From positions 1-48,591 of IMG/VR virus record IMGVR_UViG_3300036851_000128: a stretch of DNA of 48,591 nt. One strand, written 5' to 3'. The position numbers and the translations under genes were made by a program. The notes beneath the pieces were generated by a model. That model made no database searches. It was not told where the DNA came from and saw nothing but the letters and a program-made list of their open reading frames with translations. Shown here piece after piece: positions 1 through 48,591 of the stretch; position 1 is the stretch's first letter; every line of letters begins with the position of its first letter. The stretch comes from a virus.

Positions 1-127
1 CGACGCCTCGATTGTGGAACTGGCGCAAGCTGATCTGGTGCGCATCGACGCCGCCCTTTCCAAAACACGGGGGCAGTGATGGCTGAGAGATACACTGTAG
101 AGGACGGGCTCAACTGGCTTGGCGTCG
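1..127. repeat. 127-bp direct repeat, left copy
   Basis: Bases 1-127 are identical to 48465-48591. The left copy holds the last 26 codons of the gene whose full copy is 48169-48543, then the start of the 79-351 gene. Because a gene runs straight through it, this is best read as the overlap of a circular or circularly permuted assembly. A true short terminal repeat is less likely. Confidence 0.97.
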
Positions 128-351
128 GCATCATGCGTGCGGGCGAGAGCGACGTGGTTGCGACCGTCTGGATCACCGAGGACTTGCCTCAAGAAGCAGC
201 CCACTCCCTCGCTTTGAAGATGGCGGCGGCGGAGGCTCTCGCGGAGGCGTTGCGCGATTTTCTCGCGGAAGCCGATGCCGGACACGTCAGCGTCGAGGTA
301 GATCGTGCTGCTCGCGCCGCCCTCCGTCTCTCACGGGGAGAGGGGGAATGA
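79..351 (+). CDS. Hypothetical phage protein, 90 aa
   Basis: I do not recognise this 90-residue protein. It is mostly helical and Ala/Glu-rich, with no membrane segment or metal site. I chose ATG 79 because it shares a base with the stop of the preceding gene (TGATG), the coupling used throughout this operon; an in-frame GTG at 76 is the alternative. It overlaps the next gene by 4 bp (ATGA). Member of the rightward early operon. Confidence 0.75.
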   Translation: MAERYTVEDGLNWLGVGIMRAGESDVVATVWITEDLPQEAAHSLALKMAAAEALAEALRDFLAEADAGHVSVEVDRAARAALRLSRGEGE

Positions 352-632
352 GCGGGCAAGAGATAGCGCCGGAAGTCGTGGAGCGCCCGCTGCGCAGCCT
401 CTACAGCCCAGAAAAGGGGTTGATCGCGTGCGTGCTTTTGCAGGCCGCTTTCAAGGGGGACCGTGAGCCCTGCCACTTCTTCGGCGCCGGAGATTGGGAA
501 GTCAGCTTCCCCGATGAAACTTTCGGCTGGGTCGAATTGCCGCGTGAAGCGTGGCGGCGTCTCGGCATGATGACGCGCGAACAGCGGATTGCCGCGGTGC
601 GTGCGGCTCGCGAACTGGCTCCCGCAGCATGA
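348..632 (+). CDS. Hypothetical phage protein, 94 aa
   Basis: Unrecognised 94-residue protein with a central part rich in aromatic and acidic residues (FFGAGDWEVSF) and a helical C-terminus. It overlaps the genes on both sides by 4 bp, so it is translationally coupled within the early operon. No domain can be assigned. Confidence 0.75.
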   Translation: MSGQEIAPEVVERPLRSLYSPEKGLIACVLLQAAFKGDREPCHFFGAGDWEVSFPDETFGWVELPREAWRRLGMMTREQRIAAVRAARELAPAA

Positions 633-742
633 CCAGCCTCTACCCCACCCTCTGCAAAGCCCTGTTCGCAACAGGAGGGATTGTTGCCCTGGTGGTGATT
701 GCTTGGGCTGGATCGGACTTGGTTAGGAGGAATTGGAAGTGA
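629..742 (+). CDS. Small single-pass membrane protein, 37 aa
   Basis: A short ORF starting in the ATGA overlap with the previous gene. Residues 8-28 form one hydrophobic segment (ALFATGGIVALVVIAWAG), followed by a basic tail (RRNWK), so a small inner-membrane protein with the tail inside is likely. The overlapping start and the SD for the next gene inside its 3' end support it being real. Function unknown. Confidence 0.6.
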   Translation: MTSLYPTLCKALFATGGIVALVVIAWAGSDLVRRNWK

Positions 743-1206
743 CGAAGGTTTCTGGCGCTTCGCCTGACGGCGACCGGGCCACTCATGAACCGAGCCCTTC
801 GGTCTCGGCCGTGCCGGTGAGTGTCCCTAGCGCGGATGAGCGCGACGACTACCCCGACGAAGAAGGCTTCTATGACGACTGCGGGCGTTGGTGGCCGAAC
901 GATGCTGAGTGGCGCGACCGCTGCCAAGGGCTCGGAACCGCCGAATGCCACTGCGGCGGCGATCAGTGCTATTGCGAGAACTACGGCGAGATGGAGTGCC
1001 CGCTCTGCCATGGCGAGGGGTATTTCGTCCCGACCGCGGCGTTCAAGGCCGCGCGGGAAGCGCACGCCAAGTGGTGGCGCGAACTAAACGAGAAGCTGGC
1101 CGCGTCAGCGATGAGCGCCGGAACGGCTGAGACGCGCAGCGGCTCAGGTCCGCAGGGCCGCCAGCGCGACGGCGAAGCCGGGACGCCCGAAGGTTCCCCC
1201 TCATGA
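739..1206 (+). CDS. Cys-rich zinc-finger-like phage protein, 155 aa
   Basis: The middle third has a dense cysteine cluster (CHCGGDQCYC, then CPLCHGEGYF), resembling the CxxCxGxG zinc ribbons of DnaJ-like proteins. The N-terminus is acidic and the C-terminus low-complexity. I chose GTG 739 because the SD TTAGGAGG (723-730) lies 8 bases upstream and the GTG overlaps the previous stop (GTGA). TTG 733 is too close to the SD. Probably binds zinc; its partner is unknown. Confidence 0.75.
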   Translation: MTKVSGASPDGDRATHEPSPSVSAVPVSVPSADERDDYPDEEGFYDDCGRWWPNDAEWRDRCQGLGTAECHCGGDQCYCENYGEMECPLCHGEGYFVPTAAFKAAREAHAKWWRELNEKLAASAMSAGTAETRSGSGPQGRQRDGEAGTPEGSPS

Positions 1207-1394
1207 CCCGCCGCCACACCCGAGCACTCGGTGCATTCGATGCCCGGTACAACGCCGTCATCGACCAGCTCCTCTCTCACGAAACACCAGCCCAGCACAT
1301 GCTCAGAATCAATGGGCCTGCAATCAAAAGGGCTTGTGAGGAGATGGATGCCGAGATGCGGGCGCGTGCCGTCCCGGCACCGGGGGAGTTCTGA
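1203..1394 (+). CDS. Hypothetical phage protein, 63 aa
   Basis: Small, probably helical protein of unknown function with alternating basic and acidic residues. It is ATGA-coupled to the gene before and TGATG-coupled to the gene after. No motif was recognised. Confidence 0.7.
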   Translation: MTRRHTRALGAFDARYNAVIDQLLSHETPAQHMLRINGPAIKRACEEMDAEMRARAVPAPGEF

Positions 1395-1627
1395 TGCCCG
1401 ATCCCAACCCCATGCGCCTCTCGCTGCACACCGACAAGGCAACCGGCATCGTCGCAGAACACCTGCTCTACACCGAAGGCACAGCCGAAATCCTTGGCCG
1501 CAGCTCCTTTTGGTTCGCCTACCCTCATGAGGGGGCGAATGTATTCGATGGATGCCCCGGAGATACCAGGCGGGAAGCCATTGCGAAGGTGCTGGCCCGC
1601 AACCCTCAACAGAGAAGGGCCGCGTGA
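1394..1627 (+). CDS. Hypothetical phage protein, 77 aa
   Basis: Unrecognised 77-residue protein. The start shares a base with the previous stop, and its own stop shares a base with the start of the next gene at 1627. It lies directly upstream of the recombination block. It contains an aromatic-rich stretch (SSFWFAYPHEG) typical of small phage proteins without a named domain. Confidence 0.7.
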   Translation: MPDPNPMRLSLHTDKATGIVAEHLLYTEGTAEILGRSSFWFAYPHEGANVFDGCPGDTRREAIAKVLARNPQQRRAA

Positions 1628-2358
1628 TGGCAACCGCCGCAGAGGCCGTAATCGGCCACAACAACCCGCCCGGACTGACGCCTTTCGAGGGGATCAGGAT
1701 TCACATTGATGACTTGATGGAAACCGCGCAAGGCTTCCTCGACGGCGAGCCGATCCTTACGCAGGCGCTGGCCGATGAAGTGGGCAGGCTGCTGGATGAA
1801 GCCCGCCAAGCAGAGAAGGCGGCTGAGGCGCAGCGCAAGATCGAAGTCAAGCCGTTCGATGACGGCAAAGCGGAAGTCCAGGCGCGCTACAACCCGCTGA
1901 AGGCCAAGTGCGCGCTCGTGGCCAGCACCGCCAAGCAGGCGCTCGCACCCTTCCTCGCTGCTGAACAGGCCAAGCGCGATGCTGAGGCAGCGGAGGCGCG
2001 CAAGATCGCCGAGGCGAAGGCTGAGGAAGCCCGCGCCGCCAGCCGCGCCGCGGAGGCCACGGACTTGGCCGCCCGCGAACAGGCGGAAGCACTGCTGAAG
2101 GAAGCCGAGAAAGCCGACAGGCTCGCCAGCCGTGCCGAGAAAGGCAAGGCGATGGTAGCGGGTGGCGCGCGTTCATCGTCGCTGCGCTCGGCTTGGACGC
2201 CAGAACTCACCGATCCGGCAGCCGCGCTCAAGCACTACCGGGCCAAGCAGCCGGACGAGCTGAAGGCATGGCTGCTGTCTCAAGCGCAGGCGGACGTGCG
2301 GGCGGGCGCTCGCGCCATTCCGGGCTTCAACATCACCGAAGAGAGGGTCGTACAATGA
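1627..2358 (+). CDS. Coiled-coil protein upstream of Rad52-like annealase
   Basis: 243 residues. A short N-terminal motif (GHNNPP, residues 9-14) precedes a long Ala/Glu/Lys-rich helix (about 65-185) with coiled-coil character and a small C-terminal domain. Phage proteins of this shape often sit beside single-strand annealing proteins, so a role in recombination or DNA binding is inferred from context only. I chose ATG 1627 because of the TGATG overlap; GTG 1624 is in frame. Confidence 0.8.
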   Translation: MATAAEAVIGHNNPPGLTPFEGIRIHIDDLMETAQGFLDGEPILTQALADEVGRLLDEARQAEKAAEAQRKIEVKPFDDGKAEVQARYNPLKAKCALVASTAKQALAPFLAAEQAKRDAEAAEARKIAEAKAEEARAASRAAEATDLAAREQAEALLKEAEKADRLASRAEKGKAMVAGGARSSSLRSAWTPELTDPAAALKHYRAKQPDELKAWLLSQAQADVRAGARAIPGFNITEERVVQ

Positions 2359-3008
2359 CGTTCACCGCGAAACAGAGCGATGAACTCGCCAAGCCGCTGG
2401 ACCCCAAGCACGTGGTCAAGCCGACCGGCCAGTTCGGCGCGAAAGGCGACTACATCGAGGGCTGGCACGCCATCGCGGAGGCCAATCGCATCTTCGGGCA
2501 CGATGGCTGGTCCTATACCATCCAGCTTATCCAGGACAGCTTGATTCAGGCCGATATCGAGCGCGAGCGCAACGGCCAGAAGCATACTGAGAAGCAGTGG
2601 CAGGCCGCCTACACCTGCATCTGCACGGTATCGGCTGGCGGCGCCACGCGGCAGGACGTGGGCTTCGGCTCCGGCTTCGCCAAGCAGATCGGCGACGCGA
2701 TCGAGGGTGCAACCAAGGAAGCCGCCACCGATGCGCTCAAGCGCGCGCTGCGGACCTTCGGCCACCCGTTCGGGCTGGCGCTCTACGACAAGAGCCGCGC
2801 CAACGTGCAAGCCCCTCCGGTGCCTGTTATCGACGATGCCCAATGGGCCGAGCTGGCGCAACTGGTCGAGGCGACCAAAGGCGACACCATCGCCATGTGC
2901 GAGCACTACAAAGTCAAGTCTCTCCGCGAGCTGACGGTCCCTCAATTCGAGCACGCACGCGACACGCTGCGCAGGCGACTCCCGAACCCCAACAAAAAGG
3001 CAGCTTGA
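2355..3008 (+). CDS. Rad52/Rad22-family single-strand annealing protein
   Basis: 217 residues. The central part has the Rad52 hallmarks: a GYxEGWHAI-like motif here written YIEGWHAIAEANRIFG, and the KEAATDALKRALRTFG helix followed by FGLALYDK. Proteins of this family form rings that anneal complementary single strands in phage recombination. The C-terminal tail (about 150-217) is separate and may bind partners. It starts in the ATGA overlap at 2355, and SSB follows at 3011 and NinB at 3762, forming a recombination cassette. Confidence 0.88.
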   Translation: MTFTAKQSDELAKPLDPKHVVKPTGQFGAKGDYIEGWHAIAEANRIFGHDGWSYTIQLIQDSLIQADIERERNGQKHTEKQWQAAYTCICTVSAGGATRQDVGFGSGFAKQIGDAIEGATKEAATDALKRALRTFGHPFGLALYDKSRANVQAPPVPVIDDAQWAELAQLVEATKGDTIAMCEHYKVKSLRELTVPQFEHARDTLRRRLPNPNKKAA

Positions 3009-3010
3009 CC

Positions 3011-3418
3011 ATGCAGGTGCTCACCATTTCCGGCAATCTCGGCAAGGACGCAGAGCTTCGACAGACCCAGGGCGGAGACGACGTTCTAACCTTCAATCTC
3101 GGCGTGCAGAACGGCTATGGGCGCGACGCAGGGACCATCTGGTACCGCTGTTCAATCTGGGGCCAGCGCGCCAAGTCGCTGAACGGCAAGCTCCGCAAGG
3201 GCGATAAGGCATTCGTCTCCGGCGCGCTCACCATCGGCGAGTATCAGGGCAAGCCGCAGTACGATGTTCGCGTTGCCGAGCTGGACTTCACCAGCAAGGG
3301 CGAGCGGCCAGCGCAGGACAGCCGAGGCGGCGGCGGAGCGGACAGCCATCCCGACGACCTGGACGACAATGTTCCATTCGTCACCAGCGGCCCCGTCCGC
3401 GGGCATCGGAATTTCTAA
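3011..3418 (+). CDS. ssb: Single-stranded DNA-binding protein
   Basis: 135 residues with an OB-fold like bacterial SSB: an N-terminal GNLGKDAELR strand-turn, a WYRCSIWGQRAKSL segment and VSGALTIGEYQGKPQYDV. The acidic DDLDDNVPF stretch resembles the SSB protein-interaction tip but is followed by about 10 extra residues instead of ending the protein. It would coat single-stranded DNA during replication and annealing, together with the Rad52-like protein upstream. Confidence 0.9.
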   Translation: MQVLTISGNLGKDAELRQTQGGDDVLTFNLGVQNGYGRDAGTIWYRCSIWGQRAKSLNGKLRKGDKAFVSGALTIGEYQGKPQYDVRVAELDFTSKGERPAQDSRGGGGADSHPDDLDDNVPFVTSGPVRGHRNF

Positions 3419-3765
3419 TGCTTCCCGCCCGCCTGCCAAAGAAGCCGAAACGCGCGAGCCGCTGGCGTTCGCAGGCACACTGCAATTTCGTGCGCGGCCA
3501 CGCTTGCTCAAAGTGCGGATCGACAGCGGCTATCGAGGTCGCGCACGTCCGGTTGGGCTCTAGCGCCGGCATCGGCCAGAAGCCGGACGATTGGATGACG
3601 GTCAGCCTCTGCGGCGGCCCGGCGGGTTGCCACGCCCGTCAGCATCGCGAAGGCGAGCAGACTTTCTGGCGCGGCTTTCCCTTGGCGGACCTTATCGAGG
3701 CGTTCGTGAAGGCCAGCCCCAAGCGTCACGAGATCGAGCAGATACGCCGGGAGCGCGCAGCATGA
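3418..3765 (+). CDS. HNH-type (DUF968-like) recombination-associated protein
   Basis: 115 residues. The metal-binding layout CSKCG ... EVAHV ... SLCGG ... CHARQH ... FW matches small His-Me-finger (HNH-like) phage proteins of the DUF968 type, which are often next to NinB. It could be a structure-specific or single-strand nuclease in phage recombination. The start overlaps the SSB stop (TAATG) and its end overlaps NinB by 4 bp. Confidence 0.7.
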   Translation: MLPARLPKKPKRASRWRSQAHCNFVRGHACSKCGSTAAIEVAHVRLGSSAGIGQKPDDWMTVSLCGGPAGCHARQHREGEQTFWRGFPLADLIEAFVKASPKRHEIEQIRRERAA

Positions 3766-4157
3766 TCGGCCAGACCGTCCGCCTAGTCTCCGATTCCGCC
3801 CGCTCGCTGGCACGGCGGATGATCGATCGCGCCCCGCCTGGGTCCGTCGTCAACATCCGCGAGGCGACGCGCACGAACGAGCAGAACGCCAAGATGCACG
3901 CCATGCTCAGCGATATCGCTCGGGCAAAGCCGGACGGGCGCGTCCACACCACCGACCAATGGAAAGCCATCTTCATGGCCGCCTGCGGGCACAAGCCGAG
4001 CTTCCTGCCTGCGCTGGAGGGTGATGACTTTCTCTGCACCGGATACCGCTCTTCCCGGCTCACCAAGGCGGAAATGAGCGACCTGATCGAATGCATGTAC
4101 GAGTTCGGCGCGCGCAAGGGTGTCGAATGGTCTGAGCCCAAAGAGGAAGCCGCATGA
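3762..4157 (+). CDS. ninB: NinB/Orf-family recombination mediator
   Basis: 131 residues of NinB type, with the conserved region REATRTNEQNAKMHAMLSDI, an HTTDQWKAIFMAACGHK segment and the YRSSRLTKAEMSDLIECMYEFGA helix. NinB (lambda Orf) binds single-stranded DNA and helps load the annealing protein, fitting the Rad52-SSB-NinB order here. It starts in an ATGA overlap. Two strong hairpins follow immediately downstream. Confidence 0.88.
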   Translation: MIGQTVRLVSDSARSLARRMIDRAPPGSVVNIREATRTNEQNAKMHAMLSDIARAKPDGRVHTTDQWKAIFMAACGHKPSFLPALEGDDFLCTGYRSSRLTKAEMSDLIECMYEFGARKGVEWSEPKEEAA

Positions 4158-4161
4158 AATC

Positions 4162-4216
4162 CCACCGGTCTCCCCCGTCCGGTGGCGGGGGCGGTGCTAC
4201 TCCCTGTGCCGCCCCC
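4162..4216 (+). promoter_or_regulatory. Tandem perfect hairpins between ninB and next gene
   Basis: Two adjacent inverted repeats: CCACCGG (4162-4168) with CCGGTGG (4179-4185), and GGGGGCGG (4187-4194) with CCGCCCCC (4209-4216). The CCCCC in the first loop (4172-4176) could instead pair with GGGGG (4187-4191), so the RNA may switch between two folds. No U-tract follows. The SD of the next gene starts 10 bases beyond. A 23-codon ORF from ATG 4154 crosses the region but looks incidental. Confidence 0.6.
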
Positions 4217-4236
4217 AAGAGTTGAAGGAGAAGGAA

Positions 4237-4908
4237 ATGAACGAGGATTTGGGCGCGCCCGTGCCGGGACAGGCTCTCGCGGTTCCCGTCGAGCCCGCAA
4301 GCGGTCTCGCCCCTCCGGGCTTCGATCCTTCGCGCTTGGTGCTTGAACACTTTTCGAAGCGCCCGCTAGTGCGGGTCAGATCGACGAAGCAATGGCTCAT
4401 CGGCGACAAGGACTGGAACTGGCGCGGGAAGCCAAAGGGATTGTGGGTCAGCGTCAAAGGCGAAATGGACTGGCGCGAATGGTGCGAGGCAGAAAGTTTC
4501 GGCCTTGACCGCCTCAAGTGGCGCAGCGTCATCACGCTTTCGTCCGTCGCAAACATTCTTCACATTCGTTCGGTGGGCGAACTGGACGCCTTCGACGAAC
4601 TTTACGGACGTGATGAGCGAATCGGCACTAGCGATTACTCCAAGCGCATTATCGACTGGGAGCATGTCGCCAAAGAATATGACGGCATCTTGATCGCGCC
4701 ATACCAGTGGGAACGCCGTTTCGATGGTCGAGTGTCCGACTGGTATTACGGATGGGACTGCGCCAGCGGCGTTATCTGGAACGCCCGCGCTATCGCGTCA
4801 TGCGACACTCACCCGGAGGGCGGAGACGCGAATGCGGCTCCGTTCATGAGTGGCGCGGTGCCCGAAGGGCAGGCGCCCAATCTCCAGCCGGACAATCCCC
4901 ATGACTGA
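4237..4908 (+). CDS. Conserved Trp-rich phage protein of unknown function
   Basis: 223 residues after a good SD (AAGGAG at 4225-4230). Recognisable blocks are KPKGLWVSV, DWREWCEAE, IIDWEHVAKEYDGILIAPYQ and WYYGWDCASGVIWN, a pattern I associate with uncharacterised phage proteins. No catalytic motif can be named with confidence. It is the first gene after the tandem hairpins and overlaps the next gene by 8 bp. Confidence 0.8.
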   Translation: MNEDLGAPVPGQALAVPVEPASGLAPPGFDPSRLVLEHFSKRPLVRVRSTKQWLIGDKDWNWRGKPKGLWVSVKGEMDWREWCEAESFGLDRLKWRSVITLSSVANILHIRSVGELDAFDELYGRDERIGTSDYSKRIIDWEHVAKEYDGILIAPYQWERRFDGRVSDWYYGWDCASGVIWNARAIASCDTHPEGGDANAAPFMSGAVPEGQAPNLQPDNPHD

Positions 4909-5455
4909 TGAAGTGAAGCGATTGCGGGAGCTGCTGGCGAAGGCGACGCAGCTTCCGTGGCGGCTCGGGGCCGACCTTTGCAACGTACACCCGGATTGGC
5001 GGGACGATATCGGCAACTCGACCAACGACAACTATCATCGCAACGGGTTTGCCAAGCGCATTTGCCGCATCGGCGCCTATCCGGACGACTGGCGTGATAT
5101 CGAGCAATTCGTTGGCGACGGAACCTTGATCGTCGAAGCCATCAACGCCCTCCCCGGCCTGTTGGACACCCTCGAATCCCTCACCCTACCTGCGGAGGAC
5201 GTTGTGGAGCGGGTGGCGCGAGCACTTTGTCGCCATGATGGCAACGAAGACGAGTTAGCTTGTCGCTACGAGGCCGCCGCTCGTGCAGCCCTCGCCTCGA
5301 TGCCCTCCCAAGGGGTGGAGCAGGAGAACAACTACCCGCAGTGCCCGGACTGCGGCGCGCCTCCGGGTCTCGATTGCCGCACGATCCAAGGGCGCACCCA
5401 ACCGCACGAGTCCCGGCTCGCCCTTCTCCGCACTGATGAAGGAGCGGAGCGATGA
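4901..5455 (+). CDS. Phage protein with ERxARA module and zinc ribbon
   Basis: 184 residues in two parts. The middle has the module VERVARALCRH...YEAAARAALASM, resembling the genes at 9844 and 10218. The C-terminus has a phage-type zinc ribbon (CPDCGAPPGLDC...PHESR). The N-terminus resembles NARLI-type phage proteins in its VEAINALPGLLDTLE helix. Modular accessory protein of the early operon; function unknown. Confidence 0.75.
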   Translation: MTDEVKRLRELLAKATQLPWRLGADLCNVHPDWRDDIGNSTNDNYHRNGFAKRICRIGAYPDDWRDIEQFVGDGTLIVEAINALPGLLDTLESLTLPAEDVVERVARALCRHDGNEDELACRYEAAARAALASMPSQGVEQENNYPQCPDCGAPPGLDCRTIQGRTQPHESRLALLRTDEGAER

Positions 5456-5625
5456 GCGCGAGGCGATATGTCGGCGTTCCCGCATCGGGCGAACGCAAAT
5501 GTCCGCGCTGCAAAGGGCACGGACAGTTCGACGAACGCGCCCCAAATGGCAGGCTCAAGCAATGTGACCGCTGCGACGGAGCCGGCGTGATTGCTGAGCC
5601 CAAGCCCCCAAAGGACTCCCAATGA
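5452..5625 (+). CDS. Small DnaJ-like zinc-finger protein, 57 aa
   Basis: A 57-codon gene with two CxxCxGxG-type knuckles, CPRCKGHG (residues 17-24) and CDRCDGAG (38-45), as in the cysteine-rich domain of DnaJ. It has ATGA overlaps on both sides (5452-5455 and 5622-5625), supporting translation. Probably a zinc-binding mini-protein that contacts a partner; no enzymatic motif. Confidence 0.72.
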   Translation: MSARRYVGVPASGERKCPRCKGHGQFDERAPNGRLKQCDRCDGAGVIAEPKPPKDSQ

Positions 5626-6044
5626 CACAAGATGAAGCACGGGCGGATGCGAGCGCTAGCGCCGCTCTCGCCGTGGTGGTGCCCGCCCTCCCCGCTGGCT
5701 ATGTGGCTGTGCGCAGGGAAGTGGTGGAGCGATTAGTCGGGTATCTCGATCAATCGCACACCAGCTCGGACATCGCGGGAAGAATAGCGCTTACGCACAT
5801 GCTCGTTGACCTGTCCCGCCTCCGCGAAGCCCTGTCCGCCGCTCCGGTGGCTGGGGAGACCCAAGAGCAGACCTTTCGGTACGGCTTCAAGGACGGATGG
5901 CGCTACAGCCAAACGCTCCGCCTTAACGCCAGTGCTGCCGAAGATGAGGCGTGGAAATACTATCAGGAAGCCCGCGATTATCGGGAGCATAAGGCCGCTA
6001 TGCTCGCCGCCGCTATCCGGGCAAGCAATGGAGGAACAAGGTGA
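5622..6044 (+). CDS. Hypothetical phage protein, 140 aa
   Basis: Ala-rich, mostly helical protein with no recognised domain. It has two helical regions: about 20-75 (VRREVVERLVGYLDQ, LTHMLVDLSRLREAL) and 95-130 (AAEDEAWKYYQEARDYREH). ATGA-coupled to the preceding zinc-finger gene and GTGA-coupled to the next. Confidence 0.72.
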   Translation: MTQDEARADASASAALAVVVPALPAGYVAVRREVVERLVGYLDQSHTSSDIAGRIALTHMLVDLSRLREALSAAPVAGETQEQTFRYGFKDGWRYSQTLRLNASAAEDEAWKYYQEARDYREHKAAMLAAAIRASNGGTR

Positions 6045-6241
6045 CCAACCTCTACCACGCACCCCCTCGCCTTTCCGACTTGAAGGGCGACGAACTACGT
6101 CAGGCTCTCGCTGAACGTCACCGCCAGAACCGCGAGGCATGGCTCAGGAATCGTACCCAGGAAAGCCGGGCCTCCAAGGCGGCGCGGTGGATCGTGGACC
6201 GCATCGAAGGTGGCCGGTTCGTGGCGAGGAAGGGGGCGTAG
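6041..6241 (+). CDS. Hypothetical basic protein, 66 aa
   Basis: Small, strongly basic helical protein (RHRQNREAWLRNRTQES, then KAARWIVDRIEGGRF). GTG start overlapping the previous stop (GTGA). It sits immediately before the Xis-like gene and might bind nucleic acid, but no fold can be assigned. Confidence 0.65.
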   Translation: MTNLYHAPPRLSDLKGDELRQALAERHRQNREAWLRNRTQESRASKAARWIVDRIEGGRFVARKGA

Positions 6242-6508
6242 GTGACGCCTGCGCGCGACGAGTTGCCGAACTGGCCCCGGCTTATGTCGGGAGAACTTGC
6301 CGCGCGCTATGTTGGATTGAGCGAAACGACGCTTCGCAAAGATGGCCCAAAGCCCAAGCGCTACGGCCGGCGCGTGCTCTACGATATTCACGATCTTGAC
6401 CGATGGGCCGACAGGCTGGACGATCAGCCTCTTGCAGACAACGACGCCGAGAAGGAAGCTGCCGAAGTCGAGCGGCGATTCTTGGAGAGGCGGCGTGGCG
6501 GTGACTAA
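6242..6508 (+). CDS. Excisionase-like (AlpA/MerR-type) DNA-binding protein
   Basis: 88 residues, GTG start. Residues 13-57 read as a compact winged helix of the AlpA/Xis kind: MSGELAARYVGLSETTLRK, then KPKRYGRRVLYDIHDLDRWADR. Such proteins choose the direction of integrase or activate transcription. Its 3' end overlaps the integrase start, giving a xis-int order. Confidence 0.78.
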   Translation: MTPARDELPNWPRLMSGELAARYVGLSETTLRKDGPKPKRYGRRVLYDIHDLDRWADRLDDQPLADNDAEKEAAEVERRFLERRRGGD

Positions 6509-7496
6509 CCTACCCTTCACCTATGTCGTCAAGGGCAAGTACTGGCGGTTCCGGCGCGGCTCGCTTCATGCCGCGCTGCCCGGCGCCCCCGGCGATGCTG
6601 AATTTCACGCCAAATATGCCGAACTGGTAGGCCTGTCCGAACCGAAGGCCCCGCCGCGCCGCGAGACGTTCGAATGGCTCATCGGCCAGTATCGCACCAG
6701 CGCCGAGTTCAGGAACCTCGCCGATCGCACGCAGGACGACTACGGACAGACGCTCGATTTACTTGTCAAAGAGCTGGGCGCAGAGCCCTACCGATACACG
6801 ACGCGCGCGATGATAAAGGCGGTTCGCGACGACTACGCGGATACTACGCGAAAAGCGCACAAAATCAAGCAAATGGTGTCGCGACTCTATAGCTGGGCAG
6901 ACGAAAACAGCTATGTCCCTGAGCACTTCAACCCGGCCAAGGGGATCAAGCGGCTCAAGCGCAAGGGCGGCGAGCGCGAGATCGTCGTATGGTCCGACGC
7001 GGAGATCGCGGCATTCCTCGAACACGCGCCGCCACACCTAAAAACACCAGTCCTGATTGCGCTCTACACCGGGCAGCGCAAGGAAGACGTGCTGCGCATG
7101 ACCTGGTTGCAATTCCAAGGCGATATTGTCCGCGTGCGCCAGAGCAAGACTTCTGCGCTGCTCGACATCGCCTGCCACTCGGTTCTTCGCCGGCATCTAG
7201 AGGGCATGAAGCGCGAGGGCGTGGTGATCTGCCTGCGCGAGAGCGGCGAGCCGTGGAACCCGAACGCCTTTGGCGCAGCGCTCTACAGGCAGGTTCGCCG
7301 AACGCCCCATATGCCGCCTGATCGCTCGATGCACGGCCTGCGCTATGCTGCTGGATCGACACTGGACGAAGCGGGAGCGACGGTCGCGGAGATTGAATCG
7401 GTGCTCGGGCACCGGACGTTCAAGATGGCGCTCAAATACGCCTCGCAGCGGCTTCGTGCGAAGGTCGCGGTGGCGAAGATGGAAAGCGCGGGGTAG
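6495..7496 (+). CDS. int: Tyrosine integrase
   Basis: 333 residues with an N-terminal SAM-like core-binding domain and a C-terminal catalytic domain. Active-site residues are intact: R195 (TGQRKEDVLRMTW), H280 and R283 (MHGLRY), H306 (LGHRTF) and Y315 (MALKYAS). It would integrate and excise the phage at att. I chose GTG 6495 because GGAG lies at 6484-6487; GTG 6501 is also possible. The start overlaps the Xis-like gene, and a candidate attP lies 0.5 kb downstream. Confidence 0.92.
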   Translation: MAVTNLPFTYVVKGKYWRFRRGSLHAALPGAPGDAEFHAKYAELVGLSEPKAPPRRETFEWLIGQYRTSAEFRNLADRTQDDYGQTLDLLVKELGAEPYRYTTRAMIKAVRDDYADTTRKAHKIKQMVSRLYSWADENSYVPEHFNPAKGIKRLKRKGGEREIVVWSDAEIAAFLEHAPPHLKTPVLIALYTGQRKEDVLRMTWLQFQGDIVRVRQSKTSALLDIACHSVLRRHLEGMKREGVVICLRESGEPWNPNAFGAALYRQVRRTPHMPPDRSMHGLRYAAGSTLDEAGATVAEIESVLGHRTFKMALKYASQRLRAKVAVAKMESAG

Positions 7497-7508
7497 GAAA
7501 AATATTCC

Positions 7509-7538
7509 TTGACTACGGCGGAATTATTTTCCTATAAG
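7509..7538 (+). promoter_or_regulatory. Sigma70-like promoter after int
   Basis: TTGACT (7509-7514) and TATAAG (7533-7538) are separated by 18 bp in an AT-rich stretch unlike its surroundings. It would drive the two small genes downstream. A hairpin GCGGGC/GCCCGC (7538-7543 with 7555-7560) falls in the start of the transcript, just before the SD AGAAGGAG. Confidence 0.7.
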
Positions 7539-7579
7539 CGGGCGTGGGCGTTGAGCCCGCCTGAGAAGGAGAAATCGAG

Positions 7580-7777
7580 ATGCACAGATCGCTCAGAAAC
7601 AGCATCGAAGCCGAAGCCATTTCACTCGAGGCGGATGCTAGGCGAATAGAGGCGGAATTGAAGGCATCCAATGCGCCGGAAAATTCCATCCGCTTGTATG
7701 TCGAACCGCGCAGAGAGGCCGCCACAAAGCTGCGTGACGCTTTGCGGGCGTGCGATGCGATCATTCCAGTAGGCTGA
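7580..7777 (+). CDS. Small coiled-coil protein, 65 aa
   Basis: 65 residues, almost wholly helical and charged (EAEAISLEADARRIEAELKAS). SD AGAAGGAG precedes ATG 7580, and a clear promoter lies just upstream. The stop shares a base with the start of the XRE gene (TGATG), so the two may act together, perhaps as a regulator pair or toxin-antitoxin-like unit. That pairing is only suggested by gene order. Confidence 0.7.
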   Translation: MHRSLRNSIEAEAISLEADARRIEAELKASNAPENSIRLYVEPRREAATKLRDALRACDAIIPVG

Positions 7778-8022
7778 TGACCCCCGCTGATCTCCGCCGC
7801 GCACGCAAAGCCCTTGGCCTTTCTCAAAAGGGATTGGCTGAGGCGCTGCGGCTATCAGAGAAGAACGGCGGCCGCTCGGTGCGCAATTGGGAGCGCGACG
7901 GCAACACCGTGCCGGGGCCGGTTCAGGTGGCCGTTGAGTTCCTGCTTGCCGAGCGGCGAACAATGGGTGAATCTGCTAACTCAGCGGACAAGACTGCTAA
8001 CCCGGGGTTGACGCATGGCTGA
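7777..8022 (+). CDS. XRE-family helix-turn-helix protein
   Basis: 81 residues. Residues 3-55 form a Cro/C1-type HTH (LRRARKALGLSQKGLAEAL, then GGRSVRNWERDGNTVPGPV) with the usual recognition-helix layout. The C-terminal 20 residues are low-complexity. It is coupled to the preceding coiled-coil gene and adjoins the candidate attP; its 3' end contains two CTGCTAAC repeats that may be integrase arm sites. Confidence 0.82.
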   Translation: MTPADLRRARKALGLSQKGLAEALRLSEKNGGRSVRNWERDGNTVPGPVQVAVEFLLAERRTMGESANSADKTANPGLTHG

Positions 8023-8178
8023 AACCCACGCATTTGCGCCGGATTGGCCCGATGGCGGAGTGGTGACGCAGCGGACTGCAAATCCGCGCTCGCCCCGCAG
8101 AAATCCGACAAAGTTAGCGATGTTGCGCGTTCGTTCACGCCACGGAAAACCGTGGGGTTCGCGGCAAACTGCTAACTC
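7973..8178 (+). other. Candidate attP region with repeated arm-like sites
   Basis: CTGCTAAC occurs at 7973-7980, 7994-8001 and 8169-8176, the first and last extending to CTGCTAACTC. A partial inverted copy (GTTAGC) is at 8113-8118. They flank the tRNA-Cys-like core at 8046-8089 in a 231-bp gene-free gap near int. That is the layout of core plus arm-type sites for a tyrosine integrase. Assignment is inference. Confidence 0.5.
8046..8089 (+). other. Partial tRNA-Cys(GCA)-like sequence, likely att core
   Basis: The sequence reads like the 5' two-thirds of a bacterial tRNA-Cys: acceptor 5' strand GGCCCGA, a GGCGGAGTGGTGACGC D-arm and a perfect anticodon arm GCGGA-CTGCAAA-TCCGC (8071-8087) with anticodon GCA. 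No T-arm or 3' acceptor strand follows, so it is not a functional tRNA. It may be the attP identity segment or a relic of past excision. Usually the 3' half is carried, so the polarity is odd. Confidence 0.6.
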
Positions 8179-8256
8179 GATTCGCCCCCTCCTCCGTAGC
8201 GAGGACCCGAGGGGGTGGAAAGATAGTGGGCACCCCGCATGAGAAGGAATTAGGTG

Positions 8257-8448
8257 ATGCTCACTGACGTTTGTGCTTGTGGTGCGCCAGTTTCGATGAT
8301 GCCCAAGGATCATGTATGCGAGCCGATCCGGACGCCCCCAAGCGAGGCGCAGCGCCTGCATGACGAGTTGATCGCGAAGCTGGATGACATTGCCGCGAAG
8401 CTGGCTCGCAATGACCTCCCCCACGATCGGATCAATGGGTTAGGATGA
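8257..8448 (+). CDS. Hypothetical protein, about 63 aa
   Basis: Short protein with one CACG/CE cysteine group near the N-terminus (VCACGAP...DHVCE) and a helical second half (EAQRLHDELIAKLDDIAAKL). SD GAGAAGGA (8241-8248) favours ATG 8257; GTG 8254 is in frame. It lies between the candidate attP and tnpB. Function unknown. Confidence 0.6.
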   Translation: MLTDVCACGAPVSMMPKDHVCEPIRTPPSEAQRLHDELIAKLDDIAAKLARNDLPHDRINGLG

Positions 8449-8464
8449 AGGAAGGGAATTGAGG

Positions 8465-9661
8465 ATGGCTGAGACGAAGCTACGCCACCTTTCGACGATT
8501 CATCGCGCCTACCGCTATCGGCTTTATCCCACGCCGGATCAGGCTGAACGCCTCGCGCAATTCGCTGGTGCGGCGCGCTTCGTCTATAACCTGGCGCTCG
8601 AACAGCGGCGCGACTGGTGGCGGCAATATCGAGCCGCTGGCCGGTGCATTTCCTTCCCGAGCCAGTCGGCGGAACTGACCGATCTGCGCGCCGAAGTGCC
8701 TTGGCTGGCGGAGATATGCCGCACCCTCTTGGAGCAAGCGCTTCGGGACCTCGATGCCGCTTACGCCGCATTCTTTGCTGGTCATGCGGGGTACCCAGCA
8801 TTCCGAAACCGCAGCCAGCACAGCGGATTTCGAGTGAAGGGCATCGAGTGCCGAATTAAGCCCCTCAACCGGAAGTGGGCACTGGTTCGCCTGCCCAAGT
8901 GCGAACCGATGAAGTTCCGCCTGACGCGCCCCATCGTCGGCACAATCAAGAACGTCACAGTGAAGCTCGAAGCTGGCCGATGGTTCGTGTCCTTCGCGAC
9001 CGAGCGTGAGCACGAAGCGCCCGCCAACGACCTTCCCGCCGTTGGGATCGACCGCGGCATCGCGAACACGCTGAGCCTTTCGACGGGCGAGCACTTCCGC
9101 ATGCCAGACATGGGCAGCGTGATGCGAAAGCGGAAGCGGAAGCGGGCGCAGAAAGCGCTGGCGCGGTGCGTGAAGGGCTCGGCTCGGCGGAAGGTCGCGA
9201 AGCTCCGTGTCGCGCGCCACAGCGCCAAGATAGCGGCCATTCGCAAGCATTGGCTGCACGAACGCAGCACGGACATTGCTCGCCGGTTCGGCGCCGTCAC
9301 AATGGAAGCGCTGCGCATCGCGGACATGACGCGCTCCGGCACAGGCAAGCGCGGGCTGAACCGATCGATCCTGGAACAGGGCTGGGGCGAGCTTGCCCGC
9401 CAGCTCGAATACAAGCTTGCCGAGCGGGGCGGCAGCGTCAGCTACGTCAACCCCGCCTATACCTCGCAGACGTGCTCCGAATGCGGGTCCGTGGCGCGAG
9501 AGAGCCGCAAGAGCCAAGCGGTTTTCGAGTGCGTCGATTGCGGACACCGCGCGCATGCGGACACGAACGCTGCGATCAACATCCACCGCCGAAGCCCGGC
9601 GGGCGTGGAGGGAGCCGGTTGCGGCCCCGTCGAAGCGCGAACTATCAACCTCGCGGCGTAA
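8465..9661 (+). CDS. TnpB-like RNA-guided nuclease (first copy)
   Basis: 398 residues of IS200/IS605 TnpB type. The N-terminal beta-barrel/helical part begins YRYRLYPTPDQAERL. The RuvC triad is intact: D196 (VGIDRG), E281 (VTMEAL) and D366 (HADTNAA). A zinc ribbon has C337, C340, C356 and C359. TnpB proteins cut DNA guided by an omega RNA encoded at the gene's 3' end. No TnpA transposase lies nearby, and no clear transposon ends were found. A 9-bp-stem hairpin spans its stop codon. Confidence 0.9.
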   Translation: MAETKLRHLSTIHRAYRYRLYPTPDQAERLAQFAGAARFVYNLALEQRRDWWRQYRAAGRCISFPSQSAELTDLRAEVPWLAEICRTLLEQALRDLDAAYAAFFAGHAGYPAFRNRSQHSGFRVKGIECRIKPLNRKWALVRLPKCEPMKFRLTRPIVGTIKNVTVKLEAGRWFVSFATEREHEAPANDLPAVGIDRGIANTLSLSTGEHFRMPDMGSVMRKRKRKRAQKALARCVKGSARRKVAKLRVARHSAKIAAIRKHWLHERSTDIARRFGAVTMEALRIADMTRSGTGKRGLNRSILEQGWGELARQLEYKLAERGGSVSYVNPAYTSQTCSECGSVARESRKSQAVFECVDCGHRAHADTNAAINIHRRSPAGVEGAGCGPVEARTINLAA

Positions 9662-9670
9662 GCTGCGAGG
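9649..9670 (+). ncRNA. Candidate omega-RNA 3' hairpin of first TnpB
   Basis: CCTCGCGGC (9649-9657) pairs with GCTGCGAGG (9662-9670) around a GTAA loop that is the tnpB stop codon region, with one G-U pair. In IS200/IS605 elements the right-end palindrome and the omega-RNA scaffold overlap the 3' end of tnpB, so this is the natural place for the guide scaffold. The true RNA boundaries and guide cannot be read from sequence alone. Confidence 0.4.
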
Positions 9671-9697
9671 GGAGGCTGAATCGATCCGGAGTAAGTT

Positions 9698-9847
9698 ATG
9701 ACCAACTACGATCAAATCTATCGCAAGCTCCATCCGCCCACGATGCCATATTCGCCGTGGTCTCGGCAGCGTGAATTGTGCGACCTGTGGCCCGTCGATC
9801 AGCGAGCGTTCCGCGAAATGGTTGACGCCATCCGGAGTAAGTCATGA
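9698..9847 (+). CDS. Small hypothetical protein, 49 aa
   Basis: A 49-codon ORF beginning MTNYDQIYRKLHPP, with SD CCGGAG eight bases before ATG 9698 and an ATGA overlap with the next gene. The stretch TCCGGAGTAAGT before its start recurs exactly at its end (9831-9842), giving the downstream gene the same ribosome binding site. No domain recognised. Confidence 0.65.
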   Translation: MTNYDQIYRKLHPPTMPYSPWSRQRELCDLWPVDQRAFREMVDAIRSKS

Positions 9848-10221
9848 CTCCGCTCGAACGCGCCGCAAGGGCAGTGACTGAGGTGGTTTCCGCGCTTCCG
9901 GCTCTTCCCGGCGTTTATCAACGGGAAGTCGAAGGTTCGGATTGGGAACTTCGCGACATGACGCTGGCCGAGTTCATGGATTCGACGCATCTCGGCACAG
10001 ACTGGTTTGAGGAGTTCATGGCAGGCGCCTCAAAGGCTGTCGCCCTCGCCGTTCTACAGGCTGTCAGGGAGCCGAGCGAGGGGATGGCTGACAAGGGCGA
10101 ATACGTCAATTCCGAGTGGTTGAACGATGCCGCGCCTCTTGGCCAGCGCCGGTACCGCGAACCGGCTAAAGCCGTATTCACCGCCATGATCGACACTCTG
10201 ATAGAGGAAGCTGGACGGTGA
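9844..10221 (+). CDS. Phage protein, ERxARA/PSEGM family (paralogue 1)
   Basis: 125 residues. The N-terminal LERAARAVTEVVSAL, the VREPSEGMADKG motif (about residue 76) and the C-terminal AVFTAMIDTLIEEAG match the next gene in order. The two are tandem paralogues of a phage family with unknown function. ATGA overlaps occur at both ends. Confidence 0.75.
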   Translation: MTPLERAARAVTEVVSALPALPGVYQREVEGSDWELRDMTLAEFMDSTHLGTDWFEEFMAGASKAVALAVLQAVREPSEGMADKGEYVNSEWLNDAAPLGQRRYREPAKAVFTAMIDTLIEEAGR

Positions 10222-10526
10222 ATGATCTGGAGAGACTGGCGCGGGCGATAGCGACTGGGTTGGGCGATGACTTCGACCACGCCTTCGCGTCCAAAGCCGA
10301 GTGGATCGCAGCGCGAGGCGAGAAGGGCGGGCGGTATCGAGACATAAACGAGCCGAGACAGCCGGACTATCTCAGCGCCGCGGAATCTGCCCTCCAAGAG
10401 CTACGTAATCCATCGGAGGGGATGGTGGAGGCGGCTGAGGATCGTGCGCGACCCGACTATGACCCGTCGTACACCGAAGTGTTCAGGGTCATGATCGACC
10501 ACATTCTGGCACAGGAGAAGGTGTAA
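10218..10526 (+). CDS. Phage protein, ERxARA/PSEGM family (paralogue 2)
   Basis: 102 residues: LERLARAIATGLG, then YLSAAESALQELRNPSEGM, then VFRVMIDHILAQE. It shares all three blocks with the upstream gene, with the middle shorter. It is the last gene of the rightward operon and converges on the second tnpB 27 bp away. Function unknown. Confidence 0.75.
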   Translation: MNDLERLARAIATGLGDDFDHAFASKAEWIAARGEKGGRYRDINEPRQPDYLSAAESALQELRNPSEGMVEAAEDRARPDYDPSYTEVFRVMIDHILAQEKV

Positions 10527-10528
10527 AC

Positions 10529-10545
10529 GCCTTTCGGCTCAAGGC
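10529..10545. terminator. Hairpin between convergent operons / second tnpB 3' end
   Basis: GCCTT (10529-10533) and AAGGC (10541-10545) form a stem around a 7-base loop. An outer CGCC/GGCG pairing (10528-10531, 10547-10550) is an alternative. On the minus strand the sequence also holds a GCC-GAAA-GGC tetraloop. It sits in the 27-bp gap between converging transcripts, so it may terminate both, and may also be the end of an omega RNA for the leftward tnpB. Confidence 0.45.
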
Positions 10546-10553
10546 CGGCGAGC

Positions 10554-11684
10554 TTATAGTGAGACCGCAAGATAGCGTTCCCCTACATCAGGGCGGCTTA
10601 CTACGCCCCTTGGCGAAAGGGCTCTCTCGCCAAGCCGAGCATGATTGCGCGCCGCGTTGACGTCGCTGTGCGCTCGGCAACCACATTTGCAGACGAAGTG
10701 ATGCTTCACCCGCAAACCTATCTGACCACAGTCGGAGCAACTCCTGCTGGTGTAGGCAGGATCGGTAAAGATCGCGGCAATGCCAAGCTCCGCAGCCTTA
10801 TAGGCGGTGAAGTCTCGCAACTGCCGAAACGCCCATCGGTGGAGCCTGGTGCGCATTCGCAGGCCCGCTCTAATGCGGTCGCGAATGTGGGTGAGGTTTT
10901 CCATGGCGATGGCCGTCGCACCGATGGTCACAGCCTCGGCAACGACTTCCTTGCTAACGACGTGGTTCACGTGACGCATGTGCCGCCGCTCTCTACCAGA
11001 GACCTTCCGCAAGAGCTGCTTAGCGCTCTTGGAGCCGTTGGACTGGAGACGTCGGCGCAGGGCGAGATGCTTGTCACGTTCATGGCGGAGATGCCCGCCG
11101 CCCCAGAGTTTGCCCGAACTGGTGGCGGCAAGGTTGTTCTCTCCGACGTCGACTCCGAGGACTGCCCCCGAAGTCTTAGGCTCGATCTCCTTTTCCAAAA
11201 TGAGGTTGAAGAACCACTGCCCCCTGCGGCAGTGCAACTCAGCTTCTTTCGCCTTGCCCCAAGCGAGCAACTTGGCCTGATGTCGGCCAATCAGCAGCGC
11301 GACCGTGACACGCCCGCCAAGAGTATTCAGCGAGAGGCGGTCGCCTCGCAAGGTATAGGTCCGCTTGTCGAAATGAACCGCGCCGCGGCGGAAGCTAATT
11401 GCCGGAACCGGTGCGCCTTTAGGCATCTGGCCGTTGGCTTTGAGCGTCTTGTACGCGGCGGTGACGCTGCGAAGCACGTTACAGCACATCTGCGCACCAA
11501 GTGGTGTCTCGCAACGAAGACGGCGATAGGCGAGCGCGTGAAGCCCGTAGCGATTCCAGCAGCGAGACTCGATCACAGTTGGCACCAAGAGATTGCAGGC
11601 AGCGGCATATGCTGCTTGCAGCGCGACAAGCTCGGCTTGCGCCGCCGCGTCAGCTTCGACTTTGATCGAGACTGTCCGGAACAC
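10554..11684 (-). CDS. TnpB-like RNA-guided nuclease (second copy)
   Basis: 376 residues, divergent from the copy at 8465. The RuvC triad is intact: D179 (LGVDVGENN), E262 (IAMENL) and D341 (HSDVNAA). The zinc ribbon has C316 and C319, then an unusual CKCGC (C332, C334, C336). GTG start 10 bp after the Rz stop places it at the end of the lysis operon. No TnpA is present. With the triad intact it is probably a nuclease and not a nuclease-dead TldR-type repressor. Confidence 0.87.
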   Translation of the reverse strand: MFRTVSIKVEADAAAQAELVALQAAYAAACNLLVPTVIESRCWNRYGLHALAYRRLRCETPLGAQMCCNVLRSVTAAYKTLKANGQMPKGAPVPAISFRRGAVHFDKRTYTLRGDRLSLNTLGGRVTVALLIGRHQAKLLAWGKAKEAELHCRRGQWFFNLILEKEIEPKTSGAVLGVDVGENNLAATSSGKLWGGGHLRHERDKHLALRRRLQSNGSKSAKQLLRKVSGRERRHMRHVNHVVSKEVVAEAVTIGATAIAMENLTHIRDRIRAGLRMRTRLHRWAFRQLRDFTAYKAAELGIAAIFTDPAYTSRSCSDCGQIGLRVKHHFVCKCGCRAHSDVNAARNHARLGERALSPRGVVSRPDVGERYLAVSL

Positions 11685-11694
11685 TTTCAGCAGC

Positions 11695-12219
11695 TCAGTC
11701 GCCTCCTTCGTTCGTGTTTACCTCACCCTGCGCTTTCGTCCAAGCGATCAGTGCGATAAGCTGGTCGGTGTTGTCCTGCGCGGCCTTCAGGAGGGGAGGA
11801 ATGTTTTCACAGCCGGTTCCCGCGTAAGCGAGGCAGGTGGCTTCGCGGGAGGCGGACACGTCCGCAGTTCCGGCACTGCCGGTATAGGTGCGGGCCGTGG
11901 TGCGCAGCCGCTCATAGCGAGCATCAGCAGTAGCGAGCTTGCCCTGATATTCATCTTCGATCCTTTCGGTGATAGCTTGCTGTTCGGAGCGCACGCGGTT
12001 GACATTCTCCGCGTCCTTGCGCCGGGCGATTTCCGCGGCCTGCCGGTAGTTGGCGACCGTGAGCGCGTGGGCTTGCTTTTCCGCCGCCGCGGCCTTCTTC
12101 CAATGCCGGGCATCGCCCCGCGCGATCAGCAGCATGATCCCGAGCACGGCGATAGCGAGGCCACCAGCTACGAGCTTCCAGTTCTTGAGCGCCCATTGAG
12201 CGGCGAGAGCGAATGTCAT
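11695..12219 (-). CDS. Rz-like inner-membrane spanin
   Basis: 174 residues. An N-terminal transmembrane segment (about 15-33, KLVAGGLAIAVLGIMLLIA) precedes a long periplasmic coiled coil (about 37-110), the form of i-spanins. It would connect to the outer-membrane Rz1 encoded inside it and fuse the membranes at lysis. The start overlaps the upstream ORF stop (ATGA). It follows endolysin and membrane proteins in the lysis cassette. Confidence 0.85.
   Translation of the reverse strand: MTFALAAQWALKNWKLVAGGLAIAVLGIMLLIARGDARHWKKAAAAEKQAHALTVANYRQAAEIARRKDAENVNRVRSEQQAITERIEDEYQGKLATADARYERLRTTARTYTGSAGTADVSASREATCLAYAGTGCENIPPLLKAAQDNTDQLIALIAWTKAQGEVNTNEGGD
11787..11954 (-). CDS. Rz1-like o-spanin lipoprotein nested in Rz
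   Basis: 55 residues in a different frame, wholly inside the Rz gene. MNIRASSLLLMLAMSGC is a lipoprotein signal with lipobox LAMSGC (lipidated C17), followed by a short proline-rich mature part (APRPAPIPAVPE, PPPAKPPAS). This is the classic Rz1 design. An AAAGGA SD precedes ATG 11954. Confidence 0.85.
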   Translation of the reverse strand: MNIRASSLLLMLAMSGCAPRPAPIPAVPELRTCPPPAKPPASLTREPAVKTFLPS

Positions 12220-12455
12220 GTCCTATTGCCTTGATGGGGGTGGGGGTGTAGGAATTGGGGGCTGCGGCGGAAGCGTCCTGTAGCGGGCTGAATCATGGTG
12301 TGGTCGCTACCCATGCCATCGCGACTTCGCCGCAGCACTTCCCCTCCCCCTATCCCCGTGGTAAGAGAATGGGGCTGCGGCGGGGGCTGTCCTAGGCCAA
12401 GTCCGCAAGGGAGCGACGGGTTGCCGACGTGAAACTTGCTTCGCCGCCGCAGCAT
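12216..12455 (-). CDS. Possible small gene in lysis cassette, 79 aa
   Basis: The ORF is framed exactly by TGATG at its start and ATGA at its end, which argues for translation. The protein is low-complexity, rich in Pro, His, Gly and Arg, without membrane segment or motif. The DNA beneath contains alternating direct and inverted CTGCGGCG repeats, so a structured non-coding spacer is an alternative. Confidence 0.4.
   Translation of the reverse strand: MLRRRSKFHVGNPSLPCGLGLGQPPPQPHSLTTGIGGGEVLRRSRDGMGSDHTMIQPATGRFRRSPQFLHPHPHQGNRT
12258..12453. repeat. Alternating direct/inverted CTGCGGCG repeats
   Basis: GGGGCTGCGGCGG occurs at 12258-12270 and again at 12371-12383. Inverted copies lie between and after: CGCCGCAGC at 12328-12336 and CGCCGCCGCAGC at 12442-12453. 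Spacing is about 45-70 bp. The order direct-inverted-direct-inverted allows several mutually exclusive hairpins. Confidence 0.6.
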
Positions 12456-12634
12456 CACCGCAGCGCACCCAACGGCAGCGCGCCGGGGAACAGCACCGAA
12501 ACCACCCACAGCACCGCCAGCACGATCACGACCACGCGGACGATCTTCCGCATCGTGTCGTCCATCGGGATTTGCGTGATGGCCCAGAGCAAAACGCCAA
12601 TGACGATCAGGGTTACGATAAGGGTGATAAGCAT
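12455..12634 (-). CDS. Small two-segment membrane protein, 59 aa
   Basis: 59 residues with two hydrophobic helices, MLITLIVTLIVIGVLLWAI and IVRVVVIVLAVLWVVSVLF, joined by a short polar loop (TQIPMDDTMRK). A start near GAAGGAACCTG supports it. Small proteins of this shape are common in phage lysis regions; it could be a holin or pinholin-like protein. Its stop couples to the next ORF by TGATG. Confidence 0.72.
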   Translation of the reverse strand: MLITLIVTLIVIGVLLWAITQIPMDDTMRKIVRVVVIVLAVLWVVSVLFPGALPLGALR

Positions 12635-12649
12635 TTCAGGTTCCTTCAG

Positions 12650-13039
12650 TTACCCTTTCCCAAGGGCGGTTAGGATCGTGAACAGCGTTCCGGCAATGCC
12701 CACTCCGCCGATCGCGTAGGCGATGATCAGCGCTGTGCCGGCGGATTTACCGCTCGCCTTTGCCGCGGCGTCCTCCAGAAATTTCAGCCGAAGCTCGGTC
12801 TGCTCCTTGTTGGCGAAGTTGCGCTGCTGATCGGTGACCACGCCGCGCAGTTCGTTCAGGTTCTCAAGCCGCTTGTCCGATGCGTTCTCGGCTTTCAGGA
12901 TGGCCTTTTCGGATGCCGTCAGCGCCGCTGTGACGGCTTTTTCAGCGGCGGCTAGGGCAGTTCCCACGGCCTCCTTGTCGGCTTGCCGGAGCGCGTCGAA
13001 ATGCTCTTTGAGCGTGGAAAAGGTCCACTGCTCACTCAC
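12650..13039 (-). CDS. Coiled-coil protein with C-terminal membrane anchor
   Basis: 129 residues. A long helical coiled coil (about 8-95, Ala/Glu/Lys-rich, LKEHFDALRQADKEA) is followed by one transmembrane helix (about 101-124). This is a frequent phage lysis-region protein sometimes annotated as a holin-like or membrane protein. Start overlaps the upstream stop by 4 bp. Role in lysis is inferred from position. Confidence 0.78.
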   Translation of the reverse strand: MSEQWTFSTLKEHFDALRQADKEAVGTALAAAEKAVTAALTASEKAILKAENASDKRLENLNELRGVVTDQQRNFANKEQTELRLKFLEDAAAKASGKSAGTALIIAYAIGGVGIAGTLFTILTALGKG

Positions 13040-13335
13040 GGCTTGGCCGCCTCGTTGGCTTGGTCCACGGTGTCGGTAGCTGCCTGTGTTTTCTTCGCCT
13101 CAGCGACATTTCTGTCCTTGAGAGCAACGGCACCAGCAGCCGCGCCGATCGCCACGCCGAGCCCAGCCGGAAATGCGGCGCAGAAGGCAACGACGTCGAA
13201 AGCAACGCCTCGCGACATATTCCACGCCTGAAAGCCGATGCCGCCGAAGATGTACGCCAGCACGCCTACGCCCCCGAGAGTGCGGATCAGCTCGGGCTCG
13301 CCGCCGATGCCTTTGAGCATGTTGGTGATGTTCAT
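13036..13335 (-). CDS. Holin-like membrane protein, 99 aa
   Basis: Residues 13-36 (IRTLGGVGVLAYIFGGIGFQAW) and about 42-68 (FDVVAFCAAFPAGLGVAIGAAAGAVAL) form two hydrophobic segments, followed by a soluble charged tail. It directly follows the endolysin with a 4-bp overlap, so it is a good holin candidate. I chose ATG 13335 because of that overlap; a longer upstream reading would run over the endolysin. Confidence 0.75.
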   Translation of the reverse strand: MNITNMLKGIGGEPELIRTLGGVGVLAYIFGGIGFQAWNMSRGVAFDVVAFCAAFPAGLGVAIGAAAGAVALKDRNVAEAKKTQAATDTVDQANEAAKP

Positions 13336-13838
13336 GCCTGCAACTCGTAGTGAGGGCCATCGATGAATGCGGACTTGCCGACACCGCGACGGCGCGTGAC
13401 GTAACTGTTCACCGCATCCTCCAGCCCCTTCGCGTCGGCGGGAAGATCGGCGAAGTTGCGGTCCCAGACGCCACCCCAGATAATCGACAGCGGCGGTTTG
13501 CCGACTTCGGCCCGGCGCTCGTTGACGCGATCCAGCGCGACCCTGACAGCCGCCGCGATGGCGTAGATCGGCTTCCACTCCCAACGGAGCTTGCCGTTGA
13601 TGTACGGCACCAAGTCCACCGCATACCCGAAGCCGTCGTCCTGCTTCATGTGCTTGGAGTTCAGCGTCTTGGAGACGCCGCGCGCGACATATTGGCGCTG
13701 CTCCTCGACGGTGCGCAGCCCGTCATGGACGGAAAAGTCCTGCTCGGTGATCGCGATTGCTTCTTCGACCAGCGCTTGCAGGCCGGGATGAACACCAGCG
13801 AGCTCGGCGCGCGATGCGGGGCCAAGGGTGTAGGTCAC
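13332..13838 (-). CDS. Endolysin, M15-type L-Ala-D-Glu peptidase
   Basis: 168 residues with the M15 zinc peptidase ligands: H63 (NSKHMKQDDGFGYAVDL), D75 and a C-terminal H163 (DGPHYEL). The motif FSVHDGLRTVEEQRQYVARG is typical of phage endolysins that cut the peptide stems of peptidoglycan. No signal peptide is visible, so release would depend on a holin. It is the first enzyme of the lysis cassette. Confidence 0.92.
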   Translation of the reverse strand: MTYTLGPASRAELAGVHPGLQALVEEAIAITEQDFSVHDGLRTVEEQRQYVARGVSKTLNSKHMKQDDGFGYAVDLVPYINGKLRWEWKPIYAIAAAVRVALDRVNERRAEVGKPPLSIIWGGVWDRNFADLPADAKGLEDAVNSYVTRRRGVGKSAFIDGPHYELQA

Positions 13839-13842
13839 AGTC

Positions 13843-14127
13843 TCACTCCTTCTTCTCCGTGCCGAACTCGCCGGCCGCTAGGCGTTTGCGCCACTCGTGC
13901 GACAGCTTTTCGTACCGAGCATAATCGTGGTAATCGCCTTCTTCGGTTAGCCCCGCCATGATAGCGTCTGCCTCTTTCAGCGCCTTGATCTGGTCGTGCT
14001 TGTGGCGGTCGAGCCGGAGCTTGCCGCGCTCCACGACCCAGAGCCGTGCGATATAGCCGATCAGCCCGCCGCCGATGCCGCTTCCTAACCATGTCGCTGC
14101 TTCCTTGATCGGATCATCGCTCGCCAT
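13843..14127 (-). CDS. Small phage protein with N-terminal glycine-rich helix, 94 aa
   Basis: 94 residues from ATG 14127. A short hydrophobic stretch (ATWLGSGIGGGLIGYIARLWV, residues 10-30) may insert in membrane. The rest is charged and helical (HKHDQIKALKEADAIMAGL). It overlaps the preceding gene by 14 bp and ends 5 bp before the endolysin start. Probably a lysis-region accessory protein. Confidence 0.68.
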   Translation of the reverse strand: MASDDPIKEAATWLGSGIGGGLIGYIARLWVVERGKLRLDRHKHDQIKALKEADAIMAGLTEEGDYHDYARYEKLSHEWRKRLAAGEFGTEKKE

Positions 14128-14305
14128 GCTCCAGCCGCTCCACCTTGGCGTTGAGCACGGCCACGGCGGTGCGCAGCTCACCGATCTTGTCGCGGGTATC
14201 GTCGCGGAAACTCTGGTAGGACATGAGCACCATGCCCGCCATGCCGAGGAGCGCCAGAAGGTTTTGCGGGCTGAGCCAGTCAGTCTTTTGGCGCCCCCCG
14301 TTCAT
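14114..14305 (-). CDS. Small membrane/coiled-coil protein, 63 aa
   Basis: One transmembrane helix (about 13-30, NLLALLGMAGMVLMSYQS) and a C-terminal coiled coil (DKIGELRTAVAVLNAKVERLEH). The start overlaps the previous stop by one base (TGATG). It resembles small phage membrane proteins near lysis genes; specific role unknown. Confidence 0.7.
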   Translation of the reverse strand: MNGGRQKTDWLSPQNLLALLGMAGMVLMSYQSFRDDTRDKIGELRTAVAVLNAKVERLEHGER

Positions 14306-14781
14306 CAGGCTTCGTCCATATTCTGAACGCCAGCCCGAGCAATATCCGGATTGCCACGAGCCCAGCGAAGATCAAACCATAGCCCGCCACTCCAGCCTCC
14401 CAGGATGAGAAGTTGAACCCATGCAATCCCGGTGAGCCAGTTATAGTAAGGCATGGGATCGACGGGCTGGTGTAGCAGGTTTAGAAGCCCATATCCGCAG
14501 TGCATCGCGATCTGGACGCAATAAGTTACACCCAAAATGGACTGAGGTCGCGATGCCGGACGGTACATGATTACTGCCGCCGCCGCCGCGTCTATTGCGA
14601 TGTTGAACCACCAGCCGTCTGTTATGCCTGTGGCAAGGTTGAATCCTACGCCCGCCAGCCAGTTGGCCGTCACCGCAAGAACGCTGCGCGCGAGCTGCGC
14701 GTTGTCGTGCCGGATAGCCGTAGCGAGCGCTATCGCCGCTGCGGCCATGAGCCCGCTCGCATAGAGATAGAACGGCAGCAT
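14305..14781 (-). CDS. Polytopic membrane protein, 158 aa
   Basis: From ATG 14781 the protein has about four hydrophobic segments (MLPFYLYASGLMAAAAIAL; SVLAVTANWLAGVGFNLA; WWFNIAIDAAAAAVIMY; WVQLLILGGWSGGLWF) and no known enzymatic motif. It may alter the host envelope, for example in exclusion, or assist lysis. Coupled by TGATG at both ends. Confidence 0.72.
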   Translation of the reverse strand: MLPFYLYASGLMAAAAIALATAIRHDNAQLARSVLAVTANWLAGVGFNLATGITDGWWFNIAIDAAAAAVIMYRPASRPQSILGVTYCVQIAMHCGYGLLNLLHQPVDPMPYYNWLTGIAWVQLLILGGWSGGLWFDLRWARGNPDIARAGVQNMDEA

Positions 14782-14945
14782 CACGGATGCTCCGGCCCCT
14801 GTGGCGGAATCGTCCCCCCGCTCCACTGCGGCATGGGCTGGCAGTTCTGCGCCTCCATCTGGTCGTAGATGAGCTGGCATTCCGCCCAGTTCTCGGCCGC
14901 CTTCGCCGCGTTGAACTGCGCCATCAGCTCTTCACATGTCGCCAT
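14781..14945 (-). CDS. Small cytoplasmic protein, 54 aa
   Basis: 54-codon gene with SD AGGAGA seven bases before ATG 14945. Helical (ELMAQFNAAKAAENWAE), with three cysteines spread along it and a Gly/Pro-rich end. Its stop shares a base with the next start. It opens a short leftward run after the tail-lectin gene. Function unknown. Confidence 0.65.
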   Translation of the reverse strand: MATCEELMAQFNAAKAAENWAECQLIYDQMEAQNCQPMPQWSGGTIPPQGPEHP

Positions 14946-15030
14946 GATACGTCTCCTGTCCTCGCGGCCTCTCCAGCCGCCAGTGGGGTGTAGCAGATTT
15001 GGGGTTGCGGGGCTTGCTTGGCTCGGTAGT

Positions 15031-15198
15031 ATGTTGGCCGTGTTCGCCGCGATCTTCCATGCCCCGCGCGTCTATCTTCATGCGCTTTGGCATGACATGA
15101 CGAAGCCGAGGACCATTTGCCGCTCCCCAGGCTGCAAAGAGCGCGCGGATGCCTCGGGCTACTGCTCGCCCGAATGCTCAGAGTTGAGCCAGTGGTGA
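15031..15198 (+). CDS. Rightward small zinc-finger-like ORF, 55 aa (possible moron)
   Basis: A 55-codon ORF on the strand opposite to its neighbours, filling the gap between leftward genes. An N-terminal hydrophobic stretch (MLAVFAAIFHAPRVYL) is followed by a four-cysteine knuckle (CRSPGC...YCSPEC). No clear SD. Its position and orientation fit a moron-type gene with its own promoter; it could also be chance coding. Confidence 0.45.
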   Translation: MLAVFAAIFHAPRVYLHALWHDMTKPRTICRSPGCKERADASGYCSPECSELSQW

Positions 15199-15933
15199 TC
15201 AAAGCGTCTCGCCGATCGACGCCATCAGCTTGACGGCCTCGACGCAGACTTCGTTCATCTCGGGAACCGTAAGCGCGTCGTCCCAAATTGCCGCGACGGC
15301 AACGGTCGCAGCCGACGTTCCGAATCCGGAGACCCCGCCCACCTGATTGGCGATGGCGTTGCTGCCGACTCCTCCGCTCGCCTTCGTGGCTTGCGTACCC
15401 AGGGTCAGGCCGGTGGATGACCGAAAATAGGCGATCTGAGAAGTGGTGAGCGTGAACACGCCGAACACCATCGTCCACACGGTCGCCATATCGGCAGGAA
15501 TCGCCACATCGCTGGCGGCGCTTGCCGATCCGTCGTGGCTGATCGCGCGGAGATTGGTGGCACCGGACGCGAGACCGGTGATCGTATAGCCGTTCGCACT
15601 AGTCGTGCCCGAGCCGATGAACTGCTGCTGCTGCGCGGTCGCCTTGAGAATGACTGCGGTGGTCACCTGGCTGTTCACGTCGAACGCAGTGCGCGCCGTT
15701 CGCGGGAAGACCAGCTTGTTCGTCGCATCGACCGCGAGGCCCGACGTTCCCGGAGTGCCGGTGATCGTCGCCGCGCCGTTGCCCGTTCCCCAAAGCTCGG
15801 TGGAAGGCGTGGCCCAATCGGTCGGCAGGAAGTACAGGCCCTCGCCTTCATCGAAGCTCGGCAGCGTCTCAGCCTTGCCGAGCGACTGTCCCGCTTGCAG
15901 GACACCAGGGACTTTCAGGATCATGATGCTCAT
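15199..15933 (-). CDS. Tail protein with ConA/LamG-like lectin fold
   Basis: 244 residues from ATG 15933, which overlaps the previous stop (ATGA). It is beta-rich. The segment VAVAAIWDDALTVPEMNEV near the C-terminus is the typical closing motif of LamG/concanavalin-like domains, and FDEGEGLYFLP opens the domain. Probably the last receptor-binding or decorating component of the fibre cluster. A longer in-frame reading upstream would overlap the fibre-esterase gene and is rejected. Confidence 0.75.
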   Translation of the reverse strand: MSIMILKVPGVLQAGQSLGKAETLPSFDEGEGLYFLPTDWATPSTELWGTGNGAATITGTPGTSGLAVDATNKLVFPRTARTAFDVNSQVTTAVILKATAQQQQFIGSGTTSANGYTITGLASGATNLRAISHDGSASAASDVAIPADMATVWTMVFGVFTLTTSQIAYFRSSTGLTLGTQATKASGGVGSNAIANQVGGVSGFGTSAATVAVAAIWDDALTVPEMNEVCVEAVKLMASIGETL

Positions 15934-18194
15934 GTCAGTACTTGGCTCCAGATAGGGACGTAGCGCCGGATCGGGCGCTGGATGGTTTCGAGGATGATCG
16001 GAGTGTCGTCGCAGAGATTGCAGAGGCCGAGAGACGACGAGCCGGCCTTGCCGGTGTAGGCAGTCCAGCCCGCCTGAGGGGCCGACGCGCAATCGAACAC
16101 GAGCGTACGGTGATTGACCCAACGGCCATTGCTGATCGTCTGCGGGGTGCCCGCGCCGTTTTCGAGCGTCACGCCCCAGTTGGTCTGGGACGCAACCCAC
16201 ACGGTATCGGTCGTCATCTTCCGGTTGGGTCCGACATCGAATGTCGCGATGATCTGGCTGCCGCTGCGCGCCCATGTCGGGATCAGCGGCAGCACCTTGA
16301 CCGCATCGTATAGCCAGCGCTTCAAAATCCAGCCGTAGAAGCCGCCCTTCCAATACGAGCCCACGCCGGTATCGTGAATGTCGGAGCTGCTGTTGCGCGG
16401 GATCATGTGCGATGGGAAGGTCGTGAAATAGGTGTCGCTGAACGCCAGCGCGGCCTGCGCGATAGCCAAAGCCGGCGTGTTCCCGGCAAGCGGGTGATTG
16501 GCGATCTGCTCGATGACCGCGAGAAGCGGGCGCGATCCGCCGAGTTCGGTCTGCGCCTTGGTCTCAGTTGCGGTGTGGATCGCGCGCCAGCCATTCGCCC
16601 AGGTCGTCGTGTTCGTGGTTAGGTCGCCCTCGCCTTGAGAGATGAGCAGCGCCCCCATTTCAACGCTCTTGCTCGCCGCCGCGCCTACCGAGCCAGAGCG
16701 GTCGATCAGGTCTTCGAGCAGGGCTTGCCGCCCATAGGTGTCGTTTGTCGGAAGCAGATCGTTGACCGCGGTTGCTCCGCGCGCGACGCTGAACCCGAGA
16801 AATTTCTGTCCAAAGGTCGAAAGGTCGGCATTGTTTTCATCACGCAGAAGCTGACCGATCATATCGATGCAGCCGGCCATGAAGGTCTCGCCGTCCGTCG
16901 TGCCGTTCGAACTGGCTGGGTCGGCCGCCGAGGCAATATAGCTCTCGGAAAGTGCGGTGAAGCTGGCGGCTTGGGTTGCCATGTTCGTGCTGAGATCGTC
17001 AGGGCGAACGCCCCCGTTGAACATCTGGCCCAAGGTCGGCGGGAATGATGTAGAGAAGGCGTTGGTGGTGGTGACGCCGGTCGAGCTATGCCCGCGCGCT
17101 CGCGACTGTCCGTGCGCTGCAAGGCCAAGGATGTCGGTTACCGGATAGAGGTCGCCCCAGGTCGCGGTGTCGGCCTGTGACGCAATCTCCAGCGCATAGA
17201 GGCGGCGGCGCCAGTCGGTCGCGTCGGCGTGCTCGAACCCGCCGAGGCTTGGCGATAGTGACGCAAAGACATTTCCGTCATCGTCGGTAATGGCGAGCTT
17301 GGAAGCGCCGGCATTGTTCGACCAGTCCGGCATCTCATTGGCTTTGGAGAGCACCGCATGGTCAACCCGATCCGGGGCGAACCCAACGAATATATCCCCG
17401 GCTTCGTCGGCAAACCCGGCATAGACACCGCCGGGTATCGACTCGACACCGCTCAGTGCATCGGCAAAGGCCGCCGCGATCGTGGCTTGATCGGTTGCTG
17501 TCGTGGCGGAGCCTTCCGCTGCGGCTTGTGCGGTCTCTGCGTTCGTTTCGGCCGTCTCGGCATTGGTCTCGGCTGTCGCGGCGTTCGTGGCGCTTGTGGC
17601 GGCATTCGTCGCGCTGGTTGCGGCATTGGTGGCCTGCGTTGTCGCCGTAGTAGCGGAACCGGCAGCAGAGGTTGCACTTGTCGCCGCGTTCGTCGCGCTG
17701 GTGGAAGCATTGGTGGCCTGCGTCGTGGCCGTGGTCGCCGAGCCGGAGGCGGAGGTTGCCGAAGTTGCCGCGTCAGTTTTGCTCGTTGCGGCGTCATCGG
17801 CAAAACCTTCAGCCGTCGTCGCGGAGGCGGCGGCAGCAGCGGCGCTCGCGGCGACATCGGCTGATTCGAGGTTCCCGAGCCGCTCCCATCCTGCGGGAGA
17901 AACCGACCAGCCATAAAGGCCCTCATTGGCGACTGTGCCGCCGACAACCGGATCGGTATGCGTGCCAGCGTCCTCGCCGAAAACCGCAGCCGATTGCCCT
18001 GCGGTCGTTCCCGTGATCGCGTTCAGAGCCGCCCAGGTCGAGAATGTGATGCTGACGCGGTAGTTGTAGAGGTCGACCAGCCCGAACTTGTACGATTGAA
18101 AGTCGCCGGAGCCTTCGGTCGGCCGATCCGTGATGATGGTTACGGCCTCGCTCGTCAGCGTCGCTTTTTCGGTAAGCTCGGATATTTTTGTCAT
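15930..18194 (-). CDS. Tail fibre/spike with Ala-Thr repeat stalk and SGNH-esterase-like domain
   Basis: 754 residues. An N-terminal head (about 1-105) is followed by a low-complexity Ala/Thr/Asn heptad stalk (about 110-245), then a large domain. That domain has SGNH-hydrolase signs: nucleophile block AAHGQSRARG with S364, a GEGD block near 520, and the DIH block with D605/H607. These suggest a carbohydrate esterase acting on host surface glycans. A C-terminal part (about 640-754) looks beta-rich. The esterase call is from motif spacing, not alignment. Confidence 0.75.
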   Translation of the reverse strand: MTKISELTEKATLTSEAVTIITDRPTEGSGDFQSYKFGLVDLYNYRVSITFSTWAALNAITGTTAGQSAAVFGEDAGTHTDPVVGGTVANEGLYGWSVSPAGWERLGNLESADVAASAAAAAASATTAEGFADDAATSKTDAATSATSASGSATTATTQATNASTSATNAATSATSAAGSATTATTQATNAATSATNAATSATNAATAETNAETAETNAETAQAAAEGSATTATDQATIAAAFADALSGVESIPGGVYAGFADEAGDIFVGFAPDRVDHAVLSKANEMPDWSNNAGASKLAITDDDGNVFASLSPSLGGFEHADATDWRRRLYALEIASQADTATWGDLYPVTDILGLAAHGQSRARGHSSTGVTTTNAFSTSFPPTLGQMFNGGVRPDDLSTNMATQAASFTALSESYIASAADPASSNGTTDGETFMAGCIDMIGQLLRDENNADLSTFGQKFLGFSVARGATAVNDLLPTNDTYGRQALLEDLIDRSGSVGAAASKSVEMGALLISQGEGDLTTNTTTWANGWRAIHTATETKAQTELGGSRPLLAVIEQIANHPLAGNTPALAIAQAALAFSDTYFTTFPSHMIPRNSSSDIHDTGVGSYWKGGFYGWILKRWLYDAVKVLPLIPTWARSGSQIIATFDVGPNRKMTTDTVWVASQTNWGVTLENGAGTPQTISNGRWVNHRTLVFDCASAPQAGWTAYTGKAGSSSLGLCNLCDDTPIILETIQRPIRRYVPIWSQVLT
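17460..17867 (-). repeat. Heptad-repeat coding region of tail fibre
   Basis: The fibre gene encodes a run of related heptads such as ATSATNA and ATTATTQ over about 135 residues, with degenerate DNA repeats beneath. It probably forms a trimeric coiled-coil stalk. Such stretches change length by slippage, so related phages may differ here. Confidence 0.75.
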
Positions 18195-18196
18195 TG

Positions 18197-18658
18197 TCAG
18201 GCCACCGAAGTAAAGGCCATGTCCACGTCAGCAGTCGCCGTTGCGGAAAGCGCATTGGTGACGGTGCAGCGGAATGTGGCAAATTCAGTCGTGTCCGGCG
18301 CGACGCTGGTCTGCTCGAAAGTCGTCGTCGCCGAAGTCGGGGAATTGGCGGTGGGCGGAGTGCCGGAGGTGTAGCTCAAGACCGTCCACGCATAGGTGTA
18401 GGGACCGGTGCCGCCACTCGGCGTTACCGTCGTTGAATTGGTGGTGACGGTGCCCGACCCGTAGATGAGACCAGAGACGTTCGTCGGACTGGCGCTGGCG
18501 GTGAGTGAGGAGCCCGTCGAATAGACGAGGCGCGGCGTATTCGTGGTGTCGCGGACGTAGATCGAGGATATGGTCCGCGAGACATTGCCGGCATCGCGCA
18601 CGGAAATTGCGCTGATGGTGCGGGGCGTGTTCGTCCCGTCCCTGACGATGATCGTCAT
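18197..18658 (-). CDS. Tail protein with RD repeats and Ig/PKD-like domain
   Basis: 153 residues. The N-terminus has three near-identical units (TIIVRDGTNTPRTI, AISVRDAGNVSRTI, SIYVRDTTNTPRLV). The C-terminus has a PKD/Ig-like sandwich (GGTGPYTYAWTVLSY ... FRCTVTNA). Such domains bind carbohydrate or extend a fibre. It overlaps the fibre N-terminal gene by 4 bp. Confidence 0.75.
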   Translation of the reverse strand: MTIIVRDGTNTPRTISAISVRDAGNVSRTISSIYVRDTTNTPRLVYSTGSSLTASASPTNVSGLIYGSGTVTTNSTTVTPSGGTGPYTYAWTVLSYTSGTPPTANSPTSATTTFEQTSVAPDTTEFATFRCTVTNALSATATADVDMAFTSVA

Positions 18659-19224
18659 GTGTAACGCATCCAGACCTGGCCCGCCAAACTCGTCGGATCA
18701 GGATCGGTGCTGACGGTGACGAACATGCCGCCGTTCGCCATGCCGGCGGCATCCCAATAGGGGTGAACGCCCTTGGTCGACCGGATGATATTGCCCGTCA
18801 TCGTCCCGCCAGCGACAGGAAGGCCCCCAAGAGCTGCAATGGCGTTGGGGGCGGTCGCCGAGTTCGTTCCGCCGTTTGCAATGGGCAGCGCCGCGTTACC
18901 GGCAAAAAAGTCGTTGAGCCCGGCGGCGAAGGCCGGGGGCGTGGCCGGGACGTTGATCGTATCCTGCGTGCGCTTGGTGACGCCGGCAGCGTCCTTTAGG
19001 ACGTATTTGTAATCGTCGGGCTCCAGCCAGATTTGCGAGAAACGTCCCTCCGCATCGGCAACGAGCGGGTTGGCGTTCGCCGATCCTCCGCTCGCGGCGT
19101 TGTAGGTGTTGATCGGCGTTGTCGTCCCGGCTTCGTACCAATAGAGGAGCCAGCCGACGCCGACCGCACCAGCGGAGCTGATGACGGAATAAATGCCTTC
19201 GGGGTTGTATAGCTGTCTCGCCAC
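18655..19224 (-). CDS. Tail fibre/spike N-terminal (virion-attachment) protein
   Basis: 189 residues. The start MARQLYNPEG and the block GWLLYWYEAGTTTPINTY...ANPLVADAEGRFSQIWLEPDDYKYVL are a well-known head-binding module of phage tail proteins. A following NGGT segment and GTMTG block fit a short fibre. It probably attaches the receptor-binding proteins to the tail hub and heads the fibre operon. Confidence 0.82.
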   Translation of the reverse strand: MARQLYNPEGIYSVISSAGAVGVGWLLYWYEAGTTTPINTYNAASGGSANANPLVADAEGRFSQIWLEPDDYKYVLKDAAGVTKRTQDTINVPATPPAFAAGLNDFFAGNAALPIANGGTNSATAPNAIAALGGLPVAGGTMTGNIIRSTKGVHPYWDAAGMANGGMFVTVSTDPDPTSLAGQVWMRYT

Positions 19225-19272
19225 AGAGGTTCATCCGCAAGTCGCTTGGGATGAGGTTGTCTCTGTAGCGGT

Positions 19273-19291
19273 GCGCGGCCCTCAACCGCGC
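19273..19291. terminator. GC hairpin in fibre/ejection intergenic gap
   Basis: GCGCGG (19273-19278) and CCGCGC (19286-19291) form a 6-bp stem with a 7-base loop, without a U-tract. It lies in the 222-bp gap between the ejection-protein gene and the fibre genes. A 9-bp direct repeat CAAGGCCTG (19297-19305 and 19323-19331) follows. Confidence 0.4.
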
Positions 19292-19356
19292 GGGCGCAAG
19301 GCCTGCTTTGACTGGTGTAGCACAAGGCCTGGGCCTATGCTAGACGCTTGGCGCTT

Positions 19357-19476
19357 ATGGCATCCAGCGATTTTGTCGTCCTGATCGCGGTAGGGCTGTT
19401 CTATCTCTCGCCGAACCGCCTCTTCCGCCAAATCTCGCTCGGCGGCCTATTCCTGTGTCTTGGGTTCATCTGCTAG
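19357..19476 (+). CDS. Rightward small membrane ORF, 39 aa (possible moron)
   Basis: 39 codons opposite to the surrounding late genes, MASSDFVVLIAVGLFYLSPN then RLFRQISLGGLFLCLGFIC: two hydrophobic halves separated by a basic turn. It overlaps the last 30 bp of the ejection protein on the other strand. No convincing SD. Suggestive of a small membrane peptide, but uncertain. Confidence 0.35.
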   Translation: MASSDFVVLIAVGLFYLSPNRLFRQISLGGLFLCLGFIC

Positions 19477-22383
19477 CTGGATAAGGGGCGGTCGGTCGTC
19501 GTCTTCGGCCGCCACCTTTCCGCCAGCCAGCGAACGCACCATGAAGTCCCTGAGCCCGGTCAATTCCGCAGCAATCGTCGGTTCACTGCGGGCGAGGTTG
19601 TTGACCCACGGGCCTTTCCAGAATCGCATTGCCGCTTCGGGCGTTTCGGGCATGTTCGCGAGCCTGCGAACCAGCTTGGGAGACACGAGAGCCTTGGCGC
19701 TCATATGCTGGCTCAGGCCGCGCATGAGCATGATGCCCACGCCGGCACCGGCTGTCGCAAGGCCCGCGGTCGTGCTTCCGGACGCGACGCCAATTCCGGT
19801 GCCGCCGAGCAACGCGTTCGTAACGGGCTTCATCAAGGCATCGCGAGCCGTGACGGTGCCGGTGTTCGAGAAATTGCGCTCCCTTCCCGTCGCTTTTGCC
19901 CGTTCCGCGACAGCCGCCAGCTTATTGAGGGCTCGAACGGTCTCGCGCGTGAAAATCCTCTCGCGAGCGCCCTTGATCGTGTTCCAGTTAGTCAGGAAGG
20001 TGTCAAACGAGAACGCATCCCCAGCCGCATTCTGTGCGCCAGACGTCGACCTTCCAAGCTGAGAAACCAGCGATGCGCGCACGTCGTTGGCCGCGTCACG
20101 CGGCAGGAGTTTCAGCATGTCCTCAAGGCGCTCGCCATTGCTCTTGCTGTCACGCATGATGTTCCGGGCAACCACGTCTCCCCAATTCTTCCCATCCTTG
20201 CCGATGAAGGGTTCAAGAATATCGCGGATCGCAGCCATGCGCTCGCCATGGGCTTTATCGGCAATACGGAACGCCTCTGCGGCCTGGGGGGCGTCGCGTT
20301 CGATATCCCGAGCAATTGCGGCCATAATCCGATTTGTGATCCGGTCGGCGTTGCTGGGGGCCATCGTTTCGGACAAGCGCTCCCGAAGAGCCGAGCGAGT
20401 CTTGCGAGCGCCGTCGACCGTCACAGCGCCGCCTCTTTCAAGATCGGCTGCCAGTGGGCGTAAAACATCCATTGCGGGCGTGCCGCCAATTGCCGCGCCC
20501 TCTTCCCGGATGAGTTTACCAACTTCCTGTATGGTATGCTGCGGATTGACCAAAGAATCGCCGACACGAGCCTCCGCGTCACGATACAAAGAGCCAACAT
20601 TCGCACGCGATGCTCGCCGCCAAAGTTGCAGCCCGCCGCGCGCACGGTCTCCCATCGCGGCTTCTTCAAGCGCCGACCCAGTGTCATCCGCGATCTTGTC
20701 CCGCGCAGCGCGGCCTTCCTCGATGAATTTCGACTGCGCGTCGGCCATCACCCGGTTTGCGAACGGAGACTTTGCAAGCGTGGCGGCCGACTGCTGGTTG
20801 GCAATATCCCCCGCGACATAGCCGGGTACGTCGATTCCGAGGTCCTGCGCACCCCGCGCGGCCTCCGGAGTCATCCGATCAGCGGCAGCAGCCCCTTTGT
20901 TAGCGCTGAAGCGATTAGCAACGGCACCAAATAGCTGACCCGCACCATAACCGCCCGCGGTACCGATGGCGCCGGAAACCGCACCATGAGAGAGCCTGTC
21001 CGGACGGTCGAGATTCTCAGCAGTCCCGTAGACCGTGCCATAGATGCCGCCTTCCTTGCCGAGCTGACGCGCGCCTGCGTTACGTCCAGCCTGCATGGCT
21101 TCGCGCACCGCGGCCCCGCCTGTCAATGCTTCGGTTCGGGCGGTCGCGGCAACAGCCCCAGCACGAGACGGCAGCATGATCGCGCCCGTGAGAGTGCCCG
21201 CCAGCGCCGCGCCGGGGTTCACGCGGCGATCGGCTTCGTCGATCGCGCGCTGACGCTGCATCGCATCGGTGAAGGACCGTCCGCCGAATGCTACGTCCAT
21301 GCTGGCCGCGAACGGATTGGCGAGACCGAACGATGCGGTGTTGGCTGCGCCGCGAACATAGGCGTCAACGCTGGCGCCAGGAGTGCTCTTGCGCCCCTCT
21401 ATCGCGGATTCGAGATGGTCGCCGAACCGCTCCTTGTCGTACGCAGCACGCGCAGCGGCGTCCGCTCTGCCGTAGCTGACACCGGCCGGCGGTGAGTTTG
21501 GATGCTTTCGATAATAATCAGCGACAGCTCTGGTGTTTGCCAGGGTCTCTGCTGTTGGCGGGGTTCCCGGCGGGGCTCCCGAAAATTGCGTGAGCAGCGC
21601 GGCAGCCTCTCCGGCATCGCCCGCGCGCAGCGCCTTTTCGACAGCCCCCCGCTGCGCGGCAGACAGGCGCTTGCCGAGCGGCGGCTTTTCCTCATCCCCG
21701 AAAGTAACTTCTTCGTCCGCACCGGCCTTATCGTCGCGGCTTGTGGGCGTGCGGACTGCGGTAGGATCGGTAAAGCCGGTGGGTTGGCTGGCTTTACCCG
21801 TCCACTGAGCTGGCGGGAGGCCCAAGCTGGCGCGTTCGGTATCGACGCGCGCCCGGAGTTGGCGAAGCTTTTCTTCAATTGCGTCGTCGAAGTCGCTGGC
21901 GGTTGGCTTATTGGCTTCCACGAATTGGCGCAGTTCTGCGTCGCTCTGAGAGCCGACGCCCGGAACGCGAAACGCCGAAAGCCCCTGCTCGGCCATCCCC
22001 GCCGCTGCGGACTCGAATTGACGATTTTCCTCTGTCGGCACGGCGGGCAGCCCGATACCAACGGACAAACGATCAATGCCGCCGCCGCGAATCCGCTGCT
22101 CGTATAGCTCCTGAGTGCGATTGATCTGCCCGACTATCGAGTCCAACGCGGATCTGCGGCGCAAAGCCTGCTGCTCGGCAACCTCCGGAGTATCCCCTTT
22201 CGCGAGTTGCTTCTTTTTCAATTCGAGATCAATGACATCCGTAGCAGCCTGTGTCGGCGTCTGTGGCGTCGGTTCGCGCACCTTGGGAGGCGTCAGCGCA
22301 GGACCGACGCGCAAGCCCTGCGGCGGCGTTGCCGGCGTCGCGTCGAACTGGTCGAACGGGTTCTGGTCTTGTCCAAACATCAT
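19447..22383 (-). CDS. Large ejection/internal virion protein
   Basis: 978 residues, the largest protein here. Mostly helical, with charged N-terminal 330 residues and several Ala/Gly-rich hydrophobic patches (about 405-420 ALAGTLTGAIMLPSRAGA; about 865-900). Its size, composition and place after other ejection genes match the gp16/gp20-type proteins that leave the capsid with the DNA and form a channel across the envelope. No catalytic motif was found; the hydrolase is encoded by the adjacent gene. ATGA overlap upstream. Confidence 0.82.
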   Translation of the reverse strand: MMFGQDQNPFDQFDATPATPPQGLRVGPALTPPKVREPTPQTPTQAATDVIDLELKKKQLAKGDTPEVAEQQALRRRSALDSIVGQINRTQELYEQRIRGGGIDRLSVGIGLPAVPTEENRQFESAAAGMAEQGLSAFRVPGVGSQSDAELRQFVEANKPTASDFDDAIEEKLRQLRARVDTERASLGLPPAQWTGKASQPTGFTDPTAVRTPTSRDDKAGADEEVTFGDEEKPPLGKRLSAAQRGAVEKALRAGDAGEAAALLTQFSGAPPGTPPTAETLANTRAVADYYRKHPNSPPAGVSYGRADAAARAAYDKERFGDHLESAIEGRKSTPGASVDAYVRGAANTASFGLANPFAASMDVAFGGRSFTDAMQRQRAIDEADRRVNPGAALAGTLTGAIMLPSRAGAVAATARTEALTGGAAVREAMQAGRNAGARQLGKEGGIYGTVYGTAENLDRPDRLSHGAVSGAIGTAGGYGAGQLFGAVANRFSANKGAAAADRMTPEAARGAQDLGIDVPGYVAGDIANQQSAATLAKSPFANRVMADAQSKFIEEGRAARDKIADDTGSALEEAAMGDRARGGLQLWRRASRANVGSLYRDAEARVGDSLVNPQHTIQEVGKLIREEGAAIGGTPAMDVLRPLAADLERGGAVTVDGARKTRSALRERLSETMAPSNADRITNRIMAAIARDIERDAPQAAEAFRIADKAHGERMAAIRDILEPFIGKDGKNWGDVVARNIMRDSKSNGERLEDMLKLLPRDAANDVRASLVSQLGRSTSGAQNAAGDAFSFDTFLTNWNTIKGARERIFTRETVRALNKLAAVAERAKATGRERNFSNTGTVTARDALMKPVTNALLGGTGIGVASGSTTAGLATAGAGVGIMLMRGLSQHMSAKALVSPKLVRRLANMPETPEAAMRFWKGPWVNNLARSEPTIAAELTGLRDFMVRSLAGGKVAAEDDDRPPLIQLADEPKTQE

Positions 22384-22742
22384 TGGCCTAGCACCACATG
22401 CCAGTGCGGCCCCGTCGCGTGCGCGCTCGGGTTGGTGTATTCATCGCGCGCTTCGAGTATCTTGAAGCCCTTGGCGCGGTAGCCGTCGAGATACTGCTCG
22501 AACGTCATGCCGGGAATCCTGCGCGCGTCGATCGCGGCGCCAGACTGGACGTGCCACGAGCCCGGGTTCTTCCGGCCAAGCGCGCTGTTGGCGCCGCGTC
22601 GGTTGCCGGTGATCTGCAACCCAGGATAGACGCTGAGCGCCACGGCGCGGCCATCGGCGACAGGCTCCCCACGTTCACGGAAAGGTGCGCGAGCCGGTCG
22701 GGCTCGCACCTCCAAGATACTGCTGCGCCGCTCCGGCCCCAT
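22380..22742 (-). CDS. M15-type peptidoglycan hydrolase in ejection cassette
   Basis: 120 residues. The zinc-site pattern SWHVQSGAAID (H64, D72) and a C-terminal PHWHVV (H113/H115) is that of M15 D,D-carboxypeptidase-like enzymes. Flanked by ejection proteins, it probably opens the cell wall during DNA entry and is distinct from the lysis endolysin. The start is uncertain: ATG 22742 overlaps the upstream gene by 68 bp without a clear SD; GTG 22643 would start just before the domain. Confidence 0.72.
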   Translation of the reverse strand: MGPERRSSILEVRARPARAPFRERGEPVADGRAVALSVYPGLQITGNRRGANSALGRKNPGSWHVQSGAAIDARRIPGMTFEQYLDGYRAKGFKILEARDEYTNPSAHATGPHWHVVLGQ

Positions 22743-23625
22743 ATTTCTGGTCGAATTGCGGGGCCAAATTCGGGTTGTTGCGCAAATACTCGATGGCGGA
22801 AGGCGGGACCGCTCCCGAGAAACCGCTCGGCGCGCCAGCAGGCGGCGACATGCCCGGACGATAGAGCGGGATCATCTCGCCATTCGGCCCGGTGACGACC
22901 TTGGGCATCGGCGACACATAGTCTTCCTTGAGAGTGCGGTCATTCACCATCGCGCCGTCGACCACCGTATGCGTGTCCAGCTTGCCGCCGCGCGCAATCG
23001 AACCGATCAGCCGCCCCGTGCGCGCATAGTTCGCCAGCCCCGCGTCCGACAGGTCCGCCTGCGTCAACTGGTCGACCGGAATGCCCATTTGCGCGAGCTG
23101 CGGCCCCCATTGCTGCACGACTGCCCCGCGTTGCGCTTGGGGCACCTTGGACAATTCCTCCGCCATGGACGCCAGCGCCAGCCCGTTTTTCTGGAACTGC
23201 TCGAACTGTTTCGCGCTCGCCTGATAGACCATGTTCTGAATCTGCATGGCCGTCTCGGGATCGGATTCGTACAGCGCGTTCAGCGCCTCCTGATTGATTT
23301 GGAGGCCGTCCGTGCGCGGCGGGAGCTTCGACGGGTGCACGAGGCTCTGCGGGGCTCCTGCGGCGGGCTCCTCATAGGATGGGTCCAGACGCCGTTCGAA
23401 CACGTCGCCGCTAGATGCTGGATCACCTCCTCCCGGTTGGGCCTGCGGTCGCGCGAACACTTTCGCCAGCGCCGTTTTGCGCTTGGCCTCTTCTTCGGCC
23501 TTGCGATCCTCGCGCTCGATCTGGCGATGCGTCAGCATTTCCTGCAAGCGCGCCTGCTTCGCGCCATGGTACACGCCGAGAATGCCGGGAACGTCGACTT
23601 CGGTGATGCCGTAGGGATTTGCCAT
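22675..23625 (-). CDS. Ejection protein (P22 gp20-like position)
   Basis: 316 residues. The N-terminal MANPYGITEVDVPGILGVYHGAKQARLQEML and following coiled coil are of the type found in phage DNA-transfer proteins. The middle is helical and Gln-rich (MQIQNMVYQASAKQFEQFQ); the C-terminus is Gly/Pro-rich. It follows the gp7-like gene by 1 bp. Probable internal virion protein released during infection. Confidence 0.75.
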   Translation of the reverse strand: MANPYGITEVDVPGILGVYHGAKQARLQEMLTHRQIEREDRKAEEEAKRKTALAKVFARPQAQPGGGDPASSGDVFERRLDPSYEEPAAGAPQSLVHPSKLPPRTDGLQINQEALNALYESDPETAMQIQNMVYQASAKQFEQFQKNGLALASMAEELSKVPQAQRGAVVQQWGPQLAQMGIPVDQLTQADLSDAGLANYARTGRLIGSIARGGKLDTHTVVDGAMVNDRTLKEDYVSPMPKVVTGPNGEMIPLYRPGMSPPAGAPSGFSGAVPPSAIEYLRNNPNLAPQFDQKYGAGAAQQYLGGASPTGSRTFP

Positions 23626-23626
23626 C

Positions 23627-24280
23627 CTACCCTCCCGGCCCCCAGCTTCCGAACCCGCCGCCCTTGTTGAACAGATAGGCGCTCAGGACATTGTTGATGC
23701 CCGAGTTGATCGCGGAGCCGGTGTTGGCATAGGCTGACGCGCGAGCGTTTCCGGCCGCGCCATAGGCGTTGATGATGTTATTCGTGGACGCCTGCCCCGC
23801 CGCTATCCCTGTATTCGTCGCAGCCTGCCCGACACCCGCGATCCCCGCCAGCCGGTTGTACCAGTTGCCGTATTCGCCGGAAGCGACGTTTTGCGCATAG
23901 TCGTTCGATGCCTTCAAAGCGGCACCCGAACCGAGCATTCCCCGCGCCGACGCCGAACGCTCAATCGCCTTCTTTCCTTCGTCCAGCCGAAACTGGTAAT
24001 CGGGCGATTCGAAGAACCCGCCGTAGGAACCCGGCCCTCCGCTGGTATCCGCTGCCGTCCCATTGAGCCCGTAGAGATCGCCCATCTTCATGATGGCCGC
24101 GCCGCCGGTCGTGCGCCACGGTGCAAGGTCCTCGCGGTCCTGATCGTATTGGCGACGCGCCTCCGCGACTTGCTGGTCGGCGGCTTTCCGTTGCGCTTTC
24201 GCCGCCTTGTTGCCGGATATGATCTGCGCGCCGGCCCCGAGCACGGCCGAACCGATGATCGCTGCGGTGATCCCGACCAT
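23627..24280 (-). CDS. Ejection protein (gp7-like, glycine-rich)
   Basis: 217 residues. An N-terminal hydrophobic helix (ITAAIIGSAVLGAGAQII) and a charged helix (KAAKAQRKAADQQVAEARRQYDQ) are followed by GSGAALKASNDYAQNVASGEYGNWYNRLAG, a block widely seen in phage DNA-transfer proteins. The Gly/Ala-rich end could insert in membrane. It overlaps the GNAT gene by one base. Confidence 0.8.
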   Translation of the reverse strand: MVGITAAIIGSAVLGAGAQIISGNKAAKAQRKAADQQVAEARRQYDQDREDLAPWRTTGGAAIMKMGDLYGLNGTAADTSGGPGSYGGFFESPDYQFRLDEGKKAIERSASARGMLGSGAALKASNDYAQNVASGEYGNWYNRLAGIAGVGQAATNTGIAAGQASTNNIINAYGAAGNARASAYANTGSAINSGINNVLSAYLFNKGGGFGSWGPGG

Positions 24281-24723
24281 CAGGAAAGCGTCCTGATATA
24301 GATATGCTCGCTCGGCTCATATCCTCGCGCCTGATAGAGGCGACCAAGGGCTTCCGCGCGCATGTGGTGCTGACAAGCCATGTTGAATGTCTGCGCGCCC
24401 ATTTCTTCGGCCTTGGCCTCGGCCATGGCCCATAGAGCGCGCGCGTCTTTCGCTTCGGGTTCGGCCCACCAGAATAGCTCGGTTGCGGTCAGGATATTGG
24501 CGTTAAAGTGCCACGGATGAACCATAGCGCCGAGCATGGCCGTGCAGTCGTCGTTGACGAGCAGAATGCCCTCTTCCGCGGCCATCAGGCCGGTGAGCAG
24601 CGCTTCACAAGTCTCGTGGTCCATCGGCACGCCGACGCGCGCCCACGCCACGGCTATGAAGCGTTCCGCCATTCCGAGCATTGCGGGAATATCGGCAGGG
24701 CTAGCGTCGCGAACCATCGGCAT
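24280..24723 (-). CDS. GNAT-family N-acetyltransferase
   Basis: 147 residues. MVRDASPADIPAMLGMAERF is the usual GNAT opening; LLVNDDCTAMLGAMVHP, ELFWWAEPEAKDARALWAMAEAKAEEMGA and the C-terminal LGRLYQARGYEPSE complete the fold. Related phage acetyltransferases often lie between tail and ejection genes; the substrate is unknown. Confidence 0.82.
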   Translation of the reverse strand: MPMVRDASPADIPAMLGMAERFIAVAWARVGVPMDHETCEALLTGLMAAEEGILLVNDDCTAMLGAMVHPWHFNANILTATELFWWAEPEAKDARALWAMAEAKAEEMGAQTFNMACQHHMRAEALGRLYQARGYEPSEHIYIRTLS

Positions 24724-24758
24724 CCAGACTGGCTAATCGACCGTTGTCTGGTGCGAAC

Positions 24759-24819
24759 TGCGGCCCGGTCAGCCGCAAGCATCTGCCTCGCGCGCCCTGC
24801 ATACCCTAGACGGGGCGCG
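24759..24819. promoter_or_regulatory. Two hairpins in 237-bp gap upstream of GNAT gene
   Basis: TGCGGC (24759-24764) pairs with GCCGCA (24772-24777). CGCGCCC (24791-24797) pairs with GGGCGCG (24813-24819), whose loop contains ATACCCTAG. They separate the late tail genes from the ejection block and may process or attenuate the leftward transcript. No U-tract was seen. Confidence 0.45.
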
Positions 24820-24841
24820 GGTGCAACGATAGGATGCACGC

Positions 24842-24964
24842 ATGCCGCCGCTTGTGCAAAGACTATGCTACATCCTGAACGACCAGGGCACCTATGACCG
24901 GCGCCCCTGGTTCAAGTCGCTGCCGATGTGGGCGCGGCGCGTAGTCTGGACCTTGCTCGCCTAG
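24842..24964 (+). CDS. Rightward small basic ORF, 40 aa (possible moron)
   Basis: 40 codons, opposite to its neighbours: MPPLVQRLCYILNDQGTYDR then FKSLPMWARRVVWTLLA. It is basic and amphipathic with tryptophans, and AGGA lies 9 bases upstream of ATG 24842. It ends in a CTAG palindrome shared with the converging leftward gene. Plausible small peptide, but unproven. Confidence 0.4.
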   Translation: MPPLVQRLCYILNDQGTYDRRPWFKSLPMWARRVVWTLLA

Positions 24965-25479
24965 GTCGCGGTGTCCGAAAGCATGATGAACTTGGTTCCC
25001 GAAGCCGTGACGATCGGGATGGTGCAGTCGGTCGTCACCCCCGAAGCTGCGGGCGTGGCAGTCGATTCGAAGCTGGCTGCGCGAACCAACGGCGCAGCGG
25101 TCGTTGTCCCGATGCTCACCCCATTGATGAAGTTGCGGAACGCCAGCATATCGGCTTCGCGAGTCAGGACACGGTTATTCGCGTCGGCGGTAATATCCGC
25201 AACGTCGCCAGCGCTGCCCTGATGGCGACCAATGACCGAACAGGCCATGCCTTCGTCGAGCATGCCGCGCGTCACGCCGTTGTCGGCGATCGAAAGCGTC
25301 ACGCCGTCCGCAACCGCGCCGCCCCCCTGCAAGCCTCCCGCCGCGGGCGTCGCCACTTCTCCCGCCTGCGCTTCGTCGGCCGTCGTGTTCAGCGACACGA
25401 AGTAGCGATACCAGGCCGGATTCATGAGGCCGTTGCTGTCGACCACGGGAGTTCGCGCAGGGGGGATGTTGAGCGCCAT
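24961..25479 (-). CDS. Tail-associated structural protein, 172 aa
   Basis: 172 residues, beginning MALNIPPARTPVVDSNGLMNPAWYRYF, a frequent opening of phage tail proteins that follow gp10-type genes. The middle and end are beta-rich and repetitive. It could be a tail needle or tip component in the place occupied by P22 gp26, but there is no long coiled coil like that of gp26. Starts one base after the gp10-like stop. Confidence 0.68.
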   Translation of the reverse strand: MALNIPPARTPVVDSNGLMNPAWYRYFVSLNTTADEAQAGEVATPAAGGLQGGGAVADGVTLSIADNGVTRGMLDEGMACSVIGRHQGSAGDVADITADANNRVLTREADMLAFRNFINGVSIGTTTAAPLVRAASFESTATPAASGVTTDCTIPIVTASGTKFIMLSDTAT

Positions 25480-26841
25480 CTATCTTATGTCAGCGAAATA
25501 CGAAATGACCAGTCGCCGCGTCTTGCTCGGCATCTGGAGCCGGATTTTAAGCTGGCGGAACTGCACCCCCAATCGCCAGACGGCGCGTGTCATATATTCA
25601 CCGACCGCACCCAATGAGCGCCAAAGCTCGTTCGACCACTGCCTGCCGCCATCCCTGCTGTACTGGAGGATGATTTGCGGGTCCGGATCGGCTGTATTCC
25701 CAACGCCCGTCTCGCAATAGACTTCGAAGGCATAGAGCGTCGCCAGTTCACGCCCTTTCGCCAGCCCCGGAATCTCGATGATGACCGGGATCGGATCGCT
25801 GTCCTCGGTGTCGACGTCGAAGCTCGTAGTATAGAGCTTGCCAGTATAGGCATCGCCCAAAATCGTTTCGCCGTAAGCCGTGCAGGCGCAGGAAACGCGG
25901 TAATTGTCCCTGCCGAACGACTTGCGCTCTGCCCATGCTCCCGTCGCCATGTCATAGGCGAAAGAGCCTACATCGGTGTTGAGCACGTAGAATTTATGGC
26001 CCTGGATCGTATAGGTGAAGGCGCGGAACCACGCGGCCCCAGCTATCCGGTGTTCGATCGCATGTGTCGAAATCCGCACTGGATCATAACCGTTCAGCCG
26101 GTAGATAACCAGATCGTCGCCGACGAAATGCAGCGAATTGTCGATCTTGATCAGGCTGTTCTTGTCGACGCAGCCGCGCTCGATGAAGGCGTTCCCCTGC
26201 CGCGTGAAAGGAAAGTCCGCGGCACCCGAATTGTACCAGATTTCCCATGTGTCGACGCCGGGAAAATGCAATTCCCTGTGATCGTTGACAACCCCGACCA
26301 GATAATCCGGAGCGCCTTCGACCGTCGCCACGTCGAGCGGGTCATAGACCAATCCCGCATTCAGTCCCGAAATGATGAACTGGTCGGACTGGTACACCGT
26401 CCACGCAAAATAGCCGTCGATATAGGCAACGTCCGAAACTTGCGGGAGATTGGGAATCGCGGTGTTCAATACCCCTCCGGACAGGACATAGCCGGTGTCC
26501 TGATTGACGCCTCCGTGAATCGCTATTTCTGCCCCATTGTCGACCATGCGGACAGGGCCGCTCCCTGCGACGGTCCCAAGGCTCGTGGGGGAGCCGGCGG
26601 CCGAAATACTGTGGAGTGTCGTTCCGATGACAGCATAGAGCGTCGCGATCACCCGGTGAACGCCCCTGACAGGCAAGGCAGAGATGTTGGCGAACACCGA
26701 CAGCCCCGGCAGCGCCATGATTGCGAAAGCGTCGTATTTGTCGCCTTCGGACAGCTCGGCGAACGCGTTGACGAGTTCGGCGCCGCCCCATGGTTTCGAG
26801 CGGCCCTCAGACTGCTGGAGGGCGGGAAGGAGCTTACGCAC
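25480..26841 (-). CDS. P22 gp10-like packaged-DNA stabilisation / tail protein
   Basis: 453 residues, beta-propeller-like. Blocks such as NAFAELSEGDKYDAFAIMALPGLSVF, RGVHRVIATLYAVIG, FPGVDTWEIWYNSGAADFPFTRQ, ERGCVDKNSLIKIDNSLHFVGDD and FAYDMATGAW are those of P22 tail accessory gp10. It joins gp4 to the tail tip and closes the head after packaging. Overlaps the gp4-like gene by 8 bp. Confidence 0.88.
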   Translation of the reverse strand: MRKLLPALQQSEGRSKPWGGAELVNAFAELSEGDKYDAFAIMALPGLSVFANISALPVRGVHRVIATLYAVIGTTLHSISAAGSPTSLGTVAGSGPVRMVDNGAEIAIHGGVNQDTGYVLSGGVLNTAIPNLPQVSDVAYIDGYFAWTVYQSDQFIISGLNAGLVYDPLDVATVEGAPDYLVGVVNDHRELHFPGVDTWEIWYNSGAADFPFTRQGNAFIERGCVDKNSLIKIDNSLHFVGDDLVIYRLNGYDPVRISTHAIEHRIAGAAWFRAFTYTIQGHKFYVLNTDVGSFAYDMATGAWAERKSFGRDNYRVSCACTAYGETILGDAYTGKLYTTSFDVDTEDSDPIPVIIEIPGLAKGRELATLYAFEVYCETGVGNTADPDPQIILQYSRDGGRQWSNELWRSLGAVGEYMTRAVWRLGVQFRQLKIRLQMPSKTRRLVISYFADIR

Positions 26842-27520
26842 GCATGCCCTCGAAATCGGGCTTGAGGAACACGCTCGCGGGCTCGTTGTCCCAACCCTGG
26901 AGCCCCGCGTACAGGTCCGCCGCCATGCCGACGATCAGCTTGCCCTGGTTCGGGTCGTTGACCGGATATTGCGGCATCAGCCGGACGGCGAGGTTATAGA
27001 CGACCGCCTCCAGCCATTCCTGCGGCATGTCGAGATTGTCGGCATTGGTGACCAGATCGTTCATCCGCCGCAGATACGTCATGTGGATGGTGAACTGGCT
27101 CGCTGCGGAGGAAGAGGGCGCGGGCCACAGATACAGCGTCCCCGTCGAGGCCTGCGGGTCGTAGTAGAAATTGACCGGCGTTGACGGAGAAGCCGTTTTG
27201 TTGGGCTGGTCGAAATACTCGGTTCTCGAAAACATGCCCAGCGGCGTATCGATCCCGCTCTGGCGCCTGCGAACCGACAACACGCGCATTGGCTTGGGGC
27301 TGATCGCATAGGCCGCGGTATCGGCCACCAGCGCCACCGTGCCTTCGGTCAGCGTCCAGAGATGTTCCTGAGCCCCCCACGTCTTGACCAGCAGATTGAG
27401 CGCGCGCATTCCGTCCGCAGCCATTCTGTCAGTCAGGGCCTCTCCCTCTTGGGCGATTCCAAGCGTGTTGAACGCCGCTTCGACAATCTCGATGGCGGTC
27501 AGATTATAGGTGACGCTCAT
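26834..27520 (-). CDS. P22 gp4-like tail accessory factor
   Basis: 228 residues. EIVEAAFNTLGIAQEGEALTDRMAADGMRALNLLVKTW and RMNDLVTNADNLDMPQEWLEAVVYNLAVRLMPQY are hallmarks of P22 gp4-type adaptors, which bind under the portal. In P22, gp4 also has muramidase activity; nothing here shows that. It overlaps its neighbours by 4 and 8 bp. Confidence 0.88.
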   Translation of the reverse strand: MSVTYNLTAIEIVEAAFNTLGIAQEGEALTDRMAADGMRALNLLVKTWGAQEHLWTLTEGTVALVADTAAYAISPKPMRVLSVRRRQSGIDTPLGMFSRTEYFDQPNKTASPSTPVNFYYDPQASTGTLYLWPAPSSSAASQFTIHMTYLRRMNDLVTNADNLDMPQEWLEAVVYNLAVRLMPQYPVNDPNQGKLIVGMAADLYAGLQGWDNEPASVFLKPDFEGMRA

Positions 27521-27813
27521 AGCGAAGCCGTCTCCCCTTCTTCAAACAGGGGATCGCCGTCCTGAAGGATGACCGGCGTTTGATCCTCAAACGTGATGTT
27601 CTCGGCGAGAAAACTGTCTTCGGGCTCGGGACGGGCGAACGGGAGCGCCTGATTGTCCCTGACTCCACGCACGAAGTCCTGCGGGTTGCGCTTGTCGACG
27701 AAGCGGCGATCGACCATTTCGCCGTCCCATTGCTTCACCAGCGAGGACAGCGGGACCTTGAACCCCGAGGCGGGGTCTATCGCCTGAGGTTCCGGAAGCC
27801 GGCGGCGGCGCAC
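27517..27813 (-). CDS. Conserved head-tail region protein, 98 aa
   Basis: 98 residues with a GTG start. The motif QWDGEMVDRRFVDKRNPQDFVRGV recurs in phages with gp4/gp10-type tails and sits directly before gp4 here. The C-terminus is acidic (EDSFLAENITFEDQ). Probably a small virion or assembly protein; role unknown. Confidence 0.75.
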   Translation of the reverse strand: MRRRRLPEPQAIDPASGFKVPLSSLVKQWDGEMVDRRFVDKRNPQDFVRGVRDNQALPFARPEPEDSFLAENITFEDQTPVILQDGDPLFEEGETASL

Positions 27814-27814
27814 G

Positions 27815-28129
27815 TCACCCCGTCCTGAACCATTTCGAGGCAGTCGCGGAATAGACGAACTGCGCGAAGCCGCCGAGCGCGAGCGTCGTCAGTGTCCCGA
27901 CGATCGTCCCCGTGATCGTGAGAGCGGTGATGATTTGCGCCGCAGCGACGCGAAACAACTGCCCTTCAACCGGGCTCGCCGGCAAGACGACGGTCAGAGT
28001 CGCCAGCGTGCCTGCCGGATCGAGGAACAGCGTGTTGACGCCGGGATTCGCGGTAACGGTCTGGCCCGTCGTCGGCTGGGCATATTGCGTCGTGACGATG
28101 TGCGAGGGAGGCGGCGCGTTGTACGACAT
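27815..28129 (-). CDS. Small beta-rich structural protein, 104 aa
   Basis: 104 residues from ATG 28129. Beta-rich, Thr/Ala/Val-rich (GTLATLTVVLPASPVEGQLFRVAAAQIITALTITG), like small head- or tail-decorating domains. It lies between two other structural genes with gaps of 1 bp. Function inferred from location. Confidence 0.7.
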   Translation of the reverse strand: MSYNAPPPSHIVTTQYAQPTTGQTVTANPGVNTLFLDPAGTLATLTVVLPASPVEGQLFRVAAAQIITALTITGTIVGTLTTLALGGFAQFVYSATASKWFRTG

Positions 28130-28130
28130 C

Positions 28131-29102
28131 CTACCACTCCCTTGCGGAAATGTTCTTGGTCCCCGATCCGCCATGAATGACGGTGATTGCCGACGTGCCG
28201 GTAAGGCCGGCGGGCGGCTCAAGGTGGCCGCCGTTCATCGCGATCTTGTAATTCCCGGAGCCCGCAGCCGCGACCGCTGCGCCGTCGAAATTAACCCAGA
28301 CATCGGTATCGGTGTCGTTGCGGATCATGAAGCCCTTGCGGGCAGTATTGGCCGCCATGAGCGTCTGGCTGGTGACGGTGACACCAATCGAGCGGTCGGT
28401 CCCGGTAAGCGCGCAAGGGACGGTGCGCTGGCCTGTCGTATCGCCTTTCGTGCGAACATGCTGCGCGCCGTCCCAAAGCAGAGGGAACGTCAATAGAGGG
28501 CGTCCGGCTGTCGGGCTGCCGGGGGTGGCGATGCCGACGGCGTTATTCGTGATCGCGTCTGACGGAGTGATCGCAGTCGAAGTGACCTGAAAGATCGGTT
28601 CCGCCCGCGTGTTGCACTGCACGTCACCGCGCTGGCCATTGGCGAGCGTCGGCGCGGTCGAATTATAGACGCCGCCGATCTTGACCGGATTGCCGCTGTC
28701 GGCAACACCGGAGGCTACGTTGCCGCCGATGATCAGCGGCGTACCGCTGGTGACGCCCTGAACAGAAATGACGTCCGCCGATGGCGTGCCCGCCGTGCCG
28801 AGCGCGGGTTGCTTGGCGAGCACAGAAGCCAGACGCGCATTGACCGATCCCGCTGCGGGCGTCGTAATGTCGCCAAGGCGCGCGTTGATCAGCGTCTCTT
28901 GCGTGATCTGGTCGTCTTGCTTCGCCGCAGTGGCGCCCCCCGGCGTCCCGCCGCCCGTCACGTTGAGCGGATTGCCGGACGTCCCCAGGATCGCGCCGAG
29001 CCCGTCGTCCAGCGCGAAATGCTGAATGAACGTGTCCTTGCCGGCAGACGAGAGGATGGTCCCGTAGAGCCAGTCGGACTTGGTGAATCGCTTATCCGCC
29101 AT
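28131..29102 (-). CDS. Structural virion protein, 323 aa
   Basis: 323 residues. An N-terminal segment (KSDWLYGTILSSAGKDTFIQHF) precedes a Gly/Thr/Ala-rich beta domain and a C-terminal FMIRNDTDTDVWVNFDG...YKIAMNGGHLEPPAG block typical of capsid or tail-fibre decoration in phages. It overlaps the 54-aa gene by 11 bp. Exact role unknown. Confidence 0.72.
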   Translation of the reverse strand: MADKRFTKSDWLYGTILSSAGKDTFIQHFALDDGLGAILGTSGNPLNVTGGGTPGGATAAKQDDQITQETLINARLGDITTPAAGSVNARLASVLAKQPALGTAGTPSADVISVQGVTSGTPLIIGGNVASGVADSGNPVKIGGVYNSTAPTLANGQRGDVQCNTRAEPIFQVTSTAITPSDAITNNAVGIATPGSPTAGRPLLTFPLLWDGAQHVRTKGDTTGQRTVPCALTGTDRSIGVTVTSQTLMAANTARKGFMIRNDTDTDVWVNFDGAAVAAAGSGNYKIAMNGGHLEPPAGLTGTSAITVIHGGSGTKNISAREW

Positions 29103-29256
29103 CGGGGATTTCTTCCCATCCGTTGCGCTTGATGGCCGCCGCCAATTTGCGATCCCCTCTCGCTTCGGAGAGCGGAATTTCCTTCAGCACGCCGCCATCG
29201 AGGTTGAGGATGACGTAGCTGCTCCCGCGCACTTCACCCTCGATCCGCCGCTTCAT
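29092..29256 (-). CDS. Small hypothetical protein, 54 aa
   Basis: 54 codons: MKRRIEGEVRGSSYVILNLD, then GVLKEIPLSEARGDRK. The start overlaps the previous stop (ATGA) and its 3' end overlaps the 323-aa structural gene. It reads like a small beta-strand domain with charged helix. Function unknown. Confidence 0.65.
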   Translation of the reverse strand: MKRRIEGEVRGSSYVILNLDGGVLKEIPLSEARGDRKLAAAIKRNGWEEIPDGG

Positions 29257-29369
29257 TCCAGTTCCTTGGGAATGCTCCAGCCGTTGGCGCGCGCGAGAGC
29301 GATCAGCATGGCGAACCGCGTTTCGAGATCGGGTTTCGGCTTCGCTGCCTTTCCGGACTTGTCAGTCAT
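29253..29369 (-). CDS. Small hypothetical protein, 38 aa
   Basis: 38 codons beginning MTDKSGKAAKPKPDLETRFA, ending in an ATGA overlap with the 54-aa gene. AGAGG precedes ATG 29369. Small helical protein of the head operon. Coding is supported mainly by the overlaps and codon-like composition. Confidence 0.55.
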   Translation of the reverse strand: MTDKSGKAAKPKPDLETRFAMLIALARANGWSIPKELE

Positions 29370-29371
29370 AG

Positions 29372-30061
29372 CTACCTCTTCTTCGCTGCCAGGACGTAAT
29401 CGAGCGTCATCGTCTTCGCGACGGCCTCGCCGTTCTGGATGCCGAAACTGATGGTCAATTCGGTGTCGGGAAGATAGGTCGACGAGCCGTCGAGCGTGGT
29501 GACCAGAGCGTCGTTGACGAACACCAGCACCGCGGACTTGCCGTCATAGTACCAGCCGACCGTGACGAAGGTGTCGGTGACCAGCGTAGTGGCGGTCGCG
29601 GACGTGCTGCCGGTGGTAGCGTTCTTGCGACAGACCGCGGTCAGCGTCGCCGAGCCGTCCGCCTTGATGAAGTAGATCCCGTCCGTCGCATCGAGCGGCG
29701 TCGTGTCGGTGACCTGGAGGCCGATCACGACATCGCTCTGCGTCGCGTCAGATACCTTGAACAGCGCCTTGAACAGCGCCGGCTTGCCGGCCTCCATCAG
29801 GAAGCTCTCGCCGACCTTCTGGCTGAAGCTCGCGTCGTCGTCCGCTGCCGCGTTGGTGATCAGCAGCAGACCGCCGTCGCCATCGGTCAATGCCTGCGTC
29901 GCGCTTCCCGTCTCGGTGACGGTCCAATCGCCTGCGACATAGCGATCGAAGTCGTCGAAGAACGTGTGCCAGAGCGACGGATCGGGCTCGCCGTACATGC
30001 CCGTGGTCGTGCCGGGCTCGGCGTTGGTGACGCCGGAGGGAAAACGGGTTGGTGCGGCCAT
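29372..30061 (-). CDS. Structural protein with lectin-like beta sandwich, 229 aa
   Basis: 229 residues, beta-rich. FFDDFDRYVAGDWTVTETGS opens and FSQKVGESFLMEAGKPALFKALFKVSDATQSDVVIGLQVTD continues a fold seen in many phage capsid-region proteins, reminiscent of concanavalin-type sandwiches. Probably a capsid decoration protein. Precedes the small-gene pair; a structured gap lies upstream. Confidence 0.75.
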   Translation of the reverse strand: MAAPTRFPSGVTNAEPGTTTGMYGEPDPSLWHTFFDDFDRYVAGDWTVTETGSATQALTDGDGGLLLITNAAADDDASFSQKVGESFLMEAGKPALFKALFKVSDATQSDVVIGLQVTDTTPLDATDGIYFIKADGSATLTAVCRKNATTGSTSATATTLVTDTFVTVGWYYDGKSAVLVFVNDALVTTLDGSSTYLPDTELTISFGIQNGEAVAKTMTLDYVLAAKKR

Positions 30062-30069
30062 GGTGACAT

Positions 30070-30110
30070 CCTAGCGTTCATACGAACGTCGCCGATCTGG
30101 CGACGCTAGG
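30070..30110. promoter_or_regulatory. Cloverleaf-like three-way junction element
   Basis: Outer stem CCTAGCG (30070-30076) with CGCTAGG (30104-30110) encloses two hairpins: TTC-ATAC-GAA (30077-30086), extendable to CGTTC/GAACG, and TCGCC-GATCT-GGCGA (30089-30103), extendable to CGTCGCC/GGCGACG. The whole 41 bp is nearly fully paired. It lies in the 89-bp gap between the EndoVII-type gene and the structural gene on the leftward transcript. Could be a processing site, terminator or recombination site. Confidence 0.6.
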
Positions 30111-30150
30111 TATGCCCTGGATGTCTAGAGGGCCGTGGCGCCCATATACC

Positions 30151-30954
30151 CTATGTCGCGTGGGCTTCCAAATACTTTATCGCAGCTCGCAGACGCTCCG
30201 GATCGTCGCAGAAATTGCCTAGGCCGCCGTTGCACTGCGAACAGAGCAACGCGCGAACTGCGCCAGTCTTGTGGCAGTGATCAACGGACAGATCGCGCGG
30301 GGTTCCAAGAGTCCGATGCATCACACGCTCTTCTTCGCGGCAAATCGCACACCGATTTCCTTGCGCCGCTTTCATGGCTTCATATTCGACAGCGGAAAGC
30401 CCGTAAGCCTTCATCACCACACTATGCCGACGCTGGACAACGCGATCCGCAGCCATGAGGCGTGAGTATCTCAGCGGGTCATCGCTGTGTTTCAGCCCTT
30501 CAAATTTCGGCGCCACCCAGCGAAAGTTAGTCGCGCTCCACGGCTCTTTGGGGGACAGTTTGCGAAGCTTGTGTTCTGGCGTTGGCCGTTCACCCACATC
30601 CCTCACGAACTGCCAAAAGTCCTTCCACGATTCTGGGAACTCAGCACGCGCCTGATTTCTGATCCAATAATATGTGTGCGCTAGGGGGTGGTCGTTTATA
30701 TGGCCCAAGCGGTCAAATCGCTCGTGCTCAGCCACCCCATGCTTCCTGAACCGCCGGTAGTGCATGTCACAGTAGCCTTGGGCCACGCTCAGATTTGAGC
30801 ACGTGGCAACCGAACACGGCTTGCGGACTTTGACGTACTCGGGCGTGCCATTTTTCTTCTCGCGATAGTAGCACGCTGCGCAGAGCCCGTGCCCCGCTAT
30901 TCGATAGACTTGCTTGGAGCAAAATGTGCACGTTTTCAGTGTTTTGGCGCGCAT
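30151..30954 (-). CDS. Endonuclease VII-type HNH (His-Me finger) nuclease
   Basis: 267 residues. N-terminal cysteine pairs (CTFCSKQ...[15 protein letters not shown]...GYCDMHYRR) form zinc-knuckle DNA-binding units. The C-terminus has the EndoVII core CAIC...[41 protein letters not shown]. It interrupts the late head operon, as homing nucleases often do; recombination or packaging nuclease is an alternative. Its SD lies within a terminator hairpin, see 30957-30988. Confidence 0.88.
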
Positions 30955-30956
30955 GG

Positions 30957-30988
30957 AAAGGCCTCCGAAGTTCCCAACGGAGGCCTTT
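30957..30988 (-). terminator. Terminator after capsid gene; stem contains nuclease SD
   Basis: AAAGGCCTCCG (30957-30967) and CGGAGGCCTTT (30978-30988) are a perfect 11-bp stem with a 10-base loop, in the 65-bp gap after the capsid gene. On the leftward strand the 3' arm is CGGAGGCCTTT, so GGAGG lies seven bases before ATG 30954 of the nuclease. Folding would hide the ribosome binding site. It also works as a rightward terminator. Confidence 0.8.
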
Positions 30989-31019
30989 GTACTACTACAG
31001 GTTTAACTGGTCAAGTACC

Positions 31020-31928
31020 CTAGGCACCCATACCATTTGTGTAAAGCCCCCTGAAGTCGCTCCAGCCGACCGAATAGCGCTCGTAGCCCTTGTACTTGGC
31101 GTTCGACGTGTCGAAGTCGCCGTCCTGCGCGAACTCGGCCGGCACGCGGTTGAACATCTTCATGCCGTCCGGCGCATCGGTGCGGATGAAGAACGCGTCT
31201 TCGTCGGTGAAGAAATGGTTCATCTTCACCGCAGGGATCATGCCCGTCGACCGGAGCGCGTTGACCGCGTTGTTGGCCGTGTCGTTCTGGAGCATGGACT
31301 TGAGCACGCGCTCGGCCTCGAACACGAGCTGGCGCGGGATCAGCAGCGTCTTGGGCTGGAGCTTGATCAGCAGGCCGACCGAATCCACGGCGCCCATGAT
31401 CTGGATGCACAAATCCTCCAGCGCCGCTTCCGAGAAATCGGCCGCGGTGGCGAGGCGGTTGGACTGGTTGCCGCTGAGCGTCGGGTGTGCGGTCGACGAA
31501 AGGACGACGCCATCGCCGCCGTTGTAGCCCGACGTCTGCGCGCGATTGTAGACATTCGCCGCGACCGTTTCCTTCGTCAGCCGGAACGATCGCGCCAGCT
31601 TCTTGGCGCGCCCGACGCCCCGCTTCAGGTAGAGGTTGTCGTCCATCTCCTCGCGCGTGACGATGAAGCCCATGCCGTAGGCGACGTGCGTATAGCGCGT
31701 CACCGTCTGCTGCTGGGTGGAGGTGTAGGTGATCGACTGGCCCTGCGGCTTGATCGGCACCAGGCCGTAGCCCGGTTCCTCCACGTCCTCTTCGTAATTC
31801 ATCTCGGAGCCCTGCTGCTCGAAGAGATGAATCCATTCCTTCTCGTGGTCGGTATAGTTCGACCCCCAGACCGCGTTCAGGCCAGGCCAGAGCAGCTTCG
31901 GGAAATTGCCGGTGGTTTCAACGGACAT
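31020..31928 (-). CDS. Major capsid protein
   Basis: 302 residues. Segments HEKEWIHLFEQQGSEMNYEEDVEE, RYTHVAYGMGFIVTREEMDDNLY, NRAQTSGYNGGDGVVLSSTAHPTL and KTLLIPRQLVFEAERVLKS correspond to HK97-fold coat proteins of the Mu-gpT-like kind, with the E-loop and P-domain helices in the usual order. It follows scaffold and decoration genes and is followed by a strong terminator. P22-like tail genes combined with a coat of this length, much shorter than the P22 coat, suggest a mosaic head. Confidence 0.88.
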   Translation of the reverse strand: MSVETTGNFPKLLWPGLNAVWGSNYTDHEKEWIHLFEQQGSEMNYEEDVEEPGYGLVPIKPQGQSITYTSTQQQTVTRYTHVAYGMGFIVTREEMDDNLYLKRGVGRAKKLARSFRLTKETVAANVYNRAQTSGYNGGDGVVLSSTAHPTLSGNQSNRLATAADFSEAALEDLCIQIMGAVDSVGLLIKLQPKTLLIPRQLVFEAERVLKSMLQNDTANNAVNALRSTGMIPAVKMNHFFTDEDAFFIRTDAPDGMKMFNRVPAEFAQDGDFDTSNAKYKGYERYSVGWSDFRGLYTNGMGA

Positions 31929-31931
31929 CGG

Positions 31932-32510
31932 TTACACTCCCGCGATCTGGTTGGCGTACTGGACGCGATTCAGGCGAACGAGCCATTTGGCGTGCTCGCC
32001 GACCACGTTGCCCGGACGATTAACGAAGCCGACGATCTGCACGTCGAGCGTGTTGGTGGTCGCCTCGCCGGAGTTGTTGAGCTCGACGCCGGAATAGCCG
32101 GTCGTGGTCGAGCCCGTGCCGACCACGAAGTTGGCGTTGAGGCCGATGTCGGCCGTCGCCAGAGCAGTGCCGCCCGACACTTCCTGAATCTCGTAGAGCG
32201 TGTTGGGGTTGGTCTCGACGAACAGCAGCCGCGTGGTCGAGGCGGCGCGGTAGATCGTGCTGTCGCGCGTATCGGCGAGCACGCCGACGACGACGCCCTG
32301 GATCACATCGCCGGTCGCGGCCTGGATCACATCGGAATAGATCGCGTCGTTGACGGTCGACGACGTGCCGGCCAGCTTGACGGGATCGCCGACGAAGATC
32401 GCGGTGCCGTCGCCGACGGGTGTAGAGAACATTGTGATCGAAGCACTGTACGGCTGCCCGCTAAGGCCAGCGGAGGGGATGAAGCCCCGGGGGATATCCG
32501 TATTCGCCAT
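31932..32510 (-). CDS. Head decoration/capsid-associated protein
   Basis: 192 residues, beta-rich. MANTDIPRGFIPSAGLSGQPYSASITMF and GDPVKLAGTSSTVNDAIYSDVIQAATGDVIQGVVVGVLAD match the small beta-barrel proteins next to phage coat genes. Three bases separate it from the coat gene. Decoration role inferred. Confidence 0.78.
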   Translation of the reverse strand: MANTDIPRGFIPSAGLSGQPYSASITMFSTPVGDGTAIFVGDPVKLAGTSSTVNDAIYSDVIQAATGDVIQGVVVGVLADTRDSTIYRAASTTRLLFVETNPNTLYEIQEVSGGTALATADIGLNANFVVGTGSTTTGYSGVELNNSGEATTNTLDVQIVGFVNRPGNVVGEHAKWLVRLNRVQYANQIAGV

Positions 32511-32513
32511 CGT

Positions 32514-32547
32514 GGCACCCTTTGCTCTGCCGAGCGCTTGAGGTGCC
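32514..32547. promoter_or_regulatory. Nested hairpin between head genes
   Basis: GGCACC (32514-32519) pairs with GGTGCC (32542-32547), and inside it GCTC-TGCC-GAGC (32524-32535) forms a second hairpin. It fills the 50-bp gap before the decoration gene on the leftward strand. It may protect or split the mRNA so that coat genes are expressed more than the upstream genes. Confidence 0.5.
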
Positions 32548-32560
32548 TAGAGAGCAGCCG

Positions 32561-33058
32561 TCAGCGTTCGACCTGAATCGAACCGTGGCCGTAAGTCCCA
32601 TCCGAGGATGTGAGCTGGCCAGTGGCGTCGGCGCCTTTGACGATGGCTAGGTCAACTTGGCGGTGAAGCTCCTCCCGTTCGGCGATCCCTTCGGCATAAA
32701 GCTCGTCAGGGGTTTCCATCAGGTAGGAGAGTAAGCCCTTCCCTTCCGCAGTCGTGCCTACGCGGCGGGAAATGCGAGAGCCCGGCGAATGTGTCTCGGC
32801 GTCGGTCTCTGACACGTGGGTATAGCCGAGTTCTTCTGCATCCGCAATACGGTTTCCGTCATCGTTGACCCAGCGGCGCACGAAGCCCGGGCGCTCGGGC
32901 GCTCGGAGCTTGAGCGCATGGCCCCCGACCTTGGCGCGACGGCGACGCTTGGAGGGTTCGGCGGCGGTCTCTGCCGCCGCGGTCTCGACCGGCTTGGGAG
33001 GCAGCTTGGCCTGGATGGCGGCGTTCGGACGACGGCCGCGGCGCTTGGGGATGCTCAT
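32561..33058 (-). CDS. Basic head-region protein, 165 aa
   Basis: 165 residues from ATG 33058. A very basic N-terminus (MSIPKRRGRRPNAA, SKRRRRAKVGG) precedes RAPERPGFVRRWVNDDGNRIADAEELGYTHV, a block seen in phage head-operon proteins of unknown function. The end is acidic and Gly-rich. Possibly DNA-interacting inside the head. Confidence 0.75.
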   Translation of the reverse strand: MSIPKRRGRRPNAAIQAKLPPKPVETAAAETAAEPSKRRRRAKVGGHALKLRAPERPGFVRRWVNDDGNRIADAEELGYTHVSETDAETHSPGSRISRRVGTTAEGKGLLSYLMETPDELYAEGIAEREELHRQVDLAIVKGADATGQLTSSDGTYGHGSIQVER

Positions 33059-33068
33059 ATCGGTTTCC

Positions 33069-33920
33069 TCAGAAGTTCTTGGCGTAATAGGCGCGCTGCT
33101 CGGCCAAATCCTTGCCTGGCAAGGCCCCCATCCGCGCGAGCTTGTCGCACGCCTGCTGCGCGTCCTTGGGAAGGCTGGCGAACGAGGCAACGCCGCTGGC
33201 TCCGCGGCCGTTGGTCGGGGGCGAAACGTCGCTGGCGGGCTTCTGGCGAGGCTGTTTGGCGGTAAGGGCCGGAAATTCTGCGTGCACTTGCTCGCTGACC
33301 CACGCGAAGAAGTCGGCCGGAGCCATCGAATCGGCCTTCTTCTTGTTCTGTGCCGCGAGCGCGTCGGCGAAAACGCGGGCCTCGGCTTCGACTTCGGATG
33401 CAGACGGCAGCGCGCCCTTGCCGTACCAGCGATTCTTGAGCTGGAAGTCTGCATAGGCCTCTTCGGCCTGTTCGAGCGTGACGGGCTCGGCGGCCGGCGC
33501 CTTAGCTTCGGCCTTGAGTGTGTCGATCTTCTCGTCGATCGCGTCGACCGCCTTGGTGTCGCCAGCTTCGACCGCCTCGTGCTTCTGTGCCTTCAAATCG
33601 GCCAGTGCTCGGGCCATCGCGCGTTCGTCGGCGGTCGCCAGCAGTCTGGTCTGCTGGCTGACAGCCTTCTTGAGCGCCGCAATTTCGCGATCCTGAACCT
33701 CGGTCTTCTTCTTCAGAAGCGGCATGACTTCGTCAGCGCGGGTGACGAAAGTCTCGGCGTCGACCCAGCGCGACGGATCGCCCTTGAACTCGTCCTTGGG
33801 CGTCCATCCATGCTGCTTTGCCTCTGCCTCGAAATCGCGCGGAGCCTGAGACTGTTGCTCGGTGTCGTTGTCGGCGACTTCGGGTGCGGATTCGATGGGT
33901 TCGGCCAATTGGGTAGCCAT
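33069..33920 (-). CDS. Scaffolding protein
   Basis: 283 residues, highly charged and helical. ADEVMPLLKKKTEVQDREIAALKKAVSQQ and following helices form a coiled coil, and the N-terminus is acidic and disordered. The order portal, scaffold, decoration, coat is usual. It would guide procapsid assembly and leave before packaging. No protease motif was seen. Confidence 0.82.
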   Translation of the reverse strand: MATQLAEPIESAPEVADNDTEQQSQAPRDFEAEAKQHGWTPKDEFKGDPSRWVDAETFVTRADEVMPLLKKKTEVQDREIAALKKAVSQQTRLLATADERAMARALADLKAQKHEAVEAGDTKAVDAIDEKIDTLKAEAKAPAAEPVTLEQAEEAYADFQLKNRWYGKGALPSASEVEAEARVFADALAAQNKKKADSMAPADFFAWVSEQVHAEFPALTAKQPRQKPASDVSPPTNGRGASGVASFASLPKDAQQACDKLARMGALPGKDLAEQRAYYAKNF

Positions 33921-33922
33921 GT

Positions 33923-34282
33923 TCAGTCCTTCAGCCTTGCTAGAATGTCATCATCGTTCATGATACGGTATTGCTTGCCGTCGCGGCCTTCGAGCATCGT
34001 GCCGCCGTATTTCTGGATCAGCACGCGGTCGCCGGCTGCCGGAGCGGTGAATTCCAACCCGTGGCGAGCGGCTTCGCTCGTCGCCTCCGCCCACGCCGTT
34101 TCACCCACGGCAACGAGCGTGGCGTCACACTGTGCAAACTTGTCGCGCTCGACCTTGCTGTCCGGCATGTAGAGCGAGCCAATCTTTACCGGTGCTTCGT
34201 CGGGCAGAACGAGCACTCGCTTGTCGATCGGCACGAAGCCCGATGCGTTGAGCCGATCAACTGTCTTAAGCTGCGTCGCCAT
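33923..34282 (-). CDS. GroES/Cpn10-like co-chaperonin
   Basis: 119 residues from ATG 34282. GFVPIDKRVLVLPDE opens as GroES, IGSLYMP stands where the mobile loop binds GroEL, and TLVAVGE ... GDRVLIQKYGGTMLEGRDGKQYRIMNDDDILARL closes the barrel. It resembles phage-encoded Cpn10 such as T4 gp31 in role and would help the host GroEL fold the coat protein. It lies directly upstream of the scaffold gene. Confidence 0.85.
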   Translation of the reverse strand: MATQLKTVDRLNASGFVPIDKRVLVLPDEAPVKIGSLYMPDSKVERDKFAQCDATLVAVGETAWAEATSEAARHGLEFTAPAAGDRVLIQKYGGTMLEGRDGKQYRIMNDDDILARLKD

Positions 34283-34467
34283 CACTCGCGCTCCCATATG
34301 AATCCCATCGGGTTTGGCGCGCGCATGATCGTGTCGCCGCCCGCGGTGAGAAGCCCGGTGTTGATCGCCTCGTGCTCGGAAACGATGATCGATGGCAGCG
34401 GGCCGGGATCGGGCAAAAACGCTTCGTCCTCCACCCAGCCGCTTGATCTAATGAAGTATCTCGCCAC
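34282..34467 (-). CDS. Small hypothetical protein, 61 aa
   Basis: 61 residues from GTG 34467, with AAGGAG (34478-34483 region) upstream. The block PGPLPSIIVSEHEAINTGLLTAGGDTIMRAPNPMGFIWERE looks compact. Its stop couples to the GroES-like start (TGATG) and it overlaps the preceding overprinted gene by 20 bp. Function unknown. Confidence 0.65.
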   Translation of the reverse strand: MARYFIRSSGWVEDEAFLPDPGPLPSIIVSEHEAINTGLLTAGGDTIMRAPNPMGFIWERE

Positions 34468-34675
34468 GCTCGTATTGCTCCTTGATGTCGTCACAACTGA
34501 TCGCTGCCAGCCGGCCCAACAGGACCGCCTGCGCTTGCTCCGCTTCCGTCATCGATCGACCCGAGCCCCATGCCAGGATCAAGTCCGCCCGGCGCGCCGC
34601 CAGGTAGCTCAGGAACTCCTGCGTCAGCGGATGGTCCTTCCATCGCTGGAACTCCTCCGGGTTGAGGATTTGCAT
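34448..34675 (-). CDS. Small protein overprinted on portal C-terminus, 75 aa
   Basis: 75 residues with 185 bp overlapping the portal 3' end in another frame. MQILNPEEFQRWKDHPLTQEFLSYLAARRADLILAW and AEQAQAVLLGRLAAISCDDIKEQYERGE read as a well-formed helical protein, while the portal in the same DNA is a Gly/Pro-rich tail. I favour this frame as the older constraint, with the portal tail overprinted. Function unknown; similar small genes follow portal in some phages. Confidence 0.7.
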   Translation of the reverse strand: MQILNPEEFQRWKDHPLTQEFLSYLAARRADLILAWGSGRSMTEAEQAQAVLLGRLAAISCDDIKEQYERGEILH

Positions 34676-36626
34676 TTTCGTCTCCGGTTGCGGCCTCTAG
34701 CCCTAAGTCGGTTCCAGCCTGCGCGAGCGCGGCGGCGTCGCTCAACAGCCCGACGCTCGCCAGAGCGATTGCGGCATCGCTGACGGACTTCGCGGCGGAG
34801 CCCTTCGCGGCGATCTGCCGCGTCTCGGCGTCCTTCTCGGCAATATCGAGCTTGGCGCCCATCTCGACGACCTTGGGATCGGGCGCGGGCGGCGGGACCT
34901 CCAGCAGCACCTTCGTATCGCGCTCGCCGATCGCTTCCAGAACGCGGCGCCGAATCTCCAACTGGTTGACCAGCGGATCGCCGTTGAACATCATCAACGC
35001 CTGCGCCCGCGCCATCTTCTGCATGTCGCTGACGGCGTTGGGATCGCTCACCGGAATCACGTCGAGGTCTTCGTCCGCATAATCCTCGCGGCTGATCTGC
35101 CCTGCGTCCTCAGCGTCGTTGAGCTGGAAATATTCCTCTTCGTCGAGATAGTCGCGGTTAAGCCTGCGCAGAATCCGCAGCTCGCAGCCGAATGCGCGGT
35201 GGATGCGCTTGAAGATGCCGGACATGACCTTCTGGCCCTGTTCGATCAGCGCAAGAGTAGTGGTCGCGGGCTGGTTGGCCGTACCCTCGCCTACCATCAC
35301 GTCCTGTACCGCGGTGATGTCCTTAGCACCTTCGATCAGCATCCCGAGCAGATTGAACAGCACGGCAGAGGGGCCGCCGGCCGGAAGCGGGACGATGTTG
35401 TCCTTGAGCAGCCCACCCGGTGAGCTGATCCGCTTCCACTCGCCCAGGCGGAAACCCTTCTCCCCGCCGAGAATCTTGACGCCGTCACCGAGAAAACCCC
35501 CGCCCGCGTTCTGCAAGGCCCCGGCATCGAGCATCTGGTTTATGCTGGTGTCGATCGATTGGGTGATGTCGTCCAGCAATGCTCCGAACCCGACATCGTA
35601 GAACGAACCATCGGGGGCGGGGAGAAAGCCGTATTTGGTGAAATACTGCCTGCGGCCGATGCGGACGATCTTGAGGCCCTCAGGAAACTCCGCGCCCTCT
35701 TCCACGATTTCCGAGAGCTTGACGTTCTTCGCCAGCGCCGGAGACATGACCGTCACGTCCTCGGGGCCGAAGCACGGGACTATGCGGGCAACCTGCCCTT
35801 CCTTGTTGGTCGTGACGACGTAATGCTCAGGGTATCCGTCCTTGTCGAGGTCGAGCGTCCTGTGCTGCTCGTAGAAATCGACGATTGCGTCTTCATCGTC
35901 GTTGGCCGCGTCTGAGTCTGCTTCGACCCGAATGTCCCGCCACAGCCCAGCCGCGACCTTTTCCTGAACCTCATAGGGGTAGTGATGCAGGACGTGCGTA
36001 TAGCGAGGCGCGGTTTCCAGGCTCTTCGCCATGTAGTTGATGACGAAATCCTTCGCCGGGATCATCTCCGAGCGGTTGGCGTTCTCGATCGAGTCGTAGA
36101 ACGTCTTGCGGATCACCGTCCCCGTGATCGGAAGCATCAACAGCAGCTTGTCAGTGTCTTCTTCCCAACCGGGCATGCGGTAGAGAAGCTGCCACGTCAT
36201 GTGCTGGCCGATGCGATCCGCTCTCGCTCGCTTCGTCCCATCCGGATCGGGACCGAGCACACGGCCCTTGACCAAGTTGGAGCTGTCGATAATCGCCGGA
36301 TAGGCGCGGGCCTGAAACTGAATGCTCGCGACCGTCAGCAGCGGGTATTTGACGTTCGACGCATTGGCCCAAGGTGTGTTCTTGGCCTCGCGCGTCTGCA
36401 TGGCCACGTCGAGCCAGCGGTCGTAGCGCTTGCACCAGTCCTCGCGGCTTTTCTCGTCGATATCCACGTCGCGGATGACAAGCTGGCCGATGCGAGTAAG
36501 CTCGCTGTCGGGCAGGAAGTCGGCGAGATTGACGCCAGGCGCGAAGATGTCGCCGAAGGTCAGCGGCTCATCGCGCTTGTCGGGGCGCTCGGTTTCTTCT
36601 TCGGCGAGGAGTGCGACTTCAGCCAC
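34491..36626 (-). CDS. P22-like portal protein
   Basis: 711 residues. YDRWLDVAMQTREAKNTPWANASNVKYPLLTVASIQFQARAYPAI, LLMLPITGTVIRKTFYDS, DDITQSIDTSINQMLDAGALQNAGGGFLGDGVKI and GEGTANQPATTTLALIEQG are typical of large portal proteins of short-tailed phages. It forms the dodecameric DNA entry ring. A GTG start (36626) overlaps the 50-aa gene by 8 bp. The last 60 residues are low-complexity Gly/Pro/Asp-rich and overlap the next gene. Confidence 0.9.
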   Translation of the reverse strand: MAEVALLAEEETERPDKRDEPLTFGDIFAPGVNLADFLPDSELTRIGQLVIRDVDIDEKSREDWCKRYDRWLDVAMQTREAKNTPWANASNVKYPLLTVASIQFQARAYPAIIDSSNLVKGRVLGPDPDGTKRARADRIGQHMTWQLLYRMPGWEEDTDKLLLMLPITGTVIRKTFYDSIENANRSEMIPAKDFVINYMAKSLETAPRYTHVLHHYPYEVQEKVAAGLWRDIRVEADSDAANDDEDAIVDFYEQHRTLDLDKDGYPEHYVVTTNKEGQVARIVPCFGPEDVTVMSPALAKNVKLSEIVEEGAEFPEGLKIVRIGRRQYFTKYGFLPAPDGSFYDVGFGALLDDITQSIDTSINQMLDAGALQNAGGGFLGDGVKILGGEKGFRLGEWKRISSPGGLLKDNIVPLPAGGPSAVLFNLLGMLIEGAKDITAVQDVMVGEGTANQPATTTLALIEQGQKVMSGIFKRIHRAFGCELRILRRLNRDYLDEEEYFQLNDAEDAGQISREDYADEDLDVIPVSDPNAVSDMQKMARAQALMMFNGDPLVNQLEIRRRVLEAIGERDTKVLLEVPPPAPDPKVVEMGAKLDIAEKDAETRQIAAKGSAAKSVSDAAIALASVGLLSDAAALAQAGTDLGLEAATGDENANPQPGGVPAMEGPSADAGVPELPGGAPGGLDPGMGLGSIDDGSGASAGGPVGPAGSDQL

Positions 36627-36771
36627 GGCTTAGCCACTCCTTCAATTCATCCAACGTGATGGCATAGGTTTTGATGCCAGGCGCCGAGACCAGAACGAGC
36701 ATGTCGCCGCGCAATTCAGGCTTTCCGGAACTAGCCCTGATGGCACTTGGGGAGTTTGTGCGGATCGCCAT
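36619..36771 (-). CDS. Small conserved protein between terL and portal, 50 aa
   Basis: 50 codons: MAIRTNSPSAIRASSGKPEL then GDMLVLVSAPGIKTYAITLDELKEWLSRG. It starts 1 base after the terminase stop and overlaps the portal start by 8 bp. Tiny proteins in this position occur in other phages; no function known. Confidence 0.68.
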   Translation of the reverse strand: MAIRTNSPSAIRASSGKPELRGDMLVLVSAPGIKTYAITLDELKEWLSRG

Positions 36772-36772
36772 C

Positions 36773-38293
36773 TCAGTAGCCCGTCACCGGGTTGCGGCCG
36801 TCATCGCCGACGTAGGACTCTTCCTCGGCTTCGTCGTACTCACGCGCTACCGAAGCCGTCTCCAGCGCCTTGTAGCCGTGGCTTGCCCAGTCGTGCCGCG
36901 GGCGGTCCTTGAAGACGCCGCGGTCTTCGTCCCATTCCTTGCGGTAGTTATCGAGGCACCTGATGCCCTCGGCGCAGCGCGATTCGTCGAACCAGCAGCG
37001 CGCGAGATAAGCCCGGCTCGCCTCGATACCCCGCTGCTCGCTTGATATGCGGGGCACAACGCGCGTTGGCCTCACCCCAAGCTCGTTCAACATCCGCTCG
37101 ACGGTCTTGGCCTCATAACCGAGCCGGCGGGCCTTGCCGTCATGAGGCAGATGGTGCGTGCCGTAGATAAAGCCGCGTTCCTGGATGCGCTCCTTCAGGA
37201 TGCGGGCGTAATGCTCAAGCCCCTCGCCTGAGTTGGCGTAATAATCAACGAAGCGATGTTCCGGGCCGATGCGCTGGCGGAACCAGATCACCATATCGTC
37301 ATTGACACCAAGATCCCAAAACGTGTCGACGGGGACATTCTCGACGGGAACGCGGCAGATACGCCCTTCCCTGCGCACCTTCGCCATTTGCTCCGCGAGA
37401 TAGGCGCCTTCGATCGATGCCTCGAACGCCTCTTCCACCGTCGCGGGATATTCCCGCTTCATCTCGGCGCGCTGCGTCTCCAGCTTCTTGACGTACCAAG
37501 CCTCTTGCTCGGGCGTCAGATCGATGCCGTGCTTGTGCGCGAGTTCGTCGAAGTAGCGATCGTCTTTGTCGGTCAACGTGACCTTGGCGGCGTCTTCAGA
37601 CGAAAGTGCGTAGGACGGGTCTTGCCACCATGGGAAGAAGTGCAGCTTGAAGTCGAGCGTGGTGAGCTGGCGCTGCATCTCGGCATGGCGCTTGGCGTTC
37701 ATCACCATGTCGTGGAAATAGCCGCCCTGCCCTTCGGCGGTGGATTCGACGGCGATGAACTGCCCGGCCTCCACAGCGTTGAACGCGCCGGTTACGATCT
37801 CCTTCGCCTTCGACGGGAATTGCGCGCACGTCTTGCCGAACTCAGAAACGTGGAGATATTGAAACGTCCCCGAGCGCAGCGACGTGCCGACGCGGATTCT
37901 GCTGCCGTTGGAGAATGTCAGGCTCTTGGCGCTATCCTGCGTCGCGGTAACGACACGGCGAATGTCGGGGTCGAGATTGTCATAGGCGAACTTGATCTTG
38001 TCGTCGAAGAACGCCTCTGCGTCCTCGCGGTTGTGCGCCACGATGCCGGCCGACGTGTTCGAGTTGAACAGGCAGGCGTCCAGCATGAACATCTGAATGA
38101 ACGTCGTGAAGCCCATCTGGCGGGCTTTGAGAATGAGATTCAGCGTGTGCAACTGGTCGAATAGCTGTTCCTGCGCAGCGTTGAGGCGGAACGGTATCGC
38201 AATGCCGCGCTTGTCCTTGATCGTGTAGAGGTTGTTGAGCCGCCAGCGACGATCGCTGAACAACTCCTCAGCTCGGGCGAGTGCAGCGCTCAC
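36773..38293 (-). CDS. terL: Terminase large subunit
   Basis: 506 residues. The ATPase domain has a Walker A-like LKARQMGFTT (55-64) and a Walker B-like HVSEFG (148-153). The nuclease domain has FWDLGVNDD (D327), GIEASR and the C-terminal HDWASHGYKAL. It powers packaging and cuts the concatemer; with a P22-like portal, headful packaging is likely. GTG start overlaps the 45-aa gene (GTGA). Confidence 0.93.
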   Translation of the reverse strand: MSAALARAEELFSDRRWRLNNLYTIKDKRGIAIPFRLNAAQEQLFDQLHTLNLILKARQMGFTTFIQMFMLDACLFNSNTSAGIVAHNREDAEAFFDDKIKFAYDNLDPDIRRVVTATQDSAKSLTFSNGSRIRVGTSLRSGTFQYLHVSEFGKTCAQFPSKAKEIVTGAFNAVEAGQFIAVESTAEGQGGYFHDMVMNAKRHAEMQRQLTTLDFKLHFFPWWQDPSYALSSEDAAKVTLTDKDDRYFDELAHKHGIDLTPEQEAWYVKKLETQRAEMKREYPATVEEAFEASIEGAYLAEQMAKVRREGRICRVPVENVPVDTFWDLGVNDDMVIWFRQRIGPEHRFVDYYANSGEGLEHYARILKERIQERGFIYGTHHLPHDGKARRLGYEAKTVERMLNELGVRPTRVVPRISSEQRGIEASRAYLARCWFDESRCAEGIRCLDNYRKEWDEDRGVFKDRPRHDWASHGYKALETASVAREYDEAEEESYVGDDGRNPVTGY

Positions 38294-38427
38294 TGGCGCA
38301 ACTCACTGACTTGGGCCAGCGCGATGCGGTGCGCTTCTGCCACCAGCGCCGCTTTCACACGACGGACCTTTGCCAGAGACCCCCCGTATCTCTGCATCAA
38401 GGCAAGCTCGTCGGTAGAAGCGCTCAC
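38290..38427 (-). CDS. Small protein between terS and terL, 45 aa
   Basis: 45 codons, GTG start overlapping the small-terminase stop and its own stop overlapping the terL start (both GTGA). The protein is helical and basic (LMQRYGGSLAKVRRVKAALVAEAHRIALAQ). It may be a packaging cofactor; unrecognised. Confidence 0.65.
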   Translation of the reverse strand: MSASTDELALMQRYGGSLAKVRRVKAALVAEAHRIALAQVSELRQ

Positions 38428-38756
38428 TGTATTGTCTCGGCATTGGGAAGGACGGCGCGGGTGCGGCCGTCAATGCGGCCAAGCAGCGTCGCCAGAATAT
38501 CCTGCGTCTCTTCGCCGAGCTCGAACTCCTTGGGGAGGATCGACGCAATGACCTTGAGGTACTGGTCGGGCTTTTCGTCGCGAACCTTGGCGACAACCTC
38601 CGGACCATGCTTCTGGAAGTCGTCGTGCATTGCCTGGATGAAGGCTTCGCCGAGCTTGGAGCGCGCGCCTTTTGGACGGCCGCCGCCGATATTGCCCGTT
38701 ACGAAACGGCCCTTCCCGTCTTTCAGCGGTTTGTCGGTTAGGGCGGCATCGCCCAT
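38424..38756 (-). CDS. terS: Terminase small subunit (DUF5681-like)
   Basis: 110 residues. GRFVTGNIGGGRPKGARSKLGEAFIQAMHDDFQKHG is the DNA-binding DUF5681-type region, followed by PDQYLKVIASILPKEFE, seen in many phage small terminases. It recognises pac DNA and regulates TerL. A hairpin at 38761-38788 lies just upstream of ATG 38756. Confidence 0.82.
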   Translation of the reverse strand: MGDAALTDKPLKDGKGRFVTGNIGGGRPKGARSKLGEAFIQAMHDDFQKHGPEVVAKVRDEKPDQYLKVIASILPKEFELGEETQDILATLLGRIDGRTRAVLPNAETIQ

Positions 38757-38760
38757 ATCT

Positions 38761-38788
38761 GCCGAGCCTTTCGTGACTAATGCTCGGC
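38761..38788 (-). promoter_or_regulatory. Hairpin upstream of terS in early/late gap
   Basis: GCCGAGC (38761-38767) and GCTCGGC (38782-38788) form a perfect 7-bp stem with a 14-base loop, five bases before the terS start on the leftward strand. It lies in a 66-bp AT-rich gap between early regulators and late genes. It may terminate early transcription or control terS translation. I saw no unambiguous promoter. Confidence 0.5.
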
Positions 38789-38822
38789 GGGGTAGTTATG
38801 GCATTTTGGATGCGCCAAATAG

Positions 38823-39089
38823 TTAGCATAATTCGAGCTGAATGCGCCTCACCTTCCCTGCGCCGACACGCCGTAACTCGCCTGCGCGCTCGGCTGCCTG
38901 AACCATGCGGCTGACCTCTTGGCGGGTGGCAATGCCGATGGCCGCGCATATCATCCCATAAGACGGAGCGATGCCGTCTTGGTTGATTATGCTACGTACA
39001 TAATCGAGCATCTGTTCGCGGCGGCGCGCGGGCCTACCCACCTGCTGCCTGCGGTGCGTCATTACCAGCTTCGGCCGTCCTCTGCTCAT
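38823..39089 (-). CDS. Small winged-helix DNA-binding protein, 88 aa
   Basis: 88 residues. MLDYVRSIINQDGIAPSYGMICAAIGIATRQEVSRMVQAAERAGELRRV is laid out like the LexA-type winged helix: helix, turn, recognition helix, wing. The N-terminus is basic. As the last gene before terS it could act as late regulator, but that is inference. It overlaps the upstream gene by 4 bp. Confidence 0.75.
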   Translation of the reverse strand: MSRGRPKLVMTHRRQQVGRPARRREQMLDYVRSIINQDGIAPSYGMICAAIGIATRQEVSRMVQAAERAGELRRVGAGKVRRIQLELC

Positions 39090-39340
39090 TGGGATTGCTC
39101 ACTTTCCGCCGGCTTCCATACATGGGGAAACAGGTTGTTCGAACACCAGCGAAACGCGGACTCGGCTTGTGCGCGATGCCTTCGCTCTGCCTCACGTTCT
39201 GCCCGAATCGCGGCGAACGTCGCGGCTATGTCCCGCTTGATCTTCTCGCCCTGGTCCTTCCACACGAGAAACACCGCCGCGGGAACGACGTAGCCTTGGG
39301 CTTGCCAGTCGCCGTTCGGAAGAAAATGTCCTCTCGCCAT
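39086..39340 (-). CDS. Hypothetical protein, 84 aa
   Basis: 84 residues: MARGHFLPNGDWQAQGYVVPAAVFLVWKDQGEKIKRDIAA and a long basic/acidic helix (REAERRHRAQAESAFRWC). Its start overlaps the upstream stop by one base. Unrecognised. Confidence 0.68.
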   Translation of the reverse strand: MARGHFLPNGDWQAQGYVVPAAVFLVWKDQGEKIKRDIAATFAAIRAEREAERRHRAQAESAFRWCSNNLFPHVWKPAESEQSQ

Positions 39341-40032
39341 TATGCTGCCATCTCTTGGGCGGCGAGTTTCGCGGCCTTGCGTTCGATCTCTTCCGCTTCG
39401 ATGGCGTCTAGCGTATCGGCGCTGACGCCCATCGCGAGATACTCAGCTCGCGTCGGGGCGCGGCGCTGCTCTACAGGGATGTAGTTCTCGCGAGTGACGG
39501 TATCGTCGGGATATTTGATCCCGCATTGCTTGCGGATGCGCTCGGCCTCTTCGGGTGTGCAGCGAGGTTCAGTGTCGGGCTCGGGCTCCATCTTGGCGAT
39601 GGCATCGAGCACGCGCGATCGATCCGCCTTGCGCTGATTCCAGATCGGCTCGACTTCGCGCAGGATCGTCGTGACGATCTTGGACGGATGATCGGCCCAT
39701 CGGCGCGCGACTGAGGCCCCCATGGCGAGCAAGTCGGCAGGGATGCCGGCGAGGGTCCCCCACGCGACCTTGAGCCATTCGTTGCGGTCGTCCTGCGTCA
39801 TGCCGGTTGGCGCGACCAGGGCGAGGCATGCCGTCAGCTCGCGGCGGAAATCGTCGGACGTCGCGGCGGCAAGCTTTTCGTCAGCCTGTGCCAGCGCCTG
39901 CCCGGCGTAGCTCCGAAGCCTCGGGTCCAGCCGTTTGGCGTGCGGGGGGACCAAAGACAGAAATCGCGGCAGCGGCTGTTCTGCCAATGCCGGGACTGCT
40001 TGATTGCCGTGGTTGTTGTTTCGCCCAGTCAT
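39340..40032 (-). CDS. Candidate replication partner protein, 230 aa
   Basis: 230 residues, helical. It follows the initiator gene as lambda P follows O, and so may be a helicase loader, but I see no ATP-binding or DnaC motif. AELTACLALV-like helices around residue 65-75 and LKVAWGTLAGIPADLLAMG are the most ordered parts. The first 51 codons overlap the initiator C-terminus in another frame; SD GAGG lies 8 bases before ATG 40032. Confidence 0.7.
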   Translation of the reverse strand: MTGRNNNHGNQAVPALAEQPLPRFLSLVPPHAKRLDPRLRSYAGQALAQADEKLAAATSDDFRRELTACLALVAPTGMTQDDRNEWLKVAWGTLAGIPADLLAMGASVARRWADHPSKIVTTILREVEPIWNQRKADRSRVLDAIAKMEPEPDTEPRCTPEEAERIRKQCGIKYPDDTVTRENYIPVEQRRAPTRAEYLAMGVSADTLDAIEAEEIERKAAKLAAQEMAA

Positions 40033-40651
40033 CGTGTTTTCCTCGCAGCCAATTGCCCCACGCCTGATCCCAGTCCCGTTTGCGCCCCTTGCCGTCCTCG
40101 TCCTTCGCGTTCACAGCCCATGCCCGGAAATTCTCCAACTCGCAGAAGAGCTTTCCAGGCGGCCACTGATCGACCTTGGCCTGGGTTTCGAGGGACAGGG
40201 GGCGAGTGGGTTCCCAACCTTCGGGGAGCCGATGATATTCGGATTGTCGCGCGCGCTTTCTCGAAGAAGGCGAAGCCTTCTGAGAGATAGGTTCCTTGAC
40301 AGTATCCGTGTCCCTATTTTGGGACTGTTTCGCGGAAAAAGCGGTACTGTTCCGATCTTGGAACTGTTCCGCTTTCGGTACTGTTTCGAGGTTGACCCGA
40401 TAGACCTTGATTTGCCGGGTTTTGCCCTGTCTCTCTCCGGTGTCAGCCAAGGCGCCGACTACTTCAAGACGGCCAATAGCGGCGATGACGCTCTTGCGGT
40501 TGAGGCTGCTGAACTCGCAGAGCCATGCGACGGAGGGATAGGCGCAGCCGGTTTCTTCGCTGTGGCGCTCGGCATAGGCAAGCAGCACCAGCTTCTCGGA
40601 GGCCGATCCTGCGCGGTACTTCGCCGCCCATGCGAGAGCCTGCCAGCTCAT
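39881..40651 (-). CDS. Lambda O-like replication initiator
   Basis: 256 residues. An N-terminal winged helix (about 1-90: SASEKLVLLAYAERHSEETGCAYPSVAWLCEFSSLNRKSVIAAIGRLEVVGAL) is followed by a Gln/Ser/Asn-rich linker (about 95-130) and a helical C-terminal region. The linker is encoded by DNA carrying four iterons (40321-40388), as in lambda O. ATG 40651 overlaps the DnaA-like gene. The C-terminal 51 codons overlap the next gene. Confidence 0.8.
   Translation of the reverse strand: MSWQALAWAAKYRAGSASEKLVLLAYAERHSEETGCAYPSVAWLCEFSSLNRKSVIAAIGRLEVVGALADTGERQGKTRQIKVYRVNLETVPKAEQFQDRNSTAFSAKQSQNRDTDTVKEPISQKASPSSRKRARQSEYHRLPEGWEPTRPLSLETQAKVDQWPPGKLFCELENFRAWAVNAKDEDGKGRKRDWDQAWGNWLRGKHDDWAKQQPRQSSSPGIGRTAAAAISVFGPPARQTAGPEASELRRAGAGTG
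40321..40388. other. Four-iteron origin of replication inside initiator gene
   Basis: Four copies of GGNACTGTTYCG: GGGACTGTTTCG (40321-40332), GGTACTGTTCCG (40343-40354), GGAACTGTTCCG (40360-40371) and GGTACTGTTTCG (40377-40388). Starts are spaced 22, 17 and 17 bp. The 11-bp core GGAACTGTTCC is palindromic in copy three. Position within the initiator linker is exactly the lambda ori arrangement. Confidence 0.8.
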
Positions 40652-40872
40652 CCCACCCTCCGCCGCCGCAGCAACGAGCGCACCGTGGAGGAATCCCGCT
40701 GAACCCACGGCCCTATCTGCGTGCTCTTGAAGCCGTCGCCGTGGAGGCGCAGAATCACTTCCGCACGTGCCGCATTGCTCGCAGGCAGATGCGTTCGCTC
40801 CAGGACCGCTCGCACGCCTATCCCGTGGTTGCTGGCTGCCTCGCGGACATATTGGCGGACACGGGGAGTCAT
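40648..40872 (-). CDS. DnaA domain IV-like DNA-binding miniprotein
   Basis: 74 residues. The C-terminal half, ARAEVILRLHGDGFKSTQIGPWVQRDSSTVRSLLRRRR, keeps the DnaA signature layout (AR...YL ... IG..F.RD.STV) of domain IV that binds DnaA boxes. No AAA+ domain is present. Lying between RusA and the initiator, it may assist origin recognition. ATGA overlaps at both ends. Confidence 0.75.
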   Translation of the reverse strand: MTPRVRQYVREAASNHGIGVRAVLERTHLPASNAARAEVILRLHGDGFKSTQIGPWVQRDSSTVRSLLRRRRVG

Positions 40873-41213
40873 GCGCCCTCCCCGACCGTCACGACGGCTG
40901 CGTCGATAGTCCGGTCGCGTTCGATTACGATCCGATCGATGTAGCGATCATCCGGCATGTCGAGCTTGGCAACGAGCAAGTCCGTGATCGCCTTTTCCCG
41001 GTTGCCTATGTCGCTCTGGTGGTTGAGATTGAGCCGGATGCGGACGTGCACGGGCTTGAGAACCTCGGGCGAGTCATAGGCGGCATATTGCGCCACGAGC
41101 TTTTCGCCCGCGTCCTTGCGCCAGGCCTTGTACTCGCGGCTGATGATCCGCCGGCCATTGTAGGTGGCGAAGAGATTGTTGCTGCTCGGGGGGATCGGAA
41201 GCTCGAACTCCAT
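40869..41213 (-). CDS. rusA: RusA-family Holliday junction resolvase
   Basis: 114 residues. PIPPSSNNLF and HQSDIGNREKAITDLLVAKLDMPDDRYIDRIVIERD contain the acidic residues that bind metal in RusA (SD, D of TDLL, DD). A dimeric nuclease resolving four-way junctions during replication and recombination. It overlaps the DnaA-like gene by 4 bp. Confidence 0.9.
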   Translation of the reverse strand: MEFELPIPPSSNNLFATYNGRRIISREYKAWRKDAGEKLVAQYAAYDSPEVLKPVHVRIRLNLNHQSDIGNREKAITDLLVAKLDMPDDRYIDRIVIERDRTIDAAVVTVGEGA

Positions 41214-41393
41214 TCACTCCCCTCCCGTAGCTTCGAGAAAGCGGGTTTTGCGGGGGCCTTTGAGTTGAGGGGCGCGATGGCAAATGAAGCTGCGGATAGC
41301 CGGACTGGACTTGCGCTCGGCGACCATGCGGGAGAGGCGCGAGAGGAGTTCTCGGCGGCGATAATCTGCCACGATATCGGAAACATGGGCCAT
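41214..41393 (-). CDS. Small basic protein, 59 aa
   Basis: 59 residues from ATG 41393: MAHVSDIVADYRRRELLSRL then SRMVAERKSSPAIRSFICHR. Basic, helical, unrecognised. It ends one base before rusA and starts just inside the GP88 gene stop region. Confidence 0.6.
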   Translation of the reverse strand: MAHVSDIVADYRRRELLSRLSRMVAERKSSPAIRSFICHRAPQLKGPRKTRFLEATGGE

Positions 41394-41395
41394 GC

Positions 41396-42187
41396 TCAGT
41401 GCCTCAGAAATGCGATGGTGCGGTCGGATTGCCAGCAGAGCGCGCAGGTGGCGCAGCAGTCGGTCTTGCCGGTCTGCGCGGGGCAGACCAGATGCGGTGT
41501 CTCGTCGGCGCTGTCGACGACCTCCGAGCCCATCGAATGGAACCCGGCACCCGAAAAGCGGACGGCGAAACGCTCCCATCCATCCGACGCCATGGTCAGC
41601 AGAAGCGCGCCGATTTCGCCCTCGGGATCGCGGGCGGTATAGCCGAACACGCAAAGCGCCGGGAATGTCACCAGCGCGCGTTGCCATAACTGGACATACT
41701 CGACGCTGAAAAAGTCACCGAGAATATGGAGGCGCACGACGAACCCGCGAGGATATTCGCCTTGAAGCGCCTGAAGCTCTTCCCACAGCACGCGCTCGAA
41801 CCACTTGTCGGGGATGATGCGCTGCGCCATGTGCATGTTGTTGCCGTAGCAGCTCGCCCATTGCTGGCAGGATCGCGGACAGGTTGCGCGCTCTTCCAGG
41901 GTGAGCGTGTAGATCGGGAAGCCCTTCCATTTGCCCTTGGTGACGGCCTTGCCGATCTTGCTCGCATTGGCGCCGGACTTGAGCACGCGGCCGACCGTGG
42001 ACGAGTGAAAGACCCGCGACGGAAAGATCGTTGTGGCGTTGCGCGATGCCGTATGGCTGTCCGGAAGCACGACGCGCGCGCCCTTGGGCTTAGGCGTCTT
42101 GAACCGGCGCAACGAGCCGCCGTCCTCGCGTTTGCCGATGCGGAACGCGGAGCCTTCATCGCGCGGGGTACCGGTTTGGAGGGGCAT
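41396..42187 (-). CDS. GP88-family phage protein
   Basis: 263 residues. NASKIGKAVTKGKWKGFPIYTLTLEERATCPRSCQQWASCYGNNMHMAQR is the signature of the phage GP88 family. Cysteines CPRSC...CYG and a C-terminal cluster (CPAQTGKTDCCATCALC) could hold a metal or Fe-S centre. Function is unknown. Located among replication genes and overlapping the CII-like regulator by one base. Confidence 0.85.
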   Translation of the reverse strand: MPLQTGTPRDEGSAFRIGKREDGGSLRRFKTPKPKGARVVLPDSHTASRNATTIFPSRVFHSSTVGRVLKSGANASKIGKAVTKGKWKGFPIYTLTLEERATCPRSCQQWASCYGNNMHMAQRIIPDKWFERVLWEELQALQGEYPRGFVVRLHILGDFFSVEYVQLWQRALVTFPALCVFGYTARDPEGEIGALLLTMASDGWERFAVRFSGAGFHSMGSEVVDSADETPHLVCPAQTGKTDCCATCALCWQSDRTIAFLRH

Positions 42188-42651
42188 TAGGCTGCCCTCA
42201 CTTTCTCGGCGCGCACGGTAAGGGCTGTCAGCGCCTTCAACGCGGCCTGTACTTCGGGCTGCATGTCGAGCAGCGGCTTGTGCGGAATCTTGCCCTCGCG
42301 CATGCCGTCAGCTATCTTGTGCGCCACAGCGAGAATGGCGGCCAAGGCTTCGGTATCGCAGTGCTCGTCGTCGTTGACCGGGACGTAGCGACCGCCAAGC
42401 AGCGCAAGGAACGGGTCCAGCCGCTCGGGGCCGAACGCTTCGCCCAAGCGCTTGAGATAGACCGCCTTGAGGCTCGACTTGCGGTTGCGGGTGTTGCTGA
42501 TCGTCTCTTCGGTTACGTCGATCGTGTTCGCCAGCTCGCGGTCGGAAAGGTAGAAATCGCGCTGAATATCGACGATGATCCGCGCCACCGCAGTGCGGTA
42601 TTTCTCTTGCTCTTCCGTTTCGTTTATCCGGAGTACGGTCGGGGACGGCAT
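42187..42651 (-). CDS. Helix-turn-helix regulator of leftward operon, 154 aa
   Basis: 154 residues. Residues 18-60 (TAVARIIVDIQRDFYLSDRELANTIDVTEETISNTRNRKSSLKAV) form an XRE/CII-like HTH. The remainder is helical. Its position as an early gene after the immunity region suggests a CII-like or delayed-early regulator. Not identical in length to lambda CII. Confidence 0.78.
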   Translation of the reverse strand: MPSPTVLRINETEEQEKYRTAVARIIVDIQRDFYLSDRELANTIDVTEETISNTRNRKSSLKAVYLKRLGEAFGPERLDPFLALLGGRYVPVNDDEHCDTEALAAILAVAHKIADGMREGKIPHKPLLDMQPEVQAALKALTALTVRAEKVRAA

Positions 42652-42653
42652 GA

Positions 42654-42830
42654 CTATACGCCCTCCCCATGGAAACCGACGCCCAACCTATTGGACTCAT
42701 TGTGAAGCGGATGGGGCTCTTCCGGGCCGTCGATCGGCGGCATGAGTGCAGCAGCCCAGGCGAGCAGCCCGAGAATGAGCACGGGCGCGAAGGCGAGGCA
42801 GCCAAGCCCGATGAGGACGATCCCGCTCAC
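42654..42830 (-). CDS. Small single-pass membrane protein, 58 aa
   Basis: 58 codons from GTG 42830, in a GTGA overlap with the preceding gene. Residues 3-28 are one hydrophobic segment (GIVLIGLGCLAFAPVLILGL), with a polar tail. Stop lies 2 bases before the regulator start. Possible superinfection or envelope protein. Confidence 0.55.
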   Translation of the reverse strand: MSGIVLIGLGCLAFAPVLILGLLAWAAALMPPIDGPEEPHPLHNESNRLGVGFHGEGV

Positions 42831-43393
42831 CCTATGCGCCCCGGGTGTGAGTGATGAGGATCAGGGTTGTGCGCATCCTTCGGACCGGGCCTGCGGGCTT
42901 CGCCCTGAGCCGCCTGCGGCGTCTCAGCCGTTCCGGCGCTAGTCCCTTGCGCGGGCCACATGTGCTCAGTTGCAACAGGGTGCAGCAGGAACCGATCAAA
43001 CAGCCTGATGAAGGCCTCCGCGTCCCCTTGGCGCGCGAAGCGAATGGCGTCGTTGGCGTCCTTCGAGCGCCGGACCGGGGAGCGGTATTGGTCGATCCGT
43101 CCACCAGCCCTAGGCTTAGTCATGGGCCACTTATCTTCGGTGAGCGCGATCCAGTGTGTTATGTCGCCGAACCGCTCTTCGATCAGCCAACCGGTTTCGT
43201 CCCGTTCGCGGGCCATGGCTTCGATTGTTTCTGCGGCCTCGATCAGCGGCTCGTGAATATCGCCGCAGCACTCGAACCATTCCTCGGCGAGGGCGCGCAG
43301 GCGAGCCGAGACGCGCGAAGGATCGAAGCCCGAAGGGCCATGACGCGCAGCGGCATGGTTCACGAGAGCCTGTTCGCGAAGCGACGCGCCCAT
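42827..43393 (-). CDS. Hypothetical phage protein, 188 aa
   Basis: 188 residues, first gene of the leftward operon. SARLRALAEEWFECCGDIHEPLIEAAETIEAMARERDE is a helical block of a widespread phage type; the C-terminus is disordered and Pro/Gly-rich. No catalytic residues can be named. GTGA overlap with the small membrane gene. Confidence 0.7.
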   Translation of the reverse strand: MGASLREQALVNHAAARHGPSGFDPSRVSARLRALAEEWFECCGDIHEPLIEAAETIEAMARERDETGWLIEERFGDITHWIALTEDKWPMTKPRAGGRIDQYRSPVRRSKDANDAIRFARQGDAEAFIRLFDRFLLHPVATEHMWPAQGTSAGTAETPQAAQGEARRPGPKDAHNPDPHHSHPGRIG

Positions 43394-43725
43394 CTACCCC
43401 TCCCCCACAATCTGGCCGGTCACATCGGACCAGCATCCACGGCCCGAGACACCGTGAAAGGGGGGGCGGGCTCGGGCCGTGTGCTCAGCGCGCAGAGGGG
43501 AGGACGCGCGCGAGGGGGTTGCGAAAAGGGGGCCGCTCACGACGGCACCGCGCAAGCAGAGCGCATGAAAAACAAGCGATTAACGTTATTTAGCGCGCAA
43601 AATGGACCATTCGCCAGATTGACATATGATACGTTGCGCGGGAACATCGCCCTCTTGTGCTTTGGCGCGGGCCAAGTGCCGACGCTCGGTTCGGACCCCT
43701 CCTTTGCGCAGGAGGGAGTGGGCCG
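43394..43725. promoter_or_regulatory. 332-bp gene-free early control region with 11-bp inverted repeat
   Basis: No gene was found in this gap. CACGGCCCGAG (43438-43448) and CTCGGGCCGTG (43471-43481) form an 11-bp perfect stem around a G-rich 22-base loop in the leader of the leftward operon. An AT-rich stretch (43570-43635) holds a candidate rightward promoter, see 43603-43630. The stem may be an antitermination or attenuator element. Confidence 0.55.
43603..43630 (+). promoter_or_regulatory. Candidate rightward promoter
   Basis: TGGACC (43603-43608) and TATGAT (43625-43630) are 16 bp apart; the -10 is a 5/6 match. It points to the 77-aa gene at 43726, whose SD GGAGGGA lies at 43711-43717. 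A second TTGACA at 43619-43624 has no matching -10. Confidence 0.4.
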
Positions 43726-43959
43726 ATGGAGGGCGTACCGGGATATTGGGTCGATGAAGCCGTGTTCAGCTTGCGAGGCGACCGGCCTGTTTGCAGGATC
43801 AGAAGCGGCTCTTGCGAGTTCGAATTGCGCGGATCGCCTGAAACGATGCTGGCGGCATACGAAAGCTTCAGCCGTATGGTCGCGGCTTTCCAGACCGCGA
43901 ACGGGGCGCAAGTTGTCAAGCTTAGCGAGCGAGGGCCGCTGTTTCTCAAGGATCGCTGA
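43726..43959 (+). CDS. Hypothetical immunity-region protein, 77 aa
   Basis: 77 residues from ATG 43726 with SD GGAGGGA. WVDEAVFSLRGDRPVCRIRS and MLAAYESFSRMVAAFQTANGA suggest a small alpha/beta fold. It is convergent with the cro-like gene, 8 bp away, and has its own promoter, so it may be expressed in the lysogen. Function unknown. Confidence 0.65.
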   Translation: MEGVPGYWVDEAVFSLRGDRPVCRIRSGSCEFELRGSPETMLAAYESFSRMVAAFQTANGAQVVKLSERGPLFLKDR

Positions 43960-43967
43960 CGGGGGCA

Positions 43968-44159
43968 TCATGCCGCCTCTGCGTCGGTTGCGCCCGCCAT
44001 ATAGCGGCGGACCTTCTCGACCGTTGCCCGGCGCGGTTCCCTGCCAGCGCGAAGCTGACGCACGAAATGCCGATCTCCCAGCGCGGCGTCGCCAAACGCG
44101 GATTCCTTCATTCCGCGGGCGCTTAGGAAGGCAGCGATGTCGGTAAGCAGCTCGTCCAT
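43968..44159 (-). CDS. Cro-like early regulator
   Basis: 63 residues. FLSARGMKESAFGDAALGDRHFVRQLRAGREPRRATVEKVRRYM reads as a small HTH of the Cro kind. Its promoter (44168-44196) ends about 8 bases before the ATG, so its mRNA would be leaderless or nearly so. It is divergent from the CI-like gene, in the place of lambda cro. Confidence 0.72.
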   Translation of the reverse strand: MDELLTDIAAFLSARGMKESAFGDAALGDRHFVRQLRAGREPRRATVEKVRRYMAGATDAEAA

Positions 44160-44167
44160 GACGGCGC

Positions 44168-44196
44168 ATCATATGTGTGAGATTTCACACGGTCAA
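44168..44196 (-). promoter_or_regulatory. Leftward early promoter with operator in spacer
   Basis: On the minus strand TTGACC (44191-44196) and TATGAT (44168-44173) are 17 bp apart. The spacer is the operator GTGTGAAATCTCACAC (44175-44190), so repressor bound there would block RNA polymerase directly. It drives the cro-like gene. Confidence 0.85.
44175..44190. promoter_or_regulatory. CI operator, left
   Basis: 16-bp perfect palindrome with arms GTGTGA and TCACAC around four bases. Read on the minus strand it is identical to the right operator at 44897-44912. Confidence 0.85.
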
Positions 44197-44247
44197 GTGC
44201 CACCGCGAATGATATTTCGCCAGTCCCCAGTAGGGCGTGCTCTGTGT

Positions 44248-44253
44248 GATATA
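44248..44253 (+). promoter_or_regulatory. Candidate repressor promoter -10 (leaderless mRNA)
   Basis: GATATA (44248-44253) lies 6 bases before the ATG of the repressor, with no SD between them, so a leaderless transcript is likely, as for lambda cI from PRM. A half-operator GTGTGA at 44244-44249 overlaps it. The -35 is weak. Confidence 0.4.
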
Positions 44254-44259
44254 GCGCGC

Positions 44260-44856
44260 ATGGGAGCGCAACTCGATATCGACGCAATCCGTGCTAGGAT
44301 CGAGGCCGAGATGATCGCCAAGGGCTTCAGTCGCCGCGGGCTCGCAGCACGGGCTGGCGTTGGTCAAACATCGGTTCGCGACCTTTTGGAAAAGACCGAC
44401 AATCCCGGCATCGGCACGCTTCACAAGATTGCGGAAGCGCTGGAAATGCCGTTCGAGGAAATCAGCGGCTCAGAACGGGTACCGCTGCTCGGCAGCATTG
44501 GGGCCGGTGGAGCCGTTGCCTACTTCAGCGAAGAGCACGACTTTCAGACGGTGCCGAGGCCCCCGCTAGCGCCAGGCAGAATGATGGCGCTCCAAGTCAT
44601 CGGCGAATCGATGCTGCCGAAGTACGAGCCCGGCGACATCATCTATGTGCGTCGCGATCACGAAGGCGTGCTGCCCCAGTATCTCGGACGCTATTGCGCG
44701 ATTCATCTCAGCGATGGCGGCACCTACCTGAAAATCCTCGCGCCGGGTTCTCAGCCTGCGCGCTACACCCTGCGCTCACTCAATGCGGCCGACATGGAAA
44801 ACGTCGAAGTCGTATGGGCCTCGCCCGTTCTGTTCGTCATGCCGAGACGCCCCTGA
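44260..44856 (+). CDS. CI/LexA-like repressor with S24 peptidase domain
   Basis: 198 residues. An N-terminal HTH (about 15-45: MIAKGFSRRGLAARAGVGQTSVRDLLEK) is followed by a LexA-type autoprotease domain with S117 (VIGESMLPKYEPGDIIYV) and K158 (GTYLKIL), and a probable cleavage at A82-G83. Self-cleavage after DNA damage would induce the prophage. I chose ATG 44260 because upstream in-frame codons lie inside the operator region. Flanked by operators on both sides. Confidence 0.92.
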   Translation: MGAQLDIDAIRARIEAEMIAKGFSRRGLAARAGVGQTSVRDLLEKTDNPGIGTLHKIAEALEMPFEEISGSERVPLLGSIGAGGAVAYFSEEHDFQTVPRPPLAPGRMMALQVIGESMLPKYEPGDIIYVRRDHEGVLPQYLGRYCAIHLSDGGTYLKILAPGSQPARYTLRSLNAADMENVEVVWASPVLFVMPRRP

Positions 44857-44865
44857 AAAAGAAAA

Positions 44866-44880
44866 TGTGAAAAATCACAC
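44866..44880. promoter_or_regulatory. CI operator, distal right (weaker)
   Basis: TGTGAAAAATCACA (44866-44879) keeps the inner arms of the operator. Its centre is 32 bp from that of 44897-44912, three helical turns, as expected for cooperative dimers. Confidence 0.7.
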
Positions 44881-44888
44881 GTCGGGTA

Positions 44889-44917
44889 TTGACGGCGTGT
44901 GAAATCTCACACATAGT
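44889..44917 (+). promoter_or_regulatory. Rightward early promoter with operator in spacer
   Basis: TTGACG (44889-44894) and CATAGT (44912-44917) are 17 bp apart, and the operator GTGTGAAATCTCACAC (44897-44912) fills the spacer. It drives the early operon starting at 44953, whose SD GGGAGA is at 44940-44945. Same design as the leftward promoter. Confidence 0.82.
44897..44912. promoter_or_regulatory. CI operator, right
   Basis: 16-bp palindrome, identical to the minus-strand reading of 44175-44190. It lies between the -35 and -10 of the rightward early promoter. Confidence 0.85.
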
Positions 44918-44952
44918 CCTCCCAACGCCACAGAGGCGAAGGGAGACTGAGC

Positions 44953-45816
44953 ATGGCAAGTGTCGCGAAGCTGCCGAAGGCGCCCGAGGCGGGCACAGTC
45001 AATTGGCTGAACGAATGCATCGCCCGCGGGGAACGCGAAGTTTTCTCGGCGACAACGACCCTCACTCCGGGGCTCGCCAGCGTCCTTCTCGAACGCAACC
45101 CCGACAACCGCAACATTCGCCAGACCAAGGTCGCCCAATACGAGTCTGACATGCGGGCCGGGCGCTGGGCGTTCAACGGCGAGCCGGTCATCATTTCCCG
45201 CGAGGGCCTGATTAACGACGGGCAGCATCGCTTGCGTGCGATGGTCGAGGCGAACTTCACCGCCCCGATGCTGTTTGTGTTCGGCGTCGAACGCGATACG
45301 CGGCTGACGGTCGATCAGGGCGCGGCCCGAACCGCCGCCGACTATCTCGGCATGGAAGGCATGGAGAACAGCGCCGCCGCCGCTGGTATCGCTCGCATCA
45401 TCATCGCCATTGAGCGCGAGCGCGGCGCCTGCCTTTACCGCGAGAAAGAAGTCACTGCGACCCAAGTCCGCCAGCGCGCCGAACGCGATCCCGCCATCGC
45501 CGAGGCCGCGCGATACGCGATGAGCATGCACAAATACACCAAGTCGTTCTGCCCCCCGTCCGTGATCGGGTCGGCGTTCTACCTGCTGAACGATGTTAAT
45601 CCCGTCGATGCGAAGGCGTTCATGGATCGCGTTTGCATGGGCGACGGACTCAGCCGCGACACCCCGGCCTATGCTGTGCGCGATGGCCTGCTTTCGCTCG
45701 GTCGCTCGACACGCGGACCTAAGCTCGAAATCATCTTCCGAGGCTGGGTGAAGCATCGCGCGGGCGAGCCCCTCAAGCAGGCGAAGGTGCTCGGACACTT
45801 TCCGGAGCTCGACTAA
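44953..45816 (+). CDS. ParB/sulfiredoxin-fold phage protein
   Basis: 287 residues. NIRQTKVAQYESDMRAGRWAFNGEPVIISREGLINDGQHRLRAMVEA is the ParB/Srx-like core (GQHR motif), which can bind DNA and CTP or act as nuclease in different families. The C-terminal part is helical. First gene of the rightward operon, with a good SD. Role unknown: partition is unlikely in an integrating phage, so transcription or DNA-processing is possible. Confidence 0.8.
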   Translation: MASVAKLPKAPEAGTVNWLNECIARGEREVFSATTTLTPGLASVLLERNPDNRNIRQTKVAQYESDMRAGRWAFNGEPVIISREGLINDGQHRLRAMVEANFTAPMLFVFGVERDTRLTVDQGAARTAADYLGMEGMENSAAAAGIARIIIAIERERGACLYREKEVTATQVRQRAERDPAIAEAARYAMSMHKYTKSFCPPSVIGSAFYLLNDVNPVDAKAFMDRVCMGDGLSRDTPAYAVRDGLLSLGRSTRGPKLEIIFRGWVKHRAGEPLKQAKVLGHFPELD

Positions 45817-46436
45817 TGCTCCCCGCCGTCGCCACCCCTTCGCTTCCGGACCTCGTTCAGAAAGCCGCGTCGCAACTCGCGAGCGCCGCTTCTGCCGCCG
45901 AGGTTCTCGACGCACGCAACACGGCCACCGCTGCCTATTCCGCAGCGAAGGCCGCGGCGCGTCTCGCCAAGGCCAAGGGCGCGCATGACGAGCTGATCGC
46001 CAAGGCGCACCGGGCACAGGCCGACGCTCTGGAAATCGAGGCGATGGCCAAGCGCCGTCTCGCCGATGAATACGACGCTGCGCAGGAGCGGGGCGAAGTC
46101 AAGGCCCCGAACAATGCCAAAACCACTTCCAATGCGGAAGCGGTTTCCGCGTCAGACGTCGGCCTGACGCACAAAGAGGTCCACGAGGCGAGGCAGATCA
46201 GGGACGCTGAGGAAGCCGAACCGGGCATTATCCGGCGCACGCTCGACGGCGCACTTGATGCTGGTGAAGAGCCGACCAAGGCCGCTGTTCGCCGCGCCGT
46301 CAGCCAACGTCCTCGCCGTCCCAACACAGCGGCGTCACGGCAGCTTACCAATCTGCGCAAGGCGTGGCGTGAAGCCAGCGAGCCGATCCGCCAGCACTTT
46401 CTGACGGAGATTGGGCAGCAAAGAATCGCAGCATGA
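45816..46436 (+). CDS. Helical phage protein next to ParB-like gene, 206 aa
   Basis: 206 residues, Ala-rich. A long helix (VLDARNTATAAYSAAKAAARLAKAKGAHDELIAKAHRAQADALEIEAMAKRRLADEYDAAQERGE) resembles phage proteins paired with ParB-like or DNA-modifying genes. The C-terminus is basic. Its start follows the previous stop by one shared base. No enzyme motif. Confidence 0.75.
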   Translation: MLPAVATPSLPDLVQKAASQLASAASAAEVLDARNTATAAYSAAKAAARLAKAKGAHDELIAKAHRAQADALEIEAMAKRRLADEYDAAQERGEVKAPNNAKTTSNAEAVSASDVGLTHKEVHEARQIRDAEEAEPGIIRRTLDGALDAGEEPTKAAVRRAVSQRPRRPNTAASRQLTNLRKAWREASEPIRQHFLTEIGQQRIAA

Positions 46437-46442
46437 TCCAGA

Positions 46443-46500
46443 GGACGGGCGCCAATCCCCCGCGCCCGTCCCGAGGATGAGAGTTCAACACGGAAACGTG
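46443..46500 (+). promoter_or_regulatory. Two hairpins in leader of 46514 gene
   Basis: GGACGGGCGC (46443-46452) and GCGCCCGTCC (46462-46471) form a 10-bp stem; CACG-GAAA-CGTG (46489-46500) is a GNRA tetraloop directly before the SD GGGAGCG. The gap is 77 bp. They may reduce transcription between the ParB-like pair and the small genes. Confidence 0.55.
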
Positions 46501-46513
46501 AAGGGAGCGAACG

Positions 46514-46822
46514 ATGGCGGAAATCCAGCTAGCGCCGCAGTACGAGACTGGCATCGTCGGTAACGGCGGCATGCGCTACAACATCCAGATGGCGCGGGAT
46601 GCGGCGGGTTGCTGGCATCAGCGCCACATTTGGTTCCGTGACGACTATCGCGGTGAGCACAATCCGCCCTTAATCGATCCGTGGATTGTGAGCGGCACGG
46701 GCCGCACGGGTCCCGAAAGTCACTACAAACCGGTTTCGACGATCGCCGCTGGTTGCTGCGCTACCTGCCACCAGAGCGATTGCTCTTGCTCTGCGAAGCA
46801 ATGGCTTGGGGTCTCCGCATAA
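46514..46822 (+). CDS. Phage protein with C-terminal cysteine cluster, 102 aa
   Basis: 102 residues. GNGGMRYNIQMARDAAGCWHQRHIWFRDDYRGEHNPP and a C-terminal CCATCHQSDCSCS cluster (five cysteines and one histidine) likely bind zinc. SD AAGGGAGC. Its stop overlaps the next start by one base (TAATG). Function unknown. Confidence 0.72.
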   Translation: MAEIQLAPQYETGIVGNGGMRYNIQMARDAAGCWHQRHIWFRDDYRGEHNPPLIDPWIVSGTGRTGPESHYKPVSTIAAGCCATCHQSDCSCSAKQWLGVSA

Positions 46823-47160
46823 TGCCGACCTCCCCCACCATCGCCGACATACTGGACGCTGCGGCTGATCTGATCGAGCCGGAAGGCGCTTGGACGCAGG
46901 GCGTGCTCGGCCGCGATGAGCGGGGGTGCATCCTTACGTCCAACGAACTCGGACGCGCAGTGAGCTTCTGCGCAGCCGGTGCGATCCAGCGTGCCGCAGG
47001 GCTCCCTTTCCAAACTCCGGAAGGCGCTCACCGCTTCGTCCGCAAGGTGATCGGCAGGAAGGAAATTGGCTATTGGAACGACCGCCCGCGCCGCACGCAA
47101 GCCGAAGTAGTTGCCAAGCTGCGCGAGGCCGCCGCCCTTGCCCGCGCAGGTGCATCATGA
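46822..47160 (+). CDS. DUF6197-like phage protein, 112 aa
   Basis: 112 residues. ADILDAAADLIEPEGAWTQGVLG and VSFCAAGAIQRAAG follow the DUF6197 pattern of small phage and plasmid proteins of unknown function. Start at ATG 46822, which shares a base with the previous stop. ATGA overlap with the next gene. Confidence 0.75.
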   Translation: MPTSPTIADILDAAADLIEPEGAWTQGVLGRDERGCILTSNELGRAVSFCAAGAIQRAAGLPFQTPEGAHRFVRKVIGRKEIGYWNDRPRRTQAEVVAKLREAAALARAGAS

Positions 47161-47366
47161 ACTGGCACCTATCCCCCGAAGCGCTGGTGGAACTGCTCTG
47201 GTGCCCGTCCTGCGAAGAGCATGTCGAGACGAACCACGGCGAGTGTGTCCAGTGCGATGCGGTGCTCGATCCCGACGCTTTCCGCGACTGGTGGTGGAGC
47301 GATCAGCGCGGATGGTCGGCTGCTTTTGCTCGCGGTGCCGAGCCTTACCCGATTTGGAAGGAATAG
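47157..47366 (+). CDS. Small zinc-ribbon protein, 69 aa
   Basis: 69 residues with CPSC and CVQC pairs (LLWCPSCEEHVETNHGECVQCDAVLD), a four-cysteine zinc site. The C-terminus is Trp-rich (DWWWSDQRGWSAAF). ATGA overlap with the preceding gene. Probably an accessory zinc protein. Confidence 0.72.
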   Translation: MNWHLSPEALVELLWCPSCEEHVETNHGECVQCDAVLDPDAFRDWWWSDQRGWSAAFARGAEPYPIWKE

Positions 47367-47369
47367 ACC

Positions 47370-47663
47370 ATGGACGTCAAGGATTTCAGCGGCTCGGCAG
47401 ATACGCCGCACCCCGCCGACTACATCACCCAACTCGGTACGCCGAAGACGCTTGAACAGGCAATAGCCGAGCGCAACGCTTGGGTCGAGTCGGCTGCGAT
47501 GTTTTCTCGCAACGAAGAATATTACCGCGGGCTCGTTGTTCAGATCGGCGAGATGTTCGGCGAGGCGGCGTACATCGCCGACGACGGCAGCCGCTCTCAG
47601 GACGTGCTTTGCGCCAAGGTGCCTGAGCTTGTTCGCGCTGCTGTTCCCATGGGCGCCGCATGA
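47370..47663 (+). CDS. Hypothetical phage protein, 97 aa
   Basis: 97 residues: TLEQAIAERNAWVESAAMFSRNEEYYRGLVVQIGEMFGEAAYIADDGSRSQDVL, a pattern known from small phage proteins of unknown function. Starts 3 bases after the previous stop. Confidence 0.75.
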   Translation: MDVKDFSGSADTPHPADYITQLGTPKTLEQAIAERNAWVESAAMFSRNEEYYRGLVVQIGEMFGEAAYIADDGSRSQDVLCAKVPELVRAAVPMGAA

Positions 47664-47752
47664 CCCACCCCAGCCCCATCAACGGCGAAAGAACGAAGCT
47701 CGCACGCGACATCGCTGCGGCGCTGGCAACACCTAGCAGAAAGGCTGCGTGA
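47660..47752 (+). CDS. Tiny ORF, 30 aa
   Basis: 30 codons: MTHPSPINGERTKLARDIAA then ALATPSRKAA. It begins in an ATGA overlap and ends one base before the HNH start. Basic and helical. Coding uncertain; supported only by its coupling. Confidence 0.45.
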   Translation: MTHPSPINGERTKLARDIAAALATPSRKAA

Positions 47753-47753
47753 G

Positions 47754-48176
47754 ATGGCTGAGATTCCGCGCACACCCGGTTATCGAGTCACCGTCGAGGG
47801 GCGCGTCTTTTCGGTCGCGTCCAATTGGCGGGGCTACGGCGAACGACTGATGTGTCAAACGCCGAACGCTGACGGATACCCTTCGGTACGGCTCATGATC
47901 AACGGCAAGCGGAAGCGCATAGCGGTTCACCGGCTTGTAGCCCGCGATTTTCTTCCGTCGCGCCCCTCGCCTGTCCATGAGGTTCGCCACCTTGACGGCG
48001 ACAAGACCAACCCTGCGGCGTGGAATCTCGCGTGGGGAACACCGAAGGAAAATGCTGACGACCGCGAGCGGTACGGGCGCACTTCACGAGGCGAACGCCA
48101 TAGCGAAGCGATCAAAGCCAGCTTGTGGAAGTCTCCACATCCGAACCACCAAAGCGCGGAGAGTCGTAATGCCTAA
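47754..48176 (+). CDS. NUMOD4-HNH endonuclease
   Basis: 140 residues. GYRVTVEGRVFSVASN is a NUMOD4-like DNA-binding motif; VHRLVARDFLP...VRHLDGDKTNPAAWNLAWGTPKENADD is the HNH core (H, D, N). Such genes behave as homing nucleases or DNA nicking enzymes. Overlaps the next gene by 8 bp. Confidence 0.85.
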   Translation: MAEIPRTPGYRVTVEGRVFSVASNWRGYGERLMCQTPNADGYPSVRLMINGKRKRIAVHRLVARDFLPSRPSPVHEVRHLDGDKTNPAAWNLAWGTPKENADDRERYGRTSRGERHSEAIKASLWKSPHPNHQSAESRNA

Positions 48177-48543
48177 AGCGAACCCGACTCCGGGGCCGTG
48201 GTGCGTCCATCCCCATTTCGCCTATGTCGTGCCACTCGCGCACGCTGAACGCCCGATTGGCGGTGCCGAGGACGATGCTTACGACTTGGCGCACTACGCC
48301 CAAGAGATTTGCGCGCTGCACATGCCGGACAGGCACCGCAGCGAGGACGAGAGCTATGCCAACGCCCGCCTGATCGCCGCTGCGCCTGATCTGCTGAAGG
48401 CGCTGGAAAGCGTCCGCGATTGGGTAGCCGACGCTGCCGAGCGGAAGTCGTATTTCTCGCAAGCCGACGCCTCGATTGTGGAACTGGCGCAAGCTGATCT
48501 GGTGCGCATCGACGCCGCCCTTTCCAAAACACGGGGGCAGTGA
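48169..48543 (+). CDS. NARLIAAAPDLL-type phage protein, 124 aa
   Basis: 124 residues. The phrase ANARLIAAAPDLLKALE is a hallmark of a widespread small phage protein family of unknown function. The gene is complete here; its last 26 codons are repeated at the start of the window (up to base 79). Its stop overlaps the next gene (TGATG). Confidence 0.82.
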   Translation: MPKANPTPGPWCVHPHFAYVVPLAHAERPIGGAEDDAYDLAHYAQEICALHMPDRHRSEDESYANARLIAAAPDLLKALESVRDWVADAAERKSYFSQADASIVELAQADLVRIDAALSKTRGQ

Positions 48544-48591
48544 TGGCTGAGAGATACACTGTAGAGGACGGGCTCAACTGGCTTGGCGTCG
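48465..48591. repeat. 127-bp direct repeat, right copy
   Basis: Exact copy of bases 1-127. Removing one copy gives a 48,464-bp circle in which the rightward early operon is continuous across the junction. A length of 127 equals a commonly used maximum assembly k-mer, which fits an artefactual overlap; that reading is inference. Confidence 0.97.

What the first reader, a model, noticed from the sequence alone, without database searches (positions are those of the whole stretch)
8465..11684. Two divergent, catalytically intact TnpB-like nucleases without TnpA, placed around the end of the early operon
Both proteins retain the RuvC D-E-D triad and a zinc ribbon but differ clearly in sequence: one has a normal C..C zinc ribbon, the other an unusual CKCGC. 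Neither is near a TnpA gene or obvious transposon ends. One lies next to the candidate attP, the other ends the lysis operon. This points to TnpB kept by the phage for its own use, such as killing competing phages or prophages, protecting att, or homing, in two separately acquired versions.
Basis: partly seen in the sequence, partly recalled or inferred. Interest (0 to 1): 0.75.

Follow-up and report, generated by a model that had tools for sequence, protein, structure and literature searches.

The report
Two stranded TnpB transposon nucleases
A temperate phage carries two unrelated but apparently intact RNA-guided TnpB nucleases that are leftovers of two separate small jumping genes which lost their transposase; this is common in kind, and their likeliest job, cutting phage copies that lack the insertion, is suggested but not shown by the sequence.

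Summary
Both genes are real: TnpB-A (8459/8465-9661, +) and TnpB-B (10554-11684, -). Both are guided TnpBs with intact RuvC D-E-D and zinc ribbon, about 30% identical, and no Y1 TnpA lies in the window. 'No obvious transposon ends' is wrong for A: its 3' end carries the hairpin plus GGGGAGGCTGA right end shared with relatives in unrelated flanks, and silent positions there are constrained (86% versus 46% synonymous identity to the nearest relative), as expected for an omega RNA. B has only a plausible right-end remnant (..TTTAC). All three close relatives of B, and many of A, carry a Y1 TnpA, so both come from IS200/IS605 elements, acquired separately. B's 'unusual' CKCGC is mostly its clade's CxCG pattern. 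None of 50 related phage records has a TnpB, so both look like recent arrivals. Best reading: two TnpA-less (IS1341-type) insertions whose TnpBs, if expressed, would cut the empty version of their own site, giving retention, homing or exclusion of sibling phages. Expression, cleavage and phage benefit are not shown. New members of a known kind, of modest interest because directly testable.

The parts
8459..9661 (+). TnpB-A coding sequence (TTG 8459 or ATG 8465); RuvC codons D198 at 9050, E283 at 9305, D368 at 9560
8436..9679 (+). Proposed extent of the A element, 1244 bp; right boundary well supported, left boundary (after GGATCAA) tentative
9604..9679 (+). Predicted omega RNA scaffold core and right end of A: conserved stem-loop, hairpin 9649-9670, GGGGAGGCTGA terminus (5' end of the RNA unknown)
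9680..9699 (+). Predicted guide of A, ATCGATCCGGAGTAAGTTAT (phage flank)
   Evidence: inference from the right end
10554..11684 (-). TnpB-B coding sequence (GTG start); RuvC codons D179, E262, D341; zinc ribbon CxxC/CKCGC
10523..10553 (-). Candidate right-end remnant of B ending GTTTAC
   Evidence: alignment with L140 and L169; no unusual folding stability
10503..10522 (-). Predicted guide of B, ACCTTCTCCTGTGCCAGAAT (antisense to the 3' end of orf10218)
   Evidence: inference
11695..12219 (-). Rz-like spanin gene directly upstream of B (context)
   Evidence: embedded lipobox ORF; no PHROG or Pfam hit

Best explanation
A and B are two independent insertions of IS200/IS605-superfamily elements reduced to TnpB (IS1341-type), placed where the phage's early (+) and lysis (-) gene blocks meet. 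A keeps its right end and a constrained omega RNA; B keeps at most a right-end remnant and has lost its left end and TnpA. Each TnpB would bind an RNA made from the 3' end of its own transcript; the last ~16-20 nt of that RNA are the phage sequence next to the element. The complex would cut DNA carrying the uninterrupted site next to the proper TAM, that is, sibling or co-infecting phage genomes lacking the insertion; recombination then copies the element in, or the competitor is lost. Shown here: family, triad, absent TnpA, right end and RNA constraint of A, separate origins, absence from 50 related phage records. Inferred: expression, RNP formation, TAM, cleavage and outcome.
For: Family and triad. 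TnpA in relatives: B's three closest have it in tandem, many A relatives have it divergent or in tandem. Right end of A shared with L178 exactly (CTGCGAGGGGAGGCTGA) before the flanks diverge, same terminus in L148, L179, L180, L186. Synonymous-codon identity A/L178 0.86 in the last 32 codons against 0.46 elsewhere; stem-loop with changes on both sides at 5 of 14 pairs; terminal hairpin z -3.85. Removing 8436-9679 joins the upstream small gene in frame to a C-terminus whose stop overlaps the next ATG. TnpB absent from 50 related phage records. Mechanism from ISDra2 (PMC8612924) and drive in plasmids (PMC11870625).
Against: No transcript, RNP or cleavage data. No empty-site phage matching either guide was found. 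The left ends are not recognised and the TAM is unsettled. B's 3' region shows neither silent-site conservation nor a stable terminal hairpin, so B's omega RNA is weakly supported. The native start codon of A has changed (GTG-like to ACG) and the N-terminus is extended. Canonical left-end loss may equally mean decay.
Confidence: 0.62

Rival explanations
1. Decaying passengers: TnpA-less IS remnants that reached the phage recently and have no present activity; the intact ORFs reflect youth rather than selection.
For: Left ends and TnpA are missing. B's right-end region looks unconstrained. TnpB is absent from 50 relatives, so the insertions may be too young to have decayed. Several A-type relatives elsewhere are broken by stops or frameshifts.
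Against: Two full-length ORFs with intact triads and zinc ribbons; constrained RNA region and sharp right end in A. The constraint was measured between lineages, however, and does not prove present activity in this phage.
Confidence: 0.27
2. Domesticated phage genes with a dedicated purpose (defence against unrelated phages, att protection).
For: TnpA is missing; B lies in line with the lysis genes; RNA-guided TnpB relatives with phage-serving roles exist (TldR, PMC13418256).
Against: Right end of A still present; predicted guides match only the element's own flank in about 5.3 million positions searched, apart from one chance hit for B; no conserved partner gene; attP not verified; absent from relatives.
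Confidence: 0.08
3. Nuclease-dead repressors (TldR-like) or small type V-F CRISPR effectors.
For: Sequence kinship to Cas12f; TldRs are phage-encoded TnpB relatives.
Against: TldRs are RuvC-dead, whereas both triads here are intact. No CRISPR-like array in 7500-12700. Cas12f2 scores are far below the NCBIfam cut-off.
Confidence: 0.03

Closest known systems
ISDra2 TnpB (IS200/IS605), Deinococcus radiodurans
   Same: A aligns end to end (E 2.8e-45); same triad and zinc ribbon; RNA expected from the gene's 3' end plus right end (PMC8612924)
   Different: ISDra2 has TnpA and both ends; A has neither TnpA nor a recognisable left end; different right-end terminus
IS1341-type (TnpB-only) elements
   Same: Lone tnpB without Y1 TnpA, with a right end (A)
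   Different: Both ends of the element could not be fixed here; B may be a deletion remnant of an IS605-type element
TnpA-tnpB IS605-type elements in Methylomarinovum plasmid (L140) and genome G838 (L169)
   Same: Closest kin of B (57-59%), same CxCG zinc knuckle
   Different: They keep TnpA in tandem; L169 keeps a left-end hairpin
IS200/605 TnpB drive in plasmids (PMC11870625)
   Same: Proposed way of working: cutting copies that lack the insertion
   Different: Shown for plasmids with TnpA/B elements, not for phages or lone TnpB
TldR
   Same: TnpB relatives carried by temperate phages
   Different: TldRs have an inactivated RuvC and novel partner genes; A and B have neither

Membership tests
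TnpB RNA-guided endonuclease (NF040570) | Score above the curated cut-off of the family | tested here: met
   282.7 and 155.1 bits against 100
TnpB RNA-guided endonuclease (NF040570) | RuvC D-E-D and zinc ribbon | tested here: met
TnpB RNA-guided endonuclease (NF040570) | Omega RNA from the 3' end and right end | tested here: inconclusive
   A: silent-site constraint, paired changes, right end; B: weak; no RNA data for either
TnpB RNA-guided endonuclease (NF040570) | TAM-dependent RNA-guided cleavage | not testable with these tools
   needs an assay
IS605-type element | Y1 TnpA next to tnpB | tested here: not met
   no TnpA in the window
IS1341-type (TnpB-only) element | Lone tnpB with transposon ends | tested here: inconclusive
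   right end of A found, left end tentative; B right end only a candidate
TldR | Inactivated RuvC | tested here: not met
   triads intact
Cas12f / type V-F CRISPR | CRISPR array and Cas12f-level score | tested here: not met
   no array; Cas12f2 91 and 81 bits against a cut-off of 450
Phage homing endonuclease (functional class) | Cuts the empty allele and is copied into it | not testable with these tools
   no empty-site phage found

The most novel reading that the evidence does not exclude
TnpB-A belongs to a small TnpA-less lineage (A, L178, L179, L180, L186, L148) that now lives largely in phages and prophages and persists by RNA-guided homing or exclusion at gene junctions, with the guide rewritten by each insertion site, rather than by transposition; B is a second, unrelated case in the same phage, placed under lysis-gene transcription.
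Probability: 0.2. Interest if true: 0.6.

Novelty: new member of a known kind. Interest (0 to 1): 0.33.

Why it matters
If active, the pair would let one test in a single temperate phage whether TnpB without TnpA acts as a drive or exclusion system between co-infecting phages, extending what has been shown for TnpB-bearing IS in plasmids. If inactive, it is an ordinary case of IS remnants in a phage. Either way, the shared right end and RNA constraint of the A lineage give ready-made guide predictions.

Tried and rejected
Single-protein scans for A and B relatives in viral contigs, and for B in genome contigs, found none; an A+L148 alignment did find them. Nucleotide search of window 1-25000 against phages: no match. 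Search for empty sites by guide sequence: none for A; one chance match for B. Left-end consensus scans from relatives: nothing upstream of A or B. CRISPR array: none. TldR reading rejected by intact triads. att protection not supported: no tRNA gene called and the 27-mer absent from 20 genomes. A possible rule that the A lineage inserts at TCAT, the reverse complement of an ATGA start codon, with the left end supplying a Shine-Dalgarno, was considered; placing the left boundary after the phage's own GGAGG explains at least three of the four loci more simply, so the TAM is left open. A resemblance of the sequence before B's start (GGAGGCGACTGA) to the tnpA tail of L140 is too short to use. Looking for more A-lineage members in the genus of G252 gave only the known one.

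Full report
What is there. The window is a 48.6-kb virus record with an integrase (PF00589), terminase, portal and endolysin genes. Two ORFs at the stated places encode TnpB: A is 8459/8465-9661 (+), B is 10554-11684 (-), 0.9 kb apart. Both pass the curated cut-off of the guided-TnpB family. A aligns end to end with ISDra2 TnpB, B over its RuvC half with Cas12f-type structures. The triads are intact (A D198/E283/D368; B D179/E262/D341). The two proteins share about 30% identity and fall in clades separated by a branch with full support.

No transposase, but ends are not absent. Four Y1 TnpA queries find nothing in the window. Relatives show where the genes came from. B's three closest relatives (59%, 57% and 46% identity) each have a Y1 TnpA directly upstream in tandem. 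Many relatives of A at about 45-55% identity carry a divergent or tandem TnpA. Others lack it; on the tree the supported branches alone force at least five changes of this label, with no clustering beyond chance. TnpB without TnpA is therefore recurrent rather than a mark of domestication. In phage records, proteins like TnpB-A occur in 541 of 50,697, and one Y1 TnpA query matches 100; the two searches differ in sensitivity, so this is only a rough guide.

The right end of A. Two near-identical copies in genome G233 define canonical ends: hairpin plus GGGGAAGATGTTAA at the right. A and its closest relatives end instead in a hairpin followed by ..GCTGA. A and the viral-contig relative L178 share CTGCGAGGGGAGGCTGA exactly and then diverge (ATCGATCC.. 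versus GAAAGCC..). L148, L179, L180 and L186 end in the same way. The RNA region upstream is constrained: synonymous-codon identity between A and L178 is 0.86 in the last 32 codons against 0.46 elsewhere. The effect is smaller against L180 (0.73 versus 0.43) and not clearly special against L148. A stem-loop (CGUGGAGGG..CCCGUCGAAGCG) is conserved, with changes on both sides at 5 of 14 pairs. The terminal hairpin of A is more stable than shuffles (z -3.85). This fits an omega RNA; the RNA itself was not observed.

The left end of A is not settled. A boundary after GGATCAA (8435/8436) gives an element of 1244 bp. With it, the upstream small gene reads in frame into the right flank and ends ..DRIKSIRSKL* with its stop overlapping the next gene's ATG, which is the gene spacing seen just downstream, but the frame alone has a one-in-three chance. 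The canonical left-end hairpin is missing. In four viral-contig relatives two placements of the left boundary are possible, so no TAM is claimed. The native start of A now reads ACG, and the protein has about 13 extra residues at its N-terminus.

B begins 10 bp after the stop of the Rz-like gene, with no left end or TnpA remnant that can be defended. Its 3' side can be lined up with relatives (ATAA..GTTTAC), but the hairpin there is not unusually stable and silent sites are not conserved. B's omega RNA is therefore only a candidate. The CKCGC knuckle is CxCG as in L140 and L169, with one extra Cys.

Recency and rarity. None of 50 related phage records found through the terminase and endolysin carries a TnpB, although many are fragments. 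TnpBs of these types are rare in the sampled Sphingomonadaceae (3 of 398 genomes with A; B gives only weak matches in the same three), and B-like proteins are rare in the phylum (1 of 398 at E 1e-20).

How it most likely works. TnpB uses an RNA made of its own gene's 3' end and right end, whose last ~16 nt are flanking DNA, and cuts DNA carrying that flank next to the TAM (PMC8612924). With TnpA gone, the remaining use is against copies that lack the insertion. In plasmids this acts as a drive (PMC11870625). By analogy, in phages it would act between co-infecting or sibling genomes. Predicted guides are ATCGATCCGGAGTAAGTTAT (A) and ACCTTCTCCTGTGCCAGAAT (B). No empty-site phage was found to support this. 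Decay without function is the main rival.

Judgement. This is a new member of a known kind, of modest interest because it is directly testable.

Noticed in passing
window 30154-30954 (-): Recombination endonuclease VII-like protein (PF02945, E 1.2e-22) in the late region: a candidate free-standing homing endonuclease, so a third nuclease of possibly selfish origin in this phage.
   Followed up: no
L178, L179, L180, L186 (viral contigs), around the TnpB start: In all four, the TnpA-less TnpB sits 20-55 nt from the start codon (TCAT read on the TnpB strand) of a divergent small phage gene with a GGAG-type Shine-Dalgarno between them; whether that Shine-Dalgarno belongs to the element or the phage is unresolved.
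   Followed up: partly
window 9674-9702 and 9820-9848: 29-nt direct repeat (83%) covering the end of two neighbouring small genes (..IRSKL* and ..IRSKS*) and the overlapping ATG of the next gene; the first copy overlaps the right end of A.
   Followed up: partly
window 8048-8110: Stretch resembling the 5' half of a tRNA-Cys, possibly the att core; ARAGORN calls no tRNA and an exact 27-mer is absent from 20 Sphingomonadaceae genomes.
   Followed up: partly
L170 (genome G252) 9267-11126: The genomic relative of A sits directly behind a serine recombinase gene whose last codons it appears to replace, near a tyrosine integrase.
   Followed up: partly
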